From NCBI GenBank assembly GCA_021323535.1, contig JAJONO010000050.1:1-34189 (forward strand): a stretch of 34,189 nt of DNA, read 5' to 3'. Below are positions 1 to 34,189 of the stretch, in pieces. Each line of letters starts with the position of its first letter. Position 1 is the stretch's first letter. This stretch comes from Bacteroidota bacterium (GTDB lineage: Bacteria; Bacteroidota; Bacteroidia; B-17B0; Aurantibacillaceae). The translations under genes were made by a program, and so were the position numbers. The notes beneath the pieces are model-generated. The model worked only from the letters and a program-made list of their open reading frames with translations, ran no database searches and was not told the DNA's origin.

Positions 1-248
1 GCAGACGAACTCATTAGACCTCAAGGTTTCTCGCAGATGAACGCTGAGGGTGCGCAGAAGACGCAGACGAACTCATTAGACTTCAAGGTTTCTCGCAGAC
101 GAACGCTGAAGGTTCGCGGAAGACGCAGACGAACTCATTAGACTTCAAGGTTTCTCGCAGACGAACGCTGAGGGTACGCAGAAGACGCAGACGAACTCAT
201 TAGACTTCAAGGTTTCTCGCAGACGAACGCTGAAGGTTCGCGGAAGAC
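1..248. repeat. Four tandem 62-bp repeats of CGCAGA type, left of the GxxExxY gene
   Basis: Four head-to-tail 62-bp units start at 1, 63, 125 and 187, each opening with GCAGACGAACTCATTAGAC. Units 2 and 4 are identical. Units 1 and 3 share a variant second half (GAGGG instead of GAAGG, and CGCAGAAG instead of CGCGGAAG). The array therefore looks like a duplicated 124-bp dimer (A-B-A-B). It starts at the window edge and may extend to the left. A further partial unit (GCAGAGG) begins at 249. Similar motifs lie in the opposite orientation at 694-857, on the other side of the GxxExxY gene. Confidence 0.95.
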
Positions 249-258
249 GCAGAGGAAA

Positions 259-638
259 TTACAGATTATTTACTATTCGGATAATATTATTCTTTAATGG
301 ATATGAATTGAATTGATTAATAGTCCCAGTTTTTTATCTGAAAGTTTCAAATAGGTCAATAGTTGTTTATGATGAACATCATTTAATGATTCTACAGATT
401 TCACTTCAATAATTACCAGATCATTAACTAAAATGTCCAATCTGAAACCAATATTCAGTTTTTCATCATCTAATATCATAGGTAGTCCAATTTGATTTTT
501 TATGCTATAACCCATCTTTATTAATTCATTACTCAATGCGATTTCATATACGGATTCAAGCAACCCCGGGCCAAGTTTCTTATGTATATTTATTGCTGCT
601 CCTCTTATATCATACGAAATTTTATTCTCAATTATCAT
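259..638 (-). pseudogene. GxxExxY family protein (PD-(D/E)XK nuclease-like), frameshifted near its C-terminus
   Basis: The readable frame runs from ATG at 638 to TAA at 294 (114 residues). It contains the family signature G25-L-L-E28-S-V-Y31 and a PD-(D/E)XK-like core with D68 and E78-V-K80, so it belongs to the GxxExxY group. The molecular role of this family is not established. The frame ends LLINSIHIH. Members of the family normally continue LLINF followed by about 15 more residues. Restoring one missing base at about 310-313 (aat-ttc read here as aattc) gives LINFNSYPLKNNIIRIVNNL and a stop at 259-261, which is the expected family ending. I therefore read this as a full-length gene of 259-638 with a 1-nt deletion. 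Whether the 114-residue product still works is unknown. The gene stands alone between inverted arrays of CGCAGA repeats, an arrangement typical of these genes. A sequencing error remains possible. Confidence 0.85.
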
Positions 639-693
639 TACTTCTTAATTTCAGGGCAAGTTGCAGAATCATTTCCACCTTATCATTAGTATT

Positions 694-857
694 TAACGAA
701 AGCCATAGATCATTTCTTCTGCGAACGTCTGTGAACCCTTCTGTGTTCCTCTGCGAGAAACCCTAAAGCTCTAATAACGAAAGTTTATAAATCCTTTCTT
801 CTGCGAACGTCAGCGAATCCTTCTGCGTGCATCTGCGAGAACCTATAGAGCCCGTTG
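694..857. repeat. Two tandem ~82-bp repeats of CTCTGCG/TTCTGCG type, right of the GxxExxY gene
   Basis: Two copies begin with TAACGAAAG at about 694 and 775. Both contain TTTCTTCTGCGAACGTC (713 and 795) and then CTGCGAGAA. The period is 81-82 bp with a small indel. Read on the minus strand they carry TCTCGCAGATG and CGCAGAAG, the same words as the 62-bp units at 1-248. The two arrays therefore face each other across the GxxExxY gene. Confidence 0.9.
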
Positions 858-869
858 GTTACATCTAAT

Positions 870-899
870 TTTGATTTTAGCAGAGTTTTTATATCTTTG
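870..899 (+). promoter_or_regulatory. Bacteroidota-type promoter for the secreted protein gene at 918
   Basis: A -33-like TTTG at 870-873, an 18-bp spacer, and a full-match -7 box TATCTTTG at 892-899. The start codon is 18 nt downstream. Confidence 0.6.
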
Positions 900-917
900 A
901 TAATAAACCCCTATAAG

Positions 918-2798
918 ATGAAACACATTTTCTATTCTTTAGCATTTCTTGTTACTTCTTCTTTTTCTTTTTCACAAACTTTCTGGAGTGAAGATTTCGG
1001 AACCGGTTGTACACAAGGAAATGTAGCAAACGCCATAGCAACGCCTTCCAACGGAGCATGGATATCAAATACATTAACAGCAACTCCTGGAAACGGTGTA
1101 GCCGCCAATCAATGGTTTATCAGCGCTACTGAAGCCGGCTTTGCTGCAGGAACCTGCGGCGACGGATGTCTTAATACCTTAACGCTAACCAATCGCTCTC
1201 TTCATATAGGTATGAATTTCTCTCCTATTATTGATCTTGGAGCCGCTTATCTTGCTGGTCCTTTTGGCTACAATACAAACAAACGTGCTGAGTCACCGGT
1301 GATCAATTGCACCGGGCAAAATAACATTACGTTGTCCTTCCTTTATATAGCGGGCGGAGTTGCAGGGCAGGATTATTTTGAGGTACAATACTCTGCAAAC
1401 GGAGGAACATCGTGGACATCAATAGGAACGCCAACTATAACAAATAATGTTTCTTGTGGAGGACAAGGATTGTGGACTACCTATTCGGTAACGCTTCCGG
1501 TTTCTGCCAATAATAATTCGAACGTTAAGATCGGGTTCCGCTGGCAAAACATGGCTTCGGCAGGAACCGACCCTTCGGCCGCAGTTGATAATATTGAGTT
1601 AAGCTCTTCATCGGCAACACCAACGTTTGCTCCAACTTTTACAGTAGCAACTCCACTTTGTTCAGGTAACAGCACAACAGTAAGCATAGCAAATACAGGA
1701 ACATTTGCCGTGTCTGGTTACACGTGGACAGTTCTTCCGGCAGGACCAACTGTAGCTTCTCCGAATTCATCTGCAACATCCATTACTTTTAATTCAGGAA
1801 ATACATACAGCGTTACTCTCGCTGCAACTTCCGGAACTACAACTGCAATTGTAACAAATACTCTTCTTGTAAATGCAACTCCAACATTATCGGTAAACGG
1901 TCCGTTCACGATTTGTAGCGGACAAGCGGCAACACTCACTGCAAGCGGCGCATCTAATTATACCTGGAACCCGGGCGGATTGCCATTTCCAACAACTATT
2001 GTTTTTCCTTCAACAACTACTTCTTATACTGTAACGGGAACGAATGGAAACTGTTCTTCAAGTTTAAGTACAACAGTTACTGTAAATACTACACCAACAG
2101 TAAACGCTTCGGCAAATCCCGGAGTAATTTGTATGGGAAGCGGAACTACATCCACTCTTTCTGCAACAGGTGCAGCTTCATATACATGGAACCCAGGTAA
2201 CTTAACCGGATCTGTTGTAGTTGTTTCACCAACTTCATTCACAAACTATACTGTAACAGGAAGTAATGGTTCGTGCAGTGCTTCTACTTTTGTTCCTGTT
2301 TTTGTGAGTAATTCGCCAACAGTAACTGCTAACTCCAGCTCTGCTGGAATGTGCATTGGCTCATCTATGACCTTAACGGCAAGCGGTGGCTTTTCGTATA
2401 CGTGGTCGCCAGGTGGGGCAACAGGAGGCACCGTGGTTCTAACTCCAACAATGCCGGCAGTTTACGTTTATACGGTTACCGCCACCAACGGAACCTGCAC
2501 TGCGCAGGCAATTACAGGATTTACAGCAGTTCTATGCGTAGGATTTGAAAATTACCAAATTGACAATTCATATCTGGTTTATCCTAACCCGGCACATGAC
2601 AAATTATTTATAGAGACAAATCAGTCAACTGCTTTGAACATTGAAGTAATAGACGCTTTAGGGAAAATGATATTGAAAGAAAATCATTCCGGAGAAACAA
2701 AAATTTCGGTGAATATTAATCACCTTCCAAAAGGAATTTATTTCTTAAAGATAAGTTCGGGTGGAGTGTTTAAAGTTGTGAGGCTCGTAAAGGAATAA
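918..2798 (+). CDS. Secreted Ig-like repeat protein with T9SS type A sorting domain
   Basis: This is probably an exported cargo of the type IX secretion system, attached to or released from the cell surface. The chosen start (918) gives a clean signal peptide, MKHIFYSLAFLVTSSFSFSQ; an in-frame ATG at 855 would only add 21 residues that spoil it, and the -7 box lies between the two. The mature protein opens with FWSEDFGTG and a roughly 200-residue beta-rich region of the kind found at the N-terminus of Bacteroidota surface proteins (MAM or lectin-like; not firmly identified). It continues with three or four Ig/PKD-like repeats sharing C-x-G...TLTASG...YTWNPGG...YTVTGTNG-x-C. The last ~75 residues are a T9SS type A domain (YPNPAHDKLFIE...GIYFLKI). 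The binding target is unknown. The next gene is a shorter paralogue with an almost matching C-terminus. Confidence 0.85.
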   Translation: MKHIFYSLAFLVTSSFSFSQTFWSEDFGTGCTQGNVANAIATPSNGAWISNTLTATPGNGVAANQWFISATEAGFAAGTCGDGCLNTLTLTNRSLHIGMNFSPIIDLGAAYLAGPFGYNTNKRAESPVINCTGQNNITLSFLYIAGGVAGQDYFEVQYSANGGTSWTSIGTPTITNNVSCGGQGLWTTYSVTLPVSANNNSNVKIGFRWQNMASAGTDPSAAVDNIELSSSSATPTFAPTFTVATPLCSGNSTTVSIANTGTFAVSGYTWTVLPAGPTVASPNSSATSITFNSGNTYSVTLAATSGTTTAIVTNTLLVNATPTLSVNGPFTICSGQAATLTASGASNYTWNPGGLPFPTTIVFPSTTTSYTVTGTNGNCSSSLSTTVTVNTTPTVNASANPGVICMGSGTTSTLSATGAASYTWNPGNLTGSVVVVSPTSFTNYTVTGSNGSCSASTFVPVFVSNSPTVTANSSSAGMCIGSSMTLTASGGFSYTWSPGGATGGTVVLTPTMPAVYVYTVTATNGTCTAQAITGFTAVLCVGFENYQIDNSYLVYPNPAHDKLFIETNQSTALNIEVIDALGKMILKENHSGETKISVNINHLPKGIYFLKISSGGVFKVVRLVKE

Positions 2799-2851
2799 AA
2801 ACAAAATCTCAAATAAAAATTCATTATAATAAATTCTTAAAATTCAATAAT

Positions 2852-3805
2852 ATGAAACAAATTTTATACTCTCTGGCACTTCTTGCTTTTTATTCATTTT
2901 CGTATTCACAATCCGATTTGATAAAAACACTTAACACCGAAAATAATTATTTAGAAAATTCCGGTTTGTACTGGCAAAGTCAGGACCCGAATAGCGCTGA
3001 TCCATCTTTTGCAACAAACGATTCGGAGATGTCTGTATCCATAAGTTCTAATATTGCAACAACATTTACAATCGCTACACCGCTTTGTATCAACGGTGGC
3101 GTATTTGTAACTGCAAATACCGGAACTGTTTCCGTAACTGGTTATACATGGACGGTTATGCCAGCCGGAGGAACGATCGCTTCTCCCAATGCATCTAATA
3201 CAAGCCTCAGCTTCTCTGGAAGCGGAACGTACAGTGTCATGTTAAGCGTGGTTTCGGGAACAGATAGTGGAAGCTTCACAAATACTGTACAGGTAACAAG
3301 TACATCGATTGTGGTTACAACAACTGCCTCTCCACCGGTTATCTGTCAACCTGGCACAACAAATTTATCTGCCTGGGCAAATAACGGCGGTGCTAGTTTC
3401 ACCTGGCAGCCTGGAGGTGCAACCACATCTAATATAACTGGAAACTCGACGATGGTTGGCTTGAATACATATACGGTTACCGTTAGTACCGGAACATGCA
3501 TTGCCATGCAAACAGCAACTTATACCGTAGATGACTGTACAGATATTTTCGGCGAAGAAAAAAATCAGTTCTCTTTCAAAGTATTTCCGAATCCTGTACA
3601 CGATAAATTATTTATAGATGTGAATCAACCTTTCGCCAATGTAAATATTGAGGTAATAGATGCCCTTGGAAAACTGGTATTGAAAGAAAATCACATAGGA
3701 GAAACAAAAGTTTCAATAAACGTTACTCATCTTCCAAAAGGAATTTATTCTCTGAAAGTGGGTTCGGGTGAAGAAGTAAGGTTGACGAGGTTTGTGAAGG
3801 AATAA
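2852..3805 (+). CDS. Secreted protein with T9SS type A sorting domain, shorter paralogue of the 918 gene
   Basis: 317 residues with a signal peptide (MKQILYSLALLAFYSFSYSQ), a short Ser/Asn-rich segment, two Ig/PKD-like repeats (TIATPLC...GYTWTVMPAGG and PPVICQPGTTNL...FTWQPGGATT) and a C-terminal T9SS sorting domain (FPNPVHDKLFID...GIYSLKV). It lies 53 bp after the 918 gene, on the same strand. I see no TAnnTTTG box in the gap, so the two are probably cotranscribed. The repeat GYTWTV(L/M)PAG and the sorting domain are far more alike between the two proteins than the rest, consistent with duplication followed by loss of the N-terminal domain. The function of the passenger is unknown. Confidence 0.85.
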   Translation: MKQILYSLALLAFYSFSYSQSDLIKTLNTENNYLENSGLYWQSQDPNSADPSFATNDSEMSVSISSNIATTFTIATPLCINGGVFVTANTGTVSVTGYTWTVMPAGGTIASPNASNTSLSFSGSGTYSVMLSVVSGTDSGSFTNTVQVTSTSIVVTTTASPPVICQPGTTNLSAWANNGGASFTWQPGGATTSNITGNSTMVGLNTYTVTVSTGTCIAMQTATYTVDDCTDIFGEEKNQFSFKVFPNPVHDKLFIDVNQPFANVNIEVIDALGKLVLKENHIGETKVSINVTHLPKGIYSLKVGSGEEVRLTRFVKE

Positions 3806-3838
3806 AATAAGACACAGATCAATACTTACATTACGAAC

Positions 3839-3865
3839 TGTCATCCTAACGCAGGAAGGATGACA
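3839..3865. terminator. Hairpin between convergent genes; copy of a TCATCCT-type intergenic repeat
   Basis: TGTCATCCT (3839-3847) pairs perfectly with AGGATGACA (3857-3865) around a 9-nt loop. It lies between the convergent 2852 gene and gldH and could stop transcription from both sides. A related sequence lies at 8581-8600 on the other strand, so this may be a dispersed repeat serving as a terminator. Confidence 0.6.
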
Positions 3866-3908
3866 TTATCGCTTTTATCCATGTAATCTGCCGCTAAAAA
3901 ATCAGGAT

Positions 3909-4394
3909 CTACTTATCACTCTTTTCGATCTCAAACCCGAAATCCATAATTAAAGGAAGAGGATCGGAACGCATTCCTTGTTCGAATTGAAACTGGTATT
4001 TACCCTTAAGTGGAAATCTTACATTCTTCTTTACCGGAATCTTTAAATCAAAAATGTCTCCGGCGCCGCTTCCCTGCCATTCGCCTTTAGAATTAGCCAT
4101 CATAATTTCCATGGTATCCTGGAGCATTTTTCCGTCGGGATATTTTGTTGTTACAAATAGAATAATGTTACTGAAAGGATATGAATCGGCGTGCCTGATC
4201 ATTAAACTAATGTTGTTGAGACTTGTAGTATCTACAATATCTACATCAAACGTGGCTTTATCTTTCGCGTGCCATTCATTATTGCTGAATTTCTCGTACT
4301 TACTGTAAACAACATCGCCACAGGAAGAAAATAAAGCTGCCGCAAAAATAATCGCGCAGCCTGAAACAAATTTATTTCTGATCGCCTTTATCAT
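3909..4394 (-). CDS. gldH: Gliding motility lipoprotein GldH
   Basis: 161-residue lipoprotein with a signal peptide and a lipobox ending at Cys25 (ALFSSC). The body matches the GldH pattern as I know it: SLMIRHADSYPFSNIILFV, then PDGKMLQDTME, a GEWQGSGAGDIFD block, FPLKGKYQFQFEQGMR, and FGFEIEK at the end. GldH is needed for gliding in Flavobacterium; its exact biochemical role is unresolved. The start at 4394 lies inside the end of ricT, overlapping it by 23 nt in another frame. The two genes are therefore cotranscribed and probably translationally coupled, an order often seen in this phylum. A hairpin at 3839-3865 follows the gene. Confidence 0.93.
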   Translation of the reverse strand: MIKAIRNKFVSGCAIIFAAALFSSCGDVVYSKYEKFSNNEWHAKDKATFDVDIVDTTSLNNISLMIRHADSYPFSNIILFVTTKYPDGKMLQDTMEIMMANSKGEWQGSGAGDIFDLKIPVKKNVRFPLKGKYQFQFEQGMRSDPLPLIMDFGFEIEKSDK

Positions 4395-5883
4395 CCGTTT
4401 TGTTTTGATTGTTCTGATTGGGTTTGTTATTCGGATTATTATTCTGGGGTTTCTGATTAGGATTCTGGTTCCTTGGTTTGTTCTGGAAATTTTTCTGATT
4501 ACTATTATTTCCTTTGTTCTGTGTGTTAGGGTTGTTGTTCGGACCTTTATTCGGATTCTGATTCCCCTTGTTCTGATTAGGGTTCTGGTTTCCTTTATTC
4601 TGGTTCGGATTATTCTGCGTACCCTTATTCTGAGGATTCGTTGTTTTATTCTGGTTCTGTGGCTTGTTCTGGTTTTGATTCTGCCCTTGCGGGCCTTTAT
4701 TTTTGTTCTGTTGTCCCTGAGGTCTGTTTTGTTTATTTTGTTGTGGTTTGTTCTTCTGTTTGCTTTTATCGAAGCGCGTGAGGCTATCCTGCCCTACTAC
4801 ATTTTCAAAACTGTGCTCCACCACTTTTGCTTTCGCCATTTGGGTTACCGCTGAAACAAGATCCTCCGGCTGTTCGTTGCGCGAATTCATTTCAAGAACC
4901 TCTTTTACCTTATCCACCTTCATTGGAATGAACACATCTGATTCATGTCGGTAACTGAACCACATCATTCGTTTAAAAATGTCGGTCTTCTGTAAAAATG
5001 CTTCTCCTTTTTTTGTAATAAGGCGTTTATTCTCCATGTCAGGAAATTCTTTCAGAGCATCGAGATAACTATCCAACTCGTAATTGAGACAGCATTTTAA
5101 TTTACCGCATTGCCCGGCCAGTTTAAGAGGATTAAGAGACAATTGCTGGTAACGCGCCGCGCTTGTACTTACGGTTCTGAAATCGGTTAACCAGGTGCTG
5201 CAGCAGAGTTCTCTACCACAGGCTCCGATTCCACCAAGTCGTGAAGCTTCTTGTCTTGCACCGATCTGGCGCATTTCGATACGCACTTTAAACTCATCGG
5301 CCAGAACTTTGATCAGTTCACGGAAATCAACACGCGCTTCGGCAGTATAATAGAAAATTGCTTTTGATTTATCGCCCTGGTATTCCACATCGCTCAGTTT
5401 CATTTCGAGTCCCAGTTTAAGAGCAATGGTTCTTGCACGGTACATTGTATTTACTTCAAGACTTTGCGCTTCTTTCCATTTATCAACGTCGGCCTGTTTG
5501 GCTTTGCGATACACTTTGCGAACTTCTTCGCTATCGAAACTCACATTCCGTTTTTTCAGTTGCAGTCTCACCAGTTCGCCGGTAAGAGAAACAATCCCAA
5601 TATCGTGTCCTGGTGATGCTTCTACCGCAATAACATCGCCCACATTCAGGCTAAGATTATTAAGGTTACGAAAGAATTCTTTTCTCGAATTTTTAAATCG
5701 TACTTCAATGATATCAAAAGGTTTCTGACCATCGGGTGTGTTCATATTGCCCAACCAGTCGAACACGTTAAGTTTATTGCAACCGCCGGAAGTTCCACAT
5801 GAGCCGTTATTATTACAGCCTTTCGGAACACCGTTATTTTCAGTACTGCAGCCTCTACCTGTACTACATCCGCTACATCCCAT
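4372..5883 (-). CDS. ricT: PSP1 domain protein, RicT (YaaT) family, with long Asn/Gln-rich tail
   Basis: 503 residues. The N-terminus is Cys-rich (Cys 3, 6, 12, 23, 29, 35). A PSP1 core follows, with the conserved cysteine blocks GACGRELCCSTWL and GQCGKLKCCLNYE. RicT in Bacillus forms an iron-sulphur complex with RicA/RicF that affects RNA processing; whether this holds in Bacteroidota, where the partners are often missing, is not known. From about residue 373 to the end (bases 4375-4767) the protein is a tail made almost only of N, Q, K, P and G, with recurring QNPNQNKGN units. It is probably disordered. It heads the ricT-gldH operon, with a candidate promoter at 5904-5935. Confidence 0.9.
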   Translation of the reverse strand: MGCSGCSTGRGCSTENNGVPKGCNNNGSCGTSGGCNKLNVFDWLGNMNTPDGQKPFDIIEVRFKNSRKEFFRNLNNLSLNVGDVIAVEASPGHDIGIVSLTGELVRLQLKKRNVSFDSEEVRKVYRKAKQADVDKWKEAQSLEVNTMYRARTIALKLGLEMKLSDVEYQGDKSKAIFYYTAEARVDFRELIKVLADEFKVRIEMRQIGARQEASRLGGIGACGRELCCSTWLTDFRTVSTSAARYQQLSLNPLKLAGQCGKLKCCLNYELDSYLDALKEFPDMENKRLITKKGEAFLQKTDIFKRMMWFSYRHESDVFIPMKVDKVKEVLEMNSRNEQPEDLVSAVTQMAKAKVVEHSFENVVGQDSLTRFDKSKQKNKPQQNKQNRPQGQQNKNKGPQGQNQNQNKPQNQNKTTNPQNKGTQNNPNQNKGNQNPNQNKGNQNPNKGPNNNPNTQNKGNNSNQKNFQNKPRNQNPNQKPQNNNPNNKPNQNNQNKTDDKGDQK

Positions 5884-5903
5884 AGAATATTTTTTTTAAG
5901 AGT

Positions 5904-5935
5904 TAAAGTTACGCTATTTCAAGGGTTTTAACAAG
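5904..5935 (-). promoter_or_regulatory. Promoter of the ricT-gldH operon
   Basis: On the minus strand, CTTG at 5935-5932 is followed by a 20-bp spacer and TAACTTTA at 5911-5904, a 7-of-8 match to the TAnnTTTG box. The ricT start is 20 nt downstream. Confidence 0.5.
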
Positions 5936-5978
5936 GCCATCAAGGTCTTTGCCATATAGTTCTTAACACCGTATTTTG

Positions 5979-5986
5979 TATATTTG
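5979..5986 (+). promoter_or_regulatory. -7 box 4 nt before the start codon at 5991
   Basis: TATATTTG at 5979-5986 is a full match to TAnnTTTG. It is followed by GCCA and then the ATG. If transcription begins about 5 nt after the box, the mRNA has no leader. I do not see a good -33 box at the usual spacing. Confidence 0.5.
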
Positions 5987-5990
5987 GCCA

Positions 5991-6851
5991 ATGCGCGGGG
6001 TGCTTTTATATCTTTTCATCATTGCTTTTCTCACCAGCGGGGCGCAGGACAAGGTTTTTCTCCTCAATGGTGCCATTAAACAGGGGAAAGTGCTTGAGAT
6101 AAGCAAATACGACATTACCCTTGAAGGTCCCACCGAAACAAAAAATATTGATCGCAGCGAAATTGCCATCGTTGAATTTCAGAATGGAAGCATTGAGGTG
6201 TTTAACCAGCCAAAAGAAGATATTATTTACAACCCTATCTCCGCCAAAGCAAGACCGGATGCAAAAGCTTTGAGCCTTCACAAACCGCATTATGTTTCAC
6301 TGAATACACTTTCGCTTTACAATGCAGATATTTCCGTGTTTTATGAATATGTACCAAAAAGTAAAAAATTCGGGGCCGGAATTATGGGCGCGTACAACTT
6401 TAATCCTTACTCCACCATTCCAAACCTTTTCATCACACAATTACATAACGCGAAAAAAAATTACGATATAGGTGTCACCTTTAATTTTTATCCACGGAAA
6501 TTTGAATCAAAGACCACCATGTATTTTGGAGCCATGCTGAAGTACATGAATTTTAATTTTCATTCTACAAAAACCGATTCGGTAATCTCGGGAACAACAA
6601 AAGGTGTTATTGTAAGTTATATTCCGGATTCGGGAAGTCAGCTGGCGACCATTTTCACAATGGGAACACATACAAAATTCAATGATAATTTTTATATAAA
6701 AACACTCGTTGGTTTTGGGGCGTACAGACTAAAAGGAAATTACAGAACTGAATTTCTCAAACAACTTAACGATGACCCAACCCAACCTTATACCGAAATG
6801 AATTATCTTCCCAAGGCATACATCGGGATAAATGTTGGTTTTAATCTCTGA
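5991..6851 (+). CDS. Exported protein of unknown function, probable outer-membrane beta-barrel
   Basis: 287 residues from ATG 5991, giving the signal peptide MRGVLLYLFIIAFLTSGAQ. A TTG five codons upstream lies inside the -7 box and is rejected. The mature protein starts with a ~60-residue module, DKVFLLNGAIKQGKVLEISK then IDRSEIAIVEFQNGSIEVF. This resembles the small beta module (x-D-G-x-x-x-x-G-x-I ... I-x-x-x-E-I-x-x-I) common in exported Bacteroidota proteins. The rest has alternating polar/aromatic strands typical of outer-membrane barrels and ends in LPKAYIGINVGFNL, with a terminal hydrophobic residue after a strand, as barrels do. Its stop overlaps the start of the next gene by one base (TGATG), so the pair is translationally coupled. 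The ligand or function is not recognised. Confidence 0.75.
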   Translation: MRGVLLYLFIIAFLTSGAQDKVFLLNGAIKQGKVLEISKYDITLEGPTETKNIDRSEIAIVEFQNGSIEVFNQPKEDIIYNPISAKARPDAKALSLHKPHYVSLNTLSLYNADISVFYEYVPKSKKFGAGIMGAYNFNPYSTIPNLFITQLHNAKKNYDIGVTFNFYPRKFESKTTMYFGAMLKYMNFNFHSTKTDSVISGTTKGVIVSYIPDSGSQLATIFTMGTHTKFNDNFYIKTLVGFGAYRLKGNYRTEFLKQLNDDPTQPYTEMNYLPKAYIGINVGFNL

Positions 6852-7597
6852 TGCGTTTTTGTATTATCATATTTTTATTTTTAAGCGTTGGTATGACAGC
6901 GCAGGATAAAATCTTTATGAGAGATGGAACATCGTACAAAGGCTCCATTCTTTCATTGGGAAATGAATTTGTTTTTTTCAGACTATCCGATACCTCGAAA
7001 ACAAATTATAAAATCCCGAAGAGTGATATTCTCATGATTGAAAAACAGGACGGACGTGTTTTTATTTACAAAAACAAAACTGCAAAACAAGATTCAGTGA
7101 TCGCTCCACAAAGTTTTCCTCTGAATTATTTCGGGATGCAACCATTTGGACTAATGTTGGGGCGAGGAACATTTTGTTATGAGCGTTTAAATAAAAAAGG
7201 AAATATTGGCGTTATGATCCCTTTAACACTTACGTTTGATCCTGTAGGTGTTATTTTCACTCCAAACGACAGTTCAGGCTTTACCAGAAATTACGGTGTT
7301 AACTTTATCGGGGGAGCCGATGTAAATTTTTACATGAACAAAGAAGGTGTAAAAGGTTTTTTCCTTGGCCCGAGAGTAAGATATGGTGTTGATATGCTCA
7401 TTGATAATACGGAAGCTTATTCCATACAAACCCAATTCGGATGGTGTGGCAAATTAGCTGTGGGCGGATTGTACCAGCATTTATCTATTGGCATAGGATT
7501 CGCCAGGGTTCTTGCCTCGCCCGCGGGAACAAGAATAAATCCAAAGCAATCGTATGGCTGGGGAAGCGTGAATTACCGTATCAGCTTCGGGAAATGA
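6851..7597 (+). CDS. Exported protein of unknown function, paralogue of the preceding gene
   Basis: 248 residues with a signal peptide (MRFCIIIFLFLSVGMTAQ). It has the same N-terminal module as its neighbour (DKIFMRDGTSYKGSILSLG ... IPKSDILMIEKQDGRVFIY), then a predicted beta-rich region and a C-terminus ending VNYRISFGK. Start and stop codons of the pair overlap (TGATG at 6849-6853). Shared module, shared layout and coupling point to an old tandem duplication whose products may work together. The C-terminal halves have diverged strongly. The function is unknown. Confidence 0.75.
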   Translation: MRFCIIIFLFLSVGMTAQDKIFMRDGTSYKGSILSLGNEFVFFRLSDTSKTNYKIPKSDILMIEKQDGRVFIYKNKTAKQDSVIAPQSFPLNYFGMQPFGLMLGRGTFCYERLNKKGNIGVMIPLTLTFDPVGVIFTPNDSSGFTRNYGVNFIGGADVNFYMNKEGVKGFFLGPRVRYGVDMLIDNTEAYSIQTQFGWCGKLAVGGLYQHLSIGIGFARVLASPAGTRINPKQSYGWGSVNYRISFGK

Positions 7598-7620
7598 TAT
7601 TCGGGTTCCTTGTTCCTTAT

Positions 7621-7648
7621 TTCTTGTTTCTTGTTTCTTGTTTCTTGT
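7621..7648. repeat. Heptanucleotide tandem repeat (TTCTTGT)x4 between convergent genes
   Basis: Four perfect copies of TTCTTGT, preceded by looser GTTCCTT-type copies at about 7605-7620, fill the 53-bp gap between the 6851 gene and the convergent desulfhydrase gene. It is non-coding on both sides. Confidence 0.85.
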
Positions 7649-7650
7649 TT

Positions 7651-8565
7651 TTAAAAAAGTCCGTATCTCGCCTCATACCCTGCATTGCCCTGCAACCCTC
7701 CGCTATGAACCACAAGAATTTTTGATCCAGGAATAAGTTTTTGTTTTTTTATAAGATCAAACACTGCATAAAAAAGTTTTGCGGTATAAATATAGTCAAG
7801 AGGGATGTTTGTTTTTTCCTCAAAATCCTTTTTAAATTCAAGAAGAGAATCATTATGTTTTGCATACCCTCCGCAATGATAACCCTCCAGGATGGTAGAA
7901 GCTGAAATAAGATCTGATGAACTTTCCGAAACAGGTTTTGATCCGAATTCTTTTATCCAGCGATTGGCGTCGTTAATTAATTTATTTTCCCCCTTAAGAA
8001 CTGAAACACCTATAATTTTTTGTTCGGGAGCCGCAGTTATTTTTATTCCCGCAAACGTGGCGCCTGTTCCTGCTGCACAAAGTACATAATCATATTCTTT
8101 TAATTTAGGAGTAATAATATCGGTACAACCTTTTACACCTTCAAAATTACTCCCTCCTTCGGGAATCATATAAAAATCTCCGAATTTATCTTTCAGTTCG
8201 AAAATAATTTCATCCTCCGTTTTCCGCTTATATTTTTCTCTTGATATGAAATGTAATCGCGATTCGCATTGTTGCGCAAATTGTAATGTAGGTGATTTTT
8301 CGATGTCACTGTCCTCACCCCTAATAACGCAGATCAGGTGAAGATTGTACAATTTACTGATGGCGGCACACGAAAAAATATGATTGGAGTGAGCACCGCC
8401 AAATGTGAGAATTTTCAGGCCAAGCGCTTTTGCCTTCTGTATATTGTATTTTAACTTGAAGAATTTATTTCCACCAAAACGACGATGAATAAGATCAAGG
8501 CGGAGAACGTCTAAATTAATTCCATCATAAGTCACATGATTTATTATAGGCTCGTATTTGATCAT
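7651..8565 (-). CDS. PLP-dependent D-cysteine desulfhydrase / ACC deaminase family enzyme
   Basis: 304-residue fold-type II PLP enzyme. GGNKFFKLKYN carries the presumed PLP lysine (K37), matching the GNKxRKL motif of the family. GGAHSNH (about 56-62) and the glycine-rich AAGTGATFAG loop bind the cofactor phosphate. The length is slightly short of the usual 320-340. Family members break D-cysteine into pyruvate, sulphide and ammonia, or open the ring of 1-aminocyclopropane-1-carboxylate. The residues that separate the two activities cannot be judged reliably here; D-cysteine desulfhydrase is the more common assignment outside plant-associated bacteria. It lies 55 bp after pepT on the same strand, with a TCATCCT repeat in the gap, so it may or may not share its transcript. 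Probably cytoplasmic. Confidence 0.85.
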   Translation of the reverse strand: MIKYEPIINHVTYDGINLDVLRLDLIHRRFGGNKFFKLKYNIQKAKALGLKILTFGGAHSNHIFSCAAISKLYNLHLICVIRGEDSDIEKSPTLQFAQQCESRLHFISREKYKRKTEDEIIFELKDKFGDFYMIPEGGSNFEGVKGCTDIITPKLKEYDYVLCAAGTGATFAGIKITAAPEQKIIGVSVLKGENKLINDANRWIKEFGSKPVSESSSDLISASTILEGYHCGGYAKHNDSLLEFKKDFEEKTNIPLDYIYTAKLFYAVFDLIKKQKLIPGSKILVVHSGGLQGNAGYEARYGLF

Positions 8566-8580
8566 TTCGTTTAGGACAGA

Positions 8581-8600
8581 TCCCTCCTTCGTCAGGATGA
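8581..8600 (-). repeat. TCATCCT-type intergenic repeat copy
   Basis: On the minus strand this reads TCATCCTGACGAAGGAGGGA. It corresponds to the copy at 3841-3860 on the plus strand (TCATCCTAACGCAGGAAGGA), differing at four of 20 positions. The arms can form only a weak hairpin here (ATCC/GGAT). It sits between pepT and the desulfhydrase gene. Confidence 0.6.
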
Positions 8601-8620
8601 TATTTTGTATTGTGAGTTTG

Positions 8621-9868
8621 TTAGCTTTTCTCCTCCCAGATACTCACCAAATGCACAATAGTCTCCGTGGCCTTTTGCATGTCCTGAACACTCACCCACT
8701 CCTGCTTGCTGTGAAACGCATGTTCGCCGGCGTAAATATTCGGACAAGGCAACCCCATGAACGATAAACGCGAACCATCAGTTCCCCCGCGGATACTCGA
8801 CAGTACAGGTTTTACTCCCGTACGTTGAATGGCTTCAAGTGCATAGTCCACTACCTGGGGACATGTATCCAGTATTTCTTTCATGTTGCGGTATTGTTCT
8901 ATGACTTTAAATTCGTAGCTGCATTTATTATAATTTGTAAGAACACTTACTGCTATCTTTCTGAGTTCGTCTTCCAATTGCAGTAGCGTTGTGGTATCAA
9001 AAGCACGCACAATGAATTTGATCTCTACCTGTTCCAGTCCTCCATTGATCGCTGTAGGATGTATGAACGGTTGTTTTTTCTCGGTAGTTTCAGGAGTTTT
9101 ATCTTTCGGAATTCTGTTTATAATTTCAGCTGCAATTTTTATAGCGTGTTGCATTTTATCTTTCGCGAATCCTGGATGCGTTGGAAATCCTTTTATGATA
9201 ATTGAAACGGCATCGGCGCTGAATGTTTCGTTTTCAATGTGGCCGAGTGTTTCGCCATCCATGGTATAACCAAAATCAGCAGCGAGCTTTTTAATGTTCA
9301 CTTTATCGGCGCCTCTTCCAATTTCTTCATCGGGCGTAAATAATAAACGAATCTTTCCGTGTTTTACTTCGGGATGAGTCATTAAATAATTTGCAGCATC
9401 CATGATCTCCGCCAGACCAGCCTTATTATCAGCGCCAAGCAGCGTGGTTCCGTCGGCTGTTACAATATCGTTTCCAATTTGCGCAGCGAGTGCAGGATGT
9501 TCAGAAAATTTTATAATCTGAGTCTTATCGTTTGGGAGGACAATATCTTTTCCATCAAATTTTTTATGTATCACAGGATTTACATTGGTGCCGCTGCAAT
9601 CCGGAGATGTATCCATGTGCGAACAAAAACAAATAACAGGAACTTTTTTAGTTGTGTTGCCCTCAATAGTGGCGTACACGTAACCGTGCTCATCCATTTC
9701 GGCATCTTTAATTCCCATGGCTTTAAGTTCTTCTACAAGAACTTTACCCAGGTTCTTTTGTTTTTCGGTACTCGGACAGGTAGGTGAATCGGGATCAGAT
9801 TGTGTATCAATCTTAGCGTATTTTACAAAGCGGTCGGTTACTGTGAAGTTATAATTATTGAAATTCAT
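8621..9868 (-). CDS. pepT: Peptidase T (tripeptide aminopeptidase)
   Basis: 415 residues, the usual PepT length. It is an M20-family zinc exopeptidase that removes the N-terminal residue from tripeptides in the cytoplasm. Visible motifs in order: CFCSHMDTSPD (first metal His and Asp), a GADNKAGLAEIM block (bridging Asp), TPDEEIGRG (catalytic and metal Glu), a dimerisation segment with the FPTHPGFAKDKM motif typical of PepT, RGGTDGS, and the final HSKQEWV with a metal His. The start at 9868 is followed by MNFNNYNFTVTDRFVKY, the normal beginning. The DUF6629-like gene is divergent, 144 bp away. I found no convincing promoter in that gap. Confidence 0.95.
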   Translation of the reverse strand: MNFNNYNFTVTDRFVKYAKIDTQSDPDSPTCPSTEKQKNLGKVLVEELKAMGIKDAEMDEHGYVYATIEGNTTKKVPVICFCSHMDTSPDCSGTNVNPVIHKKFDGKDIVLPNDKTQIIKFSEHPALAAQIGNDIVTADGTTLLGADNKAGLAEIMDAANYLMTHPEVKHGKIRLLFTPDEEIGRGADKVNIKKLAADFGYTMDGETLGHIENETFSADAVSIIIKGFPTHPGFAKDKMQHAIKIAAEIINRIPKDKTPETTEKKQPFIHPTAINGGLEQVEIKFIVRAFDTTTLLQLEDELRKIAVSVLTNYNKCSYEFKVIEQYRNMKEILDTCPQVVDYALEAIQRTGVKPVLSSIRGGTDGSRLSFMGLPCPNIYAGEHAFHSKQEWVSVQDMQKATETIVHLVSIWEEKS

Positions 9869-10012
9869 AAACGGTTGTTAATGAAGTGAAATTAATCATC
9901 CTGAAGTATGCCTGCAAGTATTTTTATGGCACTCTTTCAAAAAACGGGCAAAGAACTCCTCATCTTTCAGTGGAACAAATTATTCAGCGATAAAGATAAA
10001 CAAGCTAATATT

Positions 10013-10702
10013 ATGTGCTTTTCAGCCACAGCGAGTTTTACAGCCGGAGGATTACTTCTTGCAACAGGAACTGCTTCCATCGCCAAATCCAAAGAGCCTT
10101 CGCAACTTGCTTTTGCGTCTATACCATTTCTTTTTTCGCTGCAACAGTTTACAGAGGGATTTCTCTGGCTCAACTTCAAGTATGGTTATTTCCAAGGTTG
10201 GGAACAAGCACTCACCATTATTTTTATTTTGTTCGCGCAAATGATATGGCCTGTTTTTATTCCTTTATCTTTTCTACTTCTTGAAAAGCATAAGGTTCGA
10301 AAGAGAGTACCTCAGTCGTTTACACTGCTTGGAATTTTAATGTCGCTTTACATACTCGTTTGTTTGTTCATATACCCGGTACAGTCAGAGGTAGGCCAAT
10401 ATCACATTTATTATAAAGTCAGTTATCCCGACCTTTAGGGATACGGGGGCATATTTTATTTTATCGTGATTGTTTTACCTCCTCTTGTTTCAAGCGCAAA
10501 AGGCACGTGGATCATAGGCGTTCTGAATCTATTGGCGTTAATTATTTCGAAAGTATATTTCAAAGATCATGTGATCTCTGTATGGTGTTTTATAGCAGCA
10601 ATAATAAGTGCTGTTATTTTTATACTTGTTCTTGAAATGAATAAAAAAAGGAGACGGGAGCCCGTTATTACTTCACAAGCTTCGCGTATTCCTCGTCATT
10701 AG
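10013..10702 (+). pseudogene. DUF6629-like membrane protein gene interrupted by an in-frame TAG
   Basis: Translation from ATG 10013 begins MCFSATASFTAGG, the characteristic opening of this membrane protein family. It runs through FLFSLQQFTEGFLWL and several hydrophobic helices to SYPDL, where TAG at 10436-10438 stops it at 141 residues. The same frame then stays open through GYGGIFYFIVIVLPPLVSS, two more hydrophobic helices and a basic tail to TAG at 10700-10702. The total is 229 codons, matching the size I expect for the family. The simplest reading is a single nonsense change (for example TAC or TAT to TAG). The upstream in-frame ATG at 9908 would add 35 residues not found in the family and is rejected. 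The last 35 bp overlap the convergent VOC gene. The family function is unknown. Confidence 0.8.
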
Positions 10703-11057
10703 GCTCCCACAACTCTATCTTATTGCTTTCGGGATCCATAATATGAGCGAATTTACCATATTCGAAAATCTGCATTTCGCCAACAGGATTTATTCCTTCT
10801 TCCTGCAATTGTTTGAGGAGAAGTTCGAGATTATCAACCCTGAAGTTGATCATGAATTCTTTTTGAGAAGGGTCGAAATATTGGGTCTCTTGTTTAAAGG
10901 TTCCCCAGACTGTATGTCCCTCTGTTTTATTCCAGGAAAAAGAAGCGCCGTAATCTTCAACTGCAATTCCTAAATGTTTGTGGTACCACTCGCGAAGAGC
11001 TTTTCCATCTTTACATTTGAAGAACACGCCGCCTATTCCCGTAGCTTTTGCTCTCAT
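10668..11057 (-). CDS. VOC (glyoxalase/dioxygenase-fold) family protein
   Basis: 129 residues forming one vicinal-oxygen-chelate unit of paired beta-alpha-beta-beta-beta modules. The N-terminal half holds GIGGVFFKCKDGKALREWYHKHLGI; the C-terminal half ends with FAHIMDPESNKIELWEP, where the last Glu is a usual metal ligand. Members act as glyoxalases, fosfomycin-type resistance enzymes or dioxygenases. The substrate cannot be told from sequence. It starts 3 nt after the clpX stop, so the two genes are very probably cotranscribed. Its end overlaps the convergent DUF6629-like gene by 35 bp. Confidence 0.85.
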   Translation of the reverse strand: MRAKATGIGGVFFKCKDGKALREWYHKHLGIAVEDYGASFSWNKTEGHTVWGTFKQETQYFDPSQKEFMINFRVDNLELLLKQLQEEGINPVGEMQIFEYGKFAHIMDPESNKIELWEPNDEEYAKLVK

Positions 11058-11060
11058 AAA

Positions 11061-12302
11061 TTACGCAACGTGTAAATGATTCAGCTTGGCTGATTTTAAC
11101 TTATCGAGAGCGTAATCCAAACTAACTGTAAACTGTTTCGTTTGTTTTTCATCACCCGGTAAGGTGAACATGATATCCGTCATGATAGCTTCGCAGATAC
11201 CACGCAGTCCACGCGCGCCGAGTTTAAATTCAATGGCTTTATCAACTATAAGATCAAGAACCGCGTCTTCAAATTCGAGTTTGGTTCCTTCCATCTTGAA
11301 CAGTTGTTTGTATTGCTTGATGATGGCGTTCTTAGGCTCGGTAAGGATCTGGCGAAGCGCCTCTTTGTCTAATGGCTTTAAGTGTGTAAGAACAGGGAGA
11401 CGACCAATTAATTCAGGAATTAACCCGAATGATTTTAAATCCTGGGGAGAAACGTATTGTAATAGATTTCCTTTATCGATTTTTTCGTTGTTCACGCTGG
11501 CCGAATATCCTACCGCGGAAGTATTAAGACGGTTAGCGATTTTTTTCTCGATACCATCAAAAGCGCCGCCGCAAATGAAGAGAATATTTTTAGTGTTTAC
11601 CTGGATCATTTTAGCGTCCGGGTGTTTTCTTCCTCCCTGAGGGGGAACGTTTGCAATAGAATCTTCGAGAAGTTTTAAAAGGGCCTGTTGTGTACCTTCT
11701 TTAATATCTCGGGTAAGAGAAGGATTATCTCCTTTTCTTGAGATCTTGTCAATTTCATCAATGAAAACAATTCCTCTTTCAGCGGCAGCCACATCATAAT
11801 CGGCAGCCTGTAAAAGACGTGTGATAATACTTTCCACATCTTCACCCACATAACCTGCTTCTGTAAATACAGTAGCGTCGGCAATGCAGAAAGGAACATT
11901 TAATAGTTTGGCAATGGTGCGCGCCATTAACGTTTTTCCGGTTCCGGTTTCACCAACGAGAATAAGATTGCTTTTATCAATTTCTATTTCTTCCTTGTTA
12001 TCTTTAGTAACATGAGAAATTCGTTTGAAGTGATTGTATACAGCCACGCTCAGGATTTTTTTAGCATCATCCTGACCAATGATATATTCGTCAAGCTTGG
12101 CTTTAATAGCCTGCGGTTTTAATAAGTTGAGTGAATGCTGGATCTGTTGTTTCTGGTCGCCCGAACTTTCTTCTTTAATGAGGTTATAAGCCTGTGTGAT
12201 GCAATTATCACAAACATGGCCATTTATACCTGCAATGAGGATCTTTGCTTCTTTTTTGTCGCGGTTACAAAGCGAACATTTTAAAACGGTATCTTTTGCC
12301 AT
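11061..12302 (-). CDS. clpX: ATP-dependent Clp protease ATP-binding subunit ClpX
   Basis: 413 residues, the usual length. ClpX is the hexameric unfoldase that feeds proteins to ClpP. It has the N-terminal zinc-binding domain with Cys 9, 12, 31 and 34, then the AAA+ module: Walker A GETGTGKT (117-124), pore loop GYVGED (from 150), Walker B IVFIDEID (178-185), the RKGDNPSLTRDI segment, and the C-terminal small domain with GARGLRGICE (sensor 2). The ClpP-contact loop reads VGYSA rather than the E. coli IGFGA, a variation I believe is common in this phylum. clpP is not adjacent. The VOC gene follows 3 nt after the stop. A candidate -7 box TATCTTTA lies at 12322-12329. Confidence 0.97.
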   Translation of the reverse strand: MAKDTVLKCSLCNRDKKEAKILIAGINGHVCDNCITQAYNLIKEESSGDQKQQIQHSLNLLKPQAIKAKLDEYIIGQDDAKKILSVAVYNHFKRISHVTKDNKEEIEIDKSNLILVGETGTGKTLMARTIAKLLNVPFCIADATVFTEAGYVGEDVESIITRLLQAADYDVAAAERGIVFIDEIDKISRKGDNPSLTRDIKEGTQQALLKLLEDSIANVPPQGGRKHPDAKMIQVNTKNILFICGGAFDGIEKKIANRLNTSAVGYSASVNNEKIDKGNLLQYVSPQDLKSFGLIPELIGRLPVLTHLKPLDKEALRQILTEPKNAIIKQYKQLFKMEGTKLEFEDAVLDLIVDKAIEFKLGARGLRGICEAIMTDIMFTLPGDEKQTKQFTVSLDYALDKLKSAKLNHLHVA

Positions 12303-12321
12303 TTTATTAATTTACAAGATA

Positions 12322-12329
12322 TAAAGATA
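12322..12329 (-). promoter_or_regulatory. Candidate -7 box for clpX
   Basis: Minus-strand TATCTTTA, a 7-of-8 match to TAnnTTTG, 19 nt before the clpX start. No clear -33 box is seen. Confidence 0.35.
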
Positions 12330-12430
12330 CACAAATTTCGTGGTCCTTAAATCACATTATTTCTAATTTTGCCTGATTTTACGGTCTTTTGCCGCCTCAT
12401 GGCGTATGTATAACCTAAATTAACAGATAC

Positions 12431-12454
12431 AGACATCCCAGAACAGGAATGTCT
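12431..12454. terminator. Candidate hairpin between the AHSA1-like gene and clpX
   Basis: AGACAT at 12431-12436 pairs with ATGTCT at 12449-12454, and a further CC/GG pair follows after one mismatch. It lies downstream of the leftward AHSA1-like gene. There is no long T-run, so this is a weak terminator call. Confidence 0.35.
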
Positions 12455-12474
12455 TCTCATTCTTGCAGAATGGA

Positions 12475-12867
12475 CTAATTTTCGTAATACTTCTTCATAT
12501 GCGTGAAGTAGTAATCTTTCCAGCCTTTTTTATAGCGCTCTCCTTGTCCGTCGGGAATATTACTGTGAGCAAGGGAAACTAAAGTGTAATCTTCTTTCTG
12601 CGTAAACAATAATTCGATCACCGAATCTTCATCGCTCGGATCGAATTCTGAAGTGCGCCATTTTTGAATAATTTTTTTGTGCGGGAATATTTCAACGTTG
12701 GTTCCGGTAATGTAACCATCGTGCGCCGAAAAACTTCCTCCTTCACTGGGACTGGTCTTTGCCTCGGCCCCCCCTGTAAAATCAGAATGCGTTTTGCTGC
12801 TTAACCAGCCTGTAAACACATCCTTGGCTTTACAATTTAATTTTACGGTTATTTTGAACTTTTCCAT
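12475..12867 (-). CDS. SRPBCC / AHSA1-like domain protein
   Basis: 130 residues of a single START-like (Bet v 1 fold) domain. It has the usual features of the AHSA1 group: an opening strand ITVKLNCKAKDVFTGWLSS, the G-G-x-F-x-A-x-DGYITGTNVEI stretch, IIQKWRTSEF, and a final amphipathic helix GWKDYYFTHMKKYYEN. This fold binds hydrophobic ligands or acts as a co-chaperone domain (Aha1). The ligand here is unknown. It begins 2 nt after the dxs stop and is therefore probably cotranscribed with it, though I see no functional link to isoprenoid synthesis. Confidence 0.85.
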   Translation of the reverse strand: MEKFKITVKLNCKAKDVFTGWLSSKTHSDFTGGAEAKTSPSEGGSFSAHDGYITGTNVEIFPHKKIIQKWRTSEFDPSDEDSVIELLFTQKEDYTLVSLAHSNIPDGQGERYKKGWKDYYFTHMKKYYEN

Positions 12868-12869
12868 TT

Positions 12870-14825
12870 TTACTTAGTACTGATTTTATAATCTTTTTTG
12901 TCTTTTAATATTTCAATCACATTTTCAGCAATTTGCTCCGGAGAGAATCCACACTCTTCATACAGTTGCGATTGCTCACCGTGTTCGATCCATTTATCAG
13001 GAATACCTAGGCGCATAACCCTGGCCGAATAATCATTCTCAGCCATAAATTCAAGAACTGCCGACCCCATTCCGCCCATAATACAACCATCTTCAACCGT
13101 GATTACTTTTTTGTAACGCGAAAATACTTCATGTAGCATTGCTTCATCGATCGGTTTAACGAATCGCATATCATAATGAGCCGGATCTATTCCCTGCTCC
13201 TTTAATTTATCAATGGCTTTTGTAACGAGATTACCAGGGTGCCCAAACGAAAGTATGGCCACATCTTTGCCATCTTTTATTTTTCTTCCTTTTCCGATCT
13301 CTATTTTTTGAAACGGCGTTTTCCATTCCACCATCACACCATTACCACGGGGATAACGAATACTGAACGGACCAACTGTTTCATCGAGCTGAGCCGTGAA
13401 CATTAAATTCCTGAGTTCCTCTTCATTCATTGGCGCGCTTACGATCATGTTCGGAATACAACGGAAATACGCAATATCAAATGCTCCATGATGTGTTGGG
13501 CCATCGGCTCCTGCTAATCCTCCCCTGTCGAGACAGAAAACAACTTTTAGATTCTGAAGCGCTACATCGTGCAACACCTGATCGTAGGCTCTTTGCATGA
13601 ACGAAGAATAAATATTACAGAAAGGTATCAAACCCTGTGATGCTAAGCCAGCACTGAATGTTACAGCGTGTTGCTCTGCAATACCCACGTCAAAAGCCCT
13701 GTCTGGCATCGCTTTCATCATAATGTTGAGCGAACAACCCGAAGGCATTGCGGGAGTAATACCCATTACTTTCTTATTTTTCTCTGCAAGCTCCACCATG
13801 GTGTGACCAAACACATCCTGGTATTTCGGAGGCTGAGGATTTTTTGGAGTTACTTTAATAATTTCTCCGGTATCCTTGTTAAACAACCCCGGCGAGTGCC
13901 AGATCGTTTCATTTCCTTCTTCACTGAATTTATATCCTTTTCCTTTTTTGGTAAGAACGTGCAACAATTTAGGACCAGGAATATCTTTTAAATCTGCTAA
14001 TATTTTTGTGAGGCGAACAACATCGTGTCCGTCAACAGGACCAAAATATCTGAACTTTAACGACTCAAATAAATTAGATTGTTTCAATAAACCGGTTTTG
14101 ATCGAGTTCTCTACCTTACTTGCAATTTCCTGCGCGTTAGGACCAAACTTGCTTATCTTACCCAGTAATTCCCAGATCTTGTCTTTGGCTTTATTGTATG
14201 TATGAGAAGTAGTAATGTCGGTAAGATATTCTTTAAGCGCACCAACATTAGGGTCAATGCTCATGCAATTGTCATTAAGAATAACGAGAAGATTCGCATT
14301 CTCAACACCCGCGTGGTTCAATCCTTCAAAAGCGAGACCGGCAGTCATAGCGCCATCGCCAATAACCGCGATATGCTGTTTGTTTTTAATGTTATTGTAT
14401 TTGCTCGCAACCGCCATTCCAAGCGCCGCGCTGATAGAAGTAGATGAATGCCCTACCCCGAATGTGTCGTAAATGCTTTCGCTTCTCTTTGGAAAACCGC
14501 TGATTCCCTTGTAAACACGATTGGTATGAAACACATCGCGACGGCCGGTAAGGATCTTATGTCCGTAAGCCTGGTGACCCACATCCCACACCAACTGGTC
14601 GGTTGGCGTATTGAATATATAGTGCAGGGCCACCGTCAGTTCAACTACGCCGAGAGAGGCACCAAAGTGGCCACCTTTAACTGAAACGAGGTCGATGATG
14701 TATTGGCGTAATTCGGAACTAAGTTGTTCTAACTGATCTTCCCGGAGTTTTTTAAGATCATCCGGTGAATTGATTTTAGCCAATAATTCACCCGGAATAA
14801 AGCCGGAACCTTTTACAATTTCCAT
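12870..14825 (-). CDS. dxs: 1-deoxy-D-xylulose-5-phosphate synthase (Dxs)
   Basis: 651 residues. Dxs joins pyruvate and glyceraldehyde 3-phosphate in a thiamine-diphosphate reaction, the first step of the MEP route to isoprenoids. The TPP-binding domain shows GGHFGASLG, the VGHSSTSISAALGMA segment, GDGAMTAGLAFEGLNHAG and ILNDNCMSI. The middle domain has DVGIAEQHAVTFSAGLA with the catalytic Glu, then DRGGLAGADGPTHHG. The C-terminal transketolase domain ends with GIPDKWIEHGEQSQLYEECG. I chose ATG 14825 over the GTG two codons upstream (14831) because that GTG overlaps the last base of the -7 box. With that box at 14831-14838, the mRNA may have almost no leader. The AHSA1-like gene follows. Confidence 0.96.
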   Translation of the reverse strand: MEIVKGSGFIPGELLAKINSPDDLKKLREDQLEQLSSELRQYIIDLVSVKGGHFGASLGVVELTVALHYIFNTPTDQLVWDVGHQAYGHKILTGRRDVFHTNRVYKGISGFPKRSESIYDTFGVGHSSTSISAALGMAVASKYNNIKNKQHIAVIGDGAMTAGLAFEGLNHAGVENANLLVILNDNCMSIDPNVGALKEYLTDITTSHTYNKAKDKIWELLGKISKFGPNAQEIASKVENSIKTGLLKQSNLFESLKFRYFGPVDGHDVVRLTKILADLKDIPGPKLLHVLTKKGKGYKFSEEGNETIWHSPGLFNKDTGEIIKVTPKNPQPPKYQDVFGHTMVELAEKNKKVMGITPAMPSGCSLNIMMKAMPDRAFDVGIAEQHAVTFSAGLASQGLIPFCNIYSSFMQRAYDQVLHDVALQNLKVVFCLDRGGLAGADGPTHHGAFDIAYFRCIPNMIVSAPMNEEELRNLMFTAQLDETVGPFSIRYPRGNGVMVEWKTPFQKIEIGKGRKIKDGKDVAILSFGHPGNLVTKAIDKLKEQGIDPAHYDMRFVKPIDEAMLHEVFSRYKKVITVEDGCIMGGMGSAVLEFMAENDYSARVMRLGIPDKWIEHGEQSQLYEECGFSPEQIAENVIEILKDKKDYKISTK

Positions 14826-14830
14826 TAGCA

Positions 14831-14861
14831 CAAATATATGATAATTTATCTGTTTTTCTAA
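14831..14861 (-). promoter_or_regulatory. Promoter of dxs, -7 box 5 nt before the start codon
   Basis: Minus-strand TTAG at 14861-14858 (3 of 4 to TTTG), a 19-bp spacer and a full-match TATATTTG at 14838-14831, then TGCTA and ATG at 14825. This geometry predicts a leaderless or nearly leaderless mRNA. Confidence 0.6.
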
Positions 14862-15029
14862 CGGGATTTAGCCAACAGTATTGCTGGTTTAAGCTCCAAT
14901 AAATGTTAATAAAATCAGGTAGAAATCCCCGAAAAACGGAAGATGGAAAATGTATAATGGAAAATGTTATTGAGAGCCCCTTCATTGTTCTCAATACATC
15001 TTAATACCGCCCTCAAAAAACAAACTACG

Positions 15030-15207
15030 TTCAACCCCCTTCAGGGTTGTGACGCAAAAAACAAATTCTTTTGCTATTCACATTTGACTCCTCTGGAGTC
15101 AGAACTAATTATTTTAATATCCGGGCCTTCATGTTTAGGAACTCCGAAGGAGTTTAATGTGAATAGACAAGGAATTCCAAAATTATAACAACCCTGAAGG
15201 GGCTGAA
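15030..15207. repeat. 178-bp foldback element with nested inverted repeats
   Basis: The ends are inverted copies: a 21-nt arm at 15030-15050 and a 20-nt arm at 15188-15207, sharing a perfect 15-bp core (ACAACCCTGAAGGGG on the right). Inside, CTATTCACATT (15074-15084) pairs perfectly with AATGTGAATAG (15156-15166). Within that are two hairpins: TGACTCC-TCT-GGAGTCA (15085-15101) and AACTCC-GAA-GGAGTT (15140-15154). The whole can fold as a long stem closing a junction with two short arms. It has no reading frame of note. It resembles the hairpin-rich non-autonomous repeats of Bacteroidota, but the family is not identified. Confidence 0.85.
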
Positions 15208-15224
15208 TAGGATGTATAATAGAA

Positions 15225-15241
15225 GGTGTAAAGATTACACC
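15225..15241 (-). terminator. Hairpin downstream of the LytTR regulator gene
   Basis: GGTGTAA (15225-15231) and TTACACC (15235-15241) form a perfect 7-bp stem with a 3-nt loop, 34 bp beyond the regulator stop. On the minus strand a T-rich stretch (TTCTATTATA) follows. Plausible terminator of the four-gene operon. Confidence 0.5.
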
Positions 15242-15275
15242 GCAACATTTTCCATTTTCCCTCTTCCATTTTACA

Positions 15276-16031
15276 TTACAGTTTGAGAACCTCTCTCAGT
15301 TTGGAATATCCCGTTTTGCTTAACGGTAACTTTACACCATTTTTAAGCACCGCGAGCTGATTGTTCTTATCCAGCGGTTCAATTTTCGTAATGTAATTAA
15401 TATTGAGAATAAAAGAGCGATGAACACGTACAAACTGCGATGGATCGAGGGTTTCTTCATAATAACTCATTGTTTTTTTCTTGAGGAAAAACGTTTCCTT
15501 ATTAAATACTTTTACATAATCGTCGTGCGCTTCCAGATACAGCACATCGCTCACCGGAAGAATAAGAATATGCGAACCATTCTTTACCACAATACGGTGC
15601 GCTTCATCAGAATGTTTCTTGGGTGAATTATCCAACGCTTCTATTTTCTTTAAAGCTGGTTCGTTTTCTCCTCTCGCCTGGTGAGCCTGAAGGAATTTAT
15701 TCAGCGCCTTTTCAAAACGTTCGGGACTAAAAGGTTTGAGTAAATAATCCACCGCATTTTGCTCGAACGCTTTTAAAGCATATTCATCAAACGCCGTCGT
15801 GAAAATCACTTCCGGTTTTTTATCCAGAAGCTCGAGTGTTTCAAAACCGTTGATCTTTGGCATTTGTATATCAAGAAAAATAAGATCGGGCTGATGCGAC
15901 TGAATGGCTTTAACGGCTTCAAATCCATCACCGCACTCGGCCACCACTTCCACCGAAGGAATTGCTTTTAAATATTCCTTTACAACTTTACGAGCAAGAT
16001 GTTCGTCGTCGATTATAATTGCTTTTATCAT
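15276..16031 (-). CDS. LytTR-family response regulator
   Basis: 251 residues. The N-terminal receiver domain has the acidic pair D8/D9, the phospho-acceptor D54 in LIFLDIQMP, a Thr in FTTAFDEYALKAF and the conserved Lys in YLLKPF. A charged linker (about 115-145) leads to a C-terminal LytTR DNA-binding domain (ILILPVSDVLYLEAHDDYVKVF; QFVRVHRSFILNINYITKIE), the type that binds paired direct repeats. It is the last gene of the operon and overlaps the kinase gene by 4 nt, so the pair is coupled. A direct repeat at 18270-18302, upstream of the operon promoter, is a good candidate for its own target. Confidence 0.93.
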   Translation of the reverse strand: MIKAIIIDDEHLARKVVKEYLKAIPSVEVVAECGDGFEAVKAIQSHQPDLIFLDIQMPKINGFETLELLDKKPEVIFTTAFDEYALKAFEQNAVDYLLKPFSPERFEKALNKFLQAHQARGENEPALKKIEALDNSPKKHSDEAHRIVVKNGSHILILPVSDVLYLEAHDDYVKVFNKETFFLKKKTMSYYEETLDPSQFVRVHRSFILNINYITKIEPLDKNNQLAVLKNGVKLPLSKTGYSKLREVLKL

Positions 16032-17059
16032 GGCTGTGGTATTAAAATGATTGTTACAAAAACAGTATCCCGTTTTTCTGTTTTAAGAAGATCGGCGCGG
16101 TGATAGATGAGCTGGAGTCTACGGCGGATGAGCGACAAACCAAAACCCTCTCCTTTGCGCGTCATAGATGTTTTTTCATCAAAAGGATTGAACACAATGA
16201 TATTCAGCATGCCTTTATCGGCACGCGCTATGATCTTAATTTCTACCTGTTCGAGCACATTGTACAAGCCAAACTTGATCGCGTTCTCAACAATGGGTTG
16301 CAACAATAAAGGCGGAATAGTTCTTTCAAGAGTATCGTCGGCAATTTCGAAATTTACTTCGAGCCGGTTACCGAAACGTACTTTTTCAATATCGAGATAG
16401 AGTTTCAGTAATTCAATTTCTTCTTTCAGGGGAACCGGTTTATTTTCATCTTTCTTTAATGTACCTCTTAGGAAATCAGAAAGATTCTGAATCATTTTGC
16501 GGGCCTGCTGCGGTTCAATACTTACAAGCGCGTTGATTGAATTTAAACTGTTGAATAAAAAATGTGGTTGTATCTGCTGACGTAATTTTATGAGTTCAGC
16601 ATCACGAAGCGAATTTTCCGCGCTCTGATTCATCGCCATTTGTTCATCATGTTTTCTGATATAATAGATCAGCCACATGGCAAACGAGAAAAAAGAAATT
16701 ACGAGGAAAGACGTAAAAATTCGGATCACAATTGTTTCCTGGAAAACGCTAACGTAAGCAGGGTCATAAATGAGCCGTGAAACAAGAAAGCGCTCCACTA
16801 AAATAATTTTAGCTACGAGCACAACGGTTAAGCCAATGCGCGTGAAAAGATTATTGAAATAATTGGCACTGTATTTCTGAAGAATGTAGATGAAGAAAAT
16901 TGCAATGATCAGAAGGCTAAAAGTTATAAAACTATCAATACAACTTACCTGGTGCGTAACCTGCTCCACGAGGGCCCCCTGGAAAACAACATTGATTGTG
17001 AACCAGAGAATGCCGGCCACAACCAATTGTAATTTTGTTGGGAGTCTGAATGACTTCAT
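16028..17059 (-). CDS. LytS/YehU-type membrane sensor histidine kinase
   Basis: 343 residues. The N-terminal ~135 residues hold about four transmembrane helices (roughly 10-30, 43-62, 73-93, 108-134). A short coiled linker leads to the His_kinase domain of the LytS class with the phospho-acceptor His166 in QQIQPHFLFNSLNSINAL. The ATPase half has IPPLLLQPIVENAIKFGL (N box) and a GEGFGLSLIRRRL glycine loop. There is no extracellular sensing domain, so the signal is probably read in the membrane, perhaps through the LiaF-like partner. It lies one base after the DUF4288 gene and overlaps the regulator start by 4 nt. Confidence 0.92.
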   Translation of the reverse strand: MKSFRLPTKLQLVVAGILWFTINVVFQGALVEQVTHQVSCIDSFITFSLLIIAIFFIYILQKYSANYFNNLFTRIGLTVVLVAKIILVERFLVSRLIYDPAYVSVFQETIVIRIFTSFLVISFFSFAMWLIYYIRKHDEQMAMNQSAENSLRDAELIKLRQQIQPHFLFNSLNSINALVSIEPQQARKMIQNLSDFLRGTLKKDENKPVPLKEEIELLKLYLDIEKVRFGNRLEVNFEIADDTLERTIPPLLLQPIVENAIKFGLYNVLEQVEIKIIARADKGMLNIIVFNPFDEKTSMTRKGEGFGLSLIRRRLQLIYHRADLLKTEKRDTVFVTIILIPQP

Positions 17060-17060
17060 G

Positions 17061-17408
17061 TTAACAGAACACCAGGTTCCTGCTTTGAATAGCGATTCCC
17101 TTTTGCAGCACCGAATTTATAAAATTTTCTTTCTCGCTTGTTTCATAAGTGCTGGAATAAACCTCCATTCCGTCTTTAATGTCAGAAAGGGTTATAACTT
17201 CATTTACATCTACAAACCGCCAGGCTATTGCTTCGCCTTTTTCACTAAGGAAATTTGTCTGCAATGTTTTCCCGAGTTGTTTGGCTTTAAAGTAAGCATC
17301 GGATTCATTCGTTGCTTTTATAAGCCGGAGCTGTTCGTCGAATTGCGCGTTTAGAACAGGCTGTTCCGAATCTACGCTGAAAATTAATTTAACAAGAAAC
17401 CAGTTCAT
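17061..17408 (-). CDS. DUF4288-like small protein
   Basis: 115 residues, no signal peptide or membrane helix. The opening MNWFLVKLIFSV, the segment FDEQLRLIKATNESDAYFKAKQLGK and the pattern WRFVDVNEVITLSDIKDGMEVYS match the DUF4288 family as I remember it. The function of that family is not known. It sits between the LiaF-like gene (20 nt upstream) and the kinase (1 nt downstream) in a compact operon, so a role linked to the two-component system is possible but only by position. Confidence 0.75.
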   Translation of the reverse strand: MNWFLVKLIFSVDSEQPVLNAQFDEQLRLIKATNESDAYFKAKQLGKTLQTNFLSEKGEAIAWRFVDVNEVITLSDIKDGMEVYSSTYETSEKENFINSVLQKGIAIQSRNLVFC

Positions 17409-17428
17409 AATAGTTTTATTTTAAAATA

Positions 17429-18214
17429 TTAATACGATACTATTTCAATTCCTCCCATAAACACTCTGCCCTGTAATATCAGTGTTTTTACCTGATGTAC
17501 ATCCGTAAGGTTTACTTTCGGACGTTCATCCTCAACACCCGCGAAAACACAAACCACATCCGACTTCACAACCCAATTCGCCGGCACAACCAGTTTTATA
17601 CCGCCAAAATGCTGGTGAACCGTAATTACAGCTTCGTTAGTAACATCTGCCTGCATGAGATTAAGTTCGCAACCACCAAAGGTGTTGTTTATTTCTCCTC
17701 CTTTAAAATCTTTACTGATCACATTTTTTTTTGATCCTGCAAAAACATTATCCATTAATACAAAATCGTCGGAACTGTTATTCATGGATTCATCTGCCCC
17801 AACGTTCCAGTGGCGACGGTGCTTAAACTTGTATTTTGCATAATGTTTGTATCGGTTTTTGGGTTTAAAGATCAGCAGCAAACCCACCGCAAGTAAAATA
17901 ATAGGGATCCTGAATTTGTAAACATCGAATCCCTGAACCATGTCCCCGGTCAGGAACACACCGCCTATGATGATCAGAACAATCCAGAAGCTGCGTTTAA
18001 ACTGGTGCTTGATACCTGAAATAATTCCGATTACGATCAACAAAGTTGGCCAGGTAAAGATCCATTGCGGAATCAGGTATCCAAGTTCTTTAAGGAAGAA
18101 CAGCGCCGCGGCTATTATCACTACTATCCCTGCACATATCCTCCCACGACGCTGGTTCTGTTCCCAGTTCTTAAAGCGCTCATCATTCTGAAATTGTTCT
18201 TCTAAAGTTGTCAT
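17429..18214 (-). CDS. LiaF-like membrane protein
   Basis: 261 residues. Four hydrophobic helices lie in the first ~120 residues (RICAGIVVIIAAALFFL; IFTWPTLLIVIGIISGI; SFWIVLIIIGGVFLTG; IPIILLAVGLLLIF). A basic linker follows, then a C-terminal beta-repeat domain (VFAGSKKNVISKDFKGGEI, FGGCELNLMQADV, HFGGIKLVVPANW), the arrangement seen in LiaF and related proteins. In Bacillus, LiaF restrains the LiaS kinase until the envelope is stressed. By analogy it may control the kinase two genes downstream; that is inference. It is the first gene of the operon, behind a clear promoter at 18232-18262 and candidate regulatory repeats at 18270-18302. Confidence 0.85.
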   Translation of the reverse strand: MTTLEEQFQNDERFKNWEQNQRRGRICAGIVVIIAAALFFLKELGYLIPQWIFTWPTLLIVIGIISGIKHQFKRSFWIVLIIIGGVFLTGDMVQGFDVYKFRIPIILLAVGLLLIFKPKNRYKHYAKYKFKHRRHWNVGADESMNNSSDDFVLMDNVFAGSKKNVISKDFKGGEINNTFGGCELNLMQADVTNEAVITVHQHFGGIKLVVPANWVVKSDVVCVFAGVEDERPKVNLTDVHQVKTLILQGRVFMGGIEIVSY

Positions 18215-18231
18215 TGTTTCTTAATATGGGT

Positions 18232-18262
18232 CAAAGTTAGACAGGGAACTTCTGGCCAGAAA
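18232..18262 (-). promoter_or_regulatory. Promoter of the LiaF-like/kinase/LytTR operon, overlapped by a 12-bp palindrome
   Basis: Minus strand: TTTC at 18262-18259, a 19-bp spacer and a full-match -7 box TAACTTTG at 18239-18232; the start codon is 17 nt further. The perfect palindrome TTCTGGCCAGAA at 18250-18261 overlaps the -33 region and could be an operator. Confidence 0.6.
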
Positions 18263-18269
18263 CATCAAA

Positions 18270-18302
18270 TCGGTGAATGAAACGCAGAGGTCGGTGAATG
18301 AA
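18270..18302. promoter_or_regulatory. Two 12-bp direct repeats 21 bp apart, candidate LytTR binding sites
   Basis: TCGGTGAATGAA occurs at 18270-18281 and again, unchanged, at 18291-18302. The start-to-start distance of 21 bp is two helical turns, as in known LytTR operators. Taking the transcription start as about 18227, the copies are centred near -49 and -70, normal activator positions. Autoregulation by the LytTR protein of this operon is the likely use. Confidence 0.55.
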
Positions 18303-18544
18303 GAAATGAATAATGTTAATGCTAAATTTTAAATGAGGCAAACAGCCATCTTATCAGCCATTTCATTCCTGCAACGATATTGTCTTCCTAACCATCCCAT
18401 GCAAATGGCGTATGTCTTCCGATATGGCTCGGATTTTTAAACAGGTTAGGATTATTTAATTACCAGACGAAGAACTGATCGATTAATTGCAATCCGGTTC
18501 AAAAGGGCAACATTATATGAAAATAAAGGATAGTGACTTAAAAC
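18303..18544. other. Intergenic stretch with no recognised gene
   Basis: Together with the promoter region this makes a 350-bp gap between the LiaF-like gene and the beta-propeller gene. I see no reading frame with coding character, no TAnnTTTG box in a useful place and no strong hairpin until 18545. Confidence 0.5.
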
Positions 18545-18570
18545 AGAAAGTGAAGCGCTTCTCTTTATTT
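18545..18570. terminator. Imperfect hairpin at the end of the beta-propeller gene
   Basis: The core GAAGCGCTTC (18552-18561) is a palindrome. With one mismatch it extends to AAAG/CTTT on either side. A T-run follows on the plus strand (TTTATTTTTT) and a shorter one (TGTTTT) on the minus strand. Weak terminator call. Confidence 0.35.
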
Positions 18571-20253
18571 TTTAATAAATCGTTTCTGGCAAATATGCGT
18601 TTCGTTTCTGATCAGTTTTATACAATACAAACCATCATTTAAACTTGCGATATTAATCTGTGTATAATCTCCATTAAGATTTTGCGTTAAAACCAAACTT
18701 CCACTACTATTGTAAACTTCTATAACTTCAGCTTTTACCGGGTTCAATATATTTAAAATGTCGTGGGTCGGAACGGGATAAATTAAAATGCTTTTTGCGT
18801 CTGAAGTTTCTTCTTTTGTTCTTTCATAGACTGGTGCTTTTAATTTGGCCAGAAAAATGTCCGGGCCGCCGTAACCGGAAGTTGTTTGCATTCCAAATTG
18901 CGCACCACCTTCACAATAGCCCGTTAAAAACAGATCCCCTGTTTGAGGATGAACATTTACATAATGACCCCGATCGTTTCCTGCAGAACCCATTGCAAAT
19001 AATTCCAGAAGGTTGCCACTTGTAGTGTAGGAAGCGAATAAAATATCCTGCCCTCCGTATCCCGAAACAGTATCATTTCCAAAAACTGCGCCATCACTTA
19101 CAACGCCTGTTGCATATATGACATTTCCATCGTTGCTCATTTTTAAGCCTCGCGCAACATCGTAACCCGAACCACTTCCCGTCCTTATCCAAACAAGATT
19201 ACCAATTGAATCATATTTATTAAGAAGAAAATTAAGAGTAAAATTTACGGAGTCTGTTTGTTGTCCACTAAAAAACGCTTTCGCTGTATAATCACCTCCA
19301 ACAAATACATTTCCATTCTGATCAACCTCTACAGCTTCTCCATAATCATTATAATTACCTCCTCCGGTCCTTACCCATTTTACAGTTCCATCTTCTTTTA
19401 GTTTTGCTACAAAAAGATCAAATGAAGTTGCAGGACCTGTAGTATTTGCCTGGTGGCCGCCAAAAAAATCAGTCTGGAAAGGGGCGTTAGGTCCTCCTTC
19501 AAAACTTCCGGTGACATAAATACTCCCATTCAGATCCGATTTAATGCTTTCTATTCTGTCCCCGGCTGGTCCGGTAAGCACCTTTACCCAGATTAAATTT
19601 CCATTAGGATCATATTTTATGATATATCCATCGTAATTTCTCCACTCATAAGGTCCTGAACTATTAAATACATTAGCTGTTTTTATTATTCCACCAAAAT
19701 TTACTGTTCCGCAAAACATACCTGTTACATAAACATTTCCCGAAACGTCAATTGCAGAGGCTCTTACGGCAATTGACGCATCACCGGCTCCACCAAATTT
19801 CTTTGCCCAGATATAATTACCATTTACTGATTTTTTATAAACGAAGCCGCCAAACAAAGAAGAGCTGTCTATTAAAGAGATATTTCCAAACTGTGTATTT
19901 ATATAAAAAGTACCGCAACCATAGGTGTCACCATTATTCAGGACATTCTGATGCCAGAGATCGGCATTAAAAATATGGACATGATTAATATAATTTCCAT
20001 TAATATCGGTCATGTAGGACAATCCGTTCATATATGAAGAACCCGAACTAACGATTAGACTGCCATTCGTGGTACAGTTTTGTCCTTCAAAATAAGAACT
20101 GAGTAAAATATTATTATTATTATCAAAACATATGTGTTCACCGGATTCAGTGAATGTTTGAGTAGTGGCACCTCCTAAAACCGACACCCACTCTACATTT
20201 TGGGCTGTAAACCGCAAACAAGCTAAAACAAAAATGATCAATAAATTTTTCAT
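18565..20253 (-). CDS. Secreted beta-propeller (SBBP-like) protein with T9SS type A sorting domain
   Basis: 562 residues with a signal peptide (MKNLLIIFVLACLRFTAQ). The body consists of repeated blades of the SBBP type: GNVYVTGMFCGTVNFGG, GSIYVTGSFEGG, GNVFVGGDYTAKAFFSG, NVIYATGVVSDGAVFG and GDLFLTGYCEGGAQFG, often with an adjoining NYIWAKKFGGAGD or LVWIRTGSGSGYD strand pair. The last ~75 residues form a T9SS type A domain (ILIYPVPTHDILNI ... LNDGLYCIKLI ... KRFIKK). Probably an extracellular or surface protein exported by T9SS; the ligand is unknown. It is transcribed away from the TPR gene at 20418. Confidence 0.85.
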   Translation of the reverse strand: MKNLLIIFVLACLRFTAQNVEWVSVLGGATTQTFTESGEHICFDNNNNILLSSYFEGQNCTTNGSLIVSSGSSYMNGLSYMTDINGNYINHVHIFNADLWHQNVLNNGDTYGCGTFYINTQFGNISLIDSSSLFGGFVYKKSVNGNYIWAKKFGGAGDASIAVRASAIDVSGNVYVTGMFCGTVNFGGIIKTANVFNSSGPYEWRNYDGYIIKYDPNGNLIWVKVLTGPAGDRIESIKSDLNGSIYVTGSFEGGPNAPFQTDFFGGHQANTTGPATSFDLFVAKLKEDGTVKWVRTGGGNYNDYGEAVEVDQNGNVFVGGDYTAKAFFSGQQTDSVNFTLNFLLNKYDSIGNLVWIRTGSGSGYDVARGLKMSNDGNVIYATGVVSDGAVFGNDTVSGYGGQDILFASYTTSGNLLELFAMGSAGNDRGHYVNVHPQTGDLFLTGYCEGGAQFGMQTTSGYGGPDIFLAKLKAPVYERTKEETSDAKSILIYPVPTHDILNILNPVKAEVIEVYNSSGSLVLTQNLNGDYTQINIASLNDGLYCIKLIRNETHICQKRFIKK

Positions 20254-20391
20254 GTTATAATTTTAATCCAAATATCAACAATGACAATCTCGGGCTTTAA
20301 TGCTTTTAATAAAAATAGACTTTCATTTAACACCTAATGCTTTCAGATTAACAAAAACTAATGTTCTCATTTTTTCATTCAAAACCTTTAT

Positions 20392-20399
20392 TATATTTG
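20392..20399 (+). promoter_or_regulatory. -7 box for the TPR sensor operon
   Basis: TATATTTG, a full match to TAnnTTTG, 18 nt before the start codon at 20418. The -33 region is only a T-run. Confidence 0.5.
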
Positions 20400-20417
20400 A
20401 GGTAAGCCCATTACCGG

Positions 20418-21992
20418 ATGAGAGTTTTCCCCATAATCTTTTTCCTTTGCATGTTTGTGCTTAAAATTATTTCACAAAATACCGACAGTCTCCAACTTCT
20501 TCTTAAAAACGCGAATCACGATACCACCCGTTGTACTATTTTAAACACATTCATTGAATCTCAAAGCGATGATTCAGTTTGGCCTCCGTACAATGAAGAG
20601 ATGAAGCGGATCTGCCTCAACAACCTTAAAACTCTTCCTAAAGGGGCTTCGTTACAAAATTTTTTTCTGAAATATCTGGCTACTTCCTACAACAACGACG
20701 GATACATTGTCACCAATAATAACGAAACTGCTAAAGCCCTAAACAGTTACGCCAGGAGCCTTAAACTTGATGAGCAGTGCGGCAACATTGAAGGGATGGC
20801 CAGCACTATTAACAACATTGCTTCAATCTATTACAATACAGGAAATCTTGCGACGGCTCTTAACTACCACCATAAAGCACTTGAGTTGAACCGCCAGTTG
20901 AAAAACAAACAGGAAACGGCTATTTCGCTGAACAATATTGGTCTCATTCATAAAAACCTCGGCGACATTCCGAAAGCGTTGGAGTTCTATCATCAGAGCC
21001 TAAAGGCTATGGACGAACTTGGTGACAAATCGGGCATGGCAACATTGCTTAATAATATAGGAGGTATTCATAAAAATCTTGGGGAACCAGCACGCGCTCT
21101 CGAATATTACAGCAAGGGGATGAAATATTATGAAGAGGTTCATGACAAATCCGGCGTAGCGCTTTGTATGAATAATATCGGTAGTATTCATAAGAACCGA
21201 GGCGATCTTGACAGCGCCTACCTTTATTACTCAAAAAGCCTTGAAATATTTGAAAGCCTGAAACTCCCGAAAGGAATAGCTAACACACTCAATAACGTAG
21301 GTTACATATATACGAACAGAAATGATACCAAAACAGCTATTGAATTTTTTAAGAAGAGCCTGTCTATTTCGGAAAAAATCTCTGATAAGCATCAGATTGC
21401 TTCGGCGTGTAATAACATTGCTTACGCGCTACTTAAACAAAATAAAGCCAATGAAGCATTAGGTTATGCTGAACGTGGTTTAAGCACCGCGAACGAACTC
21501 GGGTATGCCGACCTTATCAGAAGTTCCGGCGCGCTTCTCAGCCAGATTTATAGTAAAACCGGGAACTGGAAAGGGGCCTATGAAATGGAGGTCCTCTCCC
21601 TGCAAATGAGCGACAGTATTAATAATGAAAACAACCGTCGCATATCACTTCAGAAAAGTTTCCAATATGCTTACGGAAAAAAAGCAGCGGAAGACAGTGT
21701 AAGAACGGTGGAAGAAAAAAGAGTATTCAACGCGCAGATCGAACAGGAAAAAACGCAGCGAATCGGGCTTTATCTCATTGTAGCGCTTGTTGCCATCTTT
21801 TCAATCTTTATGTATAACAGATTTCGCCTCACCAGAAAACAAAAGAGCATCATTGAATCACAAAAAGAACTCGTTGAAGAAAAACAAAAAGAAGTGCTTG
21901 ACAGTATAAGATATGCCCGAAGGATTCAAACGGCGCTTCTGCCAACAGAAGTGTATCTTAAAAAAATCCTGGAACAGGCAAAGAAAAAATAG
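20418..21992 (+). CDS. Exported TPR protein with transmembrane helix and truncated SpoIIE-type tail
   Basis: 524 residues. A signal peptide is followed by about seven TPR units in tandem (for example NLATALNYHHKALELN, PKALEFYHQSLKAMDE, PARALEYYSKGMKYYEE, DSAYLYYSKSLEIFES). A single transmembrane helix lies at about 449-467 (IGLYLIVALVAIFSIFMYN). A charged coiled coil follows (RKQKSIIESQKELVEEKQKE), then DSIRYARRIQTALLPTE and a lysine-rich end. In many Bacteroidota proteins this DSIxYAxRIQ helix leads directly into a SpoIIE/PP2C phosphatase domain; here the protein ends about 15 residues later. The TPR part should be periplasmic and the coiled coil cytoplasmic. The next gene, 1 nt away, is a paralogue with the same layout. 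Confidence 0.85.
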   Translation: MRVFPIIFFLCMFVLKIISQNTDSLQLLLKNANHDTTRCTILNTFIESQSDDSVWPPYNEEMKRICLNNLKTLPKGASLQNFFLKYLATSYNNDGYIVTNNNETAKALNSYARSLKLDEQCGNIEGMASTINNIASIYYNTGNLATALNYHHKALELNRQLKNKQETAISLNNIGLIHKNLGDIPKALEFYHQSLKAMDELGDKSGMATLLNNIGGIHKNLGEPARALEYYSKGMKYYEEVHDKSGVALCMNNIGSIHKNRGDLDSAYLYYSKSLEIFESLKLPKGIANTLNNVGYIYTNRNDTKTAIEFFKKSLSISEKISDKHQIASACNNIAYALLKQNKANEALGYAERGLSTANELGYADLIRSSGALLSQIYSKTGNWKGAYEMEVLSLQMSDSINNENNRRISLQKSFQYAYGKKAAEDSVRTVEEKRVFNAQIEQEKTQRIGLYLIVALVAIFSIFMYNRFRLTRKQKSIIESQKELVEEKQKEVLDSIRYARRIQTALLPTEVYLKKILEQAKKK

Positions 21993-21993
21993 A

Positions 21994-23574
21994 ATGTTGC
22001 TGAAGAAAATAAATATACTCCTGTTCCTTCTTGTCTTTGCAGGCAGTTTCTGTTTTTCTCAGAATGCAGATTCTCTGAGAAGCGAACTCGCAAAAGCAAA
22101 ACATGATACAACAAAGTGCAACATTCTTCGCCAACTTGTAGGATCAGAACAAGACGATGCAATATGGCCGCAATACAATGATCAGTTAAAATCGATCGCT
22201 GAAAAAAATCTCAAAAAAATAAAGACAGACGATCCTCTTTACAGGTTCTTTTTGCGGGCGCTGGCCGACGCGTACGATAATCTTGGTTACCTCGCCGACC
22301 TCGAAGATGACCTCGTTAAAGCGAGAAAATATTATGAAAAGAGCCTGGCCATGTTCCGTCAGTTGAACGACAAAAATTCGGAAGCTTCGGTACTTACAGG
22401 ACTTGGACGAATTTTCCAGCGCCAGGGAAAAACCGAAAAGGCGCTTCAGAATTACAACGATGTTCTGGAGATCTATAAAGGAACACACAATCAGAAAGGT
22501 ATTGGCGAAGCCTTACATTACATAGGCACAATTTCAAAATACATGGGTAATATTCCAAAAGCATTGGAATGTTATACCCAAAGTCTTAAGATCTCTGAAT
22601 CTCTTGGTGATGATAAAGGAAAAGCGGCAACTATGAATAACCTCGCTGCCATCTATTCACAGCAGGGTGATTTTCTGAAAGCAAAAGAGGAATATGAAAA
22701 ATGTTATCATCTTTACGCGAAAGCCAAAAGTACCAGTGGCATGGGCACAAGCCTGAACAATATTGGTATGATGTATGATAAATTAAAACAGCCCGACAAA
22801 GCCATACAATATTATAGAAGAAGTATAGAAAAACACCGGAGTATAGATAATAAAGATGGAATAGCGACCTGCCTTAATAACATTGGTTTTATTTTAAGCG
22901 ACAAAGGCGAACTGGATTCAGCTCTTAGCTATTTGTATCAGACATTGGAAATAGACCAGGAAATTAACGATGTGGAGGATGTCGCTTCAACTGAGATGTC
23001 GATTGCAAATATTATGCTTCGGAAAAACAATATCGATGAGGCTGTACGATTGGGTGAAAAAAGTCTGAAAACAAGCAAAGATCTCGGTTTCCCATTGAGA
23101 ATACGAAATGCCGCTGACGTACTTGCAAAAGCATATGCGAAAAAGGGTGATTATAAAAAAGCACACGAAATGCAGGTTTTATTCAAACAGATGCACGACA
23201 GTATTAATAATGAAAATTACCGCAGGGCATCTATCAAAAAAAGCTTTGAGTACATTTATGATAAAAAAGCTGCGGCCGACAGTGTAAAAAAAGTGGAGGA
23301 AAGAAAAGTCTTCGACGCGCAGATCCGCCAGGAAAAAATACAGCGTATTACGCTTTATGTAGTTATTTCTATAACTGCTATCTTTTCTGTTTTTATGTAT
23401 AATCGTTTTCGGGTGACAAGAAAACAAAAAGCTATTATTGAATCGCAAAAAGAAATTGTAGAGGAGAAACAAAAAGAAATTATGGATAGTATCCGGTATG
23501 CGAAACGGATACAGCGGTCGTTGTTGCCACTGGAGAGTACAATTGAGAAAACGTTGAAGAAATTAAAAGTTTAA
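21994..23574 (+). CDS. Exported TPR protein, tandem paralogue with the same truncated SpoIIE-type tail
   Basis: 526 residues from ATG 21994, which gives the signal peptide MLLKKINILLFLLVFAGSFC; earlier in-frame starts lie inside the preceding gene and are rejected. The layout matches the upstream neighbour: signal peptide, ADSLRSELAKAKHDTTKCNILR (compare its QLLLKNANHDTTRCTILN), seven or so TPRs, a transmembrane helix (ITLYVVISITAIFSVFMYN) and a coiled coil ending DSIRYAKRIQRSLLPLE, then stop. It starts one base after the previous stop, and the next gene follows after 5 nt. The pair is a tandem duplication; both lost, or never had, the phosphatase domain. They may act as receptors or scaffolds for a separate output protein. 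Confidence 0.85.
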   Translation: MLLKKINILLFLLVFAGSFCFSQNADSLRSELAKAKHDTTKCNILRQLVGSEQDDAIWPQYNDQLKSIAEKNLKKIKTDDPLYRFFLRALADAYDNLGYLADLEDDLVKARKYYEKSLAMFRQLNDKNSEASVLTGLGRIFQRQGKTEKALQNYNDVLEIYKGTHNQKGIGEALHYIGTISKYMGNIPKALECYTQSLKISESLGDDKGKAATMNNLAAIYSQQGDFLKAKEEYEKCYHLYAKAKSTSGMGTSLNNIGMMYDKLKQPDKAIQYYRRSIEKHRSIDNKDGIATCLNNIGFILSDKGELDSALSYLYQTLEIDQEINDVEDVASTEMSIANIMLRKNNIDEAVRLGEKSLKTSKDLGFPLRIRNAADVLAKAYAKKGDYKKAHEMQVLFKQMHDSINNENYRRASIKKSFEYIYDKKAAADSVKKVEERKVFDAQIRQEKIQRITLYVVISITAIFSVFMYNRFRVTRKQKAIIESQKEIVEEKQKEIMDSIRYAKRIQRSLLPLESTIEKTLKKLKV

Positions 23575-23579
23575 ATATA

Positions 23580-24680
23580 ATGTTAGTATTCTTGATTTTT
23601 GTCGTGTACTTTCTGATATTTTTCTTCTGGAAAAAGTATGTTTTATGGCGACCTTCAAAGCCTGTCATTTTTTTATTTCTGCTCACCACTTTTCTTTTTC
23701 CCAGTTGTAAAGAAGAAGAATCCAAAAGCGTTTCTATAACTGCCGCTCAGGATGACAAACGACTATCACCTCAACCGGAAAGTCCCCAAGATGCATTGTT
23801 GCCGGCGGAGGTTCATTGTCTCGAAACCAAAGAAACTAAGTTCTGTCTTATCAATAAAACCAAAGATCCGAATACAAAAACGTACTCAGGAGCAAATATC
23901 TATGTTCAAAAACATGTAAAATCGAACAATGAATGGAAATTCGAATCGGAACATTATGTATTTGAAGAAGAGTTTGATTACTGTGAGTTTGCAAAAGATT
24001 TTGAACTTGTAACTATTGACGGAACAGATTATCTCTATTTTGCTTACAGACTTTCGCCAATGGGCAATGCAACAGATTACACCAATCTACATTTTGTTTT
24101 ATTGTCCTTAAAAGATTTTAAACAAACTATTTTACAATATGGTGGTGAACCGGTGTACGACAAAAAAGGAGCCGATGGTAAAATAAAAGGTGAATGCACA
24201 AACCTTGCTTCCTTCAAAAATAAAACTTCTCTTTTGAACTTCCTTCAGAAAAAAGTGACTAACTCTCCAATGATTTATCACCCCACAGAAGATGATCTGG
24301 ACATGTGTCTCGCCAAAAATTACCGCGAACAGTGGAAGCTCGACAATCCTGATGTTGACATTTACTTTCCGCTCTTTAAAAAAGAAACTCCACTTCGCAT
24401 CACCTATTACGACGAAAGTATTTTTCCGGACAAGAATAGCGAAACCTTTGACTTCATTGAAAATAATAAGTATAGAGCTGTTACTCTTTTCAGAGGTGAT
24501 GTTCTTGCTTATGACAAAACCAAAAACAAATATTTCCCGGTTCTTGTGAATGAATGTTCACATGGGTGCAACAAAAGTATTTCGTTTAAAAGTGAGAACG
24601 TGCTTGAGATCATTTACTCAGAGGCCAATAATGAAAAAATCATCGTCGATTTGTCGTTGATGATTTATAAAGGTGAATGA
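23580..24680 (+). CDS. Probable lipoprotein of unknown function
   Basis: 366 residues. The N-terminus has two hydrophobic stretches, the second ending in a lipobox-like FLFPSC (Cys at about residue 43) followed by acidic and Ser-rich residues. The body has an even number of scattered cysteines (HCLETKETKFCL, DYCEFAKDF, ECSHGC) and a YLYFAYRLSPMG segment; I do not recognise the family. It starts 5 nt after the second TPR gene, so it probably belongs to that operon. The start is uncertain. The first 40 residues are odd for a lipoprotein, and an ATG at 23645 in another frame would give a much better signal peptide (MATFKACHFLFLLTTFLFPSC) if the seven-T run at 23658-23664 were one base shorter. 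Confidence 0.65.
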   Translation: MLVFLIFVVYFLIFFFWKKYVLWRPSKPVIFLFLLTTFLFPSCKEEESKSVSITAAQDDKRLSPQPESPQDALLPAEVHCLETKETKFCLINKTKDPNTKTYSGANIYVQKHVKSNNEWKFESEHYVFEEEFDYCEFAKDFELVTIDGTDYLYFAYRLSPMGNATDYTNLHFVLLSLKDFKQTILQYGGEPVYDKKGADGKIKGECTNLASFKNKTSLLNFLQKKVTNSPMIYHPTEDDLDMCLAKNYREQWKLDNPDVDIYFPLFKKETPLRITYYDESIFPDKNSETFDFIENNKYRAVTLFRGDVLAYDKTKNKYFPVLVNECSHGCNKSISFKSENVLEIIYSEANNEKIIVDLSLMIYKGE

Positions 24681-24692
24681 AATTAAAGTAAA

Positions 24693-24760
24693 AAGCCGCA
24701 GATTTCGCGGATTTCACAGATTAAATCTCTTTCTGCGAAAATCCGCGAAATCCGCGGCTT
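24693..24760. terminator. Long CGCGGA-type hairpin between convergent genes
   Basis: A 22-bp arm at 24693-24714 (AAGCCGCAGATTTCGCGG...) pairs with 24739-24760, with a single mismatch and a 24-nt loop. On the minus strand it is followed by TTTTTACTTT, so it should end transcription of the leftward PorE-like gene, and possibly of the rightward lipoprotein gene too. The left arm plus loop reads as three 9-bp steps (GCAGATTTC GCGGATTTC ACAGATTAA), the same CGCAGA vocabulary as the repeats at 1-248. Confidence 0.8.
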
Positions 24761-24774
24761 AAAAAACAGAATGC

Positions 24775-26421
24775 TTATTTCTTCAACAAATACCCTTTTT
24801 CAAGCGTTACAGTTTCTTTATCGCTTGTTGCAAGATTAATTCTTTCGGTAATATCTTTAAATCCTTTTTTCTTAACAGTTAAGTTATATCCACCACCTTT
24901 TATAGTGAAGAAATATTCTCCGTTCTCATTTGTATTGGTGGAAGATATCTGCGCGCCGGAATCATCGGTTAAAAGTATCTCAACATCCGGAAGTCCGTAT
25001 CCTTCGTATCCATCACGAACCGTTCCTTTTAAAATGCTGAGGCCATTGCTTACCTTTTTCTTTCCATCCGCTTCAAGAATAGCGTAATCTTTTAAGTCGA
25101 TCTTATAAATATCATTTTCTCCGAGTCCGCCTTTACGTTCACTTGAAATGTACGCGAATTTAGCATCGGCGCTAATGGTTAATTGTCCTTCTTTAGCGCC
25201 ACTATTGATCGGGTATCCTAAGTTAACAGGATCGCTCCATTTTCCGTTGGTGTACACAGTTTTGAAAACATCATAGCTTCCCATACTTTTTGGACCGTTA
25301 CTACAGAAGAATAAAGTTTTTCCATCAGGAGCAAGAAACATTCCTGCTTCGTCGTACGCTGTGTTTACCGCAGGACCAAGATTCACAGGCTTACCCCATT
25401 CTTTTTGGTTAGGACGTTCTACCATCCAGATATCGCTTCCGCCAAAACCTCCGGTACGTTCGCTTGTGAAGAAATATTTTTTTCCATCAGGAGAAACGCA
25501 GGCTCCACCTTCCCAATAACTTGAAGCAATTGGTTTTCCGATAGGCGCTGGTGTTTTCCATTTTCCGCTGTTTACTTTACTTACGAATACATCTCCGCCA
25601 CGCGATTCCTTATCGTTGATATCATTTTTATAAAGGAAGATCTGTTTTCCGTCGGCAGAAATACTGGTACAGGCATCGTGCGCTTTTGTGTTAATAGAGC
25701 CAGGAACCTCGTCCGCTTTTCCAAATGTTTTTTTGGCAGAATCATAAGCGGCAATGTAAATGTCTTCGAAATATTTTCCATCTCCTTCAGCATCTACTTC
25801 CGAATTAGTTGTTTCAGGACGGCGGGTTGTAAATACAAGCTTAGATCCATCGGCTGTAACACAAGGGTTTTTATCGTCGTATTCGCTGTTAATGTCAGCG
25901 CCAAGATTACTTACCTCAACGGTTAAAGGAGCGGCGATCATAGCTTTAGCATTCTGACACTGGCTTAAAAGAAGATCGGCTTCCTCCATGCTTTCTTTAT
26001 CTTTTGAAGGAACAGATTTATAAGTATTGAACTCTTCGATGGCTTTATCAAAATCTTCTTCGATCTGATAAATTTTGCCAAGCATCACATGAGTTTCCGG
26101 TTTAAAATTATTTTTCTTTTCTTTCGCTTTCAAAAAATTTTCTTTCGCTTTTGGAAAATTTTTCAATCCGAAATAACAATACCCGATGTAATGAAGAACG
26201 GTTGAATTCTCAGGCTCGTTTTTCTCAACTTCGCGATAGGTGTTAAGTGCGCTGACATACTGGCCCGCATACAGTTTTTGTTTGGCCAGGATCATTTTAG
26301 CTGCATCGCCGGCATCTTTGAACATGCTGCCACCGCCTTTTTTATCTTTCTTTTTGATAGAATCGTTCTGAGCTGAAGTAATAAGGGAAATAAACAGGAA
26401 AGCGAATAAAAATCTGGTCAT
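24775..26421 (-). CDS. TPR-PD40 beta-propeller protein, PorE-like but without OmpA domain
   Basis: 548 residues with a signal peptide (MTRFLFAFLFISLITSAQ). After a Lys/Gly-rich linker come three TPRs (about 40-145: YVSALNTYREVEKNEPEN, FPKAKENFLKAKEKKNN, FDKAIEEFNTYKSVPS). A PD40/WD40-like propeller follows (PCVTADGSKLVFTTRR; SISADGKQIFLYKN; ACVSPDGKKYFFTSER; MFLAPDGKTLFFCSNG; LTISADAKFAYISSER). Last is a carboxypeptidase-regulatory-like domain (LKGTVRDGYEGYGLPDVEILL ... NENGEYFFTIKGG). PorE and its relatives have this order plus a C-terminal OmpA peptidoglycan-binding domain; here the protein stops after the third domain. It may be a T9SS accessory or periplasmic scaffold. Confidence 0.85.
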   Translation of the reverse strand: MTRFLFAFLFISLITSAQNDSIKKKDKKGGGSMFKDAGDAAKMILAKQKLYAGQYVSALNTYREVEKNEPENSTVLHYIGYCYFGLKNFPKAKENFLKAKEKKNNFKPETHVMLGKIYQIEEDFDKAIEEFNTYKSVPSKDKESMEEADLLLSQCQNAKAMIAAPLTVEVSNLGADINSEYDDKNPCVTADGSKLVFTTRRPETTNSEVDAEGDGKYFEDIYIAAYDSAKKTFGKADEVPGSINTKAHDACTSISADGKQIFLYKNDINDKESRGGDVFVSKVNSGKWKTPAPIGKPIASSYWEGGACVSPDGKKYFFTSERTGGFGGSDIWMVERPNQKEWGKPVNLGPAVNTAYDEAGMFLAPDGKTLFFCSNGPKSMGSYDVFKTVYTNGKWSDPVNLGYPINSGAKEGQLTISADAKFAYISSERKGGLGENDIYKIDLKDYAILEADGKKKVSNGLSILKGTVRDGYEGYGLPDVEILLTDDSGAQISSTNTNENGEYFFTIKGGGYNLTVKKKGFKDITERINLATSDKETVTLEKGYLLKK

Positions 26422-26496
26422 AAGCTTAGGATTTAATGTCGAATCTAATTTACAATTTTATGCCGAATTATCGAAAAAGTTTTATAATTTTATAAT

Positions 26497-28074
26497 ATGA
26501 CAAAAAATATACGTATTGCAATTTTAGCATGCTTTTTTATCTCGGGCTTTATGAAAGCGCAAACGCCAACATGGGCCGATGATATTGCTCCTATTTTATA
26601 CAATAACTGTACCAGCTGTCACCATACAGGCGGTGTGGCTCCCAATTCGCTTATGACCTATAACGATGCCTACAATTTCAGGTTCATGATCAAGGCTTAT
26701 GTTGAGAGTGGTTACATGCCGCCTTGGCCCCCGGATCCTAACTACAGACACCTTGCCTTTGAAAGGGTAATATCTAACTCTGATAAAGCAAAAATATCGT
26801 CGTGGGCGCTTAATAATGGCCCACAGGGAAATACAGCCAACGCGCCAACACCTCCTACTTACACCAACAATTCCACACAATTAAGTTCGGTTGATTTCTC
26901 TGCTAAAATGCAGGATTATGTAGTGAATACATCCAGTGATCTTTACCGTTGTTTTGTGATCAACACCAATTTCGCGCAAGACATGTTTGCCTCTGAAATT
27001 GAAGTGAAACCAGGCGATCCTTCTATCGTTCACCACGTTCTTGTTTTTGAAGATACTACAGCAACTATCAAAACAAAAGACAGTTCTGATGTGGGTGCCG
27101 GATATACTTCTTTCTTCGGAACAGGAAGTAGTGATTCTAAACTCGTTGGTGAATGGGTTCCCGGAACAGCTCCTATCAAATTTCCAACCAATATGGGGGT
27201 TCGCCTGAGAAAAAATACCAGGATTGTTTTACAGATCCATTATCCTGCTGGCACATTCCTGAAGCTTGACAGTACCCGTATAAATATCAAATTTGCGCCA
27301 AGCTCGCCACGCGAAGTTTTCCTCGCTCCTATTCTTTCCGAAAGTAATATTACAAACGGACCGTTCACCATTCCGGCCAATACTGTAAAAACGTTCAAGC
27401 AGCAATACACCAACACATATCCTGTTCCGTTTACTATTCTTTCTACCGCGCCACACATGCATCTTATTGGCAAAAAATATAAAGTATATGGTGTAAGTAC
27501 CACCAACGACACGCTTCCGATCATAAACATCAACAACTGGGATTTTAAATGGCAGGGCGTTTACTCGTTCCGGAGTCCACTTAAAATTGATCCTGGAATG
27601 AAGATCTTTGGTGAAACCGAATACGACAACACGTCTTCTAACCCAAATAATCCGAATAGTCCGCCACAACAAATAAGTTACGGCGAGAGCACCACAGAAG
27701 AAATGATGCAGACCTATTTCGCGTTCCTGCTTTACCAGCCGGGCGATGAAAATATCATTGTAGACAATTCGCCGATTGTAGGAATAAAGGATAATCTGAA
27801 AAATGAAGTCGTAAAATCAGTTCAGTTATACAATGTATTCCCAAACCCAGGCAAATCAGTTTCTAAATTAAGTTATTACTCTCCTTCTGAAATGCCTGCC
27901 AAAGCGAAGATCATTTCCATGGAAGGAAAAATCATGAAAGACTGGCCGGTAACCATGCATTCAGGCTTTGGAGAAATCAGTTTTAATGTGGAAGGTATGG
28001 CAAAAGGACAATATTTTATCAGTATTGAAACAAAAGGATATACTAAAACAAAAACATTTTTAATCAATGAGTAA
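26497..28074 (+). CDS. Haem c / copper type II monooxygenase-like fusion with T9SS sorting domain
   Basis: 525 residues. After the signal peptide (MTKNIRIAILACFFISGFMKAQ) comes a cytochrome c-like domain with the haem motif C38-T-S-C41-H42 and a probable Met ligand in YMPPWPPDP. The middle resembles the copper type II ascorbate-dependent monooxygenase fold (PHM/DBH type): VHHVLVFED, LQIHYPAG, APHMHLIGKKYKVYG and a Met-rich EEMMQTYFAFLL give the usual His-His, His and His-x-His plus Met ligands. The C-terminus is a T9SS type A domain (YNVFPNPGKSV ... KGQYFISIE). The haem domain could supply electrons to the copper site. The substrate is unknown; hydroxylation of an extracellular compound is an inference. 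The 3' end overlaps the next gene by 8 nt. Confidence 0.8.
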   Translation: MTKNIRIAILACFFISGFMKAQTPTWADDIAPILYNNCTSCHHTGGVAPNSLMTYNDAYNFRFMIKAYVESGYMPPWPPDPNYRHLAFERVISNSDKAKISSWALNNGPQGNTANAPTPPTYTNNSTQLSSVDFSAKMQDYVVNTSSDLYRCFVINTNFAQDMFASEIEVKPGDPSIVHHVLVFEDTTATIKTKDSSDVGAGYTSFFGTGSSDSKLVGEWVPGTAPIKFPTNMGVRLRKNTRIVLQIHYPAGTFLKLDSTRINIKFAPSSPREVFLAPILSESNITNGPFTIPANTVKTFKQQYTNTYPVPFTILSTAPHMHLIGKKYKVYGVSTTNDTLPIININNWDFKWQGVYSFRSPLKIDPGMKIFGETEYDNTSSNPNNPNSPPQQISYGESTTEEMMQTYFAFLLYQPGDENIIVDNSPIVGIKDNLKNEVVKSVQLYNVFPNPGKSVSKLSYYSPSEMPAKAKIISMEGKIMKDWPVTMHSGFGEISFNVEGMAKGQYFISIETKGYTKTKTFLINE

Positions 28075-28459
28075 GAAATTTTTAATCCCTGCTTCCGTTA
28101 CAATTTTCTTTAGTATTTTATTTATGGTGAGCTGCGACAAAAAAGTGGCCAAACTCGAGACCCCCGCAACAGCAGTTGTACCGCCTCCTGCGGGATTCTG
28201 CGACACCATTAGCTACAATAAACACATTGGCCCTATCATGCAAACCAAATGCGCTTTAGGAACAGGTTGTCATGGTTCGGGCGCGCCACGTACAAATCTT
28301 ACAAGTTACGCTTCTGCAAAAGGAATTGGTGAAGGAGGAAGTTTAAAAGCGCGTGTTATTGACGGATCGCCTTCGTTCATGCCGCAGGGAAGTCAGTTAC
28401 CTCAAAACGAAAAGGACCTGATTCAATGCTGGATCAATAACGGTTTTAAGGAACAGTAA
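28067..28459 (+). CDS. Small lipoprotein with cytochrome c-like CX5CH motif
   Basis: 130 residues. The signal peptide ends in the lipobox LFMVSC (Cys23), so the protein is membrane-anchored. The short domain has SYNKHIGPIMQTKCALGTGCHG, where cysteine and Cys-His are five residues apart (C-A-L-G-T-G-C-H) instead of two, and a possible Met ligand in SFMPQGSQLP, ending LIQCWINNGFKEQ, as in small Bacteroidota cytochromes. Haem binding is likely but not certain with this spacing. It overlaps the monooxygenase-like gene by 8 nt and should be made with it, possibly as its electron-transfer partner. Confidence 0.75.
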   Translation: MSKKFLIPASVTIFFSILFMVSCDKKVAKLETPATAVVPPPAGFCDTISYNKHIGPIMQTKCALGTGCHGSGAPRTNLTSYASAKGIGEGGSLKARVIDGSPSFMPQGSQLPQNEKDLIQCWINNGFKEQ

Positions 28460-28490
28460 GCGACCTGATCTTTGTATCCTGATTCTGCAG

Positions 28491-28514
28491 CTTGATTCCA
28501 TATAAGGAGTCAAG
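28491..28514. terminator. Hairpin between convergent genes (haem lipoprotein and der)
   Basis: CTTGATTCC (28491-28499) and GGAGTCAAG (28506-28514) form a 9-bp stem with one G-U pair and a 6-nt loop. An A/T-rich stretch follows. It lies in the 87-bp convergent gap. Confidence 0.5.
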
Positions 28515-28546
28515 AAGCCAGAAACAAGAACCAGGATATAATAATT

Positions 28547-29854
28547 TTATACTTTTTTTCTTATACTTACAACAATCGGAACACCGCTGAAATCGTAGCG
28601 TTCACGGATCTTGTTTTCAAGGAATCGTTTGTAACTTTCGCTTACATATTGCGGAAGGTTGCAGTAGAACATAAAAAGCGGTTCGCCTTTTAACTGCGAA
28701 ATATATTTGATCTTTATCTCTTTTCCTTTGATAGAAGGCGGCGGTTGATTATCAATTACCGGAAGTAAATAATCGTTCAGTTCGCGTGTTTTTACGTGAC
28801 GTGTTTTGTTTTCGTAAACATACATGGCCACTTCCACCGCTTTCATAATACGTTGTTTATCTGTAACCGAAACAAAAATGATAGGAATATCCTTGAATGG
28901 AGCGATCCTTTCGCGGATCTTATCTTCGTACTGTTTTGCTGTCTTGGTATCTTTTTCAATAAGATCCCACTTGTTTACAATGATCGCAAGACCTTTCCTG
29001 TTTTTTTCAATGAGACTTAAAATACTAAGATCCTGTGCTTCCACACCATGTTCGGCATCGATCATCAACAAACAAACATCGCTGTTTTCAATGGCGTTAA
29101 TGGTGCGCATGACACTGTAAAATTCAAGATCTTCATGAACCTTTGCTTTCTTACGCATTCCGGCTGTATCAATGAGCCAGAAATCATGTCCGAATTTTGT
29201 ATAACGCGAATTGATCGTATCTCTTGTCGTTCCTGCAATTGGTGTAACAATATTTCTTTCTTCACCGAGAAGCGCGTTGGTAAGTGAGGATTTTCCTACA
29301 TTCGGGCGACCAACAATGGCAATGCGCGGAATATCGGCCTGTTCAATGGCCCCATCATCCTGTGGAAAAGTGGCCACAACCGCGTCGAGAAGATCGCCTG
29401 TACCGCTGCCATTTATAGCAGAAATTGAATAAACTTCTCCTAATCCTAATTGATAGAATTCGGCAGAATAAGCTGCCCGTTCATGATTATCTACTTTATT
29501 GGAAGCAAGAACAACTTTCTTTTTGCTTTTGCGGATGAGATTGGCTACCTCTTTATCGTACTCTGTAACCCCATCATTTACATCCACCAGGAAAAGCAGT
29601 GATGTACATTCGTCAATAGCAATTTTTACCTGTTTACGGATCTCGCCTTCAAAAATATCATCGCTTCCGTGAATGTATCCTCCGGTATCAATAACGCTGA
29701 ATTCAACTCCCTGCCATTCGGCTTTGCCATAATGCCTGTCGCGCGTAACACCAGCTACTTCGTCGACTATAGCCTGACGTGTTTCAGTAATACGGTTAAA
29801 AAGTGTGGATTTCCCCACATTAGGGCGGCCCACTATAGCTACGATGTTTGGCAT
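28547..29854 (-). CDS. der: Ribosome-associated GTPase Der (EngA)
   Basis: 435 residues, the normal length. Der is a double GTPase that acts in maturation of the 50S ribosomal subunit. The first G domain shows [11 protein letters not shown] (G1), DTGGYIHG (G3) and SNKVD (G4). The second shows [20 protein letters not shown] and VNKWD. The C-terminal KH-like domain runs from about 350 to the end ([17 protein letters not shown] ... [21 protein letters not shown]). A full-match -7 box lies 7 nt before the start codon, so the leader must be very short. Confidence 0.97.
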
Positions 29855-29861
29855 GAGGGCG

Positions 29862-29869
29862 CAAAGATA
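29862..29869 (-). promoter_or_regulatory. -7 box for der, 7 nt before the start codon
   Basis: Minus-strand TATCTTTG, a full match to TAnnTTTG. I see no good -33 box. A transcript from here would have a leader of only a few bases. Confidence 0.5.
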
Positions 29870-29948
29870 CTAAATTTAGAGGAAAACCTGCTCTTCCGGC
29901 GAATTAAATAAACAGGTAGTAAGTTCCCCTCATTGGCCCACTTCTGTA

Positions 29949-29980
29949 CTTGGAAAAAAGGGGTCTAAAGCGTATATTTG
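29949..29980 (+). promoter_or_regulatory. Promoter of the large surface protein gene, -7 box 4 nt before ATG
   Basis: CTTG at 29949-29952, a 20-bp spacer and a full-match TATATTTG at 29973-29980, then GTTT and the ATG at 29985. Spacing predicts a leaderless mRNA. Confidence 0.6.
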
Positions 29981-29984
29981 GTTT

Positions 29985-32900
29985 ATGCGTAAAATTGTCC
30001 TGATCTGTATATTTTATTCGATTTGTTTCATGGCTTTTTCGCAAAAAGATCCATCCAGAGGTGTGGTCATACCGAAGATAAGCCCGGGTTTAAAATTCAC
30101 TGAAAATGTAGGGCAATGGGATAACACTATTTTATTCAGGGCTCAATTAGATGGAGGGCTCTTATTTCTTGAGAAAAATTGTGTCACTTTTAATTTTTAC
30201 GATAAAAAGAAATACAGGGCAATTCATTTAGGAGGATTTGAAAAAAAAATATTTAAAGATTATAATATCGGATGCCACGCTTACAAAGTACATTTTGAAG
30301 GATGTAACACGAACGCTGAAGTGGCAAAAGCTCACAAAGGAAGTTTCTACGAAAATTTCTATTCAGGAAAAGATCCGAAAAAATGGAAAAGCAATGTTCA
30401 AAACTATCACCAGGTTTGGTTAAAAAATCTGTACTCAGATATTGATTACGAAATCATCTCTTCTGCTACAGGGCTTAAATATAATTTTCATGTTCAGCCT
30501 GGCGGGGATCCTTCTAAGATCCAAATGAAATATGAAGGAGCCGACCATCTGAAACTCAAAGATGGAATTCTGATAGTAAAACTAAGCATTAATACCGTCT
30601 ATGAAAGAAAGCCCTTCGCTTATCAGCTGATTAATGGAGTGATGAAAGAAGTGAAATGTAATTACAAACTTAACAACACAACATTAAGTTTCGATTTTCC
30701 TGATGGATACGATCAATCCCATGAACTCATTATCGACCCCGTTCTTGTATTTGCAGCCCAGGCAGGATCCACAGCAGATAATTTCGGTATGACCGCCACA
30801 TTTGATCAGCAAGGGAATCTGTTCAGCGGAGGAACTGTGTTTGATATCGGATATCCATATGTGATAGGCTCCTACAGTAACACCTTTAACGGACCGCCTG
30901 CGTACGGGAATACTGATGTGTTTATCACAAAATACAATTCAACCGGCACCGGATTGCTCTATTCTACCTACATGGGAGGAGACCGTACAGAGGTTGTTAC
31001 CAGCTTAATTACTGACAAAACCGGAAACTTATATCTTCTTGGTGCAACTTCTTCAACTAACTTTCCTGTGACTGCCGCCGCTGCTTATACAACATTTGCT
31101 GGCGGGAGTAACATTGGCTTTATTAGTAACGGGTCTGTTTTTCTTAATGGAACTGATATTTATATTGCAAAATTCAATCCAGGCGGAACTTCGTTGCTGG
31201 CTTGTACTTATTATGGCGGCAACGGTAATGATGGCGTTAATTATAATAACGCTCTTACTGCTATTAATTATAACCTTGCCCCCGCACCGGGAACGCAATC
31301 TACAAATGTTACCAATTATGACTCGCTGCAGACAAATTATGGAGATACATATCGTGGCGAAATTCAACTCGATACCTTAAATAATGTTTATATAGCCAGT
31401 TCTACCAGGTCAGGCAATATTCCGATAATTAATGGTTTTGATAACACGCTGGATGGAAAACAGGATGCTATTATTGCAAAATTTGATACCAATCTGAATA
31501 ACATCATTTATAGCAGTTACCTTGGGGGTAGTGAAAAAGATTGTGGAAATGCTTTGTTTGTAAGACCTAATTTTGAAGTGTATGTAACAGGCGGAACCTG
31601 TAGCAACGATTTTCCTTCTGCAAGCGGAGGACAGTTATCGACGTATTCGGGAGGCAAAGCAGATGGCTTTCTCACCAGGATCAGTTCAACAGGGGCTATC
31701 ATGCAATCAACCTATATTGGCACTTCACTTTACGATAATTCGTTTTGTGTTTCGTGTAACGTTGCAGGAGATCCATATGTGTTCGGACAATCTTCCGGTA
31801 ATATGGCAGTTATTGTTCCTTCGGGAGCCACAACTATTTATAGCGTAGCTAATACGCATCAATTCATCACACGTTATAACAATTCGCTTACAACAAAATT
31901 AATGTCAACTGTATTTGGCGCAAATACCGCCACTATGGATATTTCTCCTTCTGCTTTTGCTGTTGATGAGTGCAATGGTAATATCTATTTGTCGGGTTGG
32001 GGTGGAAACATTTTAACCGGGCCTGCTATGTCGGGAATGCCATTACAGGCGGCTACACAGGCAACCACCAGCGGGTATGATTTTTACCTTATGGCTCTTT
32101 CGCCAAATGCCGGTAGTCTTTTGTATGGTTCTTATTTCGGTGGTGGACAAAGCCAGGAACACGTTGATGGAGGAACTTCGCGTTTTGATAGGAAAGGGGT
32201 TATTTATCAATCCGTATGCGCAGGATGTGCTTCCTGTTTTGGCTGTCCAGGGAACGATGATTTTCCGATTTTCCCAAACCCAGGTGTTTGGCCATGCCTC
32301 ACACCAACCAGTTGCCCTAATGGACCAAACTTTAATCCTTCAAACTGTAATAACGGTGTATTTAAAATCGATTTTAAATATCAAAACACAGTAGCAACTT
32401 TAAATACAAGCACTGTGGCAGGTTGCCCTCCGCTAACAATCAATCTTTCTAATGCTACTCCCGGAACCGGATTTGTATGGTATCTTCCAAGCGGAACAAA
32501 CTCGGTTACTACAAATCCGGTTATAACTTTCAACAATCCGGGAACGTATACTATTTCTCTTGTTGTTCACGACACGACTAAATGTGTAAAAAAAGATAGC
32601 GCAGTAAAAATCATTACGGTTCACCCTAAACCAACCTCCGCTTTTACAGCAACCGTTTCTCAATGCTCCAATACACTAACTGCAACAAATACATCAACAG
32701 GTTCCGGTAATTCTTATGTATGGCATTTTGGTGATGCAACCCCTACTTCTACGGTCTCTAATCCTACTCATGTATATGCTTCATCGGGAACATATACGTT
32801 ATCACTGATAGGAACAAACTCCCTTGGCTGCAAAGACACTGTGAAGCAACCAGTCACGGTTTTTATATTTAGCCCGGGCATAGCCGCCGGCTCAACCATA

Positions 32901-33995
32901 TGCGCCGGATTTACTACTACTGTTTCCGCAAACGGGGGCACAAGTTATACATGGTCCCCACCAGCTACGCTTAATAATCCAAACTCCGCTCAGCCGATAG
33001 CATCCCCAAGTATAACAACAATTTACACTGTTCAAATCGACAATAACAGCGCAGGGTATTTGTGTAGCAAAACTTTAACAACCAATGTAATTATTTATCC
33101 TAAACCCATGGCGGCATTTTCAACGAGCATTAATCCATGTGGAGGCGGCGCCTATTTTAGTGACAATTCTGTTGGTAATGTCTCTACCTGGCAATGGACG
33201 CTTACTACTGCTGCAACAAGCACCTTACAAAACCCCTATTACTTTTACACAAACGGAGGAACACATACTGTTACTCTGATTATAACGAGCTCTGATGGTT
33301 GCAAAGACACTACGGATCAGATCATTAACGTTCCGGTTCCGCCACCTGTTTCGGTTAGCGGTAATACCATAATCTGTGCCGAAAAAAGTGTTGTATTAAG
33401 CGCAAGTGGCGGCGTAAGTTACCAATGGACACCAACAGTTTCATTGAGTATGCCTAACAATGCGAACACCACCGCTTCACCAACGGTAAGCACACAATAC
33501 TCCGTTGTAATTACAACAAGTACCGGATGTGTATTTCTTCTCACTACCAATGTAACCGTTTCGCAATCCTCATCAATTCCTGTGAGCGCCGTGGCAAATC
33601 CTCCTTATGTGATTACAGGAAATTCAAGTACGCTGACGTATATTGGTTCACCGGGAGCGATAGTAACATGGCTGCCACCAGGAAGCACCACTCCTGCTAC
33701 CGGATACACAGTAACCGCCGCGCCCGACAAACCTACTACTTATACAGCTGTTGCTTCTTACGGAGCATGTAACAACCGCGCTATGGTTATGGTTGAGGCC
33801 TATACCGAAGGTTGTATTGAAAAAGATGCTTTTGTTCCGAATACATTTACACCAAACGGCGACGGACAAAATGATTATTTCATGGTTCGCGGATTAAAAA
33901 TTGAAGATATTTATTTTGCAGTTTATAACCGTTGGGGAGAAATGGTATTTGAAACCACTGGGACGGGCTGTACAAAGGTCGTCCGGCCGACGTAG
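29985..33995 (+). CDS. Giant surface protein with SBBP and PKD repeats, gliding-type C-terminal domain frameshifted
   Basis: 1336 readable residues. Signal peptide (MRKIVLICIFYSICFMAFSQ), then a DUF7948-like domain (FTENVGQWDNTILFRAQLDGG), SBBP propeller repeats (from about 250 to 780: TKYNSTGTGLLYSTYMGG, AKFDTNLNNIIYSSYLGGS and others), a cysteine-rich patch (VCAGCASCFGCPGNDDFP...), several PKD/Ig-like repeats (YVWHFGDATPTS...THVYASSGTYTLSL), and the start of a gliding-motility-associated C-terminal domain (DAFVPNTFTPNGDGQNDYF ... AVYNRWGEMVFETT). At 33957-33959 the frame breaks and ends 12 codons later at 33993-33995. The correct continuation (WDGLYKGRPADVGVF...) lies in another frame up to 34078. 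As read, the protein lacks about 38 residues of its sorting domain. Probable T9SS cargo. Confidence 0.85.
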   Translation: MRKIVLICIFYSICFMAFSQKDPSRGVVIPKISPGLKFTENVGQWDNTILFRAQLDGGLLFLEKNCVTFNFYDKKKYRAIHLGGFEKKIFKDYNIGCHAYKVHFEGCNTNAEVAKAHKGSFYENFYSGKDPKKWKSNVQNYHQVWLKNLYSDIDYEIISSATGLKYNFHVQPGGDPSKIQMKYEGADHLKLKDGILIVKLSINTVYERKPFAYQLINGVMKEVKCNYKLNNTTLSFDFPDGYDQSHELIIDPVLVFAAQAGSTADNFGMTATFDQQGNLFSGGTVFDIGYPYVIGSYSNTFNGPPAYGNTDVFITKYNSTGTGLLYSTYMGGDRTEVVTSLITDKTGNLYLLGATSSTNFPVTAAAAYTTFAGGSNIGFISNGSVFLNGTDIYIAKFNPGGTSLLACTYYGGNGNDGVNYNNALTAINYNLAPAPGTQSTNVTNYDSLQTNYGDTYRGEIQLDTLNNVYIASSTRSGNIPIINGFDNTLDGKQDAIIAKFDTNLNNIIYSSYLGGSEKDCGNALFVRPNFEVYVTGGTCSNDFPSASGGQLSTYSGGKADGFLTRISSTGAIMQSTYIGTSLYDNSFCVSCNVAGDPYVFGQSSGNMAVIVPSGATTIYSVANTHQFITRYNNSLTTKLMSTVFGANTATMDISPSAFAVDECNGNIYLSGWGGNILTGPAMSGMPLQAATQATTSGYDFYLMALSPNAGSLLYGSYFGGGQSQEHVDGGTSRFDRKGVIYQSVCAGCASCFGCPGNDDFPIFPNPGVWPCLTPTSCPNGPNFNPSNCNNGVFKIDFKYQNTVATLNTSTVAGCPPLTINLSNATPGTGFVWYLPSGTNSVTTNPVITFNNPGTYTISLVVHDTTKCVKKDSAVKIITVHPKPTSAFTATVSQCSNTLTATNTSTGSGNSYVWHFGDATPTSTVSNPTHVYASSGTYTLSLIGTNSLGCKDTVKQPVTVFIFSPGIAAGSTICAGFTTTVSANGGTSYTWSPPATLNNPNSAQPIASPSITTIYTVQIDNNSAGYLCSKTLTTNVIIYPKPMAAFSTSINPCGGGAYFSDNSVGNVSTWQWTLTTAATSTLQNPYYFYTNGGTHTVTLIITSSDGCKDTTDQIINVPVPPPVSVSGNTIICAEKSVVLSASGGVSYQWTPTVSLSMPNNANTTASPTVSTQYSVVITTSTGCVFLLTTNVTVSQSSSIPVSAVANPPYVITGNSSTLTYIGSPGAIVTWLPPGSTTPATGYTVTAAPDKPTTYTAVASYGACNNRAMVMVEAYTEGCIEKDAFVPNTFTPNGDGQNDYFMVRGLKIEDIYFAVYNRWGEMVFETTGTGCTKVVRPT

Positions 33996-34078
33996 GTGTG
34001 TTTGGCTGGTACCTGAAAGTGAAATGCTTTAACGGCGAAGAAACATTCCGAAAAGGGAATGTGACGCTGGTGAGATAA
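33959..34078 (+). pseudogene. Out-of-frame end of the gliding-type sorting domain
   Basis: Read from TGG at 33959, this gives WDGLYKGRPADVGVFGWYL, then KVKCFNGEETFRKGNVTLVR and TAA at 34076-34078. That is the standard ending of the gliding-motility-associated C-terminal domain and belongs to the 29985 gene; one frameshift (3n+1 missing bases) separates them. Confidence 0.85.
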
Positions 34079-34119
34079 ACTTTGACAAAGAAAAATTTTT
34101 CCAATTATTCTATTTTTAT

Positions 34120-34127
34120 TACATTTG
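34120..34127 (+). promoter_or_regulatory. -7 box of the tRNA-His gene
   Basis: TACATTTG, a full match to TAnnTTTG, 13 nt before the tRNA. The upstream 40 bp are strongly A/T-rich with T-runs at 34096-34100. Confidence 0.55.
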
Positions 34128-34140
34128 CACCTCCAAACAC

Positions 34141-34189
34141 GGTAGGTATAGCTCAGTTGGTTAGAGCACTAGATTGTGGTTCTAGGGGT
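34141..34189 (+). tRNA. tRNA-His (GTG anticodon), cut by the window end
   Basis: The D-arm (TAGCTCAGTTGGTTAGAGCA) and the anticodon stem CTAGA/TCTAG with loop TTGTGGT are visible. Anticodon GTG is at 34176-34178. Counting back from the D-stem leaves one extra G before the 7-nt acceptor strand (GTAGGTA); this is the G-1 found only in tRNA-His. The T-arm and 3' end lie beyond the window. Confidence 0.95.

Follow-up and report, generated by a model that had tools for sequence, protein, structure and literature searches.

A predicted LytTR operator in fixed promoter register before a LiaF-like/LytS/LytTR operon of Bacteroidota and other phyla

A pair of direct repeats lies upstream of an operon for a LiaF-like membrane protein, a LytS-type histidine kinase and a LytTR response regulator in a 34,189-nucleotide stretch of Bacteroidota DNA (contig JAJONO010000050.1; hereafter 'the window'), which raises the question of whether the operon's own regulator reads them. 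Here we compare the promoter region with those of relatives; the features concerned are as follows.

15276–16031, minus strand: LytTR response regulator, 251 aa (Pfam Response_reg and LytTR), predicted to bind the operator
16028–17059, minus strand: LytS-type histidine kinase, 343 aa (Pfam His_kinase, PF06580)
17061–17408, minus strand: DUF4288 protein, 115 aa (Pfam PF14119)
17429–18214, minus strand: LiaF-like membrane protein, 261 aa, first gene (Pfam LiaF-TM and LiaI-LiaF-like_TM1, above cut-off)
18232–18239, minus strand: -7 element TAACTTTG, of the TAnnTTTG type, its register conserved in relatives
18250–18261, no strand assigned: palindrome TTCTGGCCAGAA, judged a chance occurrence
18260–18264, minus strand: putative -33-like element TGTTT, whose TT is conserved in 41-type promoters (see below)
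18270–18281, minus strand: predicted operator repeat TTCATTCACCGA, proximal copy, slot 41, exact repeat
18291–18302, minus strand: predicted operator repeat TTCATTCACCGA, distal copy, slot 62, exact repeat

The exact repeat with a 21-bp period that a first-pass annotation had reported is present: TCGGTGAATGAA occurs at 18270–18281 and 18291–18302, 21 bp from start to start, and reads TTCATTCACCGA-N9-TTCATTCACCGA on the operon's strand (18302 to 18270). The promoter is of the Bacteroidota type and was not among the matches of an E. coli-type sigma-70 scan. The Bacteroidota consensus is used in PMC6193735 (here and below, PMC numbers stand for excerpts of the papers concerned). With +1 estimated near 18226, the repeat centres fall near -49 and -70, in agreement with the earlier placement. 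Exact 12-bp direct repeats within 60 bp are found at six places in the window (14 overlapping entries, against a mean of 0.35 in mononucleotide shuffles), so the operator repeat is uncommon, not unique, there. Taken alone, the features of the window are weak; it is conservation, not the repeat itself, that is decisive.

The Pfam assignments bear out the claim that the operon encodes a LytTR regulator, for which the best NCBIfam match, BtsR, stays below its equivalog cut-off (189.5 vs 246). In the first gene, the match to LiaF-like_C is also below cut-off (25.4 vs 29). An AlphaFold model of the LiaF-like protein has a mean pLDDT of 78 and a pTM of 0.45, with the C-terminal beta domain mostly at 88 or above; the top-ranking PDB entry is 4qrk (E 0.0099, probability 1.00, TM-score 0.35 by query), given in PMC11237479 as an example of Toastrack. 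No PDB match had E < 0.001, and the likeness to 4qrk is weak. The upstream neighbour (18565–20253, minus strand) encodes a protein with a Por secretion tail, and a tRNA gene (34142–34189, plus strand) is cut by the window's end.

The LiaF-like protein was matched in 42 of 100 genomes, the window's own included. LiaF, LytS and LytTR genes stand together in 38 of 40 fetched regions, 35 of which also have a DUF4288 match; the two exceptions are L034, which ends at a contig end, and L070, which has the LiaF homologue only. When 29 upstream regions were compared with themselves, without any motif, offset 21 was in excess, with at least 9 of 10 bases matching in seven of them, against at most two for any other offset from 10 to 44. 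Expectation-maximisation on 38 promoters (37 relatives and the window; L054, L063 and L071 were excluded with their promoters cut off, and L055 entered with a wrongly placed start) yielded de novo the motif CCATTTACCGAC, about TTYACCGAY. The spacing between its two best sites is 21 bp in 28 of the 38 promoters, 20 bp in two and different in the other eight; the shuffle control gave 1% at 21 bp. In the window, the motif 12-mers lie one base on from the repeats, at 18301–18290 (distal, score 15.0) and 18280–18269 (proximal, score 14.0), and the -7 box TAACTTTG begins 41 bp after the start of the second.

A wider set, the best 80 loci from a scan with the regulator alignment, includes Chitinophaga, Mucilaginibacter, Pedobacter, Pontibacter, Sphingobacterium and Bacteroidales as well as Ignavibacteriales, Chlorobiota, Geothrix and other Acidobacteria, Massilia, Duganella and Janthinobacterium. 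In 76 of these named loci the kinase and regulator genes have a LiaF-like gene a short way upstream, the exceptions being L195, L202, L218 and L238; setting aside these four together with L166 and L213, which repeat training loci, left 74 for testing. Pair scores were judged against thresholds of 9.5 and 15.2, the 95th and 99th percentiles of a shuffle null. At the lower threshold a 21-bp pair precedes the operon in 62 of the 74 loci, all outside the training set, compared with 7 of 74 on the reverse strand, 2 of 73 in the 1 kb downstream of the regulator and 1 of 74 after shuffling; at the higher threshold the count is 52 against one, none and none. Pairs with a TAnnTTTR box in register were found in 51 of the 74 loci and in neither the reverse-strand nor the 1 kb downstream control. 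The loci carrying the pair span Bacteroidota, Ignavibacteriales, Chlorobiota, Acidobacteria and Betaproteobacteria, although most outside Bacteroidota have no TAnnTTTG-type box.

Twelve of the 74 loci score below 9.5, which counts against the operator reading. A scan of 76 whole loci on both strands at 28 spacings (13–40) placed the single best pair in the operon's upstream zone, 4.8% of the sequence, in 47 loci, and gave it a spacing of 21 in 45; in the remaining 29 the top pair lies outside that zone, and this too speaks against the reading. With the spacing fixed at 21, the best pair lies 2.27–2.42 kb before the regulator in every one of the nine loci from Acidobacteria and Betaproteobacteria. 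Lack of conservation upstream of orthologous operons, which the first-pass annotation had named as the outcome that would tell against it, was not what we observed: similar repeats are conserved there, and they support, as a prediction, the autoregulation that it had proposed. In two loci the operon has an additional LiaF-like gene upstream of it, with another 21-bp pair nearby (L171 at about 1631, score 23.5; L169 at about 858, score 14.1). In G017 (C19:46999–47230) a LiaF-like gene that is either a remnant or diverged (E 5.7e-4) is preceded, at about 80 bp, by an exact copy of the operator pair.

The pair also keeps a register with the promoter. It reaches 9.5 in 100 of 112 promoters, and in 70 of these a strict TAnnTTTG box lies no more than 110 bp beyond the start of the second repeat: 33 at 40–42 bp, 37 at 61–63 bp (the 41- and 62-type promoters) and none elsewhere, the two positions being one repeat period apart. 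With the relaxed TAnnTTTR, 88 of 96 boxes fall within the two bands and eight elsewhere, and 12 of the 100 loci have no relaxed box in register; both of these counts speak against the operator reading. We attach no probability to these counts because the loci are related; L067 and L213, both counted, have identical regulators. The pair spacing and this register support the LytTR-operator geometry and promoter position that had been claimed. At the level of sequence, then, the pair, its spacing, its register and its linkage to the operon are demonstrably conserved.

Anchored on the -7 box, the comparison of sequences describes an array of three slots, 83, 62 and 41 bp before it. Sites scoring at least 6 occur in 93 promoters at offsets 83 (49 promoters), 62 (76) and 41 (27), against an average of 0.5% at offsets away from the slots. 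Because the 93 promoters were chosen for an in-register box, the counts at slot 62 and at 41 or 83 are partly circular, and the informative part is therefore the third slot, which the first-pass annotation lacked; the reverse-strand and downstream controls on the 74 named loci are free of this circularity. Usually two of the three slots are strong, slot 62 most often. The window occupies slots 62 and 41, and many relatives use 83 and 62 while keeping a degenerate CCTAA in slot 41; at this offset 62-type promoters have gCCTAatt, in which CC.A aligns with the CC.A of ACCGA and which adjoins the TTG of the -33 element. Mapped on a quick tree of 113 regulators, which has many weak branches, the two promoter types interchange at least seven times, a count that rests on labels set by hand for seven rows. 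L041 and L042 were labelled 62-type, their spacing-20 pair being missed by the fixed 21-bp scan, and L059, L064, L067, L068 and L213 were set aside. How many shifts there were is uncertain, since the 41-type label is possibly mistaken in some cases, such as L180, with a single good site, and L208, with three slots.

What reads the repeats? Since similar 21-bp pairs recur at fixed promoter distances before the operon in distant relatives, it is very probable that the LytTR response regulator encoded in the operon binds them as its operator. Direct repeats can be used by other factors, and LytTR binding is a prediction here, so that another conserved regulator could be the reader instead. We consider this improbable, as the pair tracks the operon across phyla and its geometry fits LytTR sites, with repeats of 9–11 nt and spacers of 11–13 (PMC4847170). 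The few loci in which the operon is incomplete point the same way: among kinase–regulator loci without an adjacent LiaF gene, the best 21-bp pairs score 2.9 (L195), 4.5 (L202), 4.9 (L218) and 19.8 (L238, downstream of the regulator), and L070, a LiaF homologue that has neither kinase nor regulator beside it, reaches 1.6 and 4.9.

The position of the site suggests that it activates and does not repress. Slot 41 does adjoin the -33 element, where occupancy might hinder polymerase, and CoxC, which binds three repeats overlapping -35, is a repressor (PMC11347149). A repressing site is nevertheless unlikely in our judgement: in the window the repeats are upstream of the -33 element, strong sites fall most often in slot 62, and for RcoM1 and most LytTR regulators binding is upstream of -35 and leads to activation (PMC11347149). 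On the preferred reading, the activated LytTR regulator would bind the repeats as a head-to-tail dimer on one DNA face, the 21-bp period corresponding to two helical turns, and would activate the promoter in positive autoregulation, with the LiaF-like protein and LytS possibly sensing the state of the membrane or envelope.

The palindrome TTCTGGCCAGAA had been proposed to bind a second factor and so to supply a second input. It is indeed perfect and overlaps the -33-like element by two bases, which is what the proposal has in its favour. However, the window holds ten perfect 12-bp palindromes against 10.15 in shuffles, which puts TTCTGGCCAGAA at chance level, and of 112 promoters compared the window's alone contains it (0 of 111 others), its core TGGCCA likewise being absent up to 62 bp after the second repeat's start in the other 111. 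The palindrome is probably a chance occurrence, and a role as second operator is very hard to credit. Of the first-pass annotation as a whole, the operator thus stands, on better support than was claimed for it, and the palindrome does not.

Does the operator mark a regulon? The genome search that the annotation had advised returned, in the window's genome, the operon's own site as the sole exact match; with up to three mismatches there are 105 matches, one of them exact, against 80 for the reversed control. The promoter-coupled 41-type pattern occurs there at three places, the operator itself and two with two mismatches, which we rejected as targets since their repeats score just 2.1 + 8.0 and 1.8 + 7.1. 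This genome has 33 LytTR domains, and among the 30 loci scanned with 1.5-kb flanks a pair of at least 9.5 occurs in six (best 17.2), which counts against the operator reading, though none of these has a box in register. Across 100 genomes, the window's own included, there is little excess at up to one mismatch (166 matches vs 122 control matches). The pattern coupling pair and box, searched in 87 genomes of the order, gave 70 matches of the 62-type against 29 reversed controls and 59 of the 41-type against 26; some of these are tandem repeats (G105) and some recur in apparently conserved coding sequence. In G105 (C13:4444–4678) a tandem run of TTTACC units spaced at 21 bp matches the operator patterns many times.

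Beyond the LiaF operons, the coupled matches include TetR-family genes. A search of 61 genomes for TetR homologues of at least 42% identity gave twelve, all with an MFS gene after them. In seven of the twelve a pair of at least 17.5 precedes the TetR gene by 127–175 bp, and five of these pairs have the box at 41. Four of the seven (G006, G034, G028, G030) were already in the promoter-coupled lists and are not independent; G007, G025 and G011 are new. Two more TetR genes have an in-register site (G057, G044), and no such pair precedes the TetR gene in the window's genome (G000) or in G001, G017, G010 and G015. In L355–L364 the stretch from the LytTR-like pair to the TetR start contains a palindrome like GTGAATGAACATTCATT, which may be an operator for the TetR protein itself. 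Of 30 homologous loci with an MBL-fold hydrolase gene (Pfam Lactamase_B_2), four have an in-register pair before it, one of them the search's starting case, and L263 and L269 have a pair (22.6, 15.6) without the box. Sites directly precede MFS genes in G042, G050 and G107, and one genus (G053, G106, G107; L335–L343) has further matches before TonB-receptor-like, methyltransferase-like (a name read from the sequence) and MFS genes, the TonB-receptor-like candidates having no box in register. The homologues of candidate targets in the window's genome have no operator (MBL gene 6.5, L251; TetR gene 8.1, L360). The wider putative targets are seen in relatives only, and the window's genome has one strong site; of the proposed regulon search, the single exact site held up, and the further candidates in this genome are weak.

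These observations can be joined in a broader model, which in our view may equally well hold or fail: a cross-phylum LiaF-like/LytS/LytTR envelope-sensing module with its own operator code, a phase-locked three-slot array whose strong pair has moved by exactly one 21-bp period in evolution, and which in some lineages also stands before a TetR–MFS efflux pair and an MBL-fold hydrolase gene to form a small envelope-defence regulon. The candidate targets in relatives (efflux, membrane-anchored hydrolase) suggest such a defence role. A sequence code for a widespread two-component operon would make its regulon readable from genomes, and the shifts offer a natural experiment on activation distance, in which orthologous regulators appear to act from sites displaced by exactly two helical turns. 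Among the open-licence PubMed Central papers that our searches returned, no title or abstract opening describes this operator, and we came across no dedicated study of the operon. The apparent novelty lies in the motif, in its link across phyla to this two-component operon and in the shifts by one period; triple LytTR repeats (RcoM1, CoxC) and autoregulated LytTR operons with membrane partners (LytTR Regulatory Systems, LRS) are already known.

Among known systems, LiaFSR, VraTSR and related LiaF-type operons differ from this one in output, which is LytTR here and a winged HTH in LiaR (PMC11237479), and the operon therefore falls outside LiaFSR. The excerpts of PMC11237479 describe no operator for LiaF-type operons; they do mention Firmicutes operons in which LytTR genes accompany LiaI-LiaF-TM/Toastrack, and, for Ignavibacteriae and Proteobacteria, two-component systems associated with LiaF-type proteins. 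The regulator's score of 189.5 against the BtsR cut-off of 246 likewise leaves it outside BtsS/BtsR (PMC5552118).

LRS have a LytTR regulator and a membrane protein in one operon and direct repeats upstream (PMC6193735), an arrangement also found here. Their autoregulation is described in that paper, whereas ours is a prediction. LRS-like operons of Bacteroides have 11-bp repeats with 11-bp spacers, and their regulators have transmembrane segments and partners with NfeD-like and DUF2154 domains (PMC6193735); our operon has instead a LytS kinase and a receiver-LytTR regulator, and its repeat sequence differs. We do not file it as an LRS, a class in which the membrane protein inhibits the regulator and autoregulation is positive, because the presence of a kinase and a receiver domain in addition points to a different route for the signal.

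The repeats themselves agree with LytTR-type operators as defined in PMC4847170 (direct repeats of about 9–11 nt with a period near 21 bp), lie upstream of the -35/-33 element and are linked to a LytTR regulator across relatives. As in the operators of AgrA (PMC4227749) and YpdB (PMC4847170), two direct repeats about two helical turns apart stand upstream of the promoter, there read by a LytTR domain; the repeat sequence is different here, as is the three-slot register to a TAnnTTTG promoter. The array resembles those of RcoM1 and CoxC, with three LytTR direct repeats at two-turn intervals (18–21 bp in CoxC; PMC11347149). Those are CO-responsive one-component regulators, in contrast to the two-component operon described here, in which usually two of the three slots are strong.
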